From the NCBI RefSeq assembly GCF_910596095.1, contig NC_056535.1, positions 20,290,505-20,354,504 of the forward strand: 64,000 nt of DNA, written 5' to 3'. Numbering within the stretch: position 1 is the stretch's first letter; every line of letters begins with the position of its first letter. This document shows positions 1 through 64,000 of this stretch, piece by piece. The notes under the pieces were generated by a model that saw only the letters and a list, made by a program, of their open reading frames with translations, searched no databases and was not told the origin of the DNA. A program made the position numbers and the translations under genes. The stretch comes from Thunnus maccoyii. Its lineage: Eukaryota; Chordata; Actinopteri; Scombriformes; Scombridae.

Positions 1-689
1 ACTACATCCTAACCATGTAGGATAATTAGACGTGTAAGAGGAAGTTTGTCCATATGCATTAAAACCTGTGTGCTGAATAAAAATACACAAATCTGAACCA
101 AAAAGGTGTAATACCACAGTATAAACAAGATTTTATTTGGAATCTGCTTTCATATTGCTTCTATCTTACAAACAATGTTGATAAAAAAATGTGTATTTGA
201 GGCTTTACATGAGCGCTGAAACACTATGCATTAACACCAGTTCAGTACAGATTTATTGTACTGGTCTATTATATTGTAAACTGTTAATGTATTGTGAATC
301 TGCTTTGAAATAACTCATAATAAAGGAAAAATCACACAGATTAGTTTCATATCATCAAGACCACTTGTTTTAGTTTCAACTGGACTATTTCTTTCTTATT
401 GATTTTATAGCATTTTTCTAAGTATCTATATGTATTTGCCTGATTTGCCTGTGGGATTTTGCAACAAACTGAACAAGAGGAACAGATTAAGATAACTTAA
501 CGGCATATTTTCATCAAAAAAAAAAAACAAGATATTATATCACAAGTGTTTGCTGTGGTCAGTACACAAACGGCAGTGGAAACCAATAATGTGCTCTTTC
601 CTCTGAGCCTGGCATGTGTCGGTGAGTGGGTGTGGGGAAAGCGAGAAGGCTGGAACTGCAGACACGTCCAGGAGAATTTTTGTCCACCT
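1..689 (-). other. 3' UTR and downstream flank of twf2
   Basis: No coding exon is visible. AATAAA signals on the minus strand lie at 252-257 and 132-137, so the twf2 transcript probably ends in the first 250 bases. The open frames overlapping 497-887 are antisense or out-of-frame shadows of the last twf2 exon and its UTR. Confidence 0.5.
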
Positions 690-3600
690 CTAACTGTTCT
701 GTATGGTCTCCCCCGTACCCTTAATAAGGCGCTTGTGTCCCCTTTTTCCTGCCGGGCCACGGGGCTTAGCAAAGGCCTGTTTGTGGGCGTGCTGCTTGGG
801 ATGGACCTCGTCATACAGAAAGCTGTCTGTCAGTTCATCTCCATCGTCGATTTCCAACTGAACATAGACGGAAATAATGAAAATTAGCATGCAGGTGTAC
901 CAGGTGCACAAAATGTAGTACACAAAATTTAGGCTATGTCCTGAAATCTGTAGGAGATCTTTGAACCTACATAACTTCATTAACTAATTATCAGTCAGCA
1001 TGAGTAAGTTTGTATAAAACCTGGGTGGCAACCAAGATTATGTTTCAATTCTTTTGATCTTTTATAATTTATTTATTAATGGTTCTATTATACTGTATTT
1101 TCTGTAAATTCTATCCTCCAACTTGAAGATCTAAATGCAGTGTCAAAACCTATCACCATTACTGAATATTTGTTTATTTTTGTAGGTCTAAAAGTAGTCA
1201 TATTTGGGGTTTTTTGAGTCTAAAAACACTAAACATTCTCTAATATACCTACCACATGTAAGTTGTTTATTGTACAATGCACACTCCACCCAATATGCTA
1301 AAACCTCAGCTTCAGTACTTTATCATTATTGTCTACCTCCCTATCCATCCATATATCTATACATTTGTTACCTTTTTAGCAATTTCCAAATGGTAATCTC
1401 TCTCCACTTCTTCCAGTAATCGACTCTTGCAGCTAGAATACAACATCCGCTCCTTGATGCTACAGCTGTACCCGGGCATGGAGTATATGAACACTATAGA
1501 CAGGGAAAGAGAAGAAGAAATACCTTATTATAAGTAAATATTTTATGTTGATATAGATCACTGGTTCCATAAATATCAAGGGTCATTGGAGGATTAACAA
1601 GATAATAAAGACAAACATAATTCAGCTACATTAAATTATATTTATTTTTCATGTTTTTGTTTTTTTTTCTTGTGAAATGCTGGATACTTTCACCTCCTTA
1701 GGGATATAAAAACCCTCAAAGTGAACTATCCTAGAAAGTCAATTCAGACAGCATTTAAATTGGTCGGTTTAAATGCTGTCAATAAAATAAGCCATAATCT
1801 GTGATGAGGGTCACAACTCACAATTTGACAGTACTTCATTTTAATGGGTTGCAAACCTGATACGATATGGGATGCAATAATGGTGTCTCTGTGGTGAACT
1901 CTGGCATGTCTGTGGTTTGCTTGGTGGATGCACATTCTTGTGCTCCTGACGTAAATGTAAAAGGAGGAGGACAGGCAGAGATCAATGACATACCGACGGA
2001 TTCCAGATAGTCTCCCTCGTGGGAGTGCTTGTAGAGGAAGAAGTGGTATCTGGGAGTGTCTTTAGGAACTCTGCAGGGCAAATCTCGAATTTCTGTCGGG
2101 TTGGAGTGAACCAGCTCAATCGTCTCCTTCTCTGTGTCCAACCTCTAAAGACACAGTGAATGTCATTGTAAGTACACAGTATTCAGAGTTCGTCTACAGA
2201 AGTAAGAATATCAGAGGTTTGATCTATCAGCTCATTAGGCTCACCAGTTGTATGTAGTTGATGCGTTTTTGGGCGAGTTGCTGTAAGGCTCTTTTGGCCG
2301 TCTCCTGCAGTGGGAAAGCGAGGCCTTGAAGTGTCTGGTGCTTACTTTCCACGCTGATCTCTGTCTTCACCTGAGGGGGGCAGCAAGCATACACACAAAT
2401 CTTGACTTGACTTGTCTCTTAAGGTGTCTAAAGAAAGATCCAGAGAGTGTTTAATAAGATAATATAACTGTACATTTTATGCTGTAATACTAATGTGTTT
2501 ATAAGAGTTATCACTTATTAAAACCAATGATTAAAGGTTCTCTCTGTGTGTTCTCTGAATTCACATTCAAATAAATATACACATACAGTAAATCATTTTC
2601 AACATACCTGTTTAACTCTGCCCTGAAAGAGAAAAAACAACAAAAAGTTCAGATTCAAACAGTGAAGCTTTTATTTAAGACACAAGCAGACAGCTGCACA
2701 TGTTCAAGAAGAACAAGTCCAAAAACAAAGCTACAGTATGTGCAATGATGACAACTGCTGAGGACATGTTGACCTCTCACCTCAGTGATTTTGATCCTCT
2801 GGAGCTCCTGTTCAGCTAGTGTGAGCGGGGCAGGACCTGAGCAGGATGACACATGACGCTGGTAGCCCAGCAAGCAGACGTCCTCCTAATGTTGCAAGCA
2901 AAACAAGAGGCCCTTTACAGGAAGTACAAGGACAAACGCCTCTAAAACACATCATCGCCGCAAAACAGAGAAACTGTCACAGTAGATTATAATGAAGTTA
3001 AATGGCTCTTACCTCAACTGTGCCAAACATCTCATACTTCACATGGCCACCGCCAAACTCTTTCTTCACTGTGGCACGGGTGGCAGCATACAGCATCTTC
3101 TGTTTCACCTGCAACCATTAGAGAGGAAAACTGAATGTACTGTTTGTATATTTGTTGCTGTCAGGTGAAAACTTATCCTTCAGGAAAGACTGAAGTCAGG
3201 ACAGAATTGCTACAATGCTTAGATTAAAAATCTCAGATAGGTTTAATTAGGTATGATCACCATGCTACAAACAAGACTGGTTTTAAAGGGGAACTCCACC
3301 AATTTTACACATCAACTTTTTGACAGAAAGCCTGGGCGAGTAGAGTTGAAAGATGTTGCTGATTGAAACATACTCTGGACTACAAGTCAGGATATCTTGC
3401 CCTTGTCTGCTTCAATTTTGATCATTAGATTAGCTATGCTAGCAGCATGGATCGAGGGACGGCAATGATGGTCTGTCAGTTTGGTCCAGACTGAAATATC
3501 TTGACAATTATTAGATGGATCGCCATGAAATTTGGTACAAACCTTCATTCTCAGCAGCCTCAGCTGTACTTTGTGTTTAGTGCTAATTAAAAAATATTAG

Positions 3601-6600
3601 CATGCTAAGGTCAATTATTACTCTTTGTATTATGAATTTTTAATCCATGAAGGTTTTATATTTGTAAAACTTTCCCCTGAGCCTAGAAAAGCAATTATGC
3701 ACCAGGCGAGCAATTTCCATTTGAGTGAATAGCTGCCATCTTTGAAGCTGGTAACCAGGTCCTATAATACTTCCATGCATTATATCTGCTCAACATCAAC
3801 ATGCTCGCATCATCATTGTGAACATATTAGCATTTAGCTCAAGGCCATTCGCAAGGCTGTAGACTTTTACTCTTGTTTATATGTCTCTCTTAAGTCCCAA
3901 AACTTTATGGAAGTGCAAAACTAAATTAGTGGAATACCCCTTTAAGTTAAATGACAACTTGTAAATCTGCAGTTTTCTCCCAACAACAGCGATGTGTTTA
4001 TGTACAGTATATGTTACAGAATGAAGAGGATGTGGTGTGACATACTGGAGACTGGTCAGGAGACCATGATATGAAGATCCACTCGTAGCCCTGTGCATTC
4101 TGGGAATCCAGGCGGTATAGGATGTAACAGGGCTCCTGGTCGTCCAGGAGAGGAAGGAGGAAGTGATCATAATCCTGGTCCCAGCTCTGTTCTGGCTCTC
4201 TGTAGGCCCCCAGCACCAGCTGCTCTGAAAATCAGACCACCACTCATCACATACCTTACCCCCCTACATGAACGGATCCAGAACTGACTGACCTAAACAC
4301 TGAAAAGACTGACTATGACTAAGGACTGAGGAAACTTGAAGATACCAAGAACTGAACTTTGTTACACCATAATGGACTCTTCTTCAGGAGAACTTAAGAC
4401 ATCTATATGGTTTATTAAGAGGTTGAATTGGTTTAAGTTACTTATTGTTACAATGTTTATCTGCTGAAATATTGTGGAGAAAGATGGGTTTTGTATAGAT
4501 GTACTGTGAAACAGTTTAATTGCACCTGAAGAAGGTATATTTTTGTCAAAAATGCCAGCTTAGGCTGTATCATTTTTATTATCTTACATAAGAAAAGTTT
4601 TAATACAATTGTCTCTTGAACCTGCTCTCTGGCTCCAGCTACTCATTGAGTCCTTTACTTATCTTCAACTCCCCCATGACACTGGTCCAATATTCCTTAA
4701 ACTAGCCTGTGGTCATTAGGCGTTGCAGGGGTTACATAACAAATCATCCTCAGTGGTCTTGCCATAATCAGTATCAATCATGAGATTGGCCAGCAGCTGT
4801 CCTATGAATGCATCATTGATGATTTCGCTTCTAAAAAATCTAGGAAGCAAAAGTTTTGAAGACGGTGATGATGATGATGATGTTAATAATGCAGCTAATT
4901 TCCTTAAATTAAAATAAGGTTTTTATATATAAAAAGTAGCATTTGGTCTCATTTATATGCATATGGAATATGATTCAGATTCAGCACACGGCCCCCCAGA
5001 AGGCTAGAAAATGGCCTGGCATACAGTAAGAGTCACTCTGGTCCACAGTCATGATCAAGTAGTAACGGATTATTATAATTTGATTATAAAAAGCAGCTGT
5101 AATCTAAAGTTATACTTGATATACATCAATTATGACGTTTTGGTTGGTTAAACGTGCTACCATGGAATAGTGCTTTCAGAATGAATGTTATTTTACCTCT
5201 CAGATGTGATTATTCATATAGATTTGAGAAATAAATTTTTGTCTGAAATGTATTTACACAGAAATGTAGGATAAAGGAAAAAACAAACCAACCAACCAAC
5301 CAAAAAAGTGTGGGCTGAAGGTTCAGCATATTGTCCATATCCGTTTTACAATACATAACCTTGATGACAAAAACTAACACCAGTCAAAATGTATAATCTT
5401 AATCCTGATGCTCATTTTTATATTTGTTCTTTGGAGTTCATTAAAGTATTTTAAAACATTTTTATACAATAGCTGCACGAAAATACCCTTTTCACTGAAA
5501 TACAAAAAAAAAATTGTTTCTTAAACATGCATATTCCTCTTAAGTTATATTGATTTTCTCTCATTTTAAACAAACTTTAGACACTTTCAGGTAGTAATTT
5601 CCTTTTGACTTTATATATGATCATTGACTAAGTCTCTAAATTTTAGTGTATGCATTTATGATTACATTACGACTAGTGTACATTCATGTGGTGGCTCCCA
5701 ACCTAATCCATGTTGTCAAAAGGAAAAGAGAACAGTATCTCAACTCTTTTAACTTTGGTGAACTCTGCCAGTTATTTTCTCTATTAATAGGTTCCCTGCA
5801 TTGGTCTATAAAATGTCAGAAAATTGTAAAAAAGCCCAAGGTGACATCTTCAGATTTCTTGTTTTGTCCGACCACAAATCCAAAACCCAAATATATTCAG
5901 TTCACAGTGTCACAAAACAGAGAAACACTGCACAGCTTCACATTTGAGAAGCTGGAATTTTTGCTTGAAAAAATGACATACGATTAATCAATTATCAAAA
6001 TAGTTGCTGAATAGTTTTCTGTCAATCGACTAATCGTTTCTCAACCAGTATCAAAGCTTCATTGCTCACCACTTCATGTGTAAAGTCACTTAGCTAAAGT
6101 CAGTCTCAAAACCTCATCTGAGAGTCTGTGAGGTCTCGCTGTTTGCTCGCTGTATTTGCTCCTTGTGCTGTGGTGAAAGAAGGCAAAGACCGACCTCTGG
6201 GTTAAAAATATTACTGGAGTTTCTGACTGAATTGACAGGACACTGGGTCAACTCTCTGAGTGGAGCCGTAAGAACCTAACAACTTAATGGAAACACTGAC
6301 AGCGGGGATTAATGAAATATACAAAAACGTACACATAAACCTAAAGTTGGATGTCCTTGTGGGGTGCAGGGGGATTTCCTGACTGTCTCTTGGGGCAGTT
6401 GCTATTCTGAGCTGCAACACATTCCAGCTCTGCACACATACATACTTTCCATCAGCCATTCTCTCTTAGTACCTGTGTTCACGGGACCATGTGAGTATTA
6501 AACTGCATGTAAATGACATATATAGGTGTTGTGCATTGTCTTTGACTTCTTAAAGTTTAAAACAAAGCTGTAAAATCGTAAGATATGAGTTGTCAGGGGT

Positions 6601-8331
6601 GAAAGGAAACTGAAGTGGCAGCAGTGATGAAATCGGCCTGAATGATCTTGTTTCTCTTTTGGAACGGACATCAAAGTGCTTTCGTAAGGAGGCGAGACGG
6701 ACCTGGCACCCTTCTGCTGCCAGACTGTCTGTCTCTGAAGCTTGTCAATGTCGACATTAATACTTCAAAATTTAAGACCAAATATTTAATATGATACGCA
6801 CAGTCCACAAAGATAGCCCCAAAAAGTCCCAGAATGCCTCTGTCATGAATCATATTACCGAGTGGCATTGGTGAGATACCAAAACAAAACACCACATGAA
6901 CATATCAGTCCACATCCATGATCAGCTCCCTAGAAACCTTTTGCCTCACTGACCATTTTACATAGACTGCTCAGCTGACTGGCTGTGCCTGTTCTCTCAC
7001 AGCTGAACAACAGCTGCCTCAATCCTTTTTTCCTAGAAGTTAGTCAAATAGTCTTTAGCAGTGGTGGAGACAGCCCCAGAGCTAAGCATCTGTTTTTCTG
7101 AAAAATACATTCCCGGGGATCTTTGAAAAACCCACAAGGTCGTGTAACAACGTGAACCATTGTTCTGAAATATATTTCCAGAATTGGTTAAGACTCTTCC
7201 AACCATCTGGATGGAAAACAAAGACATTTTTAAACCTTTTCTCAAGTTGTTTCTTAATGGAAAGGGGTAGCTGGTAATTACAAAAGTCTGTGCTCAATTT
7301 GTACAATACAAAAGGAAAACAAATTTAGGTTTTATCATCATTATATTTGTATGTTACATTGTATTATGCTATATTTCTCTTGGGTCGTACAAAATGAGCA
7401 AGGATATGTCATTTCTGGCAAAGTTGCAACTTGAGAAATGGGTTCAAAATCTTTTTTTTTTTTGAGTCATGCAATGGACAGAATAGTTTCGCATCCAGAT
7501 GCTCAGAAGAGTCTTTAACAACAGTAACTGTTAAGTCTGGGTTTTTCAAAGATCACTGGTATTTTCAAAACAGCTAGCATTGTCTACGTGCAAACTGAGG
7601 ATGAATTTTCATTCTCAGAATATTTCAAGTAAGACATTTTAGAGAGCTGAAGATGTAAAGTATTTGACAAGAAGAAAAAAGACCAAAGAAAAGTCTGAAA
7701 AATAAACACTTTAAACACTGTCCAGCAGATTTTAGTTGTTTTAATATTTCCTACTTCGATAATCATCTTGTGACCCGGAGGGGCCCCGACCCGCAGGTTG
7801 GGCAACACTGGCCTACAATATTAGAACAAAGAGTTTTTAGCTCATGACAAAGGAACAGCATGACTGTTTTGGAAACTTTTCAAGCTGCACCAGAGGTTTG
7901 TGGGTGAAGGCGGATCTGTTTTGGGTAGGTGAGGTAGATGATGTTATGAAGGATGCATCTTAGTAAGAAGACGAGCCAGTGTTTGTTTTTAAAATGAGTG
8001 ATTGATGAGTGTCAACATGTAACACACGAGCAGATTGTCTAATGGTTTTCTTCAGTGTTACAGCAATCAATCATGACTTTTCTACCATTCACTAATAAGT
8101 TAATCAAATATTAACCTCTATAAAACAGTGTGATATATAAAACTAGCATAATGATTGATTTATAGTTTACCTCCCGTCCCCTTTGGGCCAGCTTATTCCC
8201 ATTTTTGATAGCTCCACTGTCCTGGGTCACTCACCGTCTTGGATGCACACTTTGATGAGGCGCACCGCTCCACCTCTTGCCCTGGCCAGAAACTCCCTCA
8301 GCTCTGGCGTCACCACTAAAGCTAGAAACAT
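690..8331 (-). CDS. twf2: Twinfilin-2-like actin-binding protein, eight constitutive exons
   Basis: Twinfilin sequesters ADP-G-actin and caps filament barbed ends in the cytosol through two ADF/cofilin-homology domains. Exons in order of translation: 8235-8331, 4046-4224, 3013-3108, 2781-2885, 2245-2370, 1994-2144, 1372-1493, 690-857. They join in phase to 347 aa; human TWF2 has 349. First ADF-H domain: [30 protein letters not shown] and [16 protein letters not shown]. Second: [18 protein letters not shown] and [18 protein letters not shown]. The tail [20 protein letters not shown] then GKRGHKRLI is the family's CP/phosphoinositide-binding end. [12 protein letters not shown] and the tail fit TWF2 better than TWF1. 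The start at 8331 ([14 protein letters not shown]) is the only ATG seen near the domain; no exon for the usual MAHQTG-type start was found. An optional 15-nt exon lies at 2608-2622. The first intron is about 4 kb and holds MITEs. Confidence 0.93.
2608..2622 (-). other. twf2: 15-nt in-frame microexon of twf2
   Basis: On the minus strand a strong polypyrimidine acceptor (ttttctctttcag) is followed by 15 nt and a consensus donor (CAG then gtatgtt). The segment reads GGC AGA GTT AAA CAG (GRVKQ). It sits between two phase-0 exons, so inclusion adds five residues between ...IKITE and VKTEIS without a frameshift. Human twinfilins have no residues here. It is probably an alternatively spliced linker exon; inclusion is not shown by DNA alone. 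Confidence 0.7.
3283..3945. mobile_element. Non-autonomous DNA transposon (MITE) in twf2 intron 1
   Basis: The two ends are imperfect inverted copies: TTAAAGGGGAACTCCACC at the left, and TTAAAGGGGTATTCCACT on the opposite strand at the right. Both ends carry TTAA, which may be the target duplication. The inside includes the common teleost segment beginning ccagactgaaatatcttgac. No transposase frame is present. Confidence 0.65.
5680..6045. repeat. hAT-like MITE copy 1
   Basis: This carries the teleost repeat with segments 'tctataaaatgtcagaaaat', 'tcacatttgagaagctggaa', 'attatcaaaatagttgc' and 'tctgtcaatcgactaatcg'. The same family recurs at about 13441, 13880, 25155, 45185 and 48132. It is non-coding. 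Confidence 0.65.
7089..7573. repeat. Imperfect 40-bp inverted repeats about 400 bp apart
   Basis: The left arm (7089-7136) contains gatctttgaaaaaccca. The right arm (7534-7573) contains its reverse complement tgggtttttcaaagatc, with flanking partial matches. The arrangement suggests the ends of a degraded MITE. No family was identified. Confidence 0.4.
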
Positions 8332-9756
8332 GGTAGGTCAAGCAGTCTCTTCCTCCTGCCAGGCGCTTGTAGCAGGTGTGTTGAGAGACGGAGAAGAAGC
8401 AATAGACGGGACTGGAGCTCCGCAGCACCAGGCCCAAATATTCAGTCCAGTCAAGAAACACTAAAGTCCAACCGAAGGAGCTGGACTGTAAAAAAAAAAA
8501 AGTCCTTTAAATCAGATTAAGTGACTGAGTGCTGTTCTGACTGTCGGAGAAGAGGATCGCTGAGTGTGTCTGGACTCTTTGACAGAGTGTGACAGTGTGT
8601 GAAGGGACATAGCTCATGTAACTAGGACAGTATCATGTGCACACAGAGAGGGAACCTGATCACCTCTATCCCAAATTTAGCTCCTACTGACTGTCCAGCC
8701 ATGGGTGCTGGCCTATGAAACCCCCACCACCACAAAACCACACACCAGGACCATCACGGGAGGAGGAAGGTGTGACCTGCAAACCTAATTACCAACTTCT
8801 GGCCCAGCAACAATTTCAGTCAGATCTATTGTCCTGAGCTATTAGTAAAATTAACATGTGTGGCGCCTTCCCTACTGTTTCTGCCATTATTACAGTGACA
8901 TGGACAGCACTTTTCTTTCACTTTACAACCTATTGTTTAAGAAAACAAAAAAAAACTGTTTTGCTGTGTTTAACATATGAGTCACAATAATTTGGGTCAA
9001 AGTGGAAAAGAGCAAAATCAGCGGTTTCTTAGATCAAAAAGGAGAATGCTGCTGTGGAAAGTTAACTCAACTTCTCAACTTACTTCACATGACAACTGTG
9101 ATGGTCAACAGATTGTGTAAGAGGTTTTTGGTGCTATAAAACACGCCACCAAGCTTTTCCCAATCTCAGACCTACAAAGCACAACTGACAATTAGAGTTT
9201 TTTTCTATAATTCCTGCTTTGAATGATCTAAACACGGAAAGTCAAAACCTGAAAATATCACAAAAATTTTAGAAGAAGCTACAGATATGAATGATCTAGA
9301 AAACTCGAACAGTTTTAACATGAATTATTTCTACCTCATAAAATGATTTCCTTTCAAAAGTGCTACATGTTGGGGTTTGGGATGATTTCTCAGCGTGTAC
9401 CAAAGTTAAAGGACAAAAAGAAACACATTTTCCTCCAGCTCTGAAATGATCAGACAAATATTTCATGTCACATTTAATCTCTTATTGGTCACCTGTTTAA
9501 AATACAACTCATGCAATAAGTTTTTAAAAAATGACAAAACCAAATTCTTACCAAGAATTTTTTTTAATGTTAAATAGAAATATAAAAAAAGAATAGACAA
9601 ACGATCTCGTTCTGCAAACTACTTATTTACAATTTTCATTGGACTTAACACTCTTTTCCTGTGAAATCCACAAAGAGCTGGCGGTGCTGACCCCTGCTGG
9701 TCACTCTGCTTCGACTTTGGCCTTCAACAGAAGCCTCGGACTTCACTTTGCCGTCT
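8332..9756. other. twf2 5' flank and wdr82 3' UTR
   Basis: The first few hundred bases should hold the twf2 5' UTR and promoter; the sequence is open upstream of the start but shows no clear TATA or GC box. The last ~200 bases are the wdr82 3' UTR, with a minus-strand ATTAAA at 9563-9568. No ppm1m-like exon is visible, although that gene lies here in human. Confidence 0.5.
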
Positions 9757-12700
9757 TCAGTCATCGATGGTGGGGAGCCAGAATGCCTGAAAACATGACA
9801 AAAACGAAACATTGTGGGTCACATTAGAGCTATGCGCTTGAATGTGCGCATGTAGATCACGTCAAGCTTTGAAAAATGTCAATAGATTTATAATTAAATG
9901 GATATTTGTTTGCATCAAGTATTCAAGTGTTTCCATTTCTTTCTTTTACTGAAGCCAAATGAACTACATCCAGTTCACTTTCACGCTGTTTTGTTCTCCA
10001 TTTTCCTCCCATCTACTGACGGGTGGAAATGAACTGAACACATGTGACTCTTCATGTCACATTATATCACAGTCACTTAAACGCACAGTTGTATAAAGTG
10101 TGTACAAATTGAGGTTGGAGTCATTGTAGCAATAATGTAGAAAGTAACACAACCCAACAGTGTAACAAAGTGTCCACGAAGAAGAGAGTCCATGAATTGC
10201 ACAGTTTAGTGACATCACATTACATGGCTGTCTGATCACTACTAAATTCCTTTCAAGACAGTTAAGATGGCCAACACGTTAAACAGCCTAACACAGCTTA
10301 AAAAGCATAGTTAATATTCTTCAGTCCACACTGCGGCCTCCACTCACCATGTTGGAGCAGGCACTTGCAAACGTCATGAACTTGGGGTTGAACTGGAGGC
10401 AGGTAATCGGCCCTGTGTGCTTCCCGTCTAATAAAGCCACCTTCATACCGCTCTCAGCGTTCCACACGTGGATCTTTCCATCCTCAGAGCCTGAAATATA
10501 CGAACAAAACAAAAGCAAAAACCTCTTTAGATTATAAACTTCTTTTGTGAATACAGATATTGTACAACTGTGCAAGCATGTGATTACATGTTCTGTTATA
10601 TGATAGTAAAGGGTGGCATTCGTTTGAGGAACAGTAATTTCTAAAAGGTTGACTGCTTCATATTGTACCACTATGCTATGTAGTTTCCTCAAGGATTTAG
10701 TATTTGATTTGTGTTTTTTATGTTTGTGATAAAGTTGTAATTCATGTCTTGTGATAAACCTGTAACTTCAGCAATACTGAAGCAAAAACAGCGGAGAGAG
10801 AGCAATCTTAACTTACCAATCATTACAAACTGAGAATCAGGTGTGAATGATGCCTCCAGTGTTACACCTTTACTGTTGTTGTAGCCCTGTAGGTAAAGAA
10901 CATCAGCATCGAAGCAATTATTTTGTGCTCGTTACTAGCAGCAGTGATCTGCAGTAAGATAAAATAAACCTGCACTCTACCAGATCCTCGTAGTGCTAAC
11001 ATTATCCTCAGTTTTCATATATGAATTATACTGATTTAAAAAAATCTGAGGTGATTTGACTGTGAGAAGTGTTTTTTTTAACTAATGTTTTTTTAATTTC
11101 CACTCACACACTGCCCCACCAGTGATTTAGTTGTGTCTTATTTGTGTTTTATTTTCAAGTAGTGAATATTTCCACAAACTGTGCATGACAATGGGTTATC
11201 TCTTACCCCAAAGGAATGTAGCACAGCACCCTTAAATGCATCGAGGATGCGAAGAGCTCCACCATTTGTAGAGAGAAGAATGAGTTTTCCATCGTTGCTA
11301 AACTTGAGTCCTGTCCACTCGCATGTCCGGTCATACTGAAGCTTGAAGGTTGCAAAGGGACCCTGTTGACAAAAGGGATCATGGCTATTTTGCTCCATTT
11401 AAAAACAAAAAAAACATTTGCCTCAAATTTTAGCAAAACATCGATATTAAATGTGCCTAATATACCTTCTTACCTTGTCAAACGACCTCAGATCATAAAG
11501 TTTAACCATCTCTGAATTTATTCCTGCCGCAAAAATGAGACCCTCTGGATCAAAGGAGCACACTGGTTTCCCCTGAAGGTGCATGAGACCCTAAAATTGA
11601 CAGATGACAAGAGGAGGTCAGTATCTATTATATCATAATATAAATATAAACCTATTAGTGCAACACCAATGGATGTTCACAAAATTATAACTGTGACTAA
11701 CCTGACAGTTGGGCGATCGCAGATCCCATAGTCGGATAGTTTTATCTAATGAGCCAGAAATAAACGTGTCATCCACAGGAGACATGGAGAGAGATGTCAC
11801 TCTGGTCAAAAACAAAAAAAACAACAGGGGAAAAATGAGAACAGCAACTTTCAACACAATAGAGTAGATCAAATCAAAGTACAAAACAATGACAGATGAG
11901 AATAAATCCACTCCTCACCTTTTGTTATGCCCAGGAAAGTAGCGGATGTATTTGTTGTCATGGAGGGACAGGTATCGGATGGTATCTTTAAGAATAACAA
12001 CACAATAACAGTGAGGAAAAATAATGGCATGTCATATAATAAGAAAATGACCAGCAGCAGCAAAAACCAAGCTAGCATCCACATGTGAAGTTGATTAGAG
12101 GCAGGTCAGATGAGTGGACTCAACCGTGGGCAAGGCAGTCACTTGTACAGTTAGCTCCTGTATGGGGCAGAATCACAGACCCTCAAACTGTACAAACAAC
12201 TACCTCAGACCAAAGTGAGCAGTGGTGACCCGTCATCCAGCAGTAGTCCACAGAGGTCTGATAGACAGTTGATATATCAAGAAAAGATCATGTTTGGAAA
12301 TATTAATTATTAATATATCTTAAATGTTTCCTCCTTCATTATAGTGCAGCGATAATATTGCCTGAATGTATATGACAGCTCTAGCCAAGTGAGGTTAACA
12401 AAAAAAAACACTACTTGTTTGGCTCATATTCACATTTTTAATGCTTTTTAAAAAATAAAACACACTGCTCATTCCTAGTTTAAAGCTCCATTGGGAGATT
12501 TTTTTTTTTTTAGATTAGATTTTACTACTATTCAAACAAAAACATAAGGCAGAGAACCTCTATCTTGCCAAAAAGATACAAATATTTTTCTTGGTGGTTT
12601 GCAGAGCAAACCAGGGATGATATTGCAGTTAATATTCCACCTTATATTCAACGTGTGGTCACCAAGAGGACTTTTATGAATGCCAGTGTTGCTCTGTGCC

Positions 12701-14568
12701 TACCAGATATGTACATCTGTTAATATTTTCAAATATGTTAGCTGTAACAACTTCATAAGCCGAGAGTTAATTAGAATTTCTTCCTCAACTGTCTTTGAGT
12801 CTTTTCTTCATTATGGTGGTAAAAGTTTCTTAAAACAGCTTAGACACTTAGGAGGAACAATATTCATACCCAAAACATATTACATCATCACTTGAGGTAC
12901 TAAGTCAAAAAAGTATTGTGATACATGACTCTTTAATATTACACAGCTGTAAAATACAAACATCATCATCATCATCTCAGGCACAAAGTGAAATTCAAAC
13001 TCATTCATGCGAAGTTATCAGACAAAAACTACCAACGAGTATTTGTGCATCAACATACCATCGATTTTGTTGGAACTGTAGACCACAGTGTTAGCAGCAT
13101 GTGTGTACCTGATCAGATCCACTCCATACTTTTTACTGTAGAGAGTCCTCTTGGGTCTGCCATAAATCAGATTATGTGAGAGGAAAAAAAAAGAGAGGAA
13201 AAAATAATTTAAATAACCATTGCTGAAAAATTACATATTAAAATTTGTGAATATTTTAGTGTCATTTATCTGACAAAAATACTAATCACGTCCAAGTTAG
13301 CCACAGTCTCAATGCAGAGTTGCCTGCTTTTAAATTTAATTAAATACCTTCAGGTTTATTAGACCGCTGTATAATTAAAAGCAATTTGGCTTTTAATTAT
13401 AATTATCATAGCTTGAGCTCTGATGAATCAGCATTTGTTATAGGGCTGCAGCTAACATTATCAATTCACTTTTTCATTTAACAATATATACAACTTGTCT
13501 CTGTCTGCAACGATTTGTTGATTAGTTTAATTAATCAGCAACTATTTTGATAATCAAATAATTGTTTGTTTGTTTGGGTTTTTTTTTAGACAATTTTAAG
13601 GCAGAATTGCCAAATATTTGGTGGTTGCAGCCTCTCAAATTTAAGGATTTGAGGCTTTTCCGTGTCATATATGACAGTAAACTGAATATCTTTAGGTTTT
13701 GGACTGTTAATCAGATGAAACAAGCAATTTGAAGACATCATCATGGCCTCTGAGAAATTGTGAATGCCGTTATTTAACAGTTTTTAAAAAGCATTTTTCA
13801 CAGTGTTATAGATTGATTGAGCAAGTAATCAGCAGATTAATCGATAATAAAAATAATCGTTGATTGTAGCTCTAATCTAAACCCCAAACATACATGCATA
13901 ACAAAACCGAGAAAAGCAACAAATCTTCACATTTGAGAAGCTAAACACTAAACAGTAAATATTATCAACATGGCTGTTGAATAAATTTGTTGCCATTTAA
14001 AATCAATCAATCATATCAAAACAAATAATTTGTTTTAGCCTATTACTCAAAAGTATTGACAGATTAATTCAATAAAAAAATATGAGTTAGTAGTGGCCCT
14101 GCAGCCCCAACATGAGGTTTTTATCAACGTTAACAGTCGCTCATCCATTCAACTGTACAACTCACATTACTCATTTTATCAGGTTAAAGTCTACTACTAG
14201 CAGTGTGGTGGACACATAGCACATCAGTCACACTGCAAGCTGAATTAATGCTGCTTATGTTTTCAAACTGCATGCTGATATATACACAGTTCACACACCT
14301 ACAATCATACAATCGCTACGGAGTTAAGTTAACGTTATTAGCAGCAGGCCTCGCTAGCTAGCATAGCAAGTAGCTAACGTCAAAAACATTAGCGTAAAAT
14401 TACTTACTTTCCCTCCTGGCAGTCATACAAGACTAAGGAATCGTCGTCGCTGCTGGAAATAATTGTTTCTCCGTTTGAACTGAAGTCGAAGCAATTAATT
14501 TTGTCTGAGTTTTCTCGAAAAACCTTAGCAACCCTGAAGCTCCGCAGCACATTGTCCGTGAGCTTCAT
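9757..14568 (-). CDS. wdr82: WD repeat-containing protein 82, nine exons
   Basis: WDR82 is a seven-bladed WD40 protein. In the nucleus it recruits SETD1A/B to Ser5-phosphorylated RNA polymerase II for H3K4 methylation, and it also acts in the PNUTS-PP1 phosphatase complex. Exons: 14408-14568, 13059-13156, 11919-11985, 11702-11801, 11474-11590, 11207-11362, 10817-10886, 10348-10490, 9757-9786. They sum to 313 aa, exactly the human length. Diagnostic stretches: [72 protein letters not shown], and the end AFWLPTIDD encoded by a tiny last exon. [17 protein letters not shown] is a mild local divergence from human STNGSFIRLIDAFKGVV. Intron 3 (11986-13058) hosts a let-7 hairpin in the same orientation. 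Confidence 0.97.
12130..12210 (-). ncRNA. let-7: let-7g/let-7j-type microRNA precursor in wdr82 intron
   Basis: On the minus strand the 22-nt sequence at 12207 down to 12186 starts TGAGGTAGTTGTTTGTACAG, a let-7 5p arm with the intact seed GAGGTAG. The opposite arm (about 12150-12130, CTGTACAAGTGACTGCCTTG) pairs with it as let-7g-3p does. The loop (TTTGAGGGTCTGTGA...TACAGGAGCTAA) closely follows human let-7g. Human MIRLET7G also lies in a WDR82 intron, so position and sequence agree. The 5p base change AG to TT relative to human let-7g matches what I recall of zebrafish let-7j. It is probably co-transcribed with wdr82. Confidence 0.93.
13441..13875. repeat. hAT-like MITE copy 2 (wdr82 intron 1)
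   Basis: It starts tagggctgcagctaac and ends ttgattgtagctctaatc, so its termini are imperfect inverted repeats (agggctgca / tgtagctct). The inside carries 'gcaatttgaagacatcatcatggcctctgag'-type spacer and 'attaatcgataataaaaat'. It is the same family as copies 1 and 3 to 6. Confidence 0.7.
13880..14115. repeat. hAT-like MITE copy 3, partial
   Basis: It contains 'cttcacatttgagaagcta' and ends 'gtggccctgcagccccaac', which corresponds to a family terminus. It directly abuts copy 2, so two decayed copies lie back to back in wdr82 intron 1. Confidence 0.5.
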
Positions 14569-14825
14569 GACGGCCTCTGTCTATGTGAGGGGGAGCAGGC
14601 CCTCCTGTTACACTGTAAACGGCTCACAAAACGTCCGTTATAATGTTTTTGTTCATATATATGAACTGCAATGGTGGCAAAAGGTGCTCTTTCGATTAAG
14701 TATAGTTCAAAAACAGCAACGAAGGCCCGCCAGTGTTTCCACGGGAGTGAGGAGGAGGGAGGGAAAAGCACCGCCTTCGCCACGCCGGGGACGCGCATAT
14801 TCATCACCTGTAACGCGCATTGGGC

Positions 14826-15640
14826 TTCTTCTTCTTCTTCTACTTCTTCTTCTTCTTCTTCTTCTTTGGGGTTGAACAGCAACTTGCATCCTTGGTGTCG
14901 CATTACTGCCACCTTCTGGAGTTAGTTAACTCCTACAGTGGTCCGGTTTGTCAGATTTTTCTATCAACCCTGTTCCATGGATGTATAATAAGAGCTGGAT
15001 AGGGCTCTTATAATACATCCATGTCCTGTTCTCTTAAGAGAGCTGACCAGACACTTCCTGCCTTGTCCACTTCCACCACACTCCAGTATGCCAAGTTTAA
15101 ACCTGTTCCTGTCAGCCCTGATCTCCTCATTCCCTCAATCATATCCTTTCTTTCTGAGGTATATTTCCTGCAGTTAAAAAGGTAATTTTCTACTGTCTCT
15201 GGCACCTGACAATGTTCAAAAAGTCCAGTTGGATGCTTCCTGATAAAGTGGTGAATCCTGTTGAAGTTACTGTGTCCTTTTCTACTCTGGTCTTTAATAT
15301 GTCCTCTTTTCTATATCTTTCCCTATCTTCCTTCTCTCAATACCCACTCTATTTTGTATTGCATGTAGTTGTCTTCCTCCCGTCTCCTGATCCCTGTGCT
15401 GCTGCCACTCTTAACTGATTTTCTTCTATGCAATACTATTTCCCTCTGATTTTGAAAGTTTAATTATGGTTTTTATGTTTTCTTTTCTAACAGCTTGTTT
15501 GGCTAGTTTATCCAGTCTTTCATTACCCATAATGTGTGCGCACAGGAACCCAAATAAGTGTAACCACGGTGCCTTGTTTTATTACTCGTGACTGTATTCC
15601 CATTATTTCAAATAGTAGGTCTTGACGCGCATTGGTCAGA
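14826..15640 (-). mobile_element. 3' end of RNase H-bearing LINE, (GAA)n tail
   Basis: On the minus strand, a decayed RNase H segment near 15490-15540 reads (N)ERLDKLAKQAVRK. It is followed by a zinc-knuckle-like C-terminus at 15008-15205 (PETVENYLFNCRKYTSERK). The 3' UTR then has 'ggtggcagtaatgcgacacc', and a (GAA)n tail lies at 14826-14868. This layout fits I/Nimb-like teleost non-LTR elements. Stops and frameshifts make it dead. It ends about 250 bp upstream of the wdr82 start codon. Confidence 0.7.
14976..15023. repeat. 20-bp near-perfect inverted repeat
   Basis: catggatgtataataagagc is followed after 8 bp by its reverse complement with one mismatch. Related ends ('catggatgtatacagagaac' and 'ctttatacatccatg') occur at 32482-32625, so this is probably a small dispersed palindromic repeat. 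Confidence 0.6.
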
Positions 15641-15752
15641 AACCACACGATATTTCAATTCCCCATTCCTCTTAGACAATTTAATTCAGTCATTAAAGCT
15701 GTTCCTTGTGGTCTGTTACATCTTGTTAAATCCCATCTTAGCTCTGGGGAAA

Positions 15753-16500
15753 CATTAAAGTCCCCCTCCACTCAAAAATATGTTTTTTTTTTCTTGTTCT
15801 TGGGCCAGCCCTGACAGTGTTGGAGCCCTAGGCGAGATTTTAGATTTGGCTCCCTCCCAACCCTAAACACTAAACACCACTTCATTTTTTAATATAACAT
15901 TCTGGTGGCCAGACTCCTATAATAGTTCACTTATAAAAAAACAAACAAACAACTTTATCTTGCAGCGCCCCCGTGAGGTACCCTAGGCAAACACCTATGT
16001 CGCCTATGTCATGGGTCGCCCCTGTCTTGTTCCTACAGTTAAACATTTGAGCCTCACTGTGCAGAATGATGTATGTGCAGAGTTTGACACTAGAAGGCTG
16101 TTTACACATTCATCTGCTGAAAGTGGAAAGTTGGTCTGTGCTCACTGAAAATCCAGATTTAAGGAGTGTAGGCCTACGAGCATTATTTGTGACATCAGAA
16201 CTAGTTTGGAAACAAATCCTGGTCCAATATTCAACTAACACAGGTGTGTTGTGGAAACTTGAAGCCTCCAGTGCACAAACACTGAGAACTAACTATATCT
16301 CTATATCTTCTATGAAGTAGTTAAACATTTTAAGTGAAATATATTTGCATATTCATAGACTCTGGAATTTTTACTGAGAGAGAAGTGTAGATGCCCTTTT
16401 AAAGATTTTAACATGGTTATTGTAGGCTACTTTTTTGTGGAAAAAGAAGAGTATTTTTATATGTCTTACATGTCTGGAAGGGATCTTTCACTATTTAGAC
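15753..16500. mobile_element. TIR repeat family A, copy 1, with nested insertion
   Basis: It begins taaagtccccctccactc and ends near ctggaagggatcttt, matching the copy at 56879-57279 over most of its length (shared pieces: 'gtttgacactaga', 'gtgacatcag/caaactagtttgg', 'cttgaagcctccag'). A separate repeat at about 15801-16023 ('ggccagccctgacagtgtt' to 'tgggtcgcccctg') interrupts it. It is non-coding. Confidence 0.6.
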
Positions 16501-16599
16501 TAAAAAGCTCTTAGGAGGTGTTCAACTAACTGATAAGAAATGTAGCAATTAATTTATACATGAAATTCTTCACAACCAAGAGAAAATTGTTCCAAAAGG

Positions 16600-17372
16600 T
16601 AAATTCTATTGGGCTTTGATCATTGATAACATAAGTTGGGATAAAACCTGGCCTCTACCTTATAAATATCCTATTTCTAAAAAGGTCAAGAAAATACATT
16701 TTAAAATTCTACATATGTACATATATGTCTTTGTTGCAAAATACATGGACATTGCAGATCTTTGCACTTTTTGTAATCACCAGAAATTATGTATTCCTCA
16801 TCTTTTCTGTCACTGTGATGTGGTACAAATCTTTTGGCAAAAACTTGCAACCCGTATTTTCAGCTTCACTGATGAGCCTTATACTTTTACTTTATATGAT
16901 GTTATTATATTTTCCCGACACAGGAACAGTTCCTTTCAGTACATATATATTTGTCAAATATATATTTTCATGGCTAAATTTTGTATCCACAGGTGCAAAT
17001 TTTCTAAATCCCCACCTAGTTTGCTGCCTTTCCTCACAGAAATTCAAAGTCTCCTGCAGTCTATAAGCCACATGAAAAACCACAAAAGTGCCTTACAACT
17101 GTCTCAGCACTCAGAACTCACTTATGTATACATGTAATCTTTATTTATTTTATTTACTTATTTATTGTCTTCAGCTCTCTTATTTCTTGTTTTTTTTTTG
17201 TTGTTGTTGTTGTTCGTTTTGTTTTTTCAATATATTATTCTATTCCTGTACCTTTTATGTTGTTTTATGCCCTTTTGGATTTGTTTGACTGTTTGCTTTG
17301 TGTGTTTTCCTTTATTTGTGTATTACTTGTGTGTGTTGTGAATAAATAACAATAAAGTTGAAAGGAAAAAAA
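16600..17372 (+). mobile_element. L1-like LINE ORF2 C-terminus and 3' end
   Basis: The open frame 16616-17137 reads VKKIHFKILHMYIY, then CTFCNHQKLCIPHLFCHC and QIFWQKLA. This is the C-terminal zinc-knuckle region of L1/Tx1-type ORF2, and a frame shift near 16900 breaks it. It is followed by a T-rich 3' UTR and the terminal 'caataaagttgaaaggaaa' with an A-rich end. It is a truncated, inactive copy. Confidence 0.7.
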
Positions 17373-17414
17373 CACATGATTTTATAATTATTTCGATAGC
17401 TGCAGTTTTATTCC

Positions 17415-17640
17415 ATGTGTGCACAGCAGATAACAGACACACAACTGTCAGAGAAGATTCACTCATTGAACTTTGTACAGTTCTGTTGGGTACCAGCACA
17501 TGAAGGGTTGGAAGGGAATGAGTGTGCTGATAAACTAGCAAAAAGGGCTTTGCAAAAGGAAGAAGGAGAAGGAAAAGCAGTGATTAAGAGGAAAGGAATG
17601 GAGATAGGGCAGAAAAGGTGAGAGGAAGACCAGAAAGGAA
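17415..17640 (+). mobile_element. RNase H fragment of a LINE, plus strand
   Basis: The reading FVQFCWVPAHEGLEGNECAD then KLAKRALQKEE is the C-terminal RNase H region of a non-LTR retrotransposon, the same type as the minus-strand copy at 14826-15640. It is cut off at about 17640 by other repeats. The C-terminus resumes near 18257. Confidence 0.7.
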
Positions 17641-17699
17641 GGGGGTATCTCGAAATACAAAAGTTGGTCATAACAAGGAACTTTTCTGTAGCACCACCA

Positions 17700-17995
17700 C
17701 AGGTGCTACAGAAAAGGCAGCATACAGAGACTCACAGTGGCTTATAATGACAGTATGAGGCTGCTGCTTAAAGCTCCAAGAAGCTGCAGCGCAAACCAAA
17801 TGTTTGTTAATGTTGGAGTACCCACCTGCTCTGCTGTAATACGAAATCTTATATATAGATGTATGTGCAGATTATCTGATTCCGTTAATGATATTGTTTC
17901 AGCTTTGACCAAACCTGAAATGAGCTCCGCCAGGTTCTCATCTAGACTGTGGAACCATTGGCGGTATAGCCTAAATACAATTGCCTGATTATTGT
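17700..17995 (+). mobile_element. C-terminus of a second LINE family (L2/Rex-like)
   Basis: The open frame 17737-17988 reads MAYNDSMRLLLKAPRSCSAN, VGVPTCSAVIRNLIYRCMCR and FSSRLWNHWRYS. This is the usual end of the reverse transcriptase protein of teleost L2/CR1/Rex-type LINEs. It lies inside the interrupted RNase H LINE. Confidence 0.6.
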
Positions 17996-18044
17996 GGAAT
18001 GCCTTTTGTTTTTTTGAGATTGCTTATTAATTTATTCTTTCTTG

Positions 18045-18256
18045 TTAGGGCCCAAGCACCAAGCGGTGCAAAGGCCCTATTGGATCTGAAGGAATTATTA
18101 TTTTTCTTCTCTATTATTCTTCCAAAACAAACACATTTTTGAGGGCCTAAACATGCACGAAAAGTTGTTAAACTTTGCAGATACATCAGAAGTGGTGAAA
18201 AATTTAATATTTTATGGGTCTCGCAAAAAGGCGGGGCAAAATGGCTCGACAGCGCC
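18045..18256 (+). repeat. 'gggcccaagcacc' teleost repeat fragment
   Basis: It begins agggcccaagcaccaagcgg, followed by tgcaaaggccctattg, and ends near cagcgcccctagaa. This is a very common teleost intergenic repeat. It is non-coding and inserted within the LINE nest. Confidence 0.6.
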
Positions 18257-18884
18257 CCTAGAATCATGTCATCATGTACATTGAACATTGAACATATCAT
18301 ATTGCATTGTACCATGTATGAAGCGGAAAGACAAAGGTTACACGATAAGAGGCGGGATGGGAGTGGAATCTGATGGGGATACTGGGAACAGAAGGAGAGG
18401 GATAGGGGGTGAGAGTCACCAGGAGGGCACTCTTCACTTTCATTAAGTGACACAAGGTTGGTGGGTAGAATTTAAGAAATAAAATGGATAAAATGACATG
18501 ATGTTACCTTCAGGTGTCAAGTGCTGGAAACTCCTACTAGAGTATTAAAGATCAACAAGATTAGTGAATAGAATCTGAGAAATATTAGTAGTTGTTTATT
18601 TATTTTTATTTAGTTCCTTTTTATTTATTTATTTAATTGTGTAATATTTTGTTCATTATTTTGATTGTGATTCTTTGTTTGGTTGAAATATTAGAGAGAA
18701 AGTACATCTTTAGTCCACACTCCAGATCAGTGGGTGGCGGTAATGCAACTGAAAGCTGTTTGCCGACCACCAATAAAACTACACGAAGAAGAAGAGATGA
18801 CGTCAGAGGCTCTTGTACAGTAGGGGGCGGTATTTACCTTAAAACGTTTGCTATCCGCCAGTAAACCGAGAGAAGAAGAAGAAG
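18257..18884 (+). mobile_element. C-terminus, 3' UTR and (GAA)n tails of RNase H LINE
   Basis: 18257-18460 translates as IEHIILHCTMYEAERQRLHD, the zinc-knuckle end of the RNase H LINE. The 3' UTR has 'agtgggtggcggtaatgcaa' and GAA-rich tails at about 18784-18796 and 18869-18884. The second tail follows its own 'gggggcggtatttacc' motif, so two 3' ends are probably stacked. Confidence 0.6.
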
Positions 18885-19257
18885 GTAGTTCACAGCAACC
18901 GTCGCTTATAATATTGTTATTAATACAACCATGATAGCAAAGTAAACAACTGGAATGATGAAAACACAGCGAGATTATCCCACTTCAAACTCGGGTTGAG
19001 CGTACGATTATATTATTTTTTGTTTGAGAGTTTTGTTTACCGACTAGTCCCAATCAGTTTCTCTGTCCCTCCCTTTGATCGGGTCAGTTTTCCTAAATCA
19101 AACAGGTGAAACCGTGTTAGCAGCTGTTCCTCCGGCCCAGCACTTTCTGTCACAACACGGCAGCAGCGTGTTTGTGGTCCGTGTGTTTGTATGTTTGTGT
19201 GTTTGTGTGTCTACTCTCTTGTTCTGACACCTTCTAGGTTTTACTGCTGCCAGCAAA

Positions 19258-19320
19258 ATGGACGCAGAAGTGAAGGAGAAAATAACAGGAACAGAGACCT
19301 CGCAGAGAGGAAAGTCTGAG
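19258..19320 (+). CDS. glyctk: Candidate first coding exon of glyctk (alternative N-terminus)
   Basis: ATG at 19258 opens a 63-nt frame (MDAEVKEKITGTETSQRGKS, then E) ending at a donor (CTGAG then gtatgg). It is phase 0 with the acceptor at 21495 (cacactaag, then GTGTCTCAAACT). Spliced, it would put 25 residues in frame before the MTCFSLRQ start. The alternative is that it is 5' UTR carrying a start codon and translation begins at 21507, giving a mitochondrial-type leader. Human GLYCTK has no such extension. Confidence 0.5.
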
Positions 19321-21494
19321 GTATGGACCAACTTTAATTGTCAACATGTCGCCGTGTGTGGTTTGTTCAGTGTCAAAGTTGCTTGGAGAGAGTAAAAGAT
19401 GAAAACATAATTGGGCCTTTCTCCAGATAATAACTCATTCAGGACGAACTGATAACTTAACTTGAAATATTAACAGCTGTGTCTGTATATCTGTAATATC
19501 TGATGGGGTTTTTTTTATAGATGAAAGAAATATTATCTGTCATGCCCCACACTGACCCACACTAACACTTAAAACAAAAAACATAGTTCTATTTGTGTTA
19601 TTTGTCTTTAAATAGCACTTTTTTTTTTTCAAATATTCCAGATTTGACCAATTGTGGGCTATAGGAATGATATAGATCAAATCATCTATCATGATATACA
19701 GCATGTAATTTATCACTATATTGATATATATGATGATATAGTAAAATCAATTGAGAAATTGTTAATATAACCAGACTGGAATATCTACTTTTGGCTCAAC
19801 TAGTGGATTATATCCATTATTGCCATGAAGTAGCCCTGCTTTGCCTAATACATACATTATAAATGGTAAGACCAAAGATATGTGATGTTTGACAAATTTA
19901 TATGTTACAGTATGTATTATCATTTTATCCACCTCTCGTAAACTGTTAAGAGACTGATCTGTTAATTTACATTGTTACCTTTAAGATGTTTTTACTCTGA
20001 TTGTTTATTCTAAATAATCTAATTTTAAAAAAGTTTGTCTGTATTGCATTATATAGCATCAGATACTAACAGTGTCCATATGCAACAGCCTCCTGATAAA
20101 CTGTCATACTGTTGCATTATACTGCACATGGTACTGCTTATAGACAAAATATACCAAAAAGACATCTTTCCAACAAGAATGATTATATGAAAATACTCAA
20201 GTGGTGATGAGTGAGTCTTCAGTACCAAAATGTAACATAAAATTTACTTGCTTGTCTGTCATTTCTACTAGTTAGAGTAATGCTCTCAGCTCTCATTGAT
20301 AAACATTAACAAACAAAGCACAGTCAGGCTTATACGCCTCATTGAGCCCATGTTTAGTTTGTTAAAACAGATCTTCACAGCTCAGAGAAAACAAGAAATG
20401 CAGCCAGTGTGCACATGAATTCAGTATAAACCAGCTTTCAGTTGTGTACTGTTTGATCTGTGCCAGACTATTAATGGCTCCAAAGTCTGTCAGATATTGT
20501 GCTCATGAATTTCACCACTGTGTTTAATGTTATACCCACGCTGAACTAACTCCTGGTATCACTGAGCCTTCTTTGTTGGTAGCAAAAAATACAACAACTT
20601 AAGAGACAAACACCAGTGCTTGTTGATCAGTGCTTTGATGTGTCCTGTGGTACATTCAAGTCAATCATTACACACAAGGTACACAACTCCTTTTAGTCTC
20701 TGGTCAGATTTCTGCTCCACTCCCTGACTACTAAACCGGAGCACACAAAACAGGCTTCCTCAGGAATCCACAGGCTTTATATCCAATTTACAACCTTCAC
20801 AGGTAGGCAGCCTCACAAGACAGTTTTACAGGTATATGTGTAACAGACTTTGAGTGATAATTGTAATTATGTATGTAAGATTTTGGTTTATATGAACACA
20901 AAAAAACTATGGTGTGTTAACTTTCTTTTGAGCACTTAAAATCAAGCAAGCAGGCAACACATGAACAAAATAGTCCTCAGGTTTATGGGCAAGATTTTAT
21001 CTGAGCCACCAATCAGTGCAAGCTCTCTCCAACTTATAGTTAAAGTACAATATTACTATTAAGTATAAATTTCTTGCAGCCAGAGAAAATTGCTTTTGGG
21101 CTGGATTCAACCCTCAGGAACTGAATATTTTTAACTTTATTGAAAGAGTTGCTTGCATTTTAATCTTCAGTCTGCGTCTCTTTTCAGTGCAGCTTGAATC
21201 AATTTATATTTTCAACACTGCATCATATAACATTACTTCCAACAACACAAAATGTCATAATATATTGGATTTTGAGTCAAGTGTTCTTTGGAGGAGTCCA
21301 GATAGAACAATAATGTATAATTTAATAATCAGTTAATCAGTTTAGTAACCATCTGATTCATTACATGACTTACATGACAGATATTAGTGTAACTGTAGAA
21401 CAGCTGACCTTTTCTCTCTGTTCATATCCTCCATGTGTTCTTTTTAAAATAATGTGCTTTTTTGCTGACTATATTCATTTTTTTCCACACTAAG
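19321..21494 (+). other. glyctk intron 1
   Basis: This is AT-rich DNA with no convincing exon, hairpin or repeat family. It includes a run of atgatata-type simple sequence near 19680-19740. I looked for mir-135, which lies near human GLYCTK, and did not see its mature sequence. Confidence 0.5.
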
Positions 21495-21506
21495 GTGTCT
21501 CAAACT

Positions 21507-23387
21507 ATGACTTGCTTTTCCCTCAGGCAGTTGCTGCTCGGACCCACTAAACTGTCCATGGCACGTGTTCTTTCTCTCTTCCGGCCTCAGCCTTTTCTGG
21601 CCCTTGTGGGGAGGAGGAAACCAACGCTGTGTAAAATGTCATTGGACTCGCGGGCACGCAAGGTGTTTGCAGCAGCGGTGGAGGCTGTGCAGCCAGACAC
21701 TGTAGTGCGACAGAGTATAGAGCGCAAGGACGACTCATTCATCATCGATGGTCACAAATTCACACTCAAACACAACCTGCATTTGGTGGGCTTTGGAAAA
21801 GCTGTACTGGGTATGGCTGCCGAGGCAGAGAGGATTATTGGGGATCACTTGGTGAAGGGGGTCATAAGCGTTCCACATGGGATTCAGCAGACATTGCAGC
21901 AGCATGGGAAAGAGTAAGCAAAAGTCTTAAGATGTAAACAACTTCCACAGAAAATAAGATTAAGCATAATAACATTTCTCACTCTCATCGCAGCCATCTG
22001 TTGTTAAAAGAAAACAGTCGCATCAAAGTAATGGAGGGAGCTAAACACAACCTGCCTGACGCTGACGCCCAGAAGGCAGCTGAAGGAATCGCCCAGTTAG
22101 CCAGCGAACTGACGGAGAAAGACTTGCTGCTTGTACTGATATCAGGTAAAATATTTTTTTTCTTGTTTATCTTTTACAAGATCTTTCTTAAAATGTAAAT
22201 CTCTAACACAAGGCGGTGAAACTGTCTAGGTGGGGGCTCTGCGCTATTACCTGCACCCATCCCTCCAGTCTCGTTGCAAGAGAAATTTGAGGTTACCCGC
22301 AAACTTGCAGCTGCCGGTGCGACCATTCAGGAGCTGAACACTGTGCGTCGTGCCCTTTCTTTGTTAAAGGGTGGAGGACTCGCACATTGTGCTCACCCAG
22401 CACAGGTAACATATTTTAAAACAGCTTTTTATTGTACAGGTGAACTCATTCCAGCATTATACTTTGAATATCACTCCTCTCATTGCTTCTTCACAGGTGG
22501 TTGCACTGATACTGTCCGACGTGATTGGAGATCCACTGGACTTGATAGCTAGCGGCCCTACAGTTCGGAGCGACGTGTGGCCTGAGGAAGTTCTGTCAGT
22601 TCTTGAGCGTTACAAGTTGTTGAACTCTGTACCAGCCTCGGTAAAGGAGGTCCTTGGGAGATCGAGTCCCCGGTGGGAGGAGAATAAGGATGAAAGCGAT
22701 AAGGCAGAACATGTTCGCAATGTCGTGATCGGCTCCAACAGCGTTGCCCTCAAGTGTGCAGGTCGCCGGGTACGAGAGCTAGGTTTCCGCCCTGTTGTGC
22801 TGTCACCAGGAGTGTGTGGTGATGTAAGGTCGGTCTCCCGACTTTACGGCCTCCTGGCCCGCTTTGCCTGTTCTCGTGAGGAGCCTCCTCCTGAGATTGC
22901 TGCTGAGGTGCTGAGGCTGGGGCCTGAGGTTGGTGTAGAGAGCTGGGACCTGTGCCGTACCATGCAGGTCCTGGGTGAGGGGCGAACAGAAGGATGGGGT
23001 GCCACGTGTCTTTTAGCCGGGGGCGAGCCGACTGTGGAGCTGACAGGCAAAGGTCGAGGTGGTCGAAACCAGGAGCTGGCTCTACGAGTGGGACTAGAGC
23101 TCAGAGGTCTGGAGCTCCCGCCTAAGGGTCCTGTCTTTCTGAGTGGTGGAACTGATGGTCAAGATGGACCGACTGAGGCAGCAGGAGCCATCACTGATGG
23201 AGGGTTGTATGAAGAAGCCCAAGCACAGGGGCTGGACATCAACAACTTCCTTACCAACAATGATTCTTTCACTTTTTTCACACGTCTTTCCTCTGGGCAG
23301 CGTTTACTTTCACCTGGCTTAACCTGCACCAATGTGATGGATGTGCACATGCTGCTTATTCCACCAATTCCTATTAACATAAGATAA
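21507..23387 (+). CDS. glyctk: Glycerate kinase (GLYCTK type, MOFRL family)
   Basis: This enzyme phosphorylates D-glycerate with ATP in serine and fructose breakdown; loss of human GLYCTK causes D-glyceric aciduria. Exons 21495-21913 (coding from 21507), 21994-22145, 22230-22405 and 22497-23387 join to 541 aa; human has 523. Family motifs in order: LVGFGKAVLGMAAEAE, GVISVPHGI, LISGGGSALLPAP (spanning two splice joins), GATIQELNTVRRALSLLKGG, LILSDVIGDPLDLIASGPT, LLAGGEPTVELTGKGRGGRN, and FLSGGTDGQDGPTEAAGA with the end TCTNVMDVHMLL. The Arg/Leu/Ser-rich leader up to about residue 50 (LRQLLLGPTKLSMARVLSLF) looks like a mitochondrial targeting sequence; an internal Met at MARVLSLF is an alternative start. 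The long last exon is unusually GC-rich for the window. Confidence 0.96.
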
Positions 23388-23429
23388 ACTCATTCTCACA
23401 ACATGATGTAAATCCAGTGGATCTCGACA

Positions 23430-23435
23430 AATAAA
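23430..23435 (+). terminator. glyctk polyadenylation signal
   Basis: AATAAA lies 43 bp past the stop codon, followed by a T/GT-rich stretch. It implies a very short 3' UTR. Confidence 0.65.
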
Positions 23436-25003
23436 GTACTCTATCTGACTTGATATTGTACAGTAAGACTTGGTTTTACCGCCACCACACAGACATTTTA
23501 CGCCCATATCTCTAGAAGTCATCGTAAACCTAAATGAAAGCAGGATTTGTGTTGCAATATTAAATCCTAACTACCACAAGGAGCATGACAGGGTTGTTAT
23601 CAGCATGAATGATTTTAACAGCGACTTAAATCATTTTTAACACAGCTCTACCAATGAGACATAAATGAAAACTGTATTTTTCAGTACAACAAACAAATTT
23701 AATATCAATCAAGTTATTAGCACAGAGGTATAAACTTCTAGCTTTGCTGCCATACTTTCAGGTACCTGAAATATGTAGATCATTTCGTCTCAAGATCATT
23801 TGATAAGGATTATGTACATCAATAAACATTTTCATAAATGCACACTGCAGTACATTGTATTCTGTACAGATTTGCCTTTACCATTACAACAGTGTTGTTA
23901 TATTGTTAGAAGAGTTGTTCAAGTTAGTAGTTTTTGTTAGTTTTTTTTTTTTTCAGTAGCCATAAATCTACAACGGGTGAAGTATCGAGGCAAAAGCTGT
24001 TATCTGCAGTGTCTCCATTCTCAACGACCACAGTGACGGTTACAGTGATAACCACTGCGCCACAGTTCAACCTTCATTACTATTACACACAGGAGATTTG
24101 CATTCAACTTTTGGCGTGTTATAGTAAATGGGCTGAAAATGATTGTGTGCTTAATCACTTTTTGTCTATATTTGTAATTGAGATTTGTTTTCACTTTGAC
24201 ACAGAAGTTTGCTGTGATTCTGTTAGAATTACTGAATAAAGTTCAAAGGATGGGGGTGGGACCCTAATGGGGTTGTTCTTTTGACAGGCACTCTGTATCT
24301 TCCATTAAGAGCACACAATGCTCCTTAAACATAAAACTTCATGGAAAGATGTAAGATGTGCTGCTTTTCCTGGATTTGTCTTTCAACAGACCAAATGCAT
24401 CATTTATAAAATAGCAGTGATAAAAATTACCTTGTTCACCACAAATAATCTTTCTAATCATAACTAGGCACATGCACAGCACTCACCATGTAGCACATAC
24501 CCCTGCTGATGCAATTTAACCTTCCCGGTAAACATTTGATCACATGCTCATGTGTGCACCATTCAAATCAAGTCCATATTTTTTCGTTGCTCATGGTCTC
24601 AGCACGGAGAGTTTTATGTCTGTTATCAAAACAGAAAGCAAACCCAATATGTTTCATATTTGTAACGTCTTGCAAGATATGGAGAGAACGTAGACCATGA
24701 AGCCAAAATGAAAAATTCAGGTATGCAGAATAAACTTCTGCTCAAAGACCAGTGTTGACAGGTCACAATAAATATCTCACAGATGCTATGAGGTCAATTA
24801 TGCAGATACCTGTATGACACTGTTGGCATGCATGAAAAGTGACAATGGGTATTTCTAAGAACAGCTGTCAGTAAGTTTGTCCATCCAGAATGCATTGATG
24901 ATGATGCTTTTTCTTTAAGTAAACTTGAGGGTGCATTCAGTGTCTCTGGGAGATGTTAACTGTCCAGCTTGCACTTGGATAAAATCTGAAGACCATTGTC
25001 CTG
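23436..25003. other. Intergenic, glyctk-tcta, including the tcta 3' UTR
   Basis: No exon with matching splice sites is visible. The open frames at 23934-24239 and 24509-24700 are AT-rich and look random. The right end should be the tcta 3' UTR; no clear minus-strand AATAAA was seen near it. Confidence 0.4.
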
Positions 25004-26273
25004 TCAATCTCGATGAGTCTTCAGGGTGTCTCCTGCTGTGCTTTCCCTGCAACGACAAAATGACATTACAAAATAGTACTATAGTACAACTGAAGCATGA
25101 CAAAATAGCTTTGATTCACCTTTTACCCCACCACCACATATTGGTATTTAGAACTGCAACGGTTAGTTGATTGACAGAAAATTAATCTGCAACAATTCTG
25201 ATAGTCAATTTATCGTTTTAAAGAATTGTTTAAGAAAAATGCTAAAAATTCTCTGGTTCCAGCTTCTTAAATGTGAATATTTTCTTACTATCTGTGATAG
25301 TAAACTTGACTTCTTTGGGCTGTGGATTAGTAAGGACAGAACAAGACATTTTTGGTTGTATCTTGGGCTTTGTGAAAGAGTGATGAAAATAATCAGCAGA
25401 TTAATCAATAATGATGAACTATTCACTCACTATAGCATCACTTTCTATAACACTGCATCACTGCACAAGTGTAGATCTGTATATCTACATCTTATTCATC
25501 TTTTAAACTGCTCGTAGTAATTTATATCATGCACATCAGCACTTTATGCCTAAATTGCACTCTGGTTAGATGCCAACTGCATCTTGATGTTAAGTACTTG
25601 TTCAATGACAAGTTGAATCTAATCTGATCTAATAATGAAAATAAGCGCTGATTGCAGCCCTGCTGGTTTAGATGAGAGAACATATTCACACTATCAATTC
25701 AACTTTGCAACCAGAGGCAGTCTTACTCAACAATTAAAGATTTTAACTCAATCATATTTCAGGCTATAAAACACTGATCTCAAAACTAGTCAGACTTGGC
25801 TTCTTCGAGCTCTAGCTCCGGTAAGAGTATGTAATAAAGTATTTACAATTATTTAAAAAAGAGAGAGAGAATTAAAATATATAGCAGACAGTGTTAGCAG
25901 GGTGGGCTACCTATTACATGCTCTGACACCTACCATCCACTCAGGTGAGGTACAGTATCAGGTGTGCCTCCGTTTTGTCCAGTCCCTGAACATCAAAACA
26001 CACAGTTAATGAAGTAACTGGATTAGCAAGCGATACAGAAAAGGACAAAAAAAAGAACTCACCTTGTCGATAATACATATCGTTCACTGTATCCCCGTAG
26101 ACCTTCCATGCAAAATGAATCGCGATGAGACTAAAAATTAACCAGCTTAATAAGATTTTGAATATGGAGACTCTCATGTCGTTGGCGAGCCAGTCGTCCA
26201 CAAACTCGGAGAGAAACGACAAGCAGCTGTCGGCGATGCGGGATAAAAACTCAAAGTCCCACGGTTCCTCCAT
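25004..26273 (-). CDS. tcta: TCTA (T-cell leukemia translocation-altered) small membrane protein
   Basis: TCTA is a small conserved membrane protein with no known enzymatic activity; human TCTA is 103 aa and has been linked to osteoclast fusion. Three exons, 26063-26273, 25934-25985 and 25004-25046, give 101 aa. Human has [20 protein letters not shown]; here the match is SEFVDDWLANDMRVSIFKIL, followed by a hydrophobic segment LSWLIFSLIAIHFAWKVYG (about residues 42-61) and the tail GTGQNGGTPD. The last exon restores the conserved C-terminus W-ESTAGDTLKTHRD (human WEMAANEPLKTHRE). Reading through the exon 2 donor (GGATG then gtaggt) would give a false stop directly after W, so the third exon is easily missed. 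It is head to head with mon1b. Confidence 0.93.
25155..25663. repeat. hAT-like MITE copy 4 (tcta intron 2)
   Basis: It starts gaactgcaacggttagttga and ends agcgctgattgcagccctg, with termini inverted relative to each other. The inside has 'gtgatagtaaacttgacttc' and 'aatcagcagattaatcaat'. It is the same family as copies at 13441 and 48132. Confidence 0.65.
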
Positions 26274-28892
26274 AGTGTCAGCTTATCCGGCTATTGTGGG
26301 ATAAAAGGAGAAAACTTTCAGTCCGTTGAATAATTATAAAAACATCAATCTAGATGTAGCTAGGTAGCATAACACATCCTGTTCGCCATATCTACCGTTA
26401 CGATGTTTGTGTCAGCGGTTGAAGAATAGGAGATGACGTAGGTTACGTAGCGCAGCCCCGCTAGCTCACAACTATGAAGATCCAACAAAAAATGCTAACA
26501 TTTCTTTTTCAGATAAGCTATATGTTCAATAATTGCTATACAAAAGTATTTCGGTATCTACTATACATCTACTTATTAACGACGAATCACGGAACGTTTT
26601 GTTCTCAAACCGACACAATAATTAAGTTAGCTAGTAGCTACGTCGGCTGTCTGTGAAATTGTCTTGGCTAAGATGGCGAGTTTGATCATGGAAAGCGATT
26701 AAATTCAGAGATATTTATTGGAGACGGTGTTCAATACGTTTGATTAAATCACCAAAACACCCCAAAAATACTTTATGTATTTTTCAATTCACAATACTGT
26801 GTCCATGTGTTTTGGTTCAAGGAGTGACCGTGTTAACTGGTGACTCGTCATGATTGTTTGCAGTGACAGCAGCCGTTGAAAACACTAACACGTAGCTGTC
26901 CTCGTATAAGCCTGATCAATTTGACTTTAATCAATATATACTCAACTTGTTTATTATCTACGCTAATAGTTTACGTAAGTTAAATTATGCTCAGCAAGAC
27001 GCATTCACCTCTCGTAATGTTTCTTATAATGCGGGAAACAAAACGTACCATATAAATTGGCAGTGCAGTTACAGCCTGTTTTGGGATTTTATACAGCTTT
27101 GTGGCCATCCGGTTTGATCAACCAAACGTCTATTTAACTTGTGACCCACCGATGTGGGAACGAGATTCAGCGTTACATCTACTCTTGACAAGCTAATATT
27201 TGAAAAAGATTAATTTCAGAAAAACAACTGAAGAACGGTGAATGCTTCTTGTTGACGACACCCTTTCATTTACATAATGCAAGACAAAAACGACCAGCCG
27301 AACATATACTGTGTTCAACATTCAATTTAAGAGAATTTAAGGCTTTCACAAGGACACCTGCGTGTTCTGCTCGTAATTTCAACGGCTGCCGTGACCGCGA
27401 CAACCACACCATTAACACGGTCACTCGTTGAAGCGGAACACCCGCAACGTGCGTACGTCACGTTGCGGTTTGTTTAGAACGTATCCTGAGGGGCGGGACC
27501 AACCGCGGCATCCAAGCAGCCTGATTGGTCAGCTAAGCATGTCATCAGAGATTCCGGATGTCTGCTGTGGTAAGAGGAAAATTTGTTTTTCTGCTTCTCA
27601 TACCTGACAGCTTGTTTGCAACCCGGGGCCGCCGATGAAAGTCAATGTAGCAAATTAGATATACAACCCGACGTTTCAACGGTACACAAATCGTAAGTTT
27701 TACTCTTTGTCTCACCTGTCTAGTTTTATTTGACCACGACAGCTTGCGTGCTCAGTGTTAAGCCGAGGCCATGAAATTGATCTGTGTGTGTGTGTGTGTG
27801 TCGCTTGCTAGCAGGTTAGCCGCATAACTACTGTCAACATTTACTGAGTTGCATCAGAATTTACTGTCAAATATTATGAGGATGGATAAGTAACCTTCCC
27901 AGACGGCGACAAGCTAACATTAGCCTAATAGATAATGTAGACTAATTAATTAACAAACATTAACTCGCCAGGTCTGGCGGTCAAACAACACTTACTTTTT
28001 TCCTCTACGTGCAACCGACTGTTCTTTATCTGTAGTGTAATATCAGCCAGGCTGCTGGTAAATTCAAGAGTCTGTTCTGCTCTTGTAATTCTCCCCTATA
28101 AGTTTTCCACTGTAATCATGTGACCAGACGACTTGTCCAGTATCAGTGCTGCTATTCATGAGAGTCTCAAGATGCATGCTGTCTGTCTCAAGGTTTTAAA
28201 GGACGAGTTCGCAGTTTTCCAAGTCTGTCTTAAAACAACAGTCAGGAGCCCAAATAAACATTGAAATAAGTTTTTCTTACCATAATCATTCCTCCTGTTC
28301 ATACTGGCCATTAGAAGATCCCTTCATAATGCACTTACAATGTAATGTTTGTGAACATCCACAAGCCTCCTTCTGTGCAAATATTTATTTTAAAGTTTAT
28401 CTGAAGCTAATATGAAGCATTGTCCAAACGAGTCAAATCAAGTAGATATCTTTCAATGTTACAGTCTTATTACTGCCAAAGTCCTTCTTTTTGTTACTAT
28501 ACTTCCATCGCAGCTCAAGAGGGAAACACTGTATGAGGAAACACAACAAGGAAAAACTGTAAATGTGGCAGATATCTTCTTTATGTCTCATATAAGCTTC
28601 AGATAAACTTCAGACAAACTTTGTGGACACACTGTGAATTTTGGCCCCATCAAGTACACTGAAAGCGCATTTGAAGGGGATCTTTTAACAGCCATTATGA
28701 ACAGGAGGAATGATTACAGTGAGGAAAACCTCTTTCAGTGATCATATGGGCCCTTGACTGTTGTTTGAAGACTGAAAAACTTGACTTGAAAAATTGTGAA
28801 CCTATCCTTAGTAAGTTACCATGGCTGGAATATGTTTTGAGTTTGGACTTTTGAGGTTTTATTTGTCTTTCTTTTTACCTTCAGTGACTGGG
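26274..28892. promoter_or_regulatory. Divergent tcta/mon1b 5' region
   Basis: This stretch holds both promoters. Near 27489-27500 a GC box (ggggcgggacc) and at 27524 an inverted CCAAT (attgg) precede a probable mon1b 5' non-coding exon, roughly 27545-27692, ending at the donor atc then gtaagt. A (TG)n microsatellite follows at about 27782-27802. Upstream of tcta, 26280-26470 has several CpGs but no box I would name. A foldback element fills 28196-28812. Confidence 0.5.
28196..28812. mobile_element. Foldback MITE, copy 1
   Basis: The left end reads taaaggacgagttcgcagt; the right end, on the other strand, reads taaggataggttcacaattt. The similarity continues inward, for example 'aatcattcctcctgttcata' at about 28284 and its reverse complement at about 28692, and 'agaagatcccctt' against 'aaggggatctttt'. 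The two halves therefore form an imperfect hairpin about 300 nt long per arm. The open frame 28412-28606 lies in the loop and is not a gene. Confidence 0.75.
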
Positions 28893-31800
28893 ATGGTATC
28901 ATGGAGAGAGACAGTCATCAAGAAGGAGAGGCACAGGGAGTGAAGATTTGTGATCCTCCCTCTGAGAGCAATCCACCAGGTAAATAAATAATCAAGAGTT
29001 AGAAGGGATGAATGTAGTTCATTAAAGCCATAATAATTTTTCAGCTCACCTGTCTTCATTTTCATTACTCATTTCATGATCTAATTTTGTTTTCAGTGTA
29101 CACCTTGGCGACTTCTCTCTCCCTTTTGGGTAATCACATGTTTCCTGATCCGGTGGAGAAAAGCGACAGTGGCACTGCAAACAAAGAGGAGCCTGCAGAT
29201 TCATTCATTTCAGACATCACCGCAGAGGAGCCCAGTCTGGATGCAGAGCCTCATTCTAACCAGGTAACAAAGCTAGACACCGATGAGACGGAAAACCCTG
29301 AGTGTCAGAACATCGCATCCACCCAGCCACCTGACAGAGGAGCCGAGGATGCCGTGGACAATGACCAGAATGACTCTGGGGAGTTTGTTGTTACAATGCT
29401 GGCCAAGGCCAAGCTCGAGGAGCAGGGTTTAGGTGTGAAGGGGAGGTCATCTCCTTTGTTGGAGGCAGGCACCCAGGAATCTCCTGCATTTATGTCTCAT
29501 CGTGACGAGGATGTGACAGCTGAAAGCTGGCGGCAGCACAGAAAGCATGTTTTTGTGCTTAGTGAAGCAGGCAAGCCCATCTATTCCCGGTACGGCAGTG
29601 AAGAGGCTCTTTCATCTACAATGGGAGTCATGATGGCACTGGTGTCTTTTGTCCAAAGTGGAGATAATATCATCCGCTCAGTGTATTCAGGTGAGAGTAG
29701 GCATCAGTCATGATGCAAATCTGACAGATTTTATCCATAATTATTTATTTTCTTCAGACTGTAGGTTCTGTGACATTACTGTGAATGTCACAGGTGATCT
29801 AACATTTTCAACTCATGTGTGAGAGCAGGGCTCATTCACTGCTACTTTCTATATAAATAGAAACTCATCGTTCACTCTTGTGATTAATAAGTTAAGATTT
29901 AGGACACTTTACACATCTATAAAAATGCATTGTGGGCTTGTTAGCAATAGTGCATATGCCATGGACACTATTCTTTTTTTATTCTGTTGTGGGAATTTTT
30001 GAGGGCATAAATGTACACAGTTAGAATTTGGACACTCAGATAAAATGGTGTACAGTAAATATAGAGCACTATAGAGAGAATCAGGAGTGATTTGAGGCAT
30101 AGCCCTATCTATCAAATCCTAATAGATCTATTTTGGATCATTTATCACCAATACAAAAATGTCTATTTTATCATAGAGATATCTTCATTTACAGTATTTT
30201 TTAACATTCACTTTGTATTTATTTGATTCAGTGTTTTATTGGTAAATGTCCACCACATTTACACTCACGTCCACAATATTTTTGAGCACAGAGTGTTGAT
30301 TATTGTTTGTGGACATTCACTTTATTATCAATATGATCCTTAATGTTTGTCCGTGTCTTTTTCTTAAAAATGTTCTTCTTTCCATCAGAGGAGCACACCG
30401 TGGTTTTCTTACAGAAAGGGCCTCTTGTGCTGGTGTGCGTCTCGAGCAGTCGTCAATCTGAGCAGCAGCTGCGTGGAGAGCTCCTCTATGTGTACTATCA
30501 GATCATCAGTATGCTCACCCAGGCCAGCATATCTCGCATCTTTGAACACAAGAAAAACTACGACCTGAGGAGACTACTGGCGGGCTCGGAGAAGATTCTG
30601 GATGGCCTTCTCAACCTGGTGGATTCGGACCCTAGCTTCCTGCTGGCTGCAGTGCACTGCTTGCCCCTAGCTTCTTCTCTCAGGGACTCTCTCAGCCAGA
30701 TCCTGCAGAAAGCGATCACCCCCAACCTGGTATTCTCCATCCTCATTGCCAAGAACCAGCTACTCACCATCGTCCAAGAAAAAAACGTTATCGAGGACAG
30801 CAGGCTGGAGCCCGCTGACGTCCACCTCCTGCTCAACCTCATCGGAGCCTCTTCTGCCTTTCAGGCTGGGGAGATCTGGACTCCCATCTGCCTCCCTCTC
30901 TTTAATCCTGACTGTTACTTTTATGCATACATTTCTTACCTGGACCCTCCAGAATGCACCGTTTGTTTGCTGCTGCTCTCAACAGACAAGGAAGCTTTCT
31001 ACGCTGTGGCCGAGTGCAAGAGGAAGATAGAGGAGGCCATGGTGGCTCAAAACTCCCTGAGCCTCATCGCTAAAGCCCAGTCGTACAGCGTGAGCCAGGT
31101 GGGCGTCTCAGACCTCAGACACTTCATGTACAAGCCCTTTGATGTGCCAGACAACTACCGCCAGCTCACTCAATTCACCAGGTTTGTGTGTTGTGTCATT
31201 GTCTTCGCAACTACAGGAGGGATATGTGGACCTAAACTAGAAAATTAAATAATAACGCCTAATATCTTTTTGTAATTTTCTAAATTACAAAAAGATGGGA
31301 CGATGATGATGGCTCACTGCTTAGAATTTCAAGGAAAAAGAAATACTTTGAAGGCTTTTGCACAAAATAAATTCCCTGTGTAGGAGAAAGTATGAAAGCC
31401 AATTTACTTTTAAGAAAAAATGTAGCTTAGCGTTGTTGAAGTTTACAGTTTACAATGTTGTTCATTTCACTGGGTAACTCAGAAGATCAGTGTTTCTGAA
31501 ATAGGCCTACTAGTTACAAAGACACTTAAAAATAAAAATGGAAAGACATTTAAATGATCTTCTAATAATCCTCCCATTTAACTTCACTTATTTCATAATG
31601 AGCTGAACTGAAAGCATGAGGTGTCCTATTACAGGAGCCAGCAGCCAGTTGAAACCTTGAAAATGGAATTATACAAATAATCATCGAGCTACACTTAAAA
31701 TAATTTTATTTATACAATATAGCACTGTTCAGAACAATGTCACAAAGAGCAAGAAATCTCACTTAAAATTATGTCTGAAGCTGCCTTTTGTTAGGCTCTG

Positions 31801-34266
31801 TGCAATTTCGTCTCCTCACTGTTGCGAAATAAAGATGGAAAAATTCAGCATCATAGCCCCTCTGTTATGTCTCTGCATATCACTGCATATTTTTTTTTTT
31901 AAGTGAAAAGGCTTTCTTTTGTGTCTAACCCTGACATCCAATTTGTTGCTACATGTAGCCCAGAGATGGAGGCACCATACAGCAGTGAAGAGGAGAAAAT
32001 GAGACTGCTGGATCTTTATCGTTATATGCACAGCCGCATCCACAGCACCTCACGACCCCTCAAGCTCATCTACCATGTCGCTGAGAGGGAAACTCTGCTA
32101 GCCTGGGTATGTATCTGTGTTTAGGGATACATTGACATTGTTATAATAATAATTGTAATGAACTTTATTCGTATAGCACCTTTCATACAAAATGCAGCTC
32201 AAAGTGCTTCACATTAAAAAGATAACAATAAAAAAAAGATAAATGAATAAATAATTGAGAACATTAACAGGAAGAATAAAAGGTTATATTGTGCAGCTTC
32301 TCAACACTGTTTTTGTGTGTAGTGGATTACTTGACAGAGGTCTGTCTAAATAGAGTTAAACGCACAATATGTCATTTCAGCCGCTAGGGGTCTCTCAATC
32401 AAAACAATAACAAAAGACGGAGTGTGATGACGGTGTGAAGTAGCAAGGGATCATGGGAGTTGTTGTCCTCGTTGTTAAATCATGGATGTATACAGAGAAC
32501 GAGCGAAAGTCACTAGTGCCCATGGTCTATGGGCCGCACAATGCGGAAGGTCCCGGTACTTTCATACCGGGAAGTCGGGGCCCCGTCTCCGACGCTGTAT
32601 CCAGTTCTCTTTATACATCCATGTGTTAAATAACTAGCTTCACCGGGATAGGATTACGCCAGTGTTAATTATTCGGGATGTTTTTACCGGGAGCCGAATT
32701 ACCCGCAGAGGTCTCCTTCTCTCCAGAACAAACGGACCCGGAGATTACAGGTAAAAACACTGAATAAAGCTGTTTCACCTAAAAAAAAAAATAAAAAAAA
32801 ATCAGTGTTTCTCCGACGATGTACGGCAACGACCGGACGTCCGGTACGGGCTGTTAGCCGAGCTGCTGCTAACACCTGTTCGGTTTATTTCTCTTATAAC
32901 GTAAGAACCAGACGTTCGGTCGGTCTCTCCCGGGAGCCGAATTATCCGCAGAGGTCTCCTCCTCCCCCAAAACAAGATTAAAATCGTTAAAAATACTATT
33001 TAAAGCTGTTTCACTTAAAAAATCAATATTTCTCCGACGATGTTTGGCGACCACTGGACGTCCGGTACGGGCTGTTAGCCGAGCAGCTGCTAACGTTTGC
33101 CCAGTTTATTTCTGTGATCACTTAAGATCCAGATGTCCAATGACTAAAATCCTTCTTCCGGCTAAAAGATATAGTTAAAAGCGACCTAAATTTATAATGA
33201 AAATGTGGCTTAAAACTGTATAAAAGTCAAGAATAACAGTTTCTGTGGAACAAACACAACGGCGATCTATTATCTTGGAAGTGTGTAAGTTACTCTTTGA
33301 CGCCATTGTAGCGAACAAACACAGCGCCGCCGTATGCATCTTGTGCGTGTTTACTCTTTGGTAGAGGAGGTATGACGCCATTGACATGGGACCAAATGAA
33401 ACGGTCCGTTACTTTGATTAAATTACAGATTTCTCTGGGTTTGAAAATTGTTGGAAACATTTGGTATAATGTAAGGACACAACTCAACAACATATATAAC
33501 ATAGGTCTAGTTGTTTTTAGACATTTTAATGTGGAATAATTACATATACCTTTTTAAAGACTTTTCAGTCACATAGTAACCACTTAACCCACTTTTACAT
33601 GTAAACTCAAGAAATCAGGTTACACAGGTAACCAGACAATGCGTTTACATGCACTATGGTAACCTGGTTTACATATTTAATCTGGAAGCACTGCAAACTT
33701 ATTTTAACTAGTGACGCAATTTGCTTTTTTTATTTTTATTTTTTATTTTCCTGGGTGTGTGTGTGTGCCCAACTTTTCTTTACAGCACAAATGCTCCGCT
33801 GTTACTTTCCCTGTGTGAAGTCTTTGTCAAGCACATGTTTACTTATGAAAAGCTGACTAGAAGTCTGGTTACCTGTTTACAGGGTTCTCTAGGAGAAATC
33901 TAGCTGTGGAAAAAAGGTTACATGAAGTTGAAGAAATCGGCTGGATCAAGCCGATTGTAACCCAGATATTTAAGTGCATGTGGACGACCAGTTGTTGTTG
34001 TCTTCACCTAACGATGTCTGTTTTCGTCCCTGCTGTAGGTCACAAGTAAATTTGAGCTGTACACCTGCTTTAGTCCTCTGGTGACAAAGGCCTGTGCCAT
34101 TACTGCTATCACTAAGCTTCTGAGGTGGATCAAAAAGGAGGAGGACCGCCTCTTCATCAGATACCCCCCAAAGTATTCAACCACCCCAAACCCCAGCAAG
34201 AGCTCTCGAGGTGGAAAATCTGACCAGCAAGACTCCACAGATAATGGCTTCTTATCTCTTCTATAA
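28893..34266 (+). CDS. mon1b: MON1 homolog B, Rab7 GEF subunit, five coding exons
   Basis: Mon1 with Ccz1 forms the guanine nucleotide exchange complex that activates Rab7 on late endosomes and autophagosomes. Exons 28893-28980, 29097-29690, 30389-31181, 31959-32106 and 34039-34266 give 616 aa. The first ~180 residues are acidic and poorly conserved. The first longin domain begins [20 protein letters not shown], followed by [19 protein letters not shown]. Further matches are [60 protein letters not shown] and [15 protein letters not shown]. These, and the end DNGFLSLL, match MON1B (FKPLDIP-, [11 protein letters not shown]-, -NGLFTGL) rather than MON1A. The ATG at 28893 was chosen because the one at 28901 soon meets a stop. 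Intron 4 holds several repeats. Confidence 0.95.
32145..32290 (+). repeat. SINE/LINE-derived 'actttattcgtatagcacc' repeat
   Basis: It reads aatgaactttattcgtatag then cacctttcatacaaaatgca and gctcaaagtgcttcaca, a common teleost retroposon end, followed by A-rich sequence. It lies in mon1b intron 4. Confidence 0.6.
32355..33440. repeat. CpG-rich composite repeat with a 242-bp tandem duplication
   Basis: Inside mon1b intron 4, two successive copies start with ccgggagccgaatta at 32688 and 32930. They share 'tccgcagaggtctcct', 'taaagctgtttcac', 'tctccgacgatgt', 'acgtccggtacgggctgtta' and 'gctgctaac'. A 144-bp segment before them (32482-32625) is bounded by catggatgtata and its complement. Composition is unlike the flanking DNA, so it was probably brought in by a transposon. 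Confidence 0.6.
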
Positions 34267-35400
34267 GACTCTCCTAGCGCTACTATAGTGGCTCTGCCTC
34301 ACTCAACAATAGTTTGTACACTGGTTCCAAGATATTTTTGAACCTTCTTTTGACACTTGTTGGACTTGACAGACATTGACTACTGGAATCAAACACTACG
34401 TTTTACACTATTTAAGAGAGCTCTTTGAAACTAGTATTATTTCTTTACCTTTAAGAAAGCATGTCATTGCATCACTGCTTTCGATCAGAAACAGTCAGGG
34501 CAAAAACAGCGTTGCGAAATAGTGCGTTTTAAATTGAACTGTGGTAGAATATAATTGCAATGATATTTAAATGTTTTTATATTGTTTTATTACTGAAACA
34601 AGACAGAAATTTTCCTCATGGACAGTGAATGTATCACAGACAGTTCATTCGCCTATGCTATAATTATACATGGTCTCTTTCTTGTGTGAGTTTAGAGGAG
34701 ACGAAGAGAAACATGAACTACCTTGCTCAGACTAGTTTTCATATGTCGATTTTTTTTTTTTGCTCATGTCACAAAAACATTTAAATGTTACAAAACAGGA
34801 TATGCAAGAAATGAACTTATGTTGTGTTTTTGGGTGCGTTATAAACTGGAATAACAACAACTGGAACTGACAGAACAGGGATGGGCTATCATGTGTCACA
34901 GAGCGCTAAAGAGCAGACAGTTTTTCATTTTAACTGAAGACATTATTTCATTCTGCTGTTGAGGTCCTTGTGTCGAGTCAACAGCGAAATTACGTGATGA
35001 TCTTGAAATGGAAATTCACAGCCCTCCATGAATTTGGTTGCACCTCACTGTGACAGAACTTGAACACTTATGCAGATAACAAGTAGGAAATCCCAGCCTG
35101 TTACACCTGATCACGTTACCATTGTCACTGTTAGTGTTTTCATTGCTACAAGTCGGAACTTATGAGTCACACAATGTTTTTTCTGCAGATACTTCTAGTA
35201 CAGTTGTTACTTGACTCCTAATGAGTTCAGACGACTTTATCTTTTTTGGATAATAGTTTTGTAAAGATGGTCTATAAACAGTAGCCTCATCCTTGTGTCC
35301 TCTGAGGAATTTCCTGTCAATTGAAGTCTTAAGAGTATGTCTATAGTATTATGAAATAAATCCCAGGTTGCACAAAGATACAGCTGTCTTAATTAAGTGG
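34267..35400 (+). other. mon1b 3' UTR
   Basis: There is no coding frame. A plus-strand AATAAA at 35355-35360 is the best candidate for the end of the mon1b transcript, giving a 3' UTR of about 1.1 kb. Confidence 0.5.
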
Positions 35401-35779
35401 GAAAGTTTTATATCAAATGTTGCAAAAATGACCTTTAGTAATGCTTTATTTTATGGTCTGTAATTTCTTTTAATTATTTCCTATGAGTTTGCATGAAATA
35501 ATTATGTAATTTGAAACAAATCATTGGAAAAATAGAGACAATTGATTAACTTAATATTAATTCATTTTCAGTTAATTGCTAATGTAACCTAGAGAGTCTT
35601 TTAGTCAGTGCTCAGCAGGTCAGCTTAACATGTAAAAATTGGATATTTGTCTACAGGCAAGCATTCACTTCAACAAGTAAGAGGAAGCAAGTTACCAATA
35701 ATGAACTGGGGTTTAAACGGAGCGGTTCTTTCAACACCACATCACGTCATTTCTAAGAACATCTGAGAAAATGATGAGG

Positions 35780-36412
35780 TTTTAAAGGACATGTTCACAG
35801 TTTTTCAAGTCTGTCTTAAACAATAGTCAGATGCCCAAATGAACATTGAAATGGGTTTTTCTTGCCAAAATCATTACTCCTACTGGACATTAGAAGATCC
35901 TTCATAATGCACTTACAACATAAGTGGGAGCCAAAATCCACAAGCCTCCTTCTGTGCAAAAATGTATTTAAAAGTTTATCAGACACTAATATGAAGCTTC
36001 AGCTGTCCAAATGAGTCAAATCAAGTAATTATCTTTTAACATTTAGTCTTTTTAGTGCCAAAGTCCCTCTTTGTGTTACTATACTTCCACCACAGATCAG
36101 CAGGGAAACACAAAGAGGGAATTTGATGCTAAAAAGACTGTAAATGTTGAAAAATATCTCATTTGGACTGCTGAAGCTTCATATTAGCTTAAGATAAACT
36201 TTAAAATGCATTTTTGCACAAAATGACTGTGAACACACTGTAAATTTTGGCCTCCATCACTTACATTGAAAACACATTTGAAGGGGATCTTTTAACAGCC
36301 AGTATGAACAGGAGGAATGATTACAGTGAGGAAAACCTCTTTCAGTGTTCACATGGGCCTCTGACTGATGTTTTAAGACAGACTTGAAAATTGTGAACAT
36401 ATCCTTTAAGGA
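35780..36412. mobile_element. Foldback MITE, copy 2
   Basis: It has the same ends and order as the copy at 28196: ttttaaaggacatgttcaca at the left and attgtgaacatatccttta at the right. The inner pieces 'tcattactcctactggacat', 'acaagcctccttctgtgcaa' and 'aacaggaggaatgattacag' also recur. The arms again fold on each other. It lies in the same orientation, 7.6 kb away, on the other side of mon1b. Confidence 0.75.
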
Positions 36413-36454
36413 CCTATAAAATCAAGCGTTACTAACGTTTAAAGAGACTCTTAC

Positions 36455-36552
36455 CGGCGTGACTGGTGTCATTTTCTGTGTCTGATTTCAAGGGCTGATC
36501 TGGACCAGGGCAGCCTGAGCAGGAGCCTCCTTCCTCACTGTTGTAGTCTAGC
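36455..36552 (-). other. Orphan exon-like segment
   Basis: On the minus strand an acceptor-like (ctgagag) start and a strong donor (GCCG then gtaagag) bound 98 nt that is open in one frame. It reads LDYNSEEGGSCSGCPGPDQP then LKSDTENDTSHA. I do not recognise the peptide, and no partner exon was found between mon1b and brpf3. It could be an alternative 3' exon of brpf3, an exon of an unseen gene, or chance. Confidence 0.3.
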
Positions 36553-37139
36553 CTCTCAGAAATGAAAACTTATGTGTTTAAGCAGCGTTTATCACCAGTA
36601 ACTTCCACTCAAACAGCCAACAAAGTGTAAATACCAGTTTCAGGATACCCACATTTAAAATTAGAGCTGTGACATTTAACAAATACAGTTCCAAATTAAA
36701 GGTAAATATATCAGTACAAATTTGTCTGAATTTGTCTAACAAGAAGAAAAAACAGTTAAGTGAATGCCTGGCTTTCCATTGACAGACTTACAGGGTATTT
36801 CAATGGAGTACAGTGTCTGATATCCTGAACACAAATACTGTAAACAACATGGTTACTTAATATTTCCTGATGAGTTGAAGAGGATCACGTAAACACTGAT
36901 CTGCACACAACTGATTATACAACTATCATGTCTTTCAAATTCAGGTAAAAAGAGGCTGTGTTTCTCAAACAACACTTGGAGACGCTGAAAGAAATTTTGG
37001 ATACATTTGAACTTCCTGTTATCTAATCTTCTTGTTGGATTCTATCTTCAAACCTTGACTTGAGGGAAACTGAGTCATAAATTGATCAGACAAGATATGA
37101 ACTCTTAAAAAAAAAAAAAAAAAAAGACATACAATGCAG

Positions 37140-38614
37140 TTGTTTCAAACAGCATTTATTCTTGTGTGAGAAAATATTGTCTCAGGCAGATTATAGATCT
37201 TGCAGTACAATTCAAATGACAAGATCAAAAAAATCTCCTGTAACACCTAAGAAAGAAAAGCCTCCAGCAGGCGAGCGCGGTCACTGCTGCCTACAGAGCT
37301 CTCAGGTCCTGTGCCGCCTCACTTATAGAGAATATGTTCTGACATGTTGGTGAAGACCATCACTATTACAAAGAGCTACTTAGCATCATACATAAATCTT
37401 CTCAATATTTACTTTTTTTTTTAAATAACACTCTCAACTGCCACAAATTATAAATTAAAATCTAAATTTGATTTTTGCATTCCTTAAATTACTTCATGTA
37501 AGCCAATATAAACATACATTTACATATTTACAGAACTATACACATGCACCTTAACTACACTGAGCTCGTATACATATATGTATATAATATACACACACAC
37601 ATACACATTTTTGCCACTCATATGGCTCCAGGCGTCGCTAATTTGTTTTTCTTTTTTTCCCTCCAAAACAGACTGATTGTGCTTTTCAAGTCATTTCAGC
37701 CAGATTTGCGAACAATTTGCAAGTTCTTCAGTGAGTGAGTGATCGCAGTAGACTTTGTCATAACCACAAATATAATCAGCTTCACCTCTTTAGTGGCTTC
37801 ACATCTTACTAACCAAGTAGCTGCACATTCTAGTTATCAATACAGTTTCACAATATGGAAAAATAAGTAAAGACCTCTAAAGTCCCACCTACAACACGTC
37901 ATAGCTGGACTAAAATATGAAGAATATTTTCACTGGCAGCCTACTGATTAAAATTTTCCAGTATTTCTCTTAATTTGAAATTGTCTCAACGCTTACTTTG
38001 ATGTATAATTCGAGCCAATTTCACCGAAAAGGCTAAATTTGATTCTGTGGATCTTTAATTTTCAGTGTTTCCTTGTGCACTTTTCTGGAAAATACCTGTT
38101 TACATCATATTATCAACAATTTTCAAAGGCTAAAATTTACATTTTTTTTGTCCATAGCTGTCCAAACCAACCCTGTGAGTCCAGATATGAAGTGAACGTT
38201 CAGTGAGACTTCCACACTTCATTAAACACAGTGACATTTCAATGGCAAATACAATCTAAATATGTTTTGAATCAAGACAATCCCTTTGACAATTAAATAT
38301 TTACACTTCTCTCATTTAAGTCTTGACTCACTTTGGCCTAAAATAAAAACTTTATATGAACACATAGCAACAGTGGTTGTGTAAAACCTTTTTAAAAAAA
38401 TCTCATGAATATATATGTGCAGATTCATCTACGAAAATGTCTTCAAGCGCCTTTTCTCTCACTCCATTGAAAACCTTTTAAAATCAGAGCAACAGTTTGA
38501 CGCAGAAAACCATCAGAAACATTTTACTTCCCCGCCTTTTTAAGAGTATCAATGAAGCTTCTATACATATAACCAGGCAGCCGGTTAAAGATGATAAAAT
38601 CTTGAAACTAAAAT
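37140..38614 (-). other. brpf3 3' UTR
   Basis: This is AT-rich non-coding DNA downstream of the brpf3 stop. A minus-strand AATAAA at 37155-37160 could end the transcript. A poly-A run at about 37108-37126 lies just beyond. Confidence 0.45.
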
Positions 38615-41600
38615 TCATATAAAATTGGAGGGAGTGAAGTTGAGATTTCCTCTCACGTGGTTTAAATGCACCATGGCCCGGTCGTACGCAGTGTGTACAG
38701 ACTTGCGAACGCTGGGTTTCTTTCCTTCCATCAAGCGCAGTTTGTCTACAGTGTCGTCCATCCCCATCGGCAGCAGTTTGTTTTGAGGGAGCCATTGCCT
38801 GAAAACAAAGAGGGACAGTTTTCATAACACGACTTCTCCTGATGGTGTTAAAATTCAGCATGAGGATCATCTCCTCCGCCTGAATCTTACCAAGTTCTTT
38901 TGGTGTCAAAGAACAGCACTAAGAAGAGCTTATCGCCAGCTTCCGTTTGTCTCCACTCGCCCAGTTTGAGCACCTCCACAGGAGGCACTGGGATGGGGAT
39001 GCCGTTGTGAAGAAGCCCTTCCTGGGGCATGTCTGGGTCAACAATCTGTAACAATGGATTATGTCAGTCACAGCACACTGAACAATTAATCTTTCAGTAC
39101 TTCTTTATGCCAACTCTGGCACTTGGCATCATGAACTAAAAGAAAGCTACAGTACGCGCAGCATGAACTGGAAGATCAAATACATTCTCACCATTGCTGG
39201 GTATGATGGATATCCTCTGCATTTGGCCCAAACTAGGTCCAGAGGTGCGAGCTCCCTCTCGCTATCTAAAGACAGAAGCGTAGACTTTCCTGTGAACAGG
39301 ATATTCCAATATATCCAATTAATTTGCGTCTGTGACAGCTCTTGAACCCAAACTGAGAATTTACTGGAATTATGTTGGTCGTGAAAGTTGGAAGATTTAA
39401 AATTTTTGTTTGCAGACTTTTACAGTATGCATCAAATAAACATAAAGAAACATAGGCATTTCAGTGTGTTTTGATTGCCCTCTCATGATACACACCAGCC
39501 CCAGAGATGTCTCCATTCTCACTGCCAGGGACTTTAGCCAGTGCAGGTTTACCCCGACTACGTTTGGGTGGGGAGACGCTACAGCTGTAAACAAATGGAG
39601 AGAAAGACGAGAGAAAGGTGACTTTTAAGTTAAGTTACAATTTATGATAAGGGTAGACCTACAACTGGATACCAAAGAGTTAAAAGATAATGTACTTAAT
39701 ACTCCATACTCACTTTAGTTTTTGGTCATCGTCCTGGTCAACGGAGGTGTGCTTTCCATTTGTCAGGCCTAGCAAAAACATAAATATAAATCAAAGTGAC
39801 CACTTCTCTGAATCTCAGCAATCTCTCTCTGTGATATTACAATATATTTTTTCCTTACCTCCTTCTCTGGGTGGTGGAGGGAGTTTGTCTGCTTCACTTT
39901 CTGAACTGTGGCCTCTGGATCTCAGGTGGTGCGAGGAAGGAGAGGGAGGTGTAGGGGAGGCGTTTGGAGTCGGAGGTAAGGTGGTGATGTTGGTGACACC
40001 TGGTGAATTCGGGCTGGCAGGATTGCTACCCAAGCCGTTTGTGGCTTTTCCGTTCTGTCGTGGCGGGGATTTGTTCTTTGTGACTCGCGCCCCATTTTTA
40101 GCTTTCTTGAACAGCACAGACGTACGACGACCGACTCCGACCAAAGGCAGAGTTGGTGGCGTCCCCAGTGGTGTGACCTCGTGAACAGCCTCCGGTTGCA
40201 AAGACGGTGTTTCACCGACTTCAGCCTCATCTTCACCTTGGCTTTTGCTCCCGCTGCGGGATGATCTCTGGCGCTTGTAGGAGCGCCCGGGTGACCTTCG
40301 TCCTCCAGGTACGATGCCCAGGACAGGAGGTTCGAGTGGGGCGTCTCCTGGCAGCGGCGATGACACCGGGCATGTGAGTTCTAGCACAGGTGGAGAGTCA
40401 TCTGGATCAAAGAGAGATTTATGTCATGGTCATAAATCATGTATAATCAAATAATAATTATATTAATAATGCCATAAAGCCAAATGCCATTCAAATAATG
40501 AAATAATTTAGAGTAAAAATCGCTTTTTACCTGCCCCGGAGTTGGACACTGTTGTCAAAAGTCCATTATCCACCATGTTTGTCTTCTGCTTTTTCTTTTC
40601 CTTCTCTTCCTCTTCTTCGTCGTCCTCCTCCTCCTCTTCTTCCTCTTCTTCCTTTCCTTCATCGTCCTTGTCCTTACCATTCACGGACTGAGCATTTTGC
40701 TGCTGCTGGTTCATCTTTTGCCTGAGAGTGTTGATCTCTCGGCGCAGTAACCTGATGCGTTTGGTTCTGCCGCCACTGGAACGCATAGATGTCACCATGT
40801 CCAGTTTATCCAGTAAAACCTTTAGCTGCTCGTCTGTGGTCAAGTGAAGTCTGTTTTCTGGGTCCAAGAGAGAGTCAACTATAGAGTATAAAAAGAAAAA
40901 GAAGAGGAAGTAGGTATGTGAGAATAAATGTTATGCTCATGAGGAAATGCTTCATTTTTACTCTCTTGAGGAAAAACCCTCCTGACTCACCGTCATCCCA
41001 CGTACAGTGGTAGAAGCCATGTTTGTTTGGAGACTCTGGGAGGTGCATGCCAGTGCTGGGGTCCAGGCCGATGCTCTGAGACTGTCTGTGGGCGTGGCGG
41101 AGGACAGCTCCACCCACCTCCCGCAGTTGTAAGGCTGCTCTGTGGAACATGGTGTCCTTGGAGTTGTACTTGAGGCAGTTGGAGATCATGAGGTCAAAGT
41201 CCTTCTCAAGGTCCGCGATGGAGCAGTAGGCGTGTCCCTCCAGCTTCTTACGCATGGTGGAGAAGTCCATGGGTTGGGAAATAAACTCCAGATAATCTGG
41301 GACCTCGGTGAATCATTAAAAGAAGAATGTTAGCTGTGTCATAGTAAAGCCAAAGAAAAAATGCTTCCAAGTGAGTATTTAAACAGATTGTTTTCTAACT
41401 GCACCAACCTCTGATAGATTGACAGGCTCAGAGAAGATTTTGGCCGTGTCCTTCTCTTGCAGTTGCTCCAAGGTTGATCGGAGAAGCACCAATGCAGGGG
41501 TCAACTTCAGTTCAAGAGCAGCCTGCTGAATTTTCATCTTAAGGGTGATGACATGAACAAACAGGAGAGTAGAGGAAAAGCAAGGTCACTCTTAAAAGTT

Positions 41601-44600
41601 AAAATAAACAAAGATGCTATAAAAATACCCCAAATAACTATAGCTTGTCTCAAATTAGTCTGTAACGCACCTGCTCTCTCTTTAGCCTCTCTCTCTTGCG
41701 GATGAGTTCCACCAAAAGCCTGGCTCTTTCCAAGTCTTGCCTCAGTTTTTGCCAGTATCGTAGCTCCTCTCTTGCAGCACACAGCTTCTCATCAGGCTCT
41801 TTCTGAACACAAAAGAGCAAACACAATGAGATTAGACTCCAGGTTCAACTTTAAAATCCATTATAATTAGTTTTTCCTATTGAATTTCATTTTAGATGTA
41901 GGGGCAGCGAGGAGAAATTTGGGCTCTGAAACATAAGTGTGCTCCTGAGCCAATTGCAGGACAATGTTCTGGCTTTTAAAGGGAAATTTATAAAAAATCA
42001 ATCATCAGGTCGTCTGTCACATTTGCAGTTACACAGCCAAAGCTGTAAATTAATCATTAACGTGAAAATTGGACAGTCAAAATTTGAAACATATCAATTT
42101 AATTTGCACACAATAAACACTTTAACTGAAACGAAATAATCTTCATATTAAACAAAGTTCAAATTGATATTAAAAGCTAACAAAGGGACAAAATGTATAT
42201 CATAAACTGTATTTAACAGTCCTAACCACCTGCAATTAACCTGAATTTAATGGTTAGAACTGCTTAAGGTGTCCACTGCTATTTTAAAAATAGCGGGCAA
42301 TAGATTAAAACCAATATCTATAATGTTTTACATGCTGTCGCCCTCTGCAGCAGCGAGGGGTCTACAGCAAAGATGACAAAACTGTGAAGGATTGCGTGGA
42401 GGCCTGCCATCTATCTGAGACAGCCATTGCAGAGTGTGATGTCTGGGCTTATGCTTGATATCAGTGTGTGAGAATACAAACATGGTGTGAAATGTTTGAT
42501 TCCAGTGACCTGGCTGAACAGACTTCATGGTCTCTGAAAGCCTGATAGATAATGTTTCCAATGACTGTAAATGTGCTGGTTTTAATATTTTATAACACAC
42601 AGATGGATATATTAATTGATTCAAAAACGATGTGTAGCTTTAAATAAGTCTAAGCGATGAGCAAAGTCACATGTGTCAAGTAACCACAAGTGCTTTGCCT
42701 GCAGTCAAATGTGTGAAAATGCAACGGACTAAATGTGCTGATGGTGACTTTAGTTTACTGTCAGTCATTCAAACGTTTTCATGTGAAACAGGACACGGTC
42801 ACAAATATGTGAAAAACAAAAGGCACTGCATGACATGACTGTACTGGAGATAATTTAGAGTATTGTGTTCATTTTTAAATGTCTTTTCTCACCTGTTCTG
42901 CAGTCTTGTGCGCCTGTAGATGGGAATGCAGTCGGCGTATTAAAGGCATCCCATTTCGAGACTGTCGTTTCAGTAACCAGTAGTTATGAAGCCTCTGCAT
43001 GAACTGATTCTTCCTCTGGACTTCAACTCCTGTGCAGATCTTGTTCAGCCTGTGGAGATGAAATGTTACAATGAAGCACTTCAAACAGTGGAAATAGTGG
43101 TGGTGACAATAACACAAATATCTTGTGATAGTATGACAGTGGTAATTTAGAATATCAATTAAGGGTTTCCTACAGATCTCTGGAAGAATATGAATCATCT
43201 CTTTTAAGACAACGGACACAACAGTAAATTAATAGTATGCTAGGTATGTAAATTCTGACAGTTTTCACATATCATACCTGTGAGAGGGAATCTGAGGCAC
43301 GAGCAGCACAGGCACAGTTGAGCGACGTGTCGACCCACCAGACCCTTTTGTATTCTTCTTTTTCTGGCCCTTGGTAGCCTTCTTATTCGGTGGTGGTGGG
43401 GGACTTTGAGTGTAGGACCTTTGACCGCGGTTACCTCTACCGCCCACCAGTCTCCCTTCAACTGACTCGTCTCCAGACCCATCCCGCCGAGACCCCACTG
43501 GAGAATGATGCTCACAGAAAGCGGTCTTCTTCACAGAGAACGTGGTACCGTTAACACCCGTCTCCCGGACCGGGTCTATCTTCATAAATAGGCCGGCCTT
43601 CTGGGCGCAGGTGACGTGAAAGGCCCTGTAGCAGTTGGCTTTGTGGCACTGAATGGATGCTCCCCTGCCTTTCTGCTTACACAGGTAGCAGGTGAGCTTC
43701 CAGCGAGCAGGAGGGATGTTCTTGACCCCCTCAACAGGCTCCAAGAATACTGTGTTGGCAAAGCACACCTCTGGGATCCATATGGCACAGACAACATGGG
43801 CCCAACGTCCATCACTTGTCTGTTTGAAGGCACCTCCTCGGTTGGGACAGAGCACACAGTCTACAGGACGGGAAGGGGACTGCAGGCAGCAGCGGCACAG
43901 CCACTGGCCCTCAGGGACGTATGGCACACCGTAACACTCCTGGTGGACAGCCAGATTGCAGATGTCACAGAACAGGATGACATTACTGTTCAGACATTCG
44001 TCATCCAGGCAGACACAGCAGAAGGCATCCTCGTCGACAGCGCTCTGTGACAGTGCCTGGCTACGGGACTCCAGGATGGACTCCCTCTCTAGGCGGTCGA
44101 TCAACAGCTCAAAAGTGTCCGCAGAAACAGAGGCATGGCCGTCAGACACTCTCTTTTGGTTCACCATCTCTAGCCAGGCCAGGTCCTCCTCGTCCATGTC
44201 GTACTCAGCCACACTGTCCTGTTCCTCCCCTGACTTTTCTATGTAACGGTAGTAGGCTGCTGGGAGAGGAGGTGCCTCTGAAGGGCAAACTGAACTCAGC
44301 ACACGGAAGGTGGGCTCAGGCAGAGGGGTTTGCTGGGACGGGTGCTGGAGGGAATTAGTAGATCCGGTTTGCTGCTGGGAGCCAGAGCGTTGATTCTGGT
44401 GAGAAGTATTTTTACTCCTCCTGCCTTTACTGTTTGAAGGTTTCCTCCACGACCTGGTTTTACTCTGCGTCTGTTCACTGTTCTCCTTGTTGCTGTTGCA
44501 CTCAGCAATGTCCTGGGCCATCATCTCGTCCTCAGTTATGACCGGCAAAGGATCTGTGATGTTAATCCGATGGAGCCTTCCATCTAGGTCCACTTCCACT

Positions 44601-44782
44601 ATTTTCTGTGCCTGAGCATATGTCAGTGTCTCCCTGGATGGAGAGAGCTGCAGTCTGTAGGGCGAGGGGGGCCGCAACTGGCCAGATGAGCCCCTGCCCC
44701 TTCCTCTCCCTCTACCTCGGCCCCTACCCATGTTGAGTCCGCTAACAACTGTCTCACATTCCCACCTCCTCACCTTCCGCAT
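38615..44782 (-). CDS. brpf3: Bromodomain and PHD finger-containing protein 3, 12 coding exons
   Basis: BRPF3 is the chromatin-reading scaffold of HBO1 (KAT7)/MOZ acetyltransferase complexes. Exons: 43278-44782, 42893-43049, 41671-41802, 41409-41537, 40991-41303, 40531-40878, 39859-40401, 39714-39768, 39496-39584, 39192-39289, 38891-39045, 38615-38798, totalling 1235 aa (human 1205). Start MRKVRR as in BRPF3. EPL-type segment near residues 177-208 ([22 protein letters not shown]). PHD1 253-303 ([29 protein letters not shown]), zinc knuckle, extended PHD2 to about 425. Bromodomain about 610-715 with [14 protein letters not shown] from about 1100 ([27 protein letters not shown]) to the end NFTPSNFI. 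Unusual: an RG-repeat run at residues 18-31 and a long acidic E/D tract near 815-835. [17 protein letters not shown] separates BRPF3 from BRPF1. Confidence 0.97.
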
Positions 44783-45184
44783 GGGAGTTTACACCAGCTC
44801 CCTAACAGATGGAAAGGAAGAAAAAATATTTAATACAATGATTCAAGTTAATGTGTGTTTTAAATTTGTGGTAAAGTAACTGTTGTATGTTCATAGATGA
44901 TTTTACTCTGACATAACTATCAGTGTGAGGTTATTATTCAAACAAGAGTGCTTCCTACAGTAAATAAATGTTAATTCTTAAACAGCAGCCAGTCAATATC
45001 ATCCTCTTTTAACATGAAACTAATGTAATGCCTTGCAAATATTAAGGAAATCACCACTTGCCCATTAGGTTAATGAGGGCTGGTGATGATAAAGTATTGT
45101 GACCCTCCTATGAAGAACTGTGGTTGACATCATACAGTATGCGTTCAAACTGTGCACACATACATGCTAATATGGGCATCTAGT

Positions 45185-45470
45185 TGATTGATACTTTAGT
45201 TGATAAACAGGACATTAAAAAGTAAACAATATGATACCTGATAAGTAATTTATCAACAAAAACAAAGAACATTATCTAGTCCCAACTTCTCAAATGTGAC
45301 AAATTGCAGCTCTTCTCTGTTTTTTGGGTGTTGAAGACCTCAACTTGGCGTCTGGGAAATTATTTTTATGGGTATTTTGCGTTTTCTCATTTTATGGACT
45401 AAACATTTAATTGAATAAATAATCACCAAATTAATTGATAATAAAATAATAATTTACTGCACCCCTAATA
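45185..45470. repeat. hAT-like MITE copy 5
   Basis: It contains 'agttgattgatactttagttg', 'acttctcaaatgtgacaaattg', 'actaaacatttaattgaataa' and 'tttactgcacccctaataa'. It lies in the brpf3 5' intron and is strongly diverged. Confidence 0.5.
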
Positions 45471-46339
45471 AACTTTCAACTGCAGATGAGAAGAAGCATC
45501 TGGGTTAAATCGTTATGTACACTTCATAAATGTTGCATAATCCATTAATAATCAATTTAACTGCTTACAAAAACGTATTGTATCCTGCCCTCATAGTTTT
45601 AGTCTTACAATCTATCCGTATTTAATTTAATCCTGCTTTATTCCTTTATTTTAATTGATAAAATAATAAATATTAGGTGCGTCGTCTTCTTGTGCATTAT
45701 TAGTAAGATTTGTTGTATTTTTTTAAAAATTATTCCTAGACATGTAAAGGGGTCAACTCTGGTTCTGTGGTAATAACAACACAGCATGTTACCTCAAGTA
45801 CTCTGACTGCACAAACACAACTACAGTAAGCTGTACTGCTTGCATGTATGCACCACAGCTGTCTCCCCATTGGTCCAATCAAGAGTCTGTAACAGCGCCA
45901 CATTTCTCTCTATCCAATCCAACGCCAGCATCCTCTATTTTTTTTCCTTGTTGCTGTGCGTAGTTCGGTTGAAGAGCGCTAAATACCAACCCGAGTATCT
46001 AACATCTGTCAGCCATTTTAAGCGCACAACAGCAGAGACAACATTTGTATTGCAAGTTGATTAGCAGCCCAATTATACATACCAACAGCAACCAGAAAGC
46101 AGACGCACTGTACGCACCGTGCCTAAATGCATTGATTAGTTGCATGTATACATTAGATCACGACACTGCAGTGTGCGGCGTTTCGGGCATTGCTTTGTAG
46201 TCCAAACGTCTGCAGAAAGATCGTCTCAGGCTGATGTGATAACGTTACTCGGTCGGACAGGACACACAGAAGTCGTATAAGAAAAGGGCAAATTTTACCC
46301 AAGTCAGGCTTGAATGTTGAAAATACCAGAGTCGTTTAC

Positions 46340-46800
46340 CTTGTAAAACCGTCCTCTGCAGTGCAAGTGCCGAAGAGAATAACTGCACCCAGCTAAATGT
46401 CAGCTAGTGACAGACTACAACCGAGGCGGACATGCTAGCCGTTAGCTTAGCTAGCCGGTAAATCCAGGAGCGACAGCGTCATCTTCAGCACTTCATTTCT
46501 CCGCTGTGACTGCGGTCAAACACACAAACTCGACCCGGTCACATACTTGTGGTTTTAACCTTTCAAACGGTGCTGGTTCCCAATTTAGGGGCAGCAAAAT
46601 CCTGAAGATATCAAATTAATGTACCTTGGATGAGGCTAAATATTCAGTCAAGATGGCTTGAAAAATACGCCCCTTTGGAAAAAACCACCTAAGCCAATAG
46701 CAAGTCGCCGCTTCACCTCGCACGCAACTCGCACTGATATCTGATTGGTCAATGCGATAAAACGATGACATCGCACTCAATTTGGAGCTCATGACAGAAA
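46340..46800 (-). promoter_or_regulatory. brpf3 5' non-coding exon and promoter
   Basis: A minus-strand donor (CAAG then gtaaac) at 46339 ends a likely 5' UTR exon. The coding exon's acceptor is at 44802 (ctgttag), giving a 1.5-kb 5' intron. Upstream are two CCAAT-type boxes, at about 46692 (gccaatagc) and 46743 (gattggtcaatg). Confidence 0.5.
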
Positions 46801-47565
46801 AAAAGCGATGAGGAAAACAACTCAACATATATTGCGCGCCTTATGGCTTCATCATTTCCCACAGAACCCATATTGCACCTTTATACACCTGCTATCAGAA
46901 GCGGATTTAATGATTTAGGGGCCACAGACAAACTCTGTCTTGCTTTATTTTCAGCCTTTCTCTAACTAAATGTTGGTATTGGCAGTCGTAGAAGAGGTGC
47001 TCAAAACTTTTATCAATTAGAACTATTAATATCAAACAGTAAAAATACTGTAAAAGTCCTGCATCCAAATTTTAACTTAAAAATGAATGGTGAAAGAGAG
47101 ACATTATCAATGTACTTAAAGTTACTTAACTTGTGGTGAAGGTGGATCTTTTAATTCTTATATAATGCTGGATAGTTTAATCAATAATAATGCATTATAT
47201 TTTATGTTATATTTTGTGAGTAAAATCTGAATATGCAACGTAATATTCATTTGTCAGGTAAATGTAGAGGTACAATGTTTTCTTCTGAAGTAGAAGTACA
47301 CATGCATATTTTTTTTAAGTGCTATGGGGGCTTTCTGTGAGTTATTTTGGGTTACAATGAGTTAGAATAGTAACATAATTCAATATTTTTTATATACAAA
47401 CACCATAATAAATGTATAGCTGTTTGGGGCCTTTTTAGTTGGGGGCTCATGCAGTCGCCACCTTGCCTAATGGTAAAGTCTACCCCTGCCCTGCCTGCTG
47501 TTTCTAGGGAACAATCCAATTTTTATCGAAATACTCATAAACACATTAGTGTGTCTTTTTATGTA

Positions 47566-47790
47566 CATCAGAATCAGAAACAGGTTTATTGGCAAGTAGG
47601 TTTGCACATACAAGGAATTTGCCTTGGTGTTGTGGTACATAACAGTAAAAAATATACACAAAATTAAATAATCCTAAATAATATAACCCGAGAAAGAGAG
47701 ACATTTACAATAAATAATATGTAAAATATATTCCAAGTCAGAAGAACTGCTATAGGTTAAAATTTTAAATTGAGGAGAATTAAATGAAAT
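47566..47790 (+). repeat. Teleost 'cagaatcag...tttattggcaag' repeat
   Basis: It reads atcagaatcagaaacaggtt then tattggcaagtaggtttgca and catacaaggaatttgccttg, a high-copy teleost interspersed repeat. It is followed by an AT-rich tail and is non-coding. Confidence 0.6.
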
Positions 47791-48131
47791 GTACAAAATA
47801 TTGTTATTATTACTATTAATAATAATAATAATAATAACAATAATTCAAGTTAGGTTAATGTAACGGGTCATGTCATCATAAATCACAGATGTGCAAGTAC
47901 AAGATTATGAGATTTCACATTATCTACGTTGTAGGTTTGCAATTTTCCTAATTAATAAGGCTAGAGCCAGAGCCATGACTTTAGATATACTGAGGTCATT
48001 GGTCTCAAGTCATATCTGACTTATTCAGTTAACCTTTCAATTATATTGTCTGTAGATTTTATCCCCACTATGAAGATCATTCTTGATTTTGGCAGTAGTA
48101 GCTTTAACAGTTCCCACTCAAGGTCCACTTC

Positions 48132-48345
48132 AGGGCTGCAACTAATGATCATTTTCATCGTTAACTAATCTGCTGATTATTTTCTCAATCAATTAAATGT
48201 CAAAAATTTTTGAAAATTGTGAAAATTGCTTGTTATGTCCGACCAGCTATCATAAATGACAAAGAAGCAAATCCTCACATTTGAGAAGGTGGAAGTAGTG
48301 AATGATTTTTGTTGACTTTGCATTTTGACTTTCTGTTGACTGACT
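48132..48345. repeat. hAT-like MITE copy 6, truncated
   Basis: It starts agggctgcaactaatgatca, continues 'aatctgctgattattttctc' and 'cctcacatttgagaaggtgga', then loses its far end. The start is the clearest family terminus in the window. Confidence 0.65.
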
Positions 48346-50960
48346 TTTCTCAGTCGTTATGGAGATGGATGTGTTAACATGCCAGCTCAGTTATGTTTTC
48401 ATCTTTGCTAATGACTTTTTTTTCTTTTTCCCACCCTCAACTTTATTGAAAACAGTCAAATTCAAAAAACAGTACATAAACAAGATGAATAACAAAAAGA
48501 GGAAACAAAGTGCCAGAGAAAAAAAAAGAAGCTTTTTACTTTCAATAAAAACTAAATAATACACAAGAGGAGGAAAACATACCTAAAGGGGTACAGATAT
48601 AATTCAAGTAACATTAGTCAGTAATTTTGTATATTTTAAATTAATTGTTTGGGTTTACATTCTATAATTACAGACAAATTCTAAACTTTTATTTAAGAAA
48701 ACTGATTCCGATATTCTTCCAATTTAATATTCTTGTGTATTTTTAAATGTTACCTTTTTATGCAAGACAATAATAAGTTTAAAAGAAGGGACAGTGTATT
48801 TCTCCACCAGAATTATAGTCCTGGCAATGTGGACAATTCTTTGAAAGAGGATTAAGATTAGAATGGCTGGAATAAATATGATGTGAAGTTGAAGTTATAG
48901 AGTGTCTTCAGGAATCATGACCTCAATACATTATTTCTAAAATCCTACCTACATCACTCACGTAGACTCTTTATACTTCCATCAGCTGACTTAACAAAAA
49001 ATAATCCCATTAGAGTAAGTGTATCTAATTGTATGACCTCATGTTTCAGTTTGTATTAGATTTGTCAGTAATATTATGGGTGTTATGAGGACAACAATGT
49101 GGTCAAAGCCAACAATGATTTTTGCTAAATTAAATTCATTCATTGGCAGGAGTCAATGCATTTACTTCAAATTACAGGATGATCATATGCCAGTGCAGAG
49201 CTACAATCATTTCATCATGTCAGCAGGCTTTTGTTGAATATATAATTTCTTATTTTATAGTCTGCATTGTTCCAGTTGAAACTGCAAAACACAGATTGAT
49301 CGCTGTGTTTGCTGATCACTGATTAACTCATTTATTCGGGTTACTAGTTTTACCACATGAGCTATAAAATGCCTGCTGAGCTCACAAAGAGACTGATTTA
49401 TTAAAATGTCTCACTATAGGAACAATTCCTGTTGCCTGAACACTCAAATTGATTTATTAATGTTAAGCTATATCATGTTTTTCACAGGCTTCCATTGTAA
49501 CTTGAATTTATAATGTAATATATAATATACAAAATCATTTGAACTACTAAATTGTCAGAATTTCTGACCGTAAATCATATACAGTATTAACTCTAAGATT
49601 ATAACTTTCAGACTGTTTGTTATTAACCTGCAGCCATATTGCCTGTTGGTTCAAACATTAATGATAAAATACAAATGGAAAAAAGCATTGCATTTAACAT
49701 TGTATTTATTTGCATGTCTACCATCTGCTTTTGATTACTATTTTGTAAGTATTAAAAAAATTAAACCATCCTTTAAAATATATTCCCAGTCAGGTGAGTC
49801 ATCCACAAAACCAAACCAGACAAGGAGGACTGTATCAAATATTGATTTGGGAGCTCTACAGAAGAAACAACCCTTTGCTACCTGTTAGCTTTAGAGGGTT
49901 TAGTAGTTTTATCTTTGCCCGTGCTACAATAAAGGCTTTCTTACTTATTCAACACTTAACTGAACTTCAGCCAAAATACCAAAAAGAAGTGCTATGTTTG
50001 GTTCTCTGCATGAATATATCTATTTTATTCTTTCTGTGTAGCAACATTTTGATTATTCTCCAGGGCTTCACATGATTTTAGTCAGTCAATTCTGTGGGTC
50101 GATTTTCCCTTTTATAGTGTTTTTGTTAAAAAACAGAGAGTTTACTGTAAGGCTGCACAAACTAATGTTGTTTTTTTTTTTCTTATGAGCTTTTGATGTC
50201 TTGCAGAAACATCTCCAAATGCATCTCAAACACAAGTAACACCCCACCCATATTGTTGTTGGTCCGTTTAATTCATGCAAGTCACACATGTGCATTTAAA
50301 ACATTGTACAACAGTAGATTCAACACTAATAAACTTACTAAATGGCTTTTTAAAATATAGCTTTACACAGTGTACGAGAGCTGCTACTTGCTTCAGGAGC
50401 TTCAAATATTAAACTTTGTTTACATGTATGTAAATATCATGCAAACTATGATCAATAGCAATACAAGGATAATATTAATATTCTGACACAAGATGATGAT
50501 GAATCATTTGTATTAGTAACATATGGTCATTTTGTTCATTTAAATTACAGTTTTATTCCACGTTGATGCTAAATATTCGCACTAAAATCCTGCTATATTT
50601 TTCCCCACCCCTTCAAATTTCTCCCACATTCTCCACCCACCAAAACTTCATTGGCTGTTTTATCACATTTGAATCTGGAAACTTCGGATCACGCTGTATC
50701 ACAGTCGAGCTCACTGGGGTCTGTCTGAAGCCTGACGTGCCAATCCAGCAGTCGCATCTTGGACTCTTTTCAGGTGCCGTGGTAAGAACATCCATCACGT
50801 TTCTTCACACTGACTGTCAGTTATTTTCTTTTAATTACTTAATATTTTGATTTGACTCAGGTCTTTGCATTTGTATTAAGAAAAGTCTTAATTTACCTTT
50901 ATTGTAGTTTATCCATTTGATGCACTACTAACCACTAATTGTCTTTTTATAACTAGAAGG

Positions 50961-53900
50961 ATGCAAACTAAGACAGTCAGGATGCTGTTCGGCCTCTTTG
51001 TATTATCTGCTGGATTCTTCTTCAATGTGGGAATTTGCACTGCAGGTAAGGAACTTGTTGCAGAAATAATACTAACACACTTACCAAATCTAACCTGACC
51101 TGATCCGTTTTTATCTCAAACTGTAATGAACGTGAGTGTGCACTTATGTAGAAGATGGTCTGGTTAACACCATAAGAACGTTCAAAAAACATGTTTTATC
51201 TGTGGATACTGATATGTCAAAGTTTGACCCGGTCACTGCATTTGTAATTCAGTATGTGGCAACTTGCTTTTTTTCTCTGCCAAATTCCTCGTGTTTTCAC
51301 TGCGGGATTTAGTTGAAATTTCTCAGGCTTGAAAAGACATAAATACATAAACTGTCAGCTCAGTTCAGCATCAAAGTGTAGCGCCACATCCTGTCCAACT
51401 CTTGTAGAAAAACAGAAAAGGAAGCAAGCCAGTTGACATTCTCAAAAAAAAATGGTAATAAATCAACTCTATGGAGCAAACAAAGGCCCTGTGTTTCAGA
51501 GAAGCCAAAAAGTGACAGGGGCTTGAAGAGCTTGTATACGTGTCATCTTTTGAAAAGGAGGATCTGATGGTTGTCAGGATCACCCCGTGGTGATGGATCC
51601 CCAAGGCCTTGGCCTGAATCAAGGCTTTTGATACTCTTTGACTTCCCTCCCATCTCACAGTGCCATGGCATTGAGAGTCTTTGAATCAACACGCTGCTCT
51701 AAATAGATTGTGTTCTACAAACTGTTTTCAAGGAGGAGACGAGAGCAGCCAGATCTGTAGGATACCGGAAGCCAGTTGTGACTAGAAGGTCAATACATGC
51801 GCCCTGAAATTCACCTCAGACATCTCTGCATGTCAGAGTAAAATCTAAGGATGGCCAGCGCACAAAGAAGTCTTTGATTTCGCTAAATTTAGGATGGACT
51901 TCAGCTGTGAAGAACTTTTGAGAGAGAAAAAAATATTTCAGTGGCTCTGTTACTTTAATGTTTTCCGATTATTTACTCCAGTAATTCCCAACCGTTTTCG
52001 GCTTGTGACCCCTTAAATTGAACCAATGTGTGGTTCATCACAGTCCTTCCCAGATTTGTCCTATTTGAAGATTTTTTTAGAATCTTTTAGAGAAAAGCCA
52101 GAAAAAATAAACACATGTCTGTAGCTGATATTTATTCTTTCTTATTCCTTTAATCATCTACTGACCTTCCTTCCTGACTTTCAAATATTTACCGTGCTTG
52201 TATCTAAAAGTTAACATGTTCCTTACTTTTTCCCCTGAACATCAATGCCGTCAGAGCTGAGAATTACAACGATAAAGGTAGTTCATTTGTTTATGTCAAG
52301 CCTATTGTAACTCTGAATACAAAATAAACGATAATAGAAATTCCACTGATTATCTTTTAACATATTTCCATTTAGCAAGAGCCGTATACAATGTCCAAAG
52401 GCTCACAACTGGAAGGCTTTTGTATGGACCTGCTGTCTGAAATTGCCAAGAAGCTGGGCTTCAAGTACAAAGTGCAGCTGGTAAGAGACAGTTCATACGG
52501 CCGACAGGATGAGAGCGGGAACTGGAATGGGATGATCGGAGAGGTGGTGAGAGGGGTGAGTACATGACAGCGGACATTTGGAGGGGTCAAAGGGCAGCTA
52601 ACTACTCTGCAGAAGCTTGAATATCCCAACTGGCATATGTGACTCATGATCAATGCATTAAAAATACAGGTATATGTGTAACCTTAACAGGGATGTTGTT
52701 GGTAAAAATATTGAATTATTTAATATATCTTACATGTCAACTGTATTTTTGGATTCTTTACAGGAGGCAGACCTTGCAATTGCTCCGCTGACTCTCACTG
52801 CAGCTCGGGAGAAAGCGGTGGGGATGACCAAACCGTTCATGCAGACGGGAATCAGCATTCTGCTGAGGAAGGACATCTCAGAGGGAGCAGGCTTCTTTGA
52901 TTTCCTGACCCCCTTTACAGCAGAGACTTGGGTCGGCATACTAATTGCCTACCTGGGGACAGCTGCTTGCATCTTTATAGTTGCCAGGTTGGTGATGCAA
53001 GTAGTGTCATTCTTTTAAAAAGTGATAATTATTATTTATTTATGGATGTTTACTGATGTGCTGTGAATTTAATCTTCATGTTTGTGGATATTTCCACATA
53101 TTTTGCTGGCAGTGGAATCCCTTTGAGTGCTGTCACATTAATAATTAATATTTTTATGCAAATACAGACTCAGCCCATGTGAGTGGAGTCAGCCTCAGAG
53201 TGAGCAGAACAGATTCAGTCTCATCCACAGCCTCTGGTACACAGCTGGAGCTCTGACTCTGCAAGGTAAAAAGCAAACACTTTGTATGTCAAAACAATAC
53301 AAGAAATAGAGAGGAGAATCTTCACACTCAACTAAATTTCTCACTTGCTGTTCTTTTTTTCTCTCAGATTTCTTTTAGATTATTCATATTTTTTTCTTTC
53401 TGCAAAATTTCTCCCTCTTAGCGTTTGACTTTTTTCTTTTTTTCTTTTTTTGTGTTGTCAGGTGCTGGTCCTCACCCCAGAGCTCTTTCAGGACGTGTCA
53501 TCTGCTGCAGCTGGTGGTTATTTTCCATTGTCCTCTTGGCTTGTTATTTCTCTAATCTCAGCTCCTCTAAGAGCTCTGAGTCCACTCACCTGACGGTGAA
53601 AGGGTTTGAGGACTTGGCCAATCAGGACACAATTCAGTATGGCTGCCTGGCTGGCTCCTCCACACTTGCTTTCTTCAGGGTAAATATGAGGATCTTTATC
53701 TCCTTGTAGTTAAGATTGAAAGACAGTTTGTACATTGGATCACTGATGGATCACTTATCTCACAGCTGTTTCTATTCTCTTTTATTCTTTTTTTCCTTCA
53801 TCCAGAATTCAAACAACCCCGTGTACCGCAGAATCCATGAACACATGGAGAGGACTAAGAGCTTTGTGTCATCTATGGATGAAGGAATCCGGCGTGCAAA

Positions 53901-54744
53901 AGAGGGCAACTATGCCTTTATTGGAGAGTCTGTCTCTCTGGACTTGGCAGTAGCACGCCATTGTGAACTGGTCAGAGCTCATGAAGTCATTGGCATGAGG
54001 GGATATAGCATCGCTGCCCCACTCGGTGAGGCTACTCAGTTTGGAACCTCAGTAAACATGAAATTTTAAAAAAAGATGTTAAAATGGTATAATTAACATG
54101 TCAAAACTATCAATTTCCTTAAGGCTCTCCCATCATAAAGAACCTCAGTATTGCAATCCTACAACTGAGCGAGGCAGGAGAGCTGGCATACCTGAGAAGC
54201 AAGTGGTGGGCCAGCAGCTGCATGGCAGGCAAGGCCAAGTCTTCAGCTGTGCAGCCGCACAGTCTCAAGGGGATGTTTCTGATTCTTTCCCTGGGCCTGG
54301 GGCTGGGAACACTGCTGGCTGTCCTGGAGCTCACCTCCAGGAGCCGCAGCAGTGCAGCGGACCAGAGGGTACGTGCAAACGCATACACAAATCACTTCTG
54401 TCAGCCGAAAAAACTCCTCAGTGTTTTCAAACTAAACCAAACAGTCTTGTCTTTAGCTTGTATTTGAGTTTTTCCAATAGGATTTTAGATTGTCCTCAGT
54501 TGGTTTTTACATCAGCTTTAGAACAAAATGCAAAAGACACACACAGACTCAGACATTCATACTCGCTCACGTACACACCCATGTTTACACTGAATTCTTG
54601 ATCATATTGAAATGTTTTGTTTCACTGTCTTTCCCCCAGAAAACCTGCTGCACTGTCCTGACTGAGGAACTCAGTCTGCGCCTGAGGAACAACAATGCAA
54701 ACAAACCCCAGGAAGCTGCAGATAAAGATAAAGAAAAGGCATAG
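50961..54744 (+). CDS. Kainate-binding-protein-type ionotropic glutamate receptor
   Basis: Nine exons (50961-51045, 52255-52277, 52376-52555, 52764-52987, 53168-53265, 53462-53679, 53806-54025, 54124-54368, 54640-54744) give 465 aa. It has a signal peptide (LFGLFVLSAGFFF) but no amino-terminal domain, the size and plan of fish, frog and chick kainate-binding proteins. S1: ELRITTIKQEPYTM, then APLTLTAAREKAVG with P104, T106 and R111 for agonist binding. TM1: ETWVGILIAYLGTAACIF. Pore loop: WYTAGALTLQGAGPHP. M3: WWLFSIVLLACYFSNLSS. S2: GSSTLAFFR and the binding Glu at E317 (FIGES). TM4: GMFLILSLGLGLGTLLAV. Ligand contacts are intact, but the gate motif SYTANLAAF is replaced by CYFSNLSSS and the Q/R site by Leu (L202). 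It probably binds agonist; conduction is uncertain. Confidence 0.93.
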
Positions 54745-54909
54745 AAACATCCTAGAAACATTGATAAGTCTGAAAATTGTGTTTTCTTTTAACTTTTAAT
54801 TTTTTTGGGATTGAGAGTTGTTTCAGAATTTATCCTAATATTTGACAGAAACATTAACTTAATTGTAGGTTTTATTTTTTTCTGACTTGTGTAGATACAT
54901 CATATAAAA

Positions 54910-54976
54910 AATAAAATATATTACATTTAAAATTAAAATAAAAAACTCACATTTTTATTAAAATAATAATTTTATT
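54910..54976. terminator. Convergent polyadenylation signals of the receptor gene and plch2
   Basis: A plus-strand AATAAA at 54910-54915 suits the receptor gene, whose stop is at 54744. A minus-strand AATAAA at 54971-54976 suits plch2, whose stop is at 55333. The two transcripts would end tail to tail within about 60 bp. Confidence 0.5.
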
Positions 54977-55332
54977 GATTTTCAAATACGAACTCTAAAA
55001 TTTCGCCGAAAAAGCAAACATTAAAGTTTGAATATTATAAAAATAACTGTTGAAATGATCAATTTTATACTTGAAAAATGAAAAGGTGACTAATAAATAG
55101 TGATGTGTGACTCTGCATCTTGCTGTTTTGTACAGTTGGCAATGTCATCATCATGCATAAAAACTGTGTTGTGTGTAAACATTCCAGCACATCTAAAGTA
55201 ATAAAAACTGTCTAATTGTGTAATTCTGCATCAGCGCTGCTTTGTGACTCCTTCATCTTTTTTGTCTTCTCAAACCTCCTTTTTGTTGCTCTTCTTCATC
55301 ATCTTCTGAAGAATCTTGATGGTGTCACAAAT

Positions 55333-58300
55333 CTAAACTGTGGTTTGATCTAGAAAATAAAACAGTACAAATAAAAGTGTCATTTAATACAGCCACATAA
55401 GAGAGAGAAACACAGTAACTTTTACAATTGCAATGTTTCATTTTACCTCTGCAAATATGATTCAAAAATCATCCATGACTCACCATCTAGAAAAAGCGGT
55501 GATTTACAGCGGATCTCTCTCATCTTCTGATCAAAAAGGGCCTTCATCTCCCTCTGCAAGGTGCCCTCGCGATGCTCTGTGCCAGCTGGCACACAGGAGG
55601 GCACAAACTCCAGACTGTCAGTGCTGCCATCGCTGCTGGATGTGCTGTCGGACAGGCAGAGACCGTTGGGTATCGGTCTCACCTGTTTGCTGTAACTGCC
55701 GTAGCTTTGTGCTCGCTGTGCCTGCCACTGGGAAGCAAGCTTGCGGTTCACCATGGGTGTATGAGGGGAGGTAGTTGGTTTTCGAGGGCAACTACGTGAG
55801 CGGGCCTTTGTTCGAATTGGGGTGGACGGTCTGGGGGTGGCTGGAGCCTCCAAGGTCCGTCTGACCCTGGCCGGGGATGATGGAGGGATAAGTGGAGAGG
55901 ATTTGGCTTGAGGCTGTGGCACGGGCTGAGGCTCAGGGACTGAATCAGTTTCTGTTGGTTGATCTGGTTCAGGGGTAGTTTCCTTGTCTGGCTCTGTTTC
56001 TGTTGGTAATTCCTCAGATGGTTCAGGCTGCTCTGGTTCAATTTTCTGAACTGTCTGCTGCTCAGCGCAGTTTATTTGTGGTGATTTGGGTTCATTCTCC
56101 AACTCAGCTTGAATTGGATTTTGGCTGTCAGGGGCAGGACTATCAGGACAGGAAGCCTGGGAAGAGGTCTCAAGGTCAAAGCTATCTGCTATCACACGGG
56201 GAGCCACCACCACGTGGTGCGAGTCAGTGGAGGACATCCGGCTGAAGATCCCTCTCCTTGTCTCTGGTGGTTCATGAATTTTAACTCTGTGAGCACGCTT
56301 CACTGGCTCACTCATGGCCAATTTGTGGATGGCAGCCTTGGCTGCTGGCCCTTGCATAAGAAAAGACATTTCTCCATTCCTGCTGTCCTGTGAGATGGAG
56401 TCTAAATCCTTGCGGAAGTAGAGATTACGTCCGTCTTCTGAGGACTGCACGGAGAAGTCTACAGAAGGATGCCTCTGATGACCCTTGATATGTTTCTGGG
56501 CTGCTTTTTGGATGTGTTTCCTGGCCACTTTCACAGCATTTGTGGCCTTAATCTATTTTATAAAAGACACCGAATGTTTTAAAGATTGATGAAATTAAAG
56601 ATGAAATTAAATGTTTTAGTTTATTTGAAGTAGCTTACCTTTCCTGTCATATCAATGATAGCGACATGAACAAAGATGGACGACTCTGCCATCCCTTCCA
56701 GGTACACATGCCGATAACCTACAAGTTTAGCATCAGAAGAATCACATTAACTCATGACATATGTCATATGAATGTCTCATCAGAAAAGATATTTTGAAAA
56801 CACAAACAAGCTCTGTAGCTCTATGATGTTTTGTTTCTTTAAACTGAATACAGTTGAAACTATAACAAATTAAACTTAAAGTCCCCATCCACTCAAGAAT
56901 TTTGCTCTTTGTTACTTCACTCGGATGTTTTACCTGCACTGTGTTTGACACTAGAGATGAGTACAAATGAGCATTATTTTGTGACATCACAACTAGTTTG
57001 GCAGCCAATCATGGACCAATATACAACTGTATATGTGTCAATTTGAACCTTGAAGCCTCCAGCCCATACACACTTAGAACTGACTTTTCAGTGAAGTAGG
57101 AGACATCTTGTGTCCAGTAGTTAAACTTTTGAAACAAAAAATAATTGCCTATATTCTGGATTTTTCAACATGACAGAAGGATCAGATGTGCTTTTAAGAA
57201 TTTTTAACTAGTTAATTCAACTTTTAGTTGGGAAAATCATAACAGATGCACATTGTTCAGTGTCTGGAGGGGATCTTTAAAGGTATTTTTTCTCTGAGCC
57301 CCCCCCCCCTCGAGTGTGCATAACAGATATTTTATCATGTAATCTACCTGGCATCATGCTGGTGAGAGCTACAGTCCTCTGTCCAATGAAATCTCGACCA
57401 ATAGGATCATGATCCCACACTTGGAAACGCACCAGGGCGACCTGCGGCATTTGAATATTGAAGACGAGGGTCTCCTCCCACATAGGGTTGAAACCTGAAT
57501 GACAGTAAAAATGGAAGTTACACAGACCGGAAAAATGAAATGTTGTCACTTTGTATTCCAAGACGGATTTTGTGCACATACCGTTATCATCCACCACCCT
57601 GGTCTGCTGCTTTGTACAGTCAACAGGTAGACCGATTATCTCAACCTCCACAAAGGGGTCAATAATCTGGAGGTGCAAAAACAGATTTATGTAATTAAAA
57701 AAAGACAGACATCTCTTTTATTTTATATATTACATAATTTAAAAGGTGTATTTATAATATAGTTAAGATTATGTCTGTCATATGTTGACCTCACCTCTCC
57801 TCTGTCCCCAAACATAGAGTCTTTGGGTTTGGGAAGCTGCTGTCCACTGATGATCTTCAGCACTAACTGAGTCTTTCTGTGTCCTGGTAGAGAATCCTCC
57901 ATAGTGGGGTTAAAGGCACCTGAGGAAAACCAAGAAAATTTAACACCTCCTCACACAGGGACAGTTGCCACTCATGCTGCACAATCTGCATATATGCATA
58001 CCTTTATACATGCATTTAGGCTTCAGAATATATCCGCAGTTTCCATTGCTTGAAAACTTGGCTCGGTTCAGTTCAAGCATACGTCCCTCCGTTTGGTAAT
58101 TCATTGCAACTAAAATGAAATGTTAACATATGTTATACACAAATGAAAAGCTGCTACGACACCAAACAGACCTCTCATTGTAATTTTGAAAAAGTAGGAA
58201 GTATTATAGCTTCTGTGACAGTCTTACCCATATGGCATCCTGCATTCCAGTATGGTTGTGGGTTGAAGTTACTGGAGTCGACTCTGTAGTTGGACGGGTA

Positions 58301-61300
58301 GACTCTGAGAAGCTGACGTTGGTTAAAACGGACCAACTCACCCGGCTTCAGCTGTAAGATCTGGTTCATAACCGTCTCGTTGAGGGATGATACCTGCCAA
58401 CTGTTCGCAAATGCTGCCAGACAGAAAAAAAACAAAAACATTAAACCTCAATTCCCCAAAACTGTGACATCCATGGTAACACATATGCAAAGATCTCAAG
58501 TTGGATGTTTACTTTACTGTGATGATGCTTGAATTTACCTTGTGTTTCTATGTCATGCACACGGACAGATTTTGTGTACTTGACCAGGTCAGACAGAGCT
58601 CGGGACAGCCTCATTGTTTTCCTCTTCCTGAGGGGAGAGTTGTAGACATACAAGTGTTATAAATAACACAGAGAAGATAAGATACCTAATACTACTCAAT
58701 TCAAAGATTAGCCTTACTTGGGATGGTAAACAATTTGTGTCCTTTCCCTGCTGCCGCTGTAGTCCGATTCTCCATCAGACACAACTTTACTTTTCACTCT
58801 GATTCTCTTTTTCCTCTGAAAAAAGAGATAAGTTACTTACAGGGGAAGTTTTTTATACAACTAATCTCAACAGAAAGCTGTCACATTGATTATTTAAACT
58901 TTTTGTTCAAGCGGCAATGAAAATCATGTATTAGGAAGATGTAAAAATAGGAGAAAGTAATCAAAGCTGACCTTTCGTTTGAAGCTCCTTATGATCGATC
59001 TGGCAAATCGCCTCTTCTTTTTAGGTTGATTGGCAGAGGTAGCACTATTCTCATCCTAAAATAGTCCAACATAGTGTAAATATGTGTATCCATCAATCAA
59101 TTGGTCTACCGTTCTACCTATCTATATTTTTATAGGTATCTTTCACTTGCCTGTGAGTTATCCTCTTCATCATCATCATCCTCTTCCTCGTCCCCAGTGT
59201 CTTCATCAGACACATCTCCTTCCTCTGCATCAGAATCAAGATTTGCAGGCAGCTTCTTTCCCTGAAAAACAACAACCATTTATTAAAACTTTTCATGTGT
59301 GACAGTGTTTGTGTTTTACTGCTGTATAACATGCTGTCGGAGTCAACTTTACCTTGACTAAAACTTTTCCCTTCAGGATTTCAGGGGAGGGCAGCTTCTT
59401 GCATTCATGCACATTGACGTTGGACAAGTCCAGTTTGTCCTGTAGCACCTCTTTCAGGTACTCAGCCATCTTTTTCTGCTGAGGCACAGTGCAGTGGTTC
59501 TCTATGGACAAGATCACTGGGTACCTGTGGGGGGTGGAGTGATGATACCTGAGCCACTGAGCCAGCGCGACATACAGGCATGATGATTTTTACAGGACAA
59601 AGGAGCACTTACGGTGATTTGGTGAAGGCATATTTGTTAATTGTTTCAATGACGTCTTTGAAGAGGATTTTTGATGTCAAGGTGTAACCATGATGGATAA
59701 TGGGCTCCCCGTCTGGCCCATCCCAGCAGTCCACTAAGAAAAGAAAAAAGAAAGACAGAACCACAGACACAAGGATGATTGAATCACCACATCTGTACTG
59801 TCATGAAATTACAGCGATGACAGCTGAAGTTCTGTTTTTACTGGCTCTCACCCTCCACACAGCGACAGCCAGCCTGGAGAACATAGGCGTACATCTCCAC
59901 TCTAGACTGAGACAACAGCTGGTCTCCTGTCAGGTAGGTGTTGTGCGATGTGGCGATGAAGTAGTTACACAGAGGCTGCGTCATGTCCTGGTTCACCTGG
60001 TTGTGATCAGGGTTGAAGATATCACCTGCAGGACTTCGCATGTAGTTGGTGAAACCTGAGGGAAAAATGTTTCAGACCCAAGTGTTTTTGTAATCATGTA
60101 TGCTAATAGTCATACCTATAGTGACAGATGTGTCCCTGTTGATGCTATCAATAATTGTCAGTATGCATTATTAAATCAGTTGTAACAAGCAAGTTCCTCG
60201 TACCATCAATACCCAGGACCATACGCTGCAGGTTCTCAGGACATGGCTCAAATTGGGCCACTATGTCAATTAGATACTCTCTGGATAGACCTCGCATCTG
60301 CAAATAAAATAAAAACTTTTGTATCAACTAATCCAATATTTTACACACAAGGGAATAGTTCAACATTTTGCTTTCTTGCCCAGAGTTAGATAAGAGGATC
60401 AATAACAGTCTCAGGTATGAAGCTACAGCCAGCAGTCGGTTAGCTTAGCTTAGCATAAAGACTGGAAACAAGGGGAAATAGCTAGCCTTGCCCTATTCAT
60501 ATTTGAATAGGGCAAGGCTAGCCCTGCCAACACCTCTAAAACATTTTATCTACTTTCCTCAATCTGTACAAACACAACAATATTTTTTGGACAGGCACAG
60601 TCTCTTATGGTTTGATTTTTGTGCGGATATAACAAATGAGACATAAAGAGTTAATTAGTGAAGTGCGGATAGGTGGATTTTGTTACCTTTGGACAGGGCC
60701 AGGCTAGCTGTTTCCTCCACTTCCAGTCTTTATGCTAAGCTAAGCTAACTGGCTGCTGGTGGTAGGTTCATATATACCATATAGAGTGTGTAACTGAACT
60801 TCTCATCTAACACTCGAATAAGTGTATTTTCCTAGTATCATATTATTCCTTAAAAATATATACACACAATAGGGCAACTTTTCCACTTGGCATGAAAGAT
60901 TGGTTTGAATACTTTTACACTTTGTTGTACCTTCTGTTCATTTTCCAGAAAGCGGGCAAGGTCGTGTAGATCCAGGACTTCTTTTTGATTGCTGTAGGAG
61001 ATCATTATCAGGTAGAGGTCTCTGCGTGTGGAAATCATCTTATAGAACGAACAGAACTCTTCAAATCCCAGAGAGCCCTGGTTCTCGTCTGTGTCTGCTT
61101 CCTACAGATAGCCACAAAAGTATTTTATGAGCAAGGCTCTCTCAGTACTTGTGATTTCAGATAACCACCCCACCAGAAAGAAAATATGTCCCACATAGCC
61201 ATCTGAAGGATATATCTCTAAAACCAACCAATATGATGAAGTAAATTTCACAGGGACTGTCATCATCAGGAGGGGAGGACATTGAGCTTCTGAACCGATG

Positions 61301-63412
61301 CAATATTGCAGTGCAACAAAAGCCATCTGTTCAGCGGTGGCCATATGGCTTTCCTGTGGCACTCTCCTGCACTGTTCTACCAAAATACTGTATATACATG
61401 TTGTCTGCTAGCTCTGCCTCTGTTCTCTTATCTGACTGCTTCTCTGGCTGAAATAATGTGACGATCACATAGGCCTCTTAAGTAAACAGCAAGGATTTTC
61501 CACCTTCTTTTAACTTAAAAGCCTTGATATTTTAATTTTCAGCCTTAGTTTTACAATGAACTAACAAACCTGTTTAGCCATTTATACCTTCTAAATCTGC
61601 TTCTTAGCTTCTCCTTATGAACTTATGTAGCTGAACACAGAGTGAATCATGTTTTGTAGCCATATAGCCACAACTGAATGAAAAAACATTTCCAATTGTT
61701 AGGCACTGTATTATATATACTAGATATTCAAAACCAGACATACAGAAGTATTAAACAAGCAGTGAGGTAGCTTTTATGGTGGATTATGCACATTAAATCT
61801 ATTATAAATTGCATGATTAAGCTTTGAGGATATGCAGTCTTACTTGGAACATCTGCCTGACTTTCTGCTTGGGTAAATTCACGTTGAGTTTGTGGAGCAG
61901 CTGGTGAACCTCTCCAATGCTCAAGGTGCCATCTCCATTTTTGTCGGCCTCAGAGAAAGTCTGCTGTAACCACGTGAAGCTGCAGTCAAGGCTGAACTAC
62001 ACAGATGATGATCAGTTCAGATTTATTCTCAACATCTCACACAAATGGCCTATTTGATTTGTTTTCTTTTACATAATCAGTTGAATATATAGTCATGTAT
62101 TTGTATCATTTATAAATTGAAAATATATGAATGTATTAAGGATATTGATCACGGGTGCGCTGCCTCCGGGCCAAACTGTCTTCATCACTAATACCAGCCA
62201 TGAGGTATTTCAGCCCAGTGATCCACGTGCGGGTCTCCTCTGCGTTGGTGGAGACCAGGTCGAGGGACTTCACACGCTCTCCGTAGTAAATGCTGAAGCA
62301 GCAGTTTGGGTCGAAGCGGTTGTCTGCGTACCGCCTGAAGATCTCTGACTTTTTCCCTTCGCAGACTTCATGGATGGAATCAATAGTTACTGAAACAGAT
62401 GATCAAGAACAGTTCTGATGGTCATTTAGAGCTTGCCTTCATTTTAAATTTAGTGTTTGTTTTCTATCACTGATTCATGAAGAAACTGTTTTTCCTGTGA
62501 TTATGAGCAGGACTCACTGAAAATATGATTGATGATTATTTGTAATTCTATTAAGTAAATTTCCATCAGTGTTTGAGTTTAGCACAGTATAATCTTTTGA
62601 GTAGATATCTACCAGGCTATAAATGGTGCACAATTAAATCTATTGAGTTAAGAAGTCAGTGGAATATAACTTTATTAAGCATCACTGAATCAGTAGAGAT
62701 AAACATCATGACATGGACAAAAACTGATAAAATGCTACAACAAACATTTACTCAAAGTAACTTTTGCTCAACTTCTACCCAAGTCAAACCATGCTACTAA
62801 GCTTTCCGATTTCATAGAGGTCAAAGGTCAACACCTACAATATCACTAGTGTACAAAAACATTATGAAAAATAGAAAAAACAGGCAACTATTTAGCGTTT
62901 TAACTTTTTATAGCCTCTCTCTCCCATTAAGTCCTGTATAATGGAGTACAACCAAACTTGTATGTGCACATGTTGCTTTAATTGCCGTAACAACACACAA
63001 CAAGGGGTTACAACCAAAGGTGACGTTCAATCGATTTATCTATTCCTCTCTTAATTGTTCTTAATTGTTTTTTTAAAATCTAATTAGCATATTAGTGATG
63101 TTGATTGACTTTACAGTAGTTAGACTACTCTCTTGCCATGTGATCAGCGCACAGTGACTTCATCTTGAGGGCTGCATCAAACAAAAACCAACACATATTT
63201 AACAAGTGATAAACACATATTCATCAGATGTTTGGTTCTGAAAATTCAGAACATTGATGTCTTACTTTTGGCCTTGTCATGTTTCCTGGAGGGCTGCCAC
63301 CGGATGCAGGACTTGTGCTCGTCCAGGTAAAAGAATCGGACGAGTCCTTTCTTCTTTCCCTTCAGTTTGGTCATCTGAGTGCCGGTCTGCATTGTGCACA
63401 TGCACCTCTCCA
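55333..63412 (-). CDS. plch2: Phospholipase C eta-2-like, 20 exons, 5' end outside window
   Basis: It hydrolyses PIP2 to IP3 and DAG; eta-class PLCs are highly Ca2+-sensitive and neuronal. Exons: 63266-63412, 62146-62389, 61844-61973, 60931-61101, 60204-60297, 59852-60055, 59613-59733, 59353-59524, 59151-59261, 58972-59055, 58718-58815, 58539-58627, 58228-58413, 58002-58109, 57795-57919, 57582-57666, 57348-57494, 56639-56718, 55484-56552, 55333-55349; about 1159 aa in window. Order: PH domain ([20 protein letters not shown]), EF-hands ([12 protein letters not shown]), X-box with catalytic His ([16 protein letters not shown]) and second His (IIHHGYT), acidic/basic X-Y linker, Y-box ([18 protein letters not shown]), C2 ([32 protein letters not shown]), Pro/Ser-rich tail. 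[17 protein letters not shown] fits PLCH2, not PLCH1. It ends DQTTV, a class I PDZ ligand. The start codon is not visible. Confidence 0.95.
56879..57279. mobile_element. TIR repeat family A, copy 2 (plch2 intron)
   Basis: The left end is taaagtccccatccactc; the right end, on the opposite strand, is taaagatcccctccagac, giving imperfect terminal inverted repeats of about 18 bp. The body matches the interrupted copy at 15753-16500. It is a non-autonomous DNA transposon. Confidence 0.65.
59056..59150 (-). other. GC-AG intron of plch2
   Basis: The exon at 59151-59261 ends TCACAG and is followed by gcaagtgaaag; the next exon begins after ctattttag. AG then GCAAGT is the consensus of the rare GC-AG intron class. 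Phase is kept on both sides (...EEDNSQ then DENSATS). No alternative GT donor keeps the frame nearby. Confidence 0.8.
60350..60850. mobile_element. Foldback MITE with internal perfect palindrome (plch2 intron)
   Basis: The arms are inverted copies: 'gttagcttagcttagcataa' plus 'agactggaa' at the left and its reverse complement near 60725-60760, and 'agttagataagagg' against 'ctcatctaacactc' at the ends. A second, perfect 19-bp inverted repeat with a 4-bp spacer lies at 60481-60522. The gttagcttagcttagc motif marks a widespread teleost repeat. Confidence 0.7.
61974..62145 (-). other. AT-AC (U12-type) intron of plch2
   Basis: The upstream exon ends CGTGATCA and the intron starts ATATCCTTAA, the U12 5' splice site consensus. 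It ends ...CCTTGACTgcagcttcac before GTGGTTACAG. The branch-like CCTTGAC has its A at 61986, 12 nt from the AC end, which is within the U12 range. The splice gives [20 protein letters not shown] in phase. No GT donor exists at the exon end. Confidence 0.88.
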
Positions 63413-64000
63413 CTTCCAGAAAGCACAAGGAGACATATTAATCATCAAGTAGCAGGTACTGTCTTAGTCAAGCTAGTCAGAAATCCACCAGGTCACATTG
63501 TAATTTATTTATTGCTAACATCAAAGGGAGACTACACATCAAATATTCAGTGTATTGTACTGTATATACAACTGTAGTGAAGAATTTCTCATTTTTCGCC
63601 ATTCAACTATACTTAACATGGCATGTTTTTAAGTAAAATGTAGCATTTTTGTGGCTAAAATAGTCATTTTCCCTTCATTTTGTCAAAAGTGCTTTATTAT
63701 TATTGAAATTTCTGCTGAGAAAATTTGTACTATCTGCAATACTGCAGTGCATTTGTTGTGATTTTGTGTAGGGAAGTGATAACCCTAAAATGAATCCCTG
63801 AAGCAGTCAACACAAGGATAGATTTAAAGTTGTTTATGAGATTATAGGCTGCGTCACACAGGGATTTAAGTGGCTGTATACTGTAAGTGTTAATGATGAG
63901 AGGCACTCTTGAAGGAAAAGATACTAAAAACAAAAACACAAAAATAAATTAATTATTAGTTGCATAACAGTGATTTAAGCTTATTCTCTTCCTTTGCTGA
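63413..64000. other. 5' part of the plch2 locus, no exon seen
   Basis: This should be plch2 intron upstream of the PH-domain exon. I see no exon or repeat family. The first coding exon lies beyond the window. Confidence 0.4.

Follow-up and report, generated by a model that had tools for sequence, protein, structure and literature searches.

Minor introns occur in 60% of phospholipase C (PLC) genes, according to the accessible part of PMC6865273, and the portion of PMC2603472 available to us makes use of a U12 GT/AG intron lying between exons 3 and 4 of human PLC delta, taken from the database of confirmed U12 introns of Levine and Durbin 2001. In the text accessible from PMC10639083, about 26% of human minor introns are of the AT-AC subtype, and conversion is assumed to proceed almost exclusively from minor to major. 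Since the human PLC delta intron and the frequency of minor introns among PLC genes are published, the kind of intron described here is already known. Our literature search found no papers linking PLCH2 to "U12-type intron" or "minor intron"; as U12 catalogues such as MIDB (named in PMC6865273) and U12DB are not full text, this lack is no evidence of novelty.

Almost certainly, the window, that is, the whole stretch of 64,000 nucleotides analysed, includes a teleost PLC eta gene, most likely plch2, with a U12-dependent AT-AC intron of the minor class separating its PH domain from EF-hand 1; the intron would have been inherited from a PLC delta/eta ancestor. The putative intron occupies 61974..62145 of the minus strand (172 nt, phase 2) and, read from 62145 to 61974, has the ends ATATCCTTAA…GCCTTGACTGCAGCTTCAC (in a longer reading, ATATCCTTAATACATTC…TTCAGCCTTGACTGCAGCTTCAC), with TTCAC as its terminal bases. 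Its 5' splice site ATATCCTT (62138..62145) agrees at 8/8 positions with the consensus printed in the accessible part of PMC2831892, the A of the branch-point-like element GCCTTGAC (61985..61992) lies 12 nt from the final base of the intron, and the 3' splice site AC is at 61974..61975. The first-pass annotation had described this AT-AC 5' site, the AC end and a CCTTGAC motif 12 nt upstream of it; coordinates and motifs were verified, the gene being on the minus strand. The branch element matches TCCTTAAC at 7/8 positions if either A or G is accepted at position 6, and its departures from the consensus, a G at the first position and GA instead of AA, count against the U12 reading, as does AA at donor positions 9-10. 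Pyrimidine content at the 3' end (13/20, against 11-19 in the neighbouring introns) gives no distinction.

Removal of the intron joins the end of the PH domain to EF-hand 1. The upstream coding exon (62146..62389, minus strand) encodes the C-terminal part of the PH domain (Pfam PH_12; paralogue matches of 80% and 69%) and ends in ...RRQRTRDQ, holding the first two bases of the last codon, while the downstream exon (61844..61973, minus strand; Pfam EF-hand; paralogue matches of 79% and 76%) opens with the third base, so that a glutamine codon is divided as CA|G; the donor GT of this second exon is at 61843. The earlier claim that the flanking codons join to a conserved sequence is borne out by a single frame, RTRDQ|WLQQTF, which agrees with nine other loci at the same codon. 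The intron had been assigned to the EF-hand region; its more exact place is the PH/EF-hand linker. The joined protein has Pfam matches to PH_12, EF-hand_7 and EF-hand_like, and an exon further downstream matches PI-PLC-X. This order of PH, EF-hands and PI-PLC X defines PLC generally, and eta identity, like the names eta-1 and eta-2, is presumed from human sequences. PLC-gamma chains in the PDB align to query 3-151 with a span of the same length (149 residues), and this is compatible with the junction; the PDB alignments listed are of calmodulin type only, and many calmodulins score alike or higher through the EF-hands.

The name plch2, proposed in the first pass, is probably correct, with evidence on both sides: the window copy is closer in identity to the paralogue on contig C4 than to that on C6 in 8/8 exon blocks matched by both, and a 121-column tree, whose rooting is unsafe, places it beside the C6 row (83/92). 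Two features apart from the splice site were observed around this gene. A MITE-like inverted repeat lies within a plch2 intron (60416-60772; 52-nt arms, 90% complementary, 253 nt apart) and has an inner perfect hairpin of 19 nt (60481-60522). On the plus strand, opposite to plch2 and downstream of its exons seen, two ORFs at about 52376-53018 match Pfam Lig_chan-Glu_bd, the glutamate-receptor ligand-binding family.

One rival reading, which we regard as very improbable, takes the AT-AC motif for chance and puts the real junction at a U2-type pair close by. Between both exons there are 286 in-frame, stop-free junction choices (67 GT-AG, 74 GC-AG, 57 AT-AC and 88 AT-AG), 16 of which are near the reported ends, with the donor within 30 nt and the acceptor within 40 nt. 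GC-AG pairs make up 8 of these 16, and the frequency of ATATCCTT in the window is about that of chance, both of which favour such a pair; against it, none of the 16 is GT-AG, all eight GC-AG options delete or insert residues in the conserved linker stretch, and the same AT-AC site is found in 2/2 other plch-like loci. Only the reported junction, among the near candidates, produces RTRDQWLQQTF. The 15 best-scored GT-AG/GC-AG choices were likewise rejected, linker residues being lost or added; those of the 67 GT-AG pairs beyond these 15 were counted only. Counting against the reported acceptor, the same donor has other in-frame ends, AT-AG at 61992 or 61980 and AT-AC at 61959; the AT-AG end at 61980 sits 6 nt from the branch A.

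The seven neighbouring introns each have a well-scored GT-AG solution at the expected place. They match the U12 donor core at 0-3 of 6 positions, compared with 6 of 6 for the window intron, and their best branch scores are 4-6 of 8, compared with 7. The margin in branch score is narrow for the intron that precedes the upstream exon (GT-AG solution 63265/62390), which reaches 6/8 and to that extent counts against the distinction.

ATATCCTT occurs five times in the window, both strands counted, with about 3.8 expected, which is not significant alone, and a branch element of at least 7/8 at 9-15 nt before AC accompanies 29 of the 7450 AC dinucleotides in the window. Donor and branch element jointly at the prescribed site would be expected at about 1e-7 per site, given base composition. 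The significance lies in ATATCCTT at an exon end together with the branch element, and in its presence again at this codon in paralogous genes. One of the other four ATATCCTT sites (36399, plus strand) also pairs mechanically with AC ends that have branch-like elements, giving seven pairs within 36399-37573.

Paralogues were sought across the genome (782 Mb in 54 contigs, window included) as regions upstream of PI-PLC-X matches. Such matches occur at 27 places, of which 24 were examined and the weak ones at C15:13.7 Mb, C10:8.5 Mb and C15:9.9 Mb set aside; family names are our assignments, presumed from the readings and from the known families. A phase-2 intron one base before the TGG codon is present in 10/10 plch- or plcd-like loci with both exons found, the window locus among them. 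Nine of the ten read as U12-type, five with AT-AC ends (three plch and two plcd) and four with GT-AG ends (all plcd), branch elements in the paralogues having been judged by eye and unscored. Leaving the window copy aside, U12-like introns stand at the site in 2/2 plch-like loci and in 6/7 plcd-like loci in which it was found.

The plch-like genes on C6 (L012, plch1-like) and C4 (L017, plch2-like) share with the window copy the codon, phase 2, the AT-AC ends and the ATATCCTT donor, and differ from it in length, 995 nt (ends ATATCCTTTA...TTCCTTAACGTGTCTGTGTGAC) and 298 nt (ends ATATCCTTCA...TTCCTTAACCCACCTTGATATCAC), respectively, compared with 172 nt. Their branch element, CCTTAAC, is nearer the consensus than that of the window copy. 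The remaining AT-AC introns are those of L020 on C18 (1116 nt, donor ATATCCTG) and L027 on C20 (799 nt). The U12-type GT-AG introns, in L019, L021, L022 and L024 (151, 152, 414 and 224 nt), all have GTATCCTT and a TCCTTA-type element. The tenth intron, in the plcd-like locus L023 on C11 (L023:7282-7742, GT-AG, 461 nt, donor GTATCTTTTT), reads weakly, and no clear U12 branch element was seen in it by eye; possibly it is a U12 intron drifting toward the U2 type.

Other PLC families depart from this pattern. In the plcg-like locus L015 on C4 (near 6075-6190), the corresponding position, one base ahead of TGG, also holds a phase-2 intron, which is U2-type in appearance (donor GTAAACAAC, acceptor TTTTTTTTTAG), unlike the U12-type window intron. 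In plcg-like L013 (near 1255) the donor GTGTGTGC is in the same phase and U2-type, its acceptor not being found, and in plcg-like L014 the junction was not located. The introns of L015 and L013 are compatible alike with conversion from a U12 intron and with a separate origin. The stretch is continuous in the plcl-like loci L001, L002 and L003, with no intron at the site, and the sequence of L004 does not reach it. Among the beta-like loci L028-L032, exons break elsewhere (after ...FLEKA or similar) in L029, L030 and L032, and thus these loci say nothing on the PH/EF-linker site. The 9.9 kb covered for L025, delta-like from its X-domain reading, yielded no recognisable PH or EF-1 exon, and this locus was therefore left out of the ten-locus count; none was seen either in L026, presumably epsilon-like from the layout of the epsilon gene.

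In a tree of 12 rows (the ten loci with L001 and L003, without L002 and plcg), the AT-AC label requires two changes, a result equalled in 9 of 500 shuffles; the long plcl branch of this tree may be misplaced. From these comparisons it seems reasonably likely that one ancestral intron of the PLC PH/EF linker is preserved in successive states in a single fish genome: U12 AT-AC (three plch, two plcd), U12 GT-AG (four plcd), a drifting copy (the C11 plcd), U2-type (plcg) and lost (plcl).

We regard it as equally improbable that the AT-AC intron is a substrate of the major (U2) spliceosome, in the manner of SCN4A intron 21, another intron with AT-AC ends. The accessible part of PMC2831892 does state that intron class is not fixed by AT-AC ends alone; against this, the window intron agrees with the U12 donor at each of its eight positions and has its branch element at a suitable distance, and the extended donor is kept in paralogues in which the terminal dinucleotides alternate between AT-AC and GT-AG, which fits the expectation for the U12 class.

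The U12-type reading put forward at first is thus upheld, since the motifs, the frame, the lack of a near GT-AG pair, the same-site introns in paralogues and the presence of U12 and U6atac genes concur. The same genome has at least one match for the U12 snRNA gene (131.3 bits, cut-off 53) and at least one for U6atac (132 bits, cut-off 33), these copy numbers being lower bounds because scoring covered the best candidates only. In minor splicing, the U11/U12 di-snRNP recognises the 5' site and the branch element, and U6atac then takes the 5' site. At this locus, the di-snRNP would recognise ATATCCTT and CCTTGAC together, U6atac would replace U11 at the 5' site, and splicing would join CA|G inside a single glutamine codon. 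With the intron retained, the protein would be expected to end prematurely, following the PH domain: the unspliced frame reads Q-Y-P and then stops at a TAA inside ATATCCTTAA. In the C4 and C6 copies the read-through stops come after 11 and 96 codons, and so the immediate stop of the window copy is not conserved.

Judging from sequence, this is very probably a genuine and old minor-class intron common to PLC delta and eta, whose splicing we infer and which would derive from the common ancestor of the two. The window intron is ordinary for its gene family, and existing knowledge of minor splicing is unchanged. Its description fixes the fish plch2 gene model where a GT-AG-only prediction would probably split the gene. 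The series of paralogues at one site is a mild addition beyond the known kind, and the most useful one: these same-site introns form a set in which subtype switching and the conversion of U12 to U2 introns can be studied and, if the succession of states is true, a natural series of subtype change among minor introns and of their conversion to major ones. The closest described system, the human PLC delta exon 3-4 intron, belongs to the same gene superfamily and the same spliceosome class as the window intron, as far as the accessible portion of PMC2603472 describes it, and differs in its termini, GT/AG as opposed to AT-AC; going by exon number, unaligned, it probably occupies the same PH/EF-hand site.
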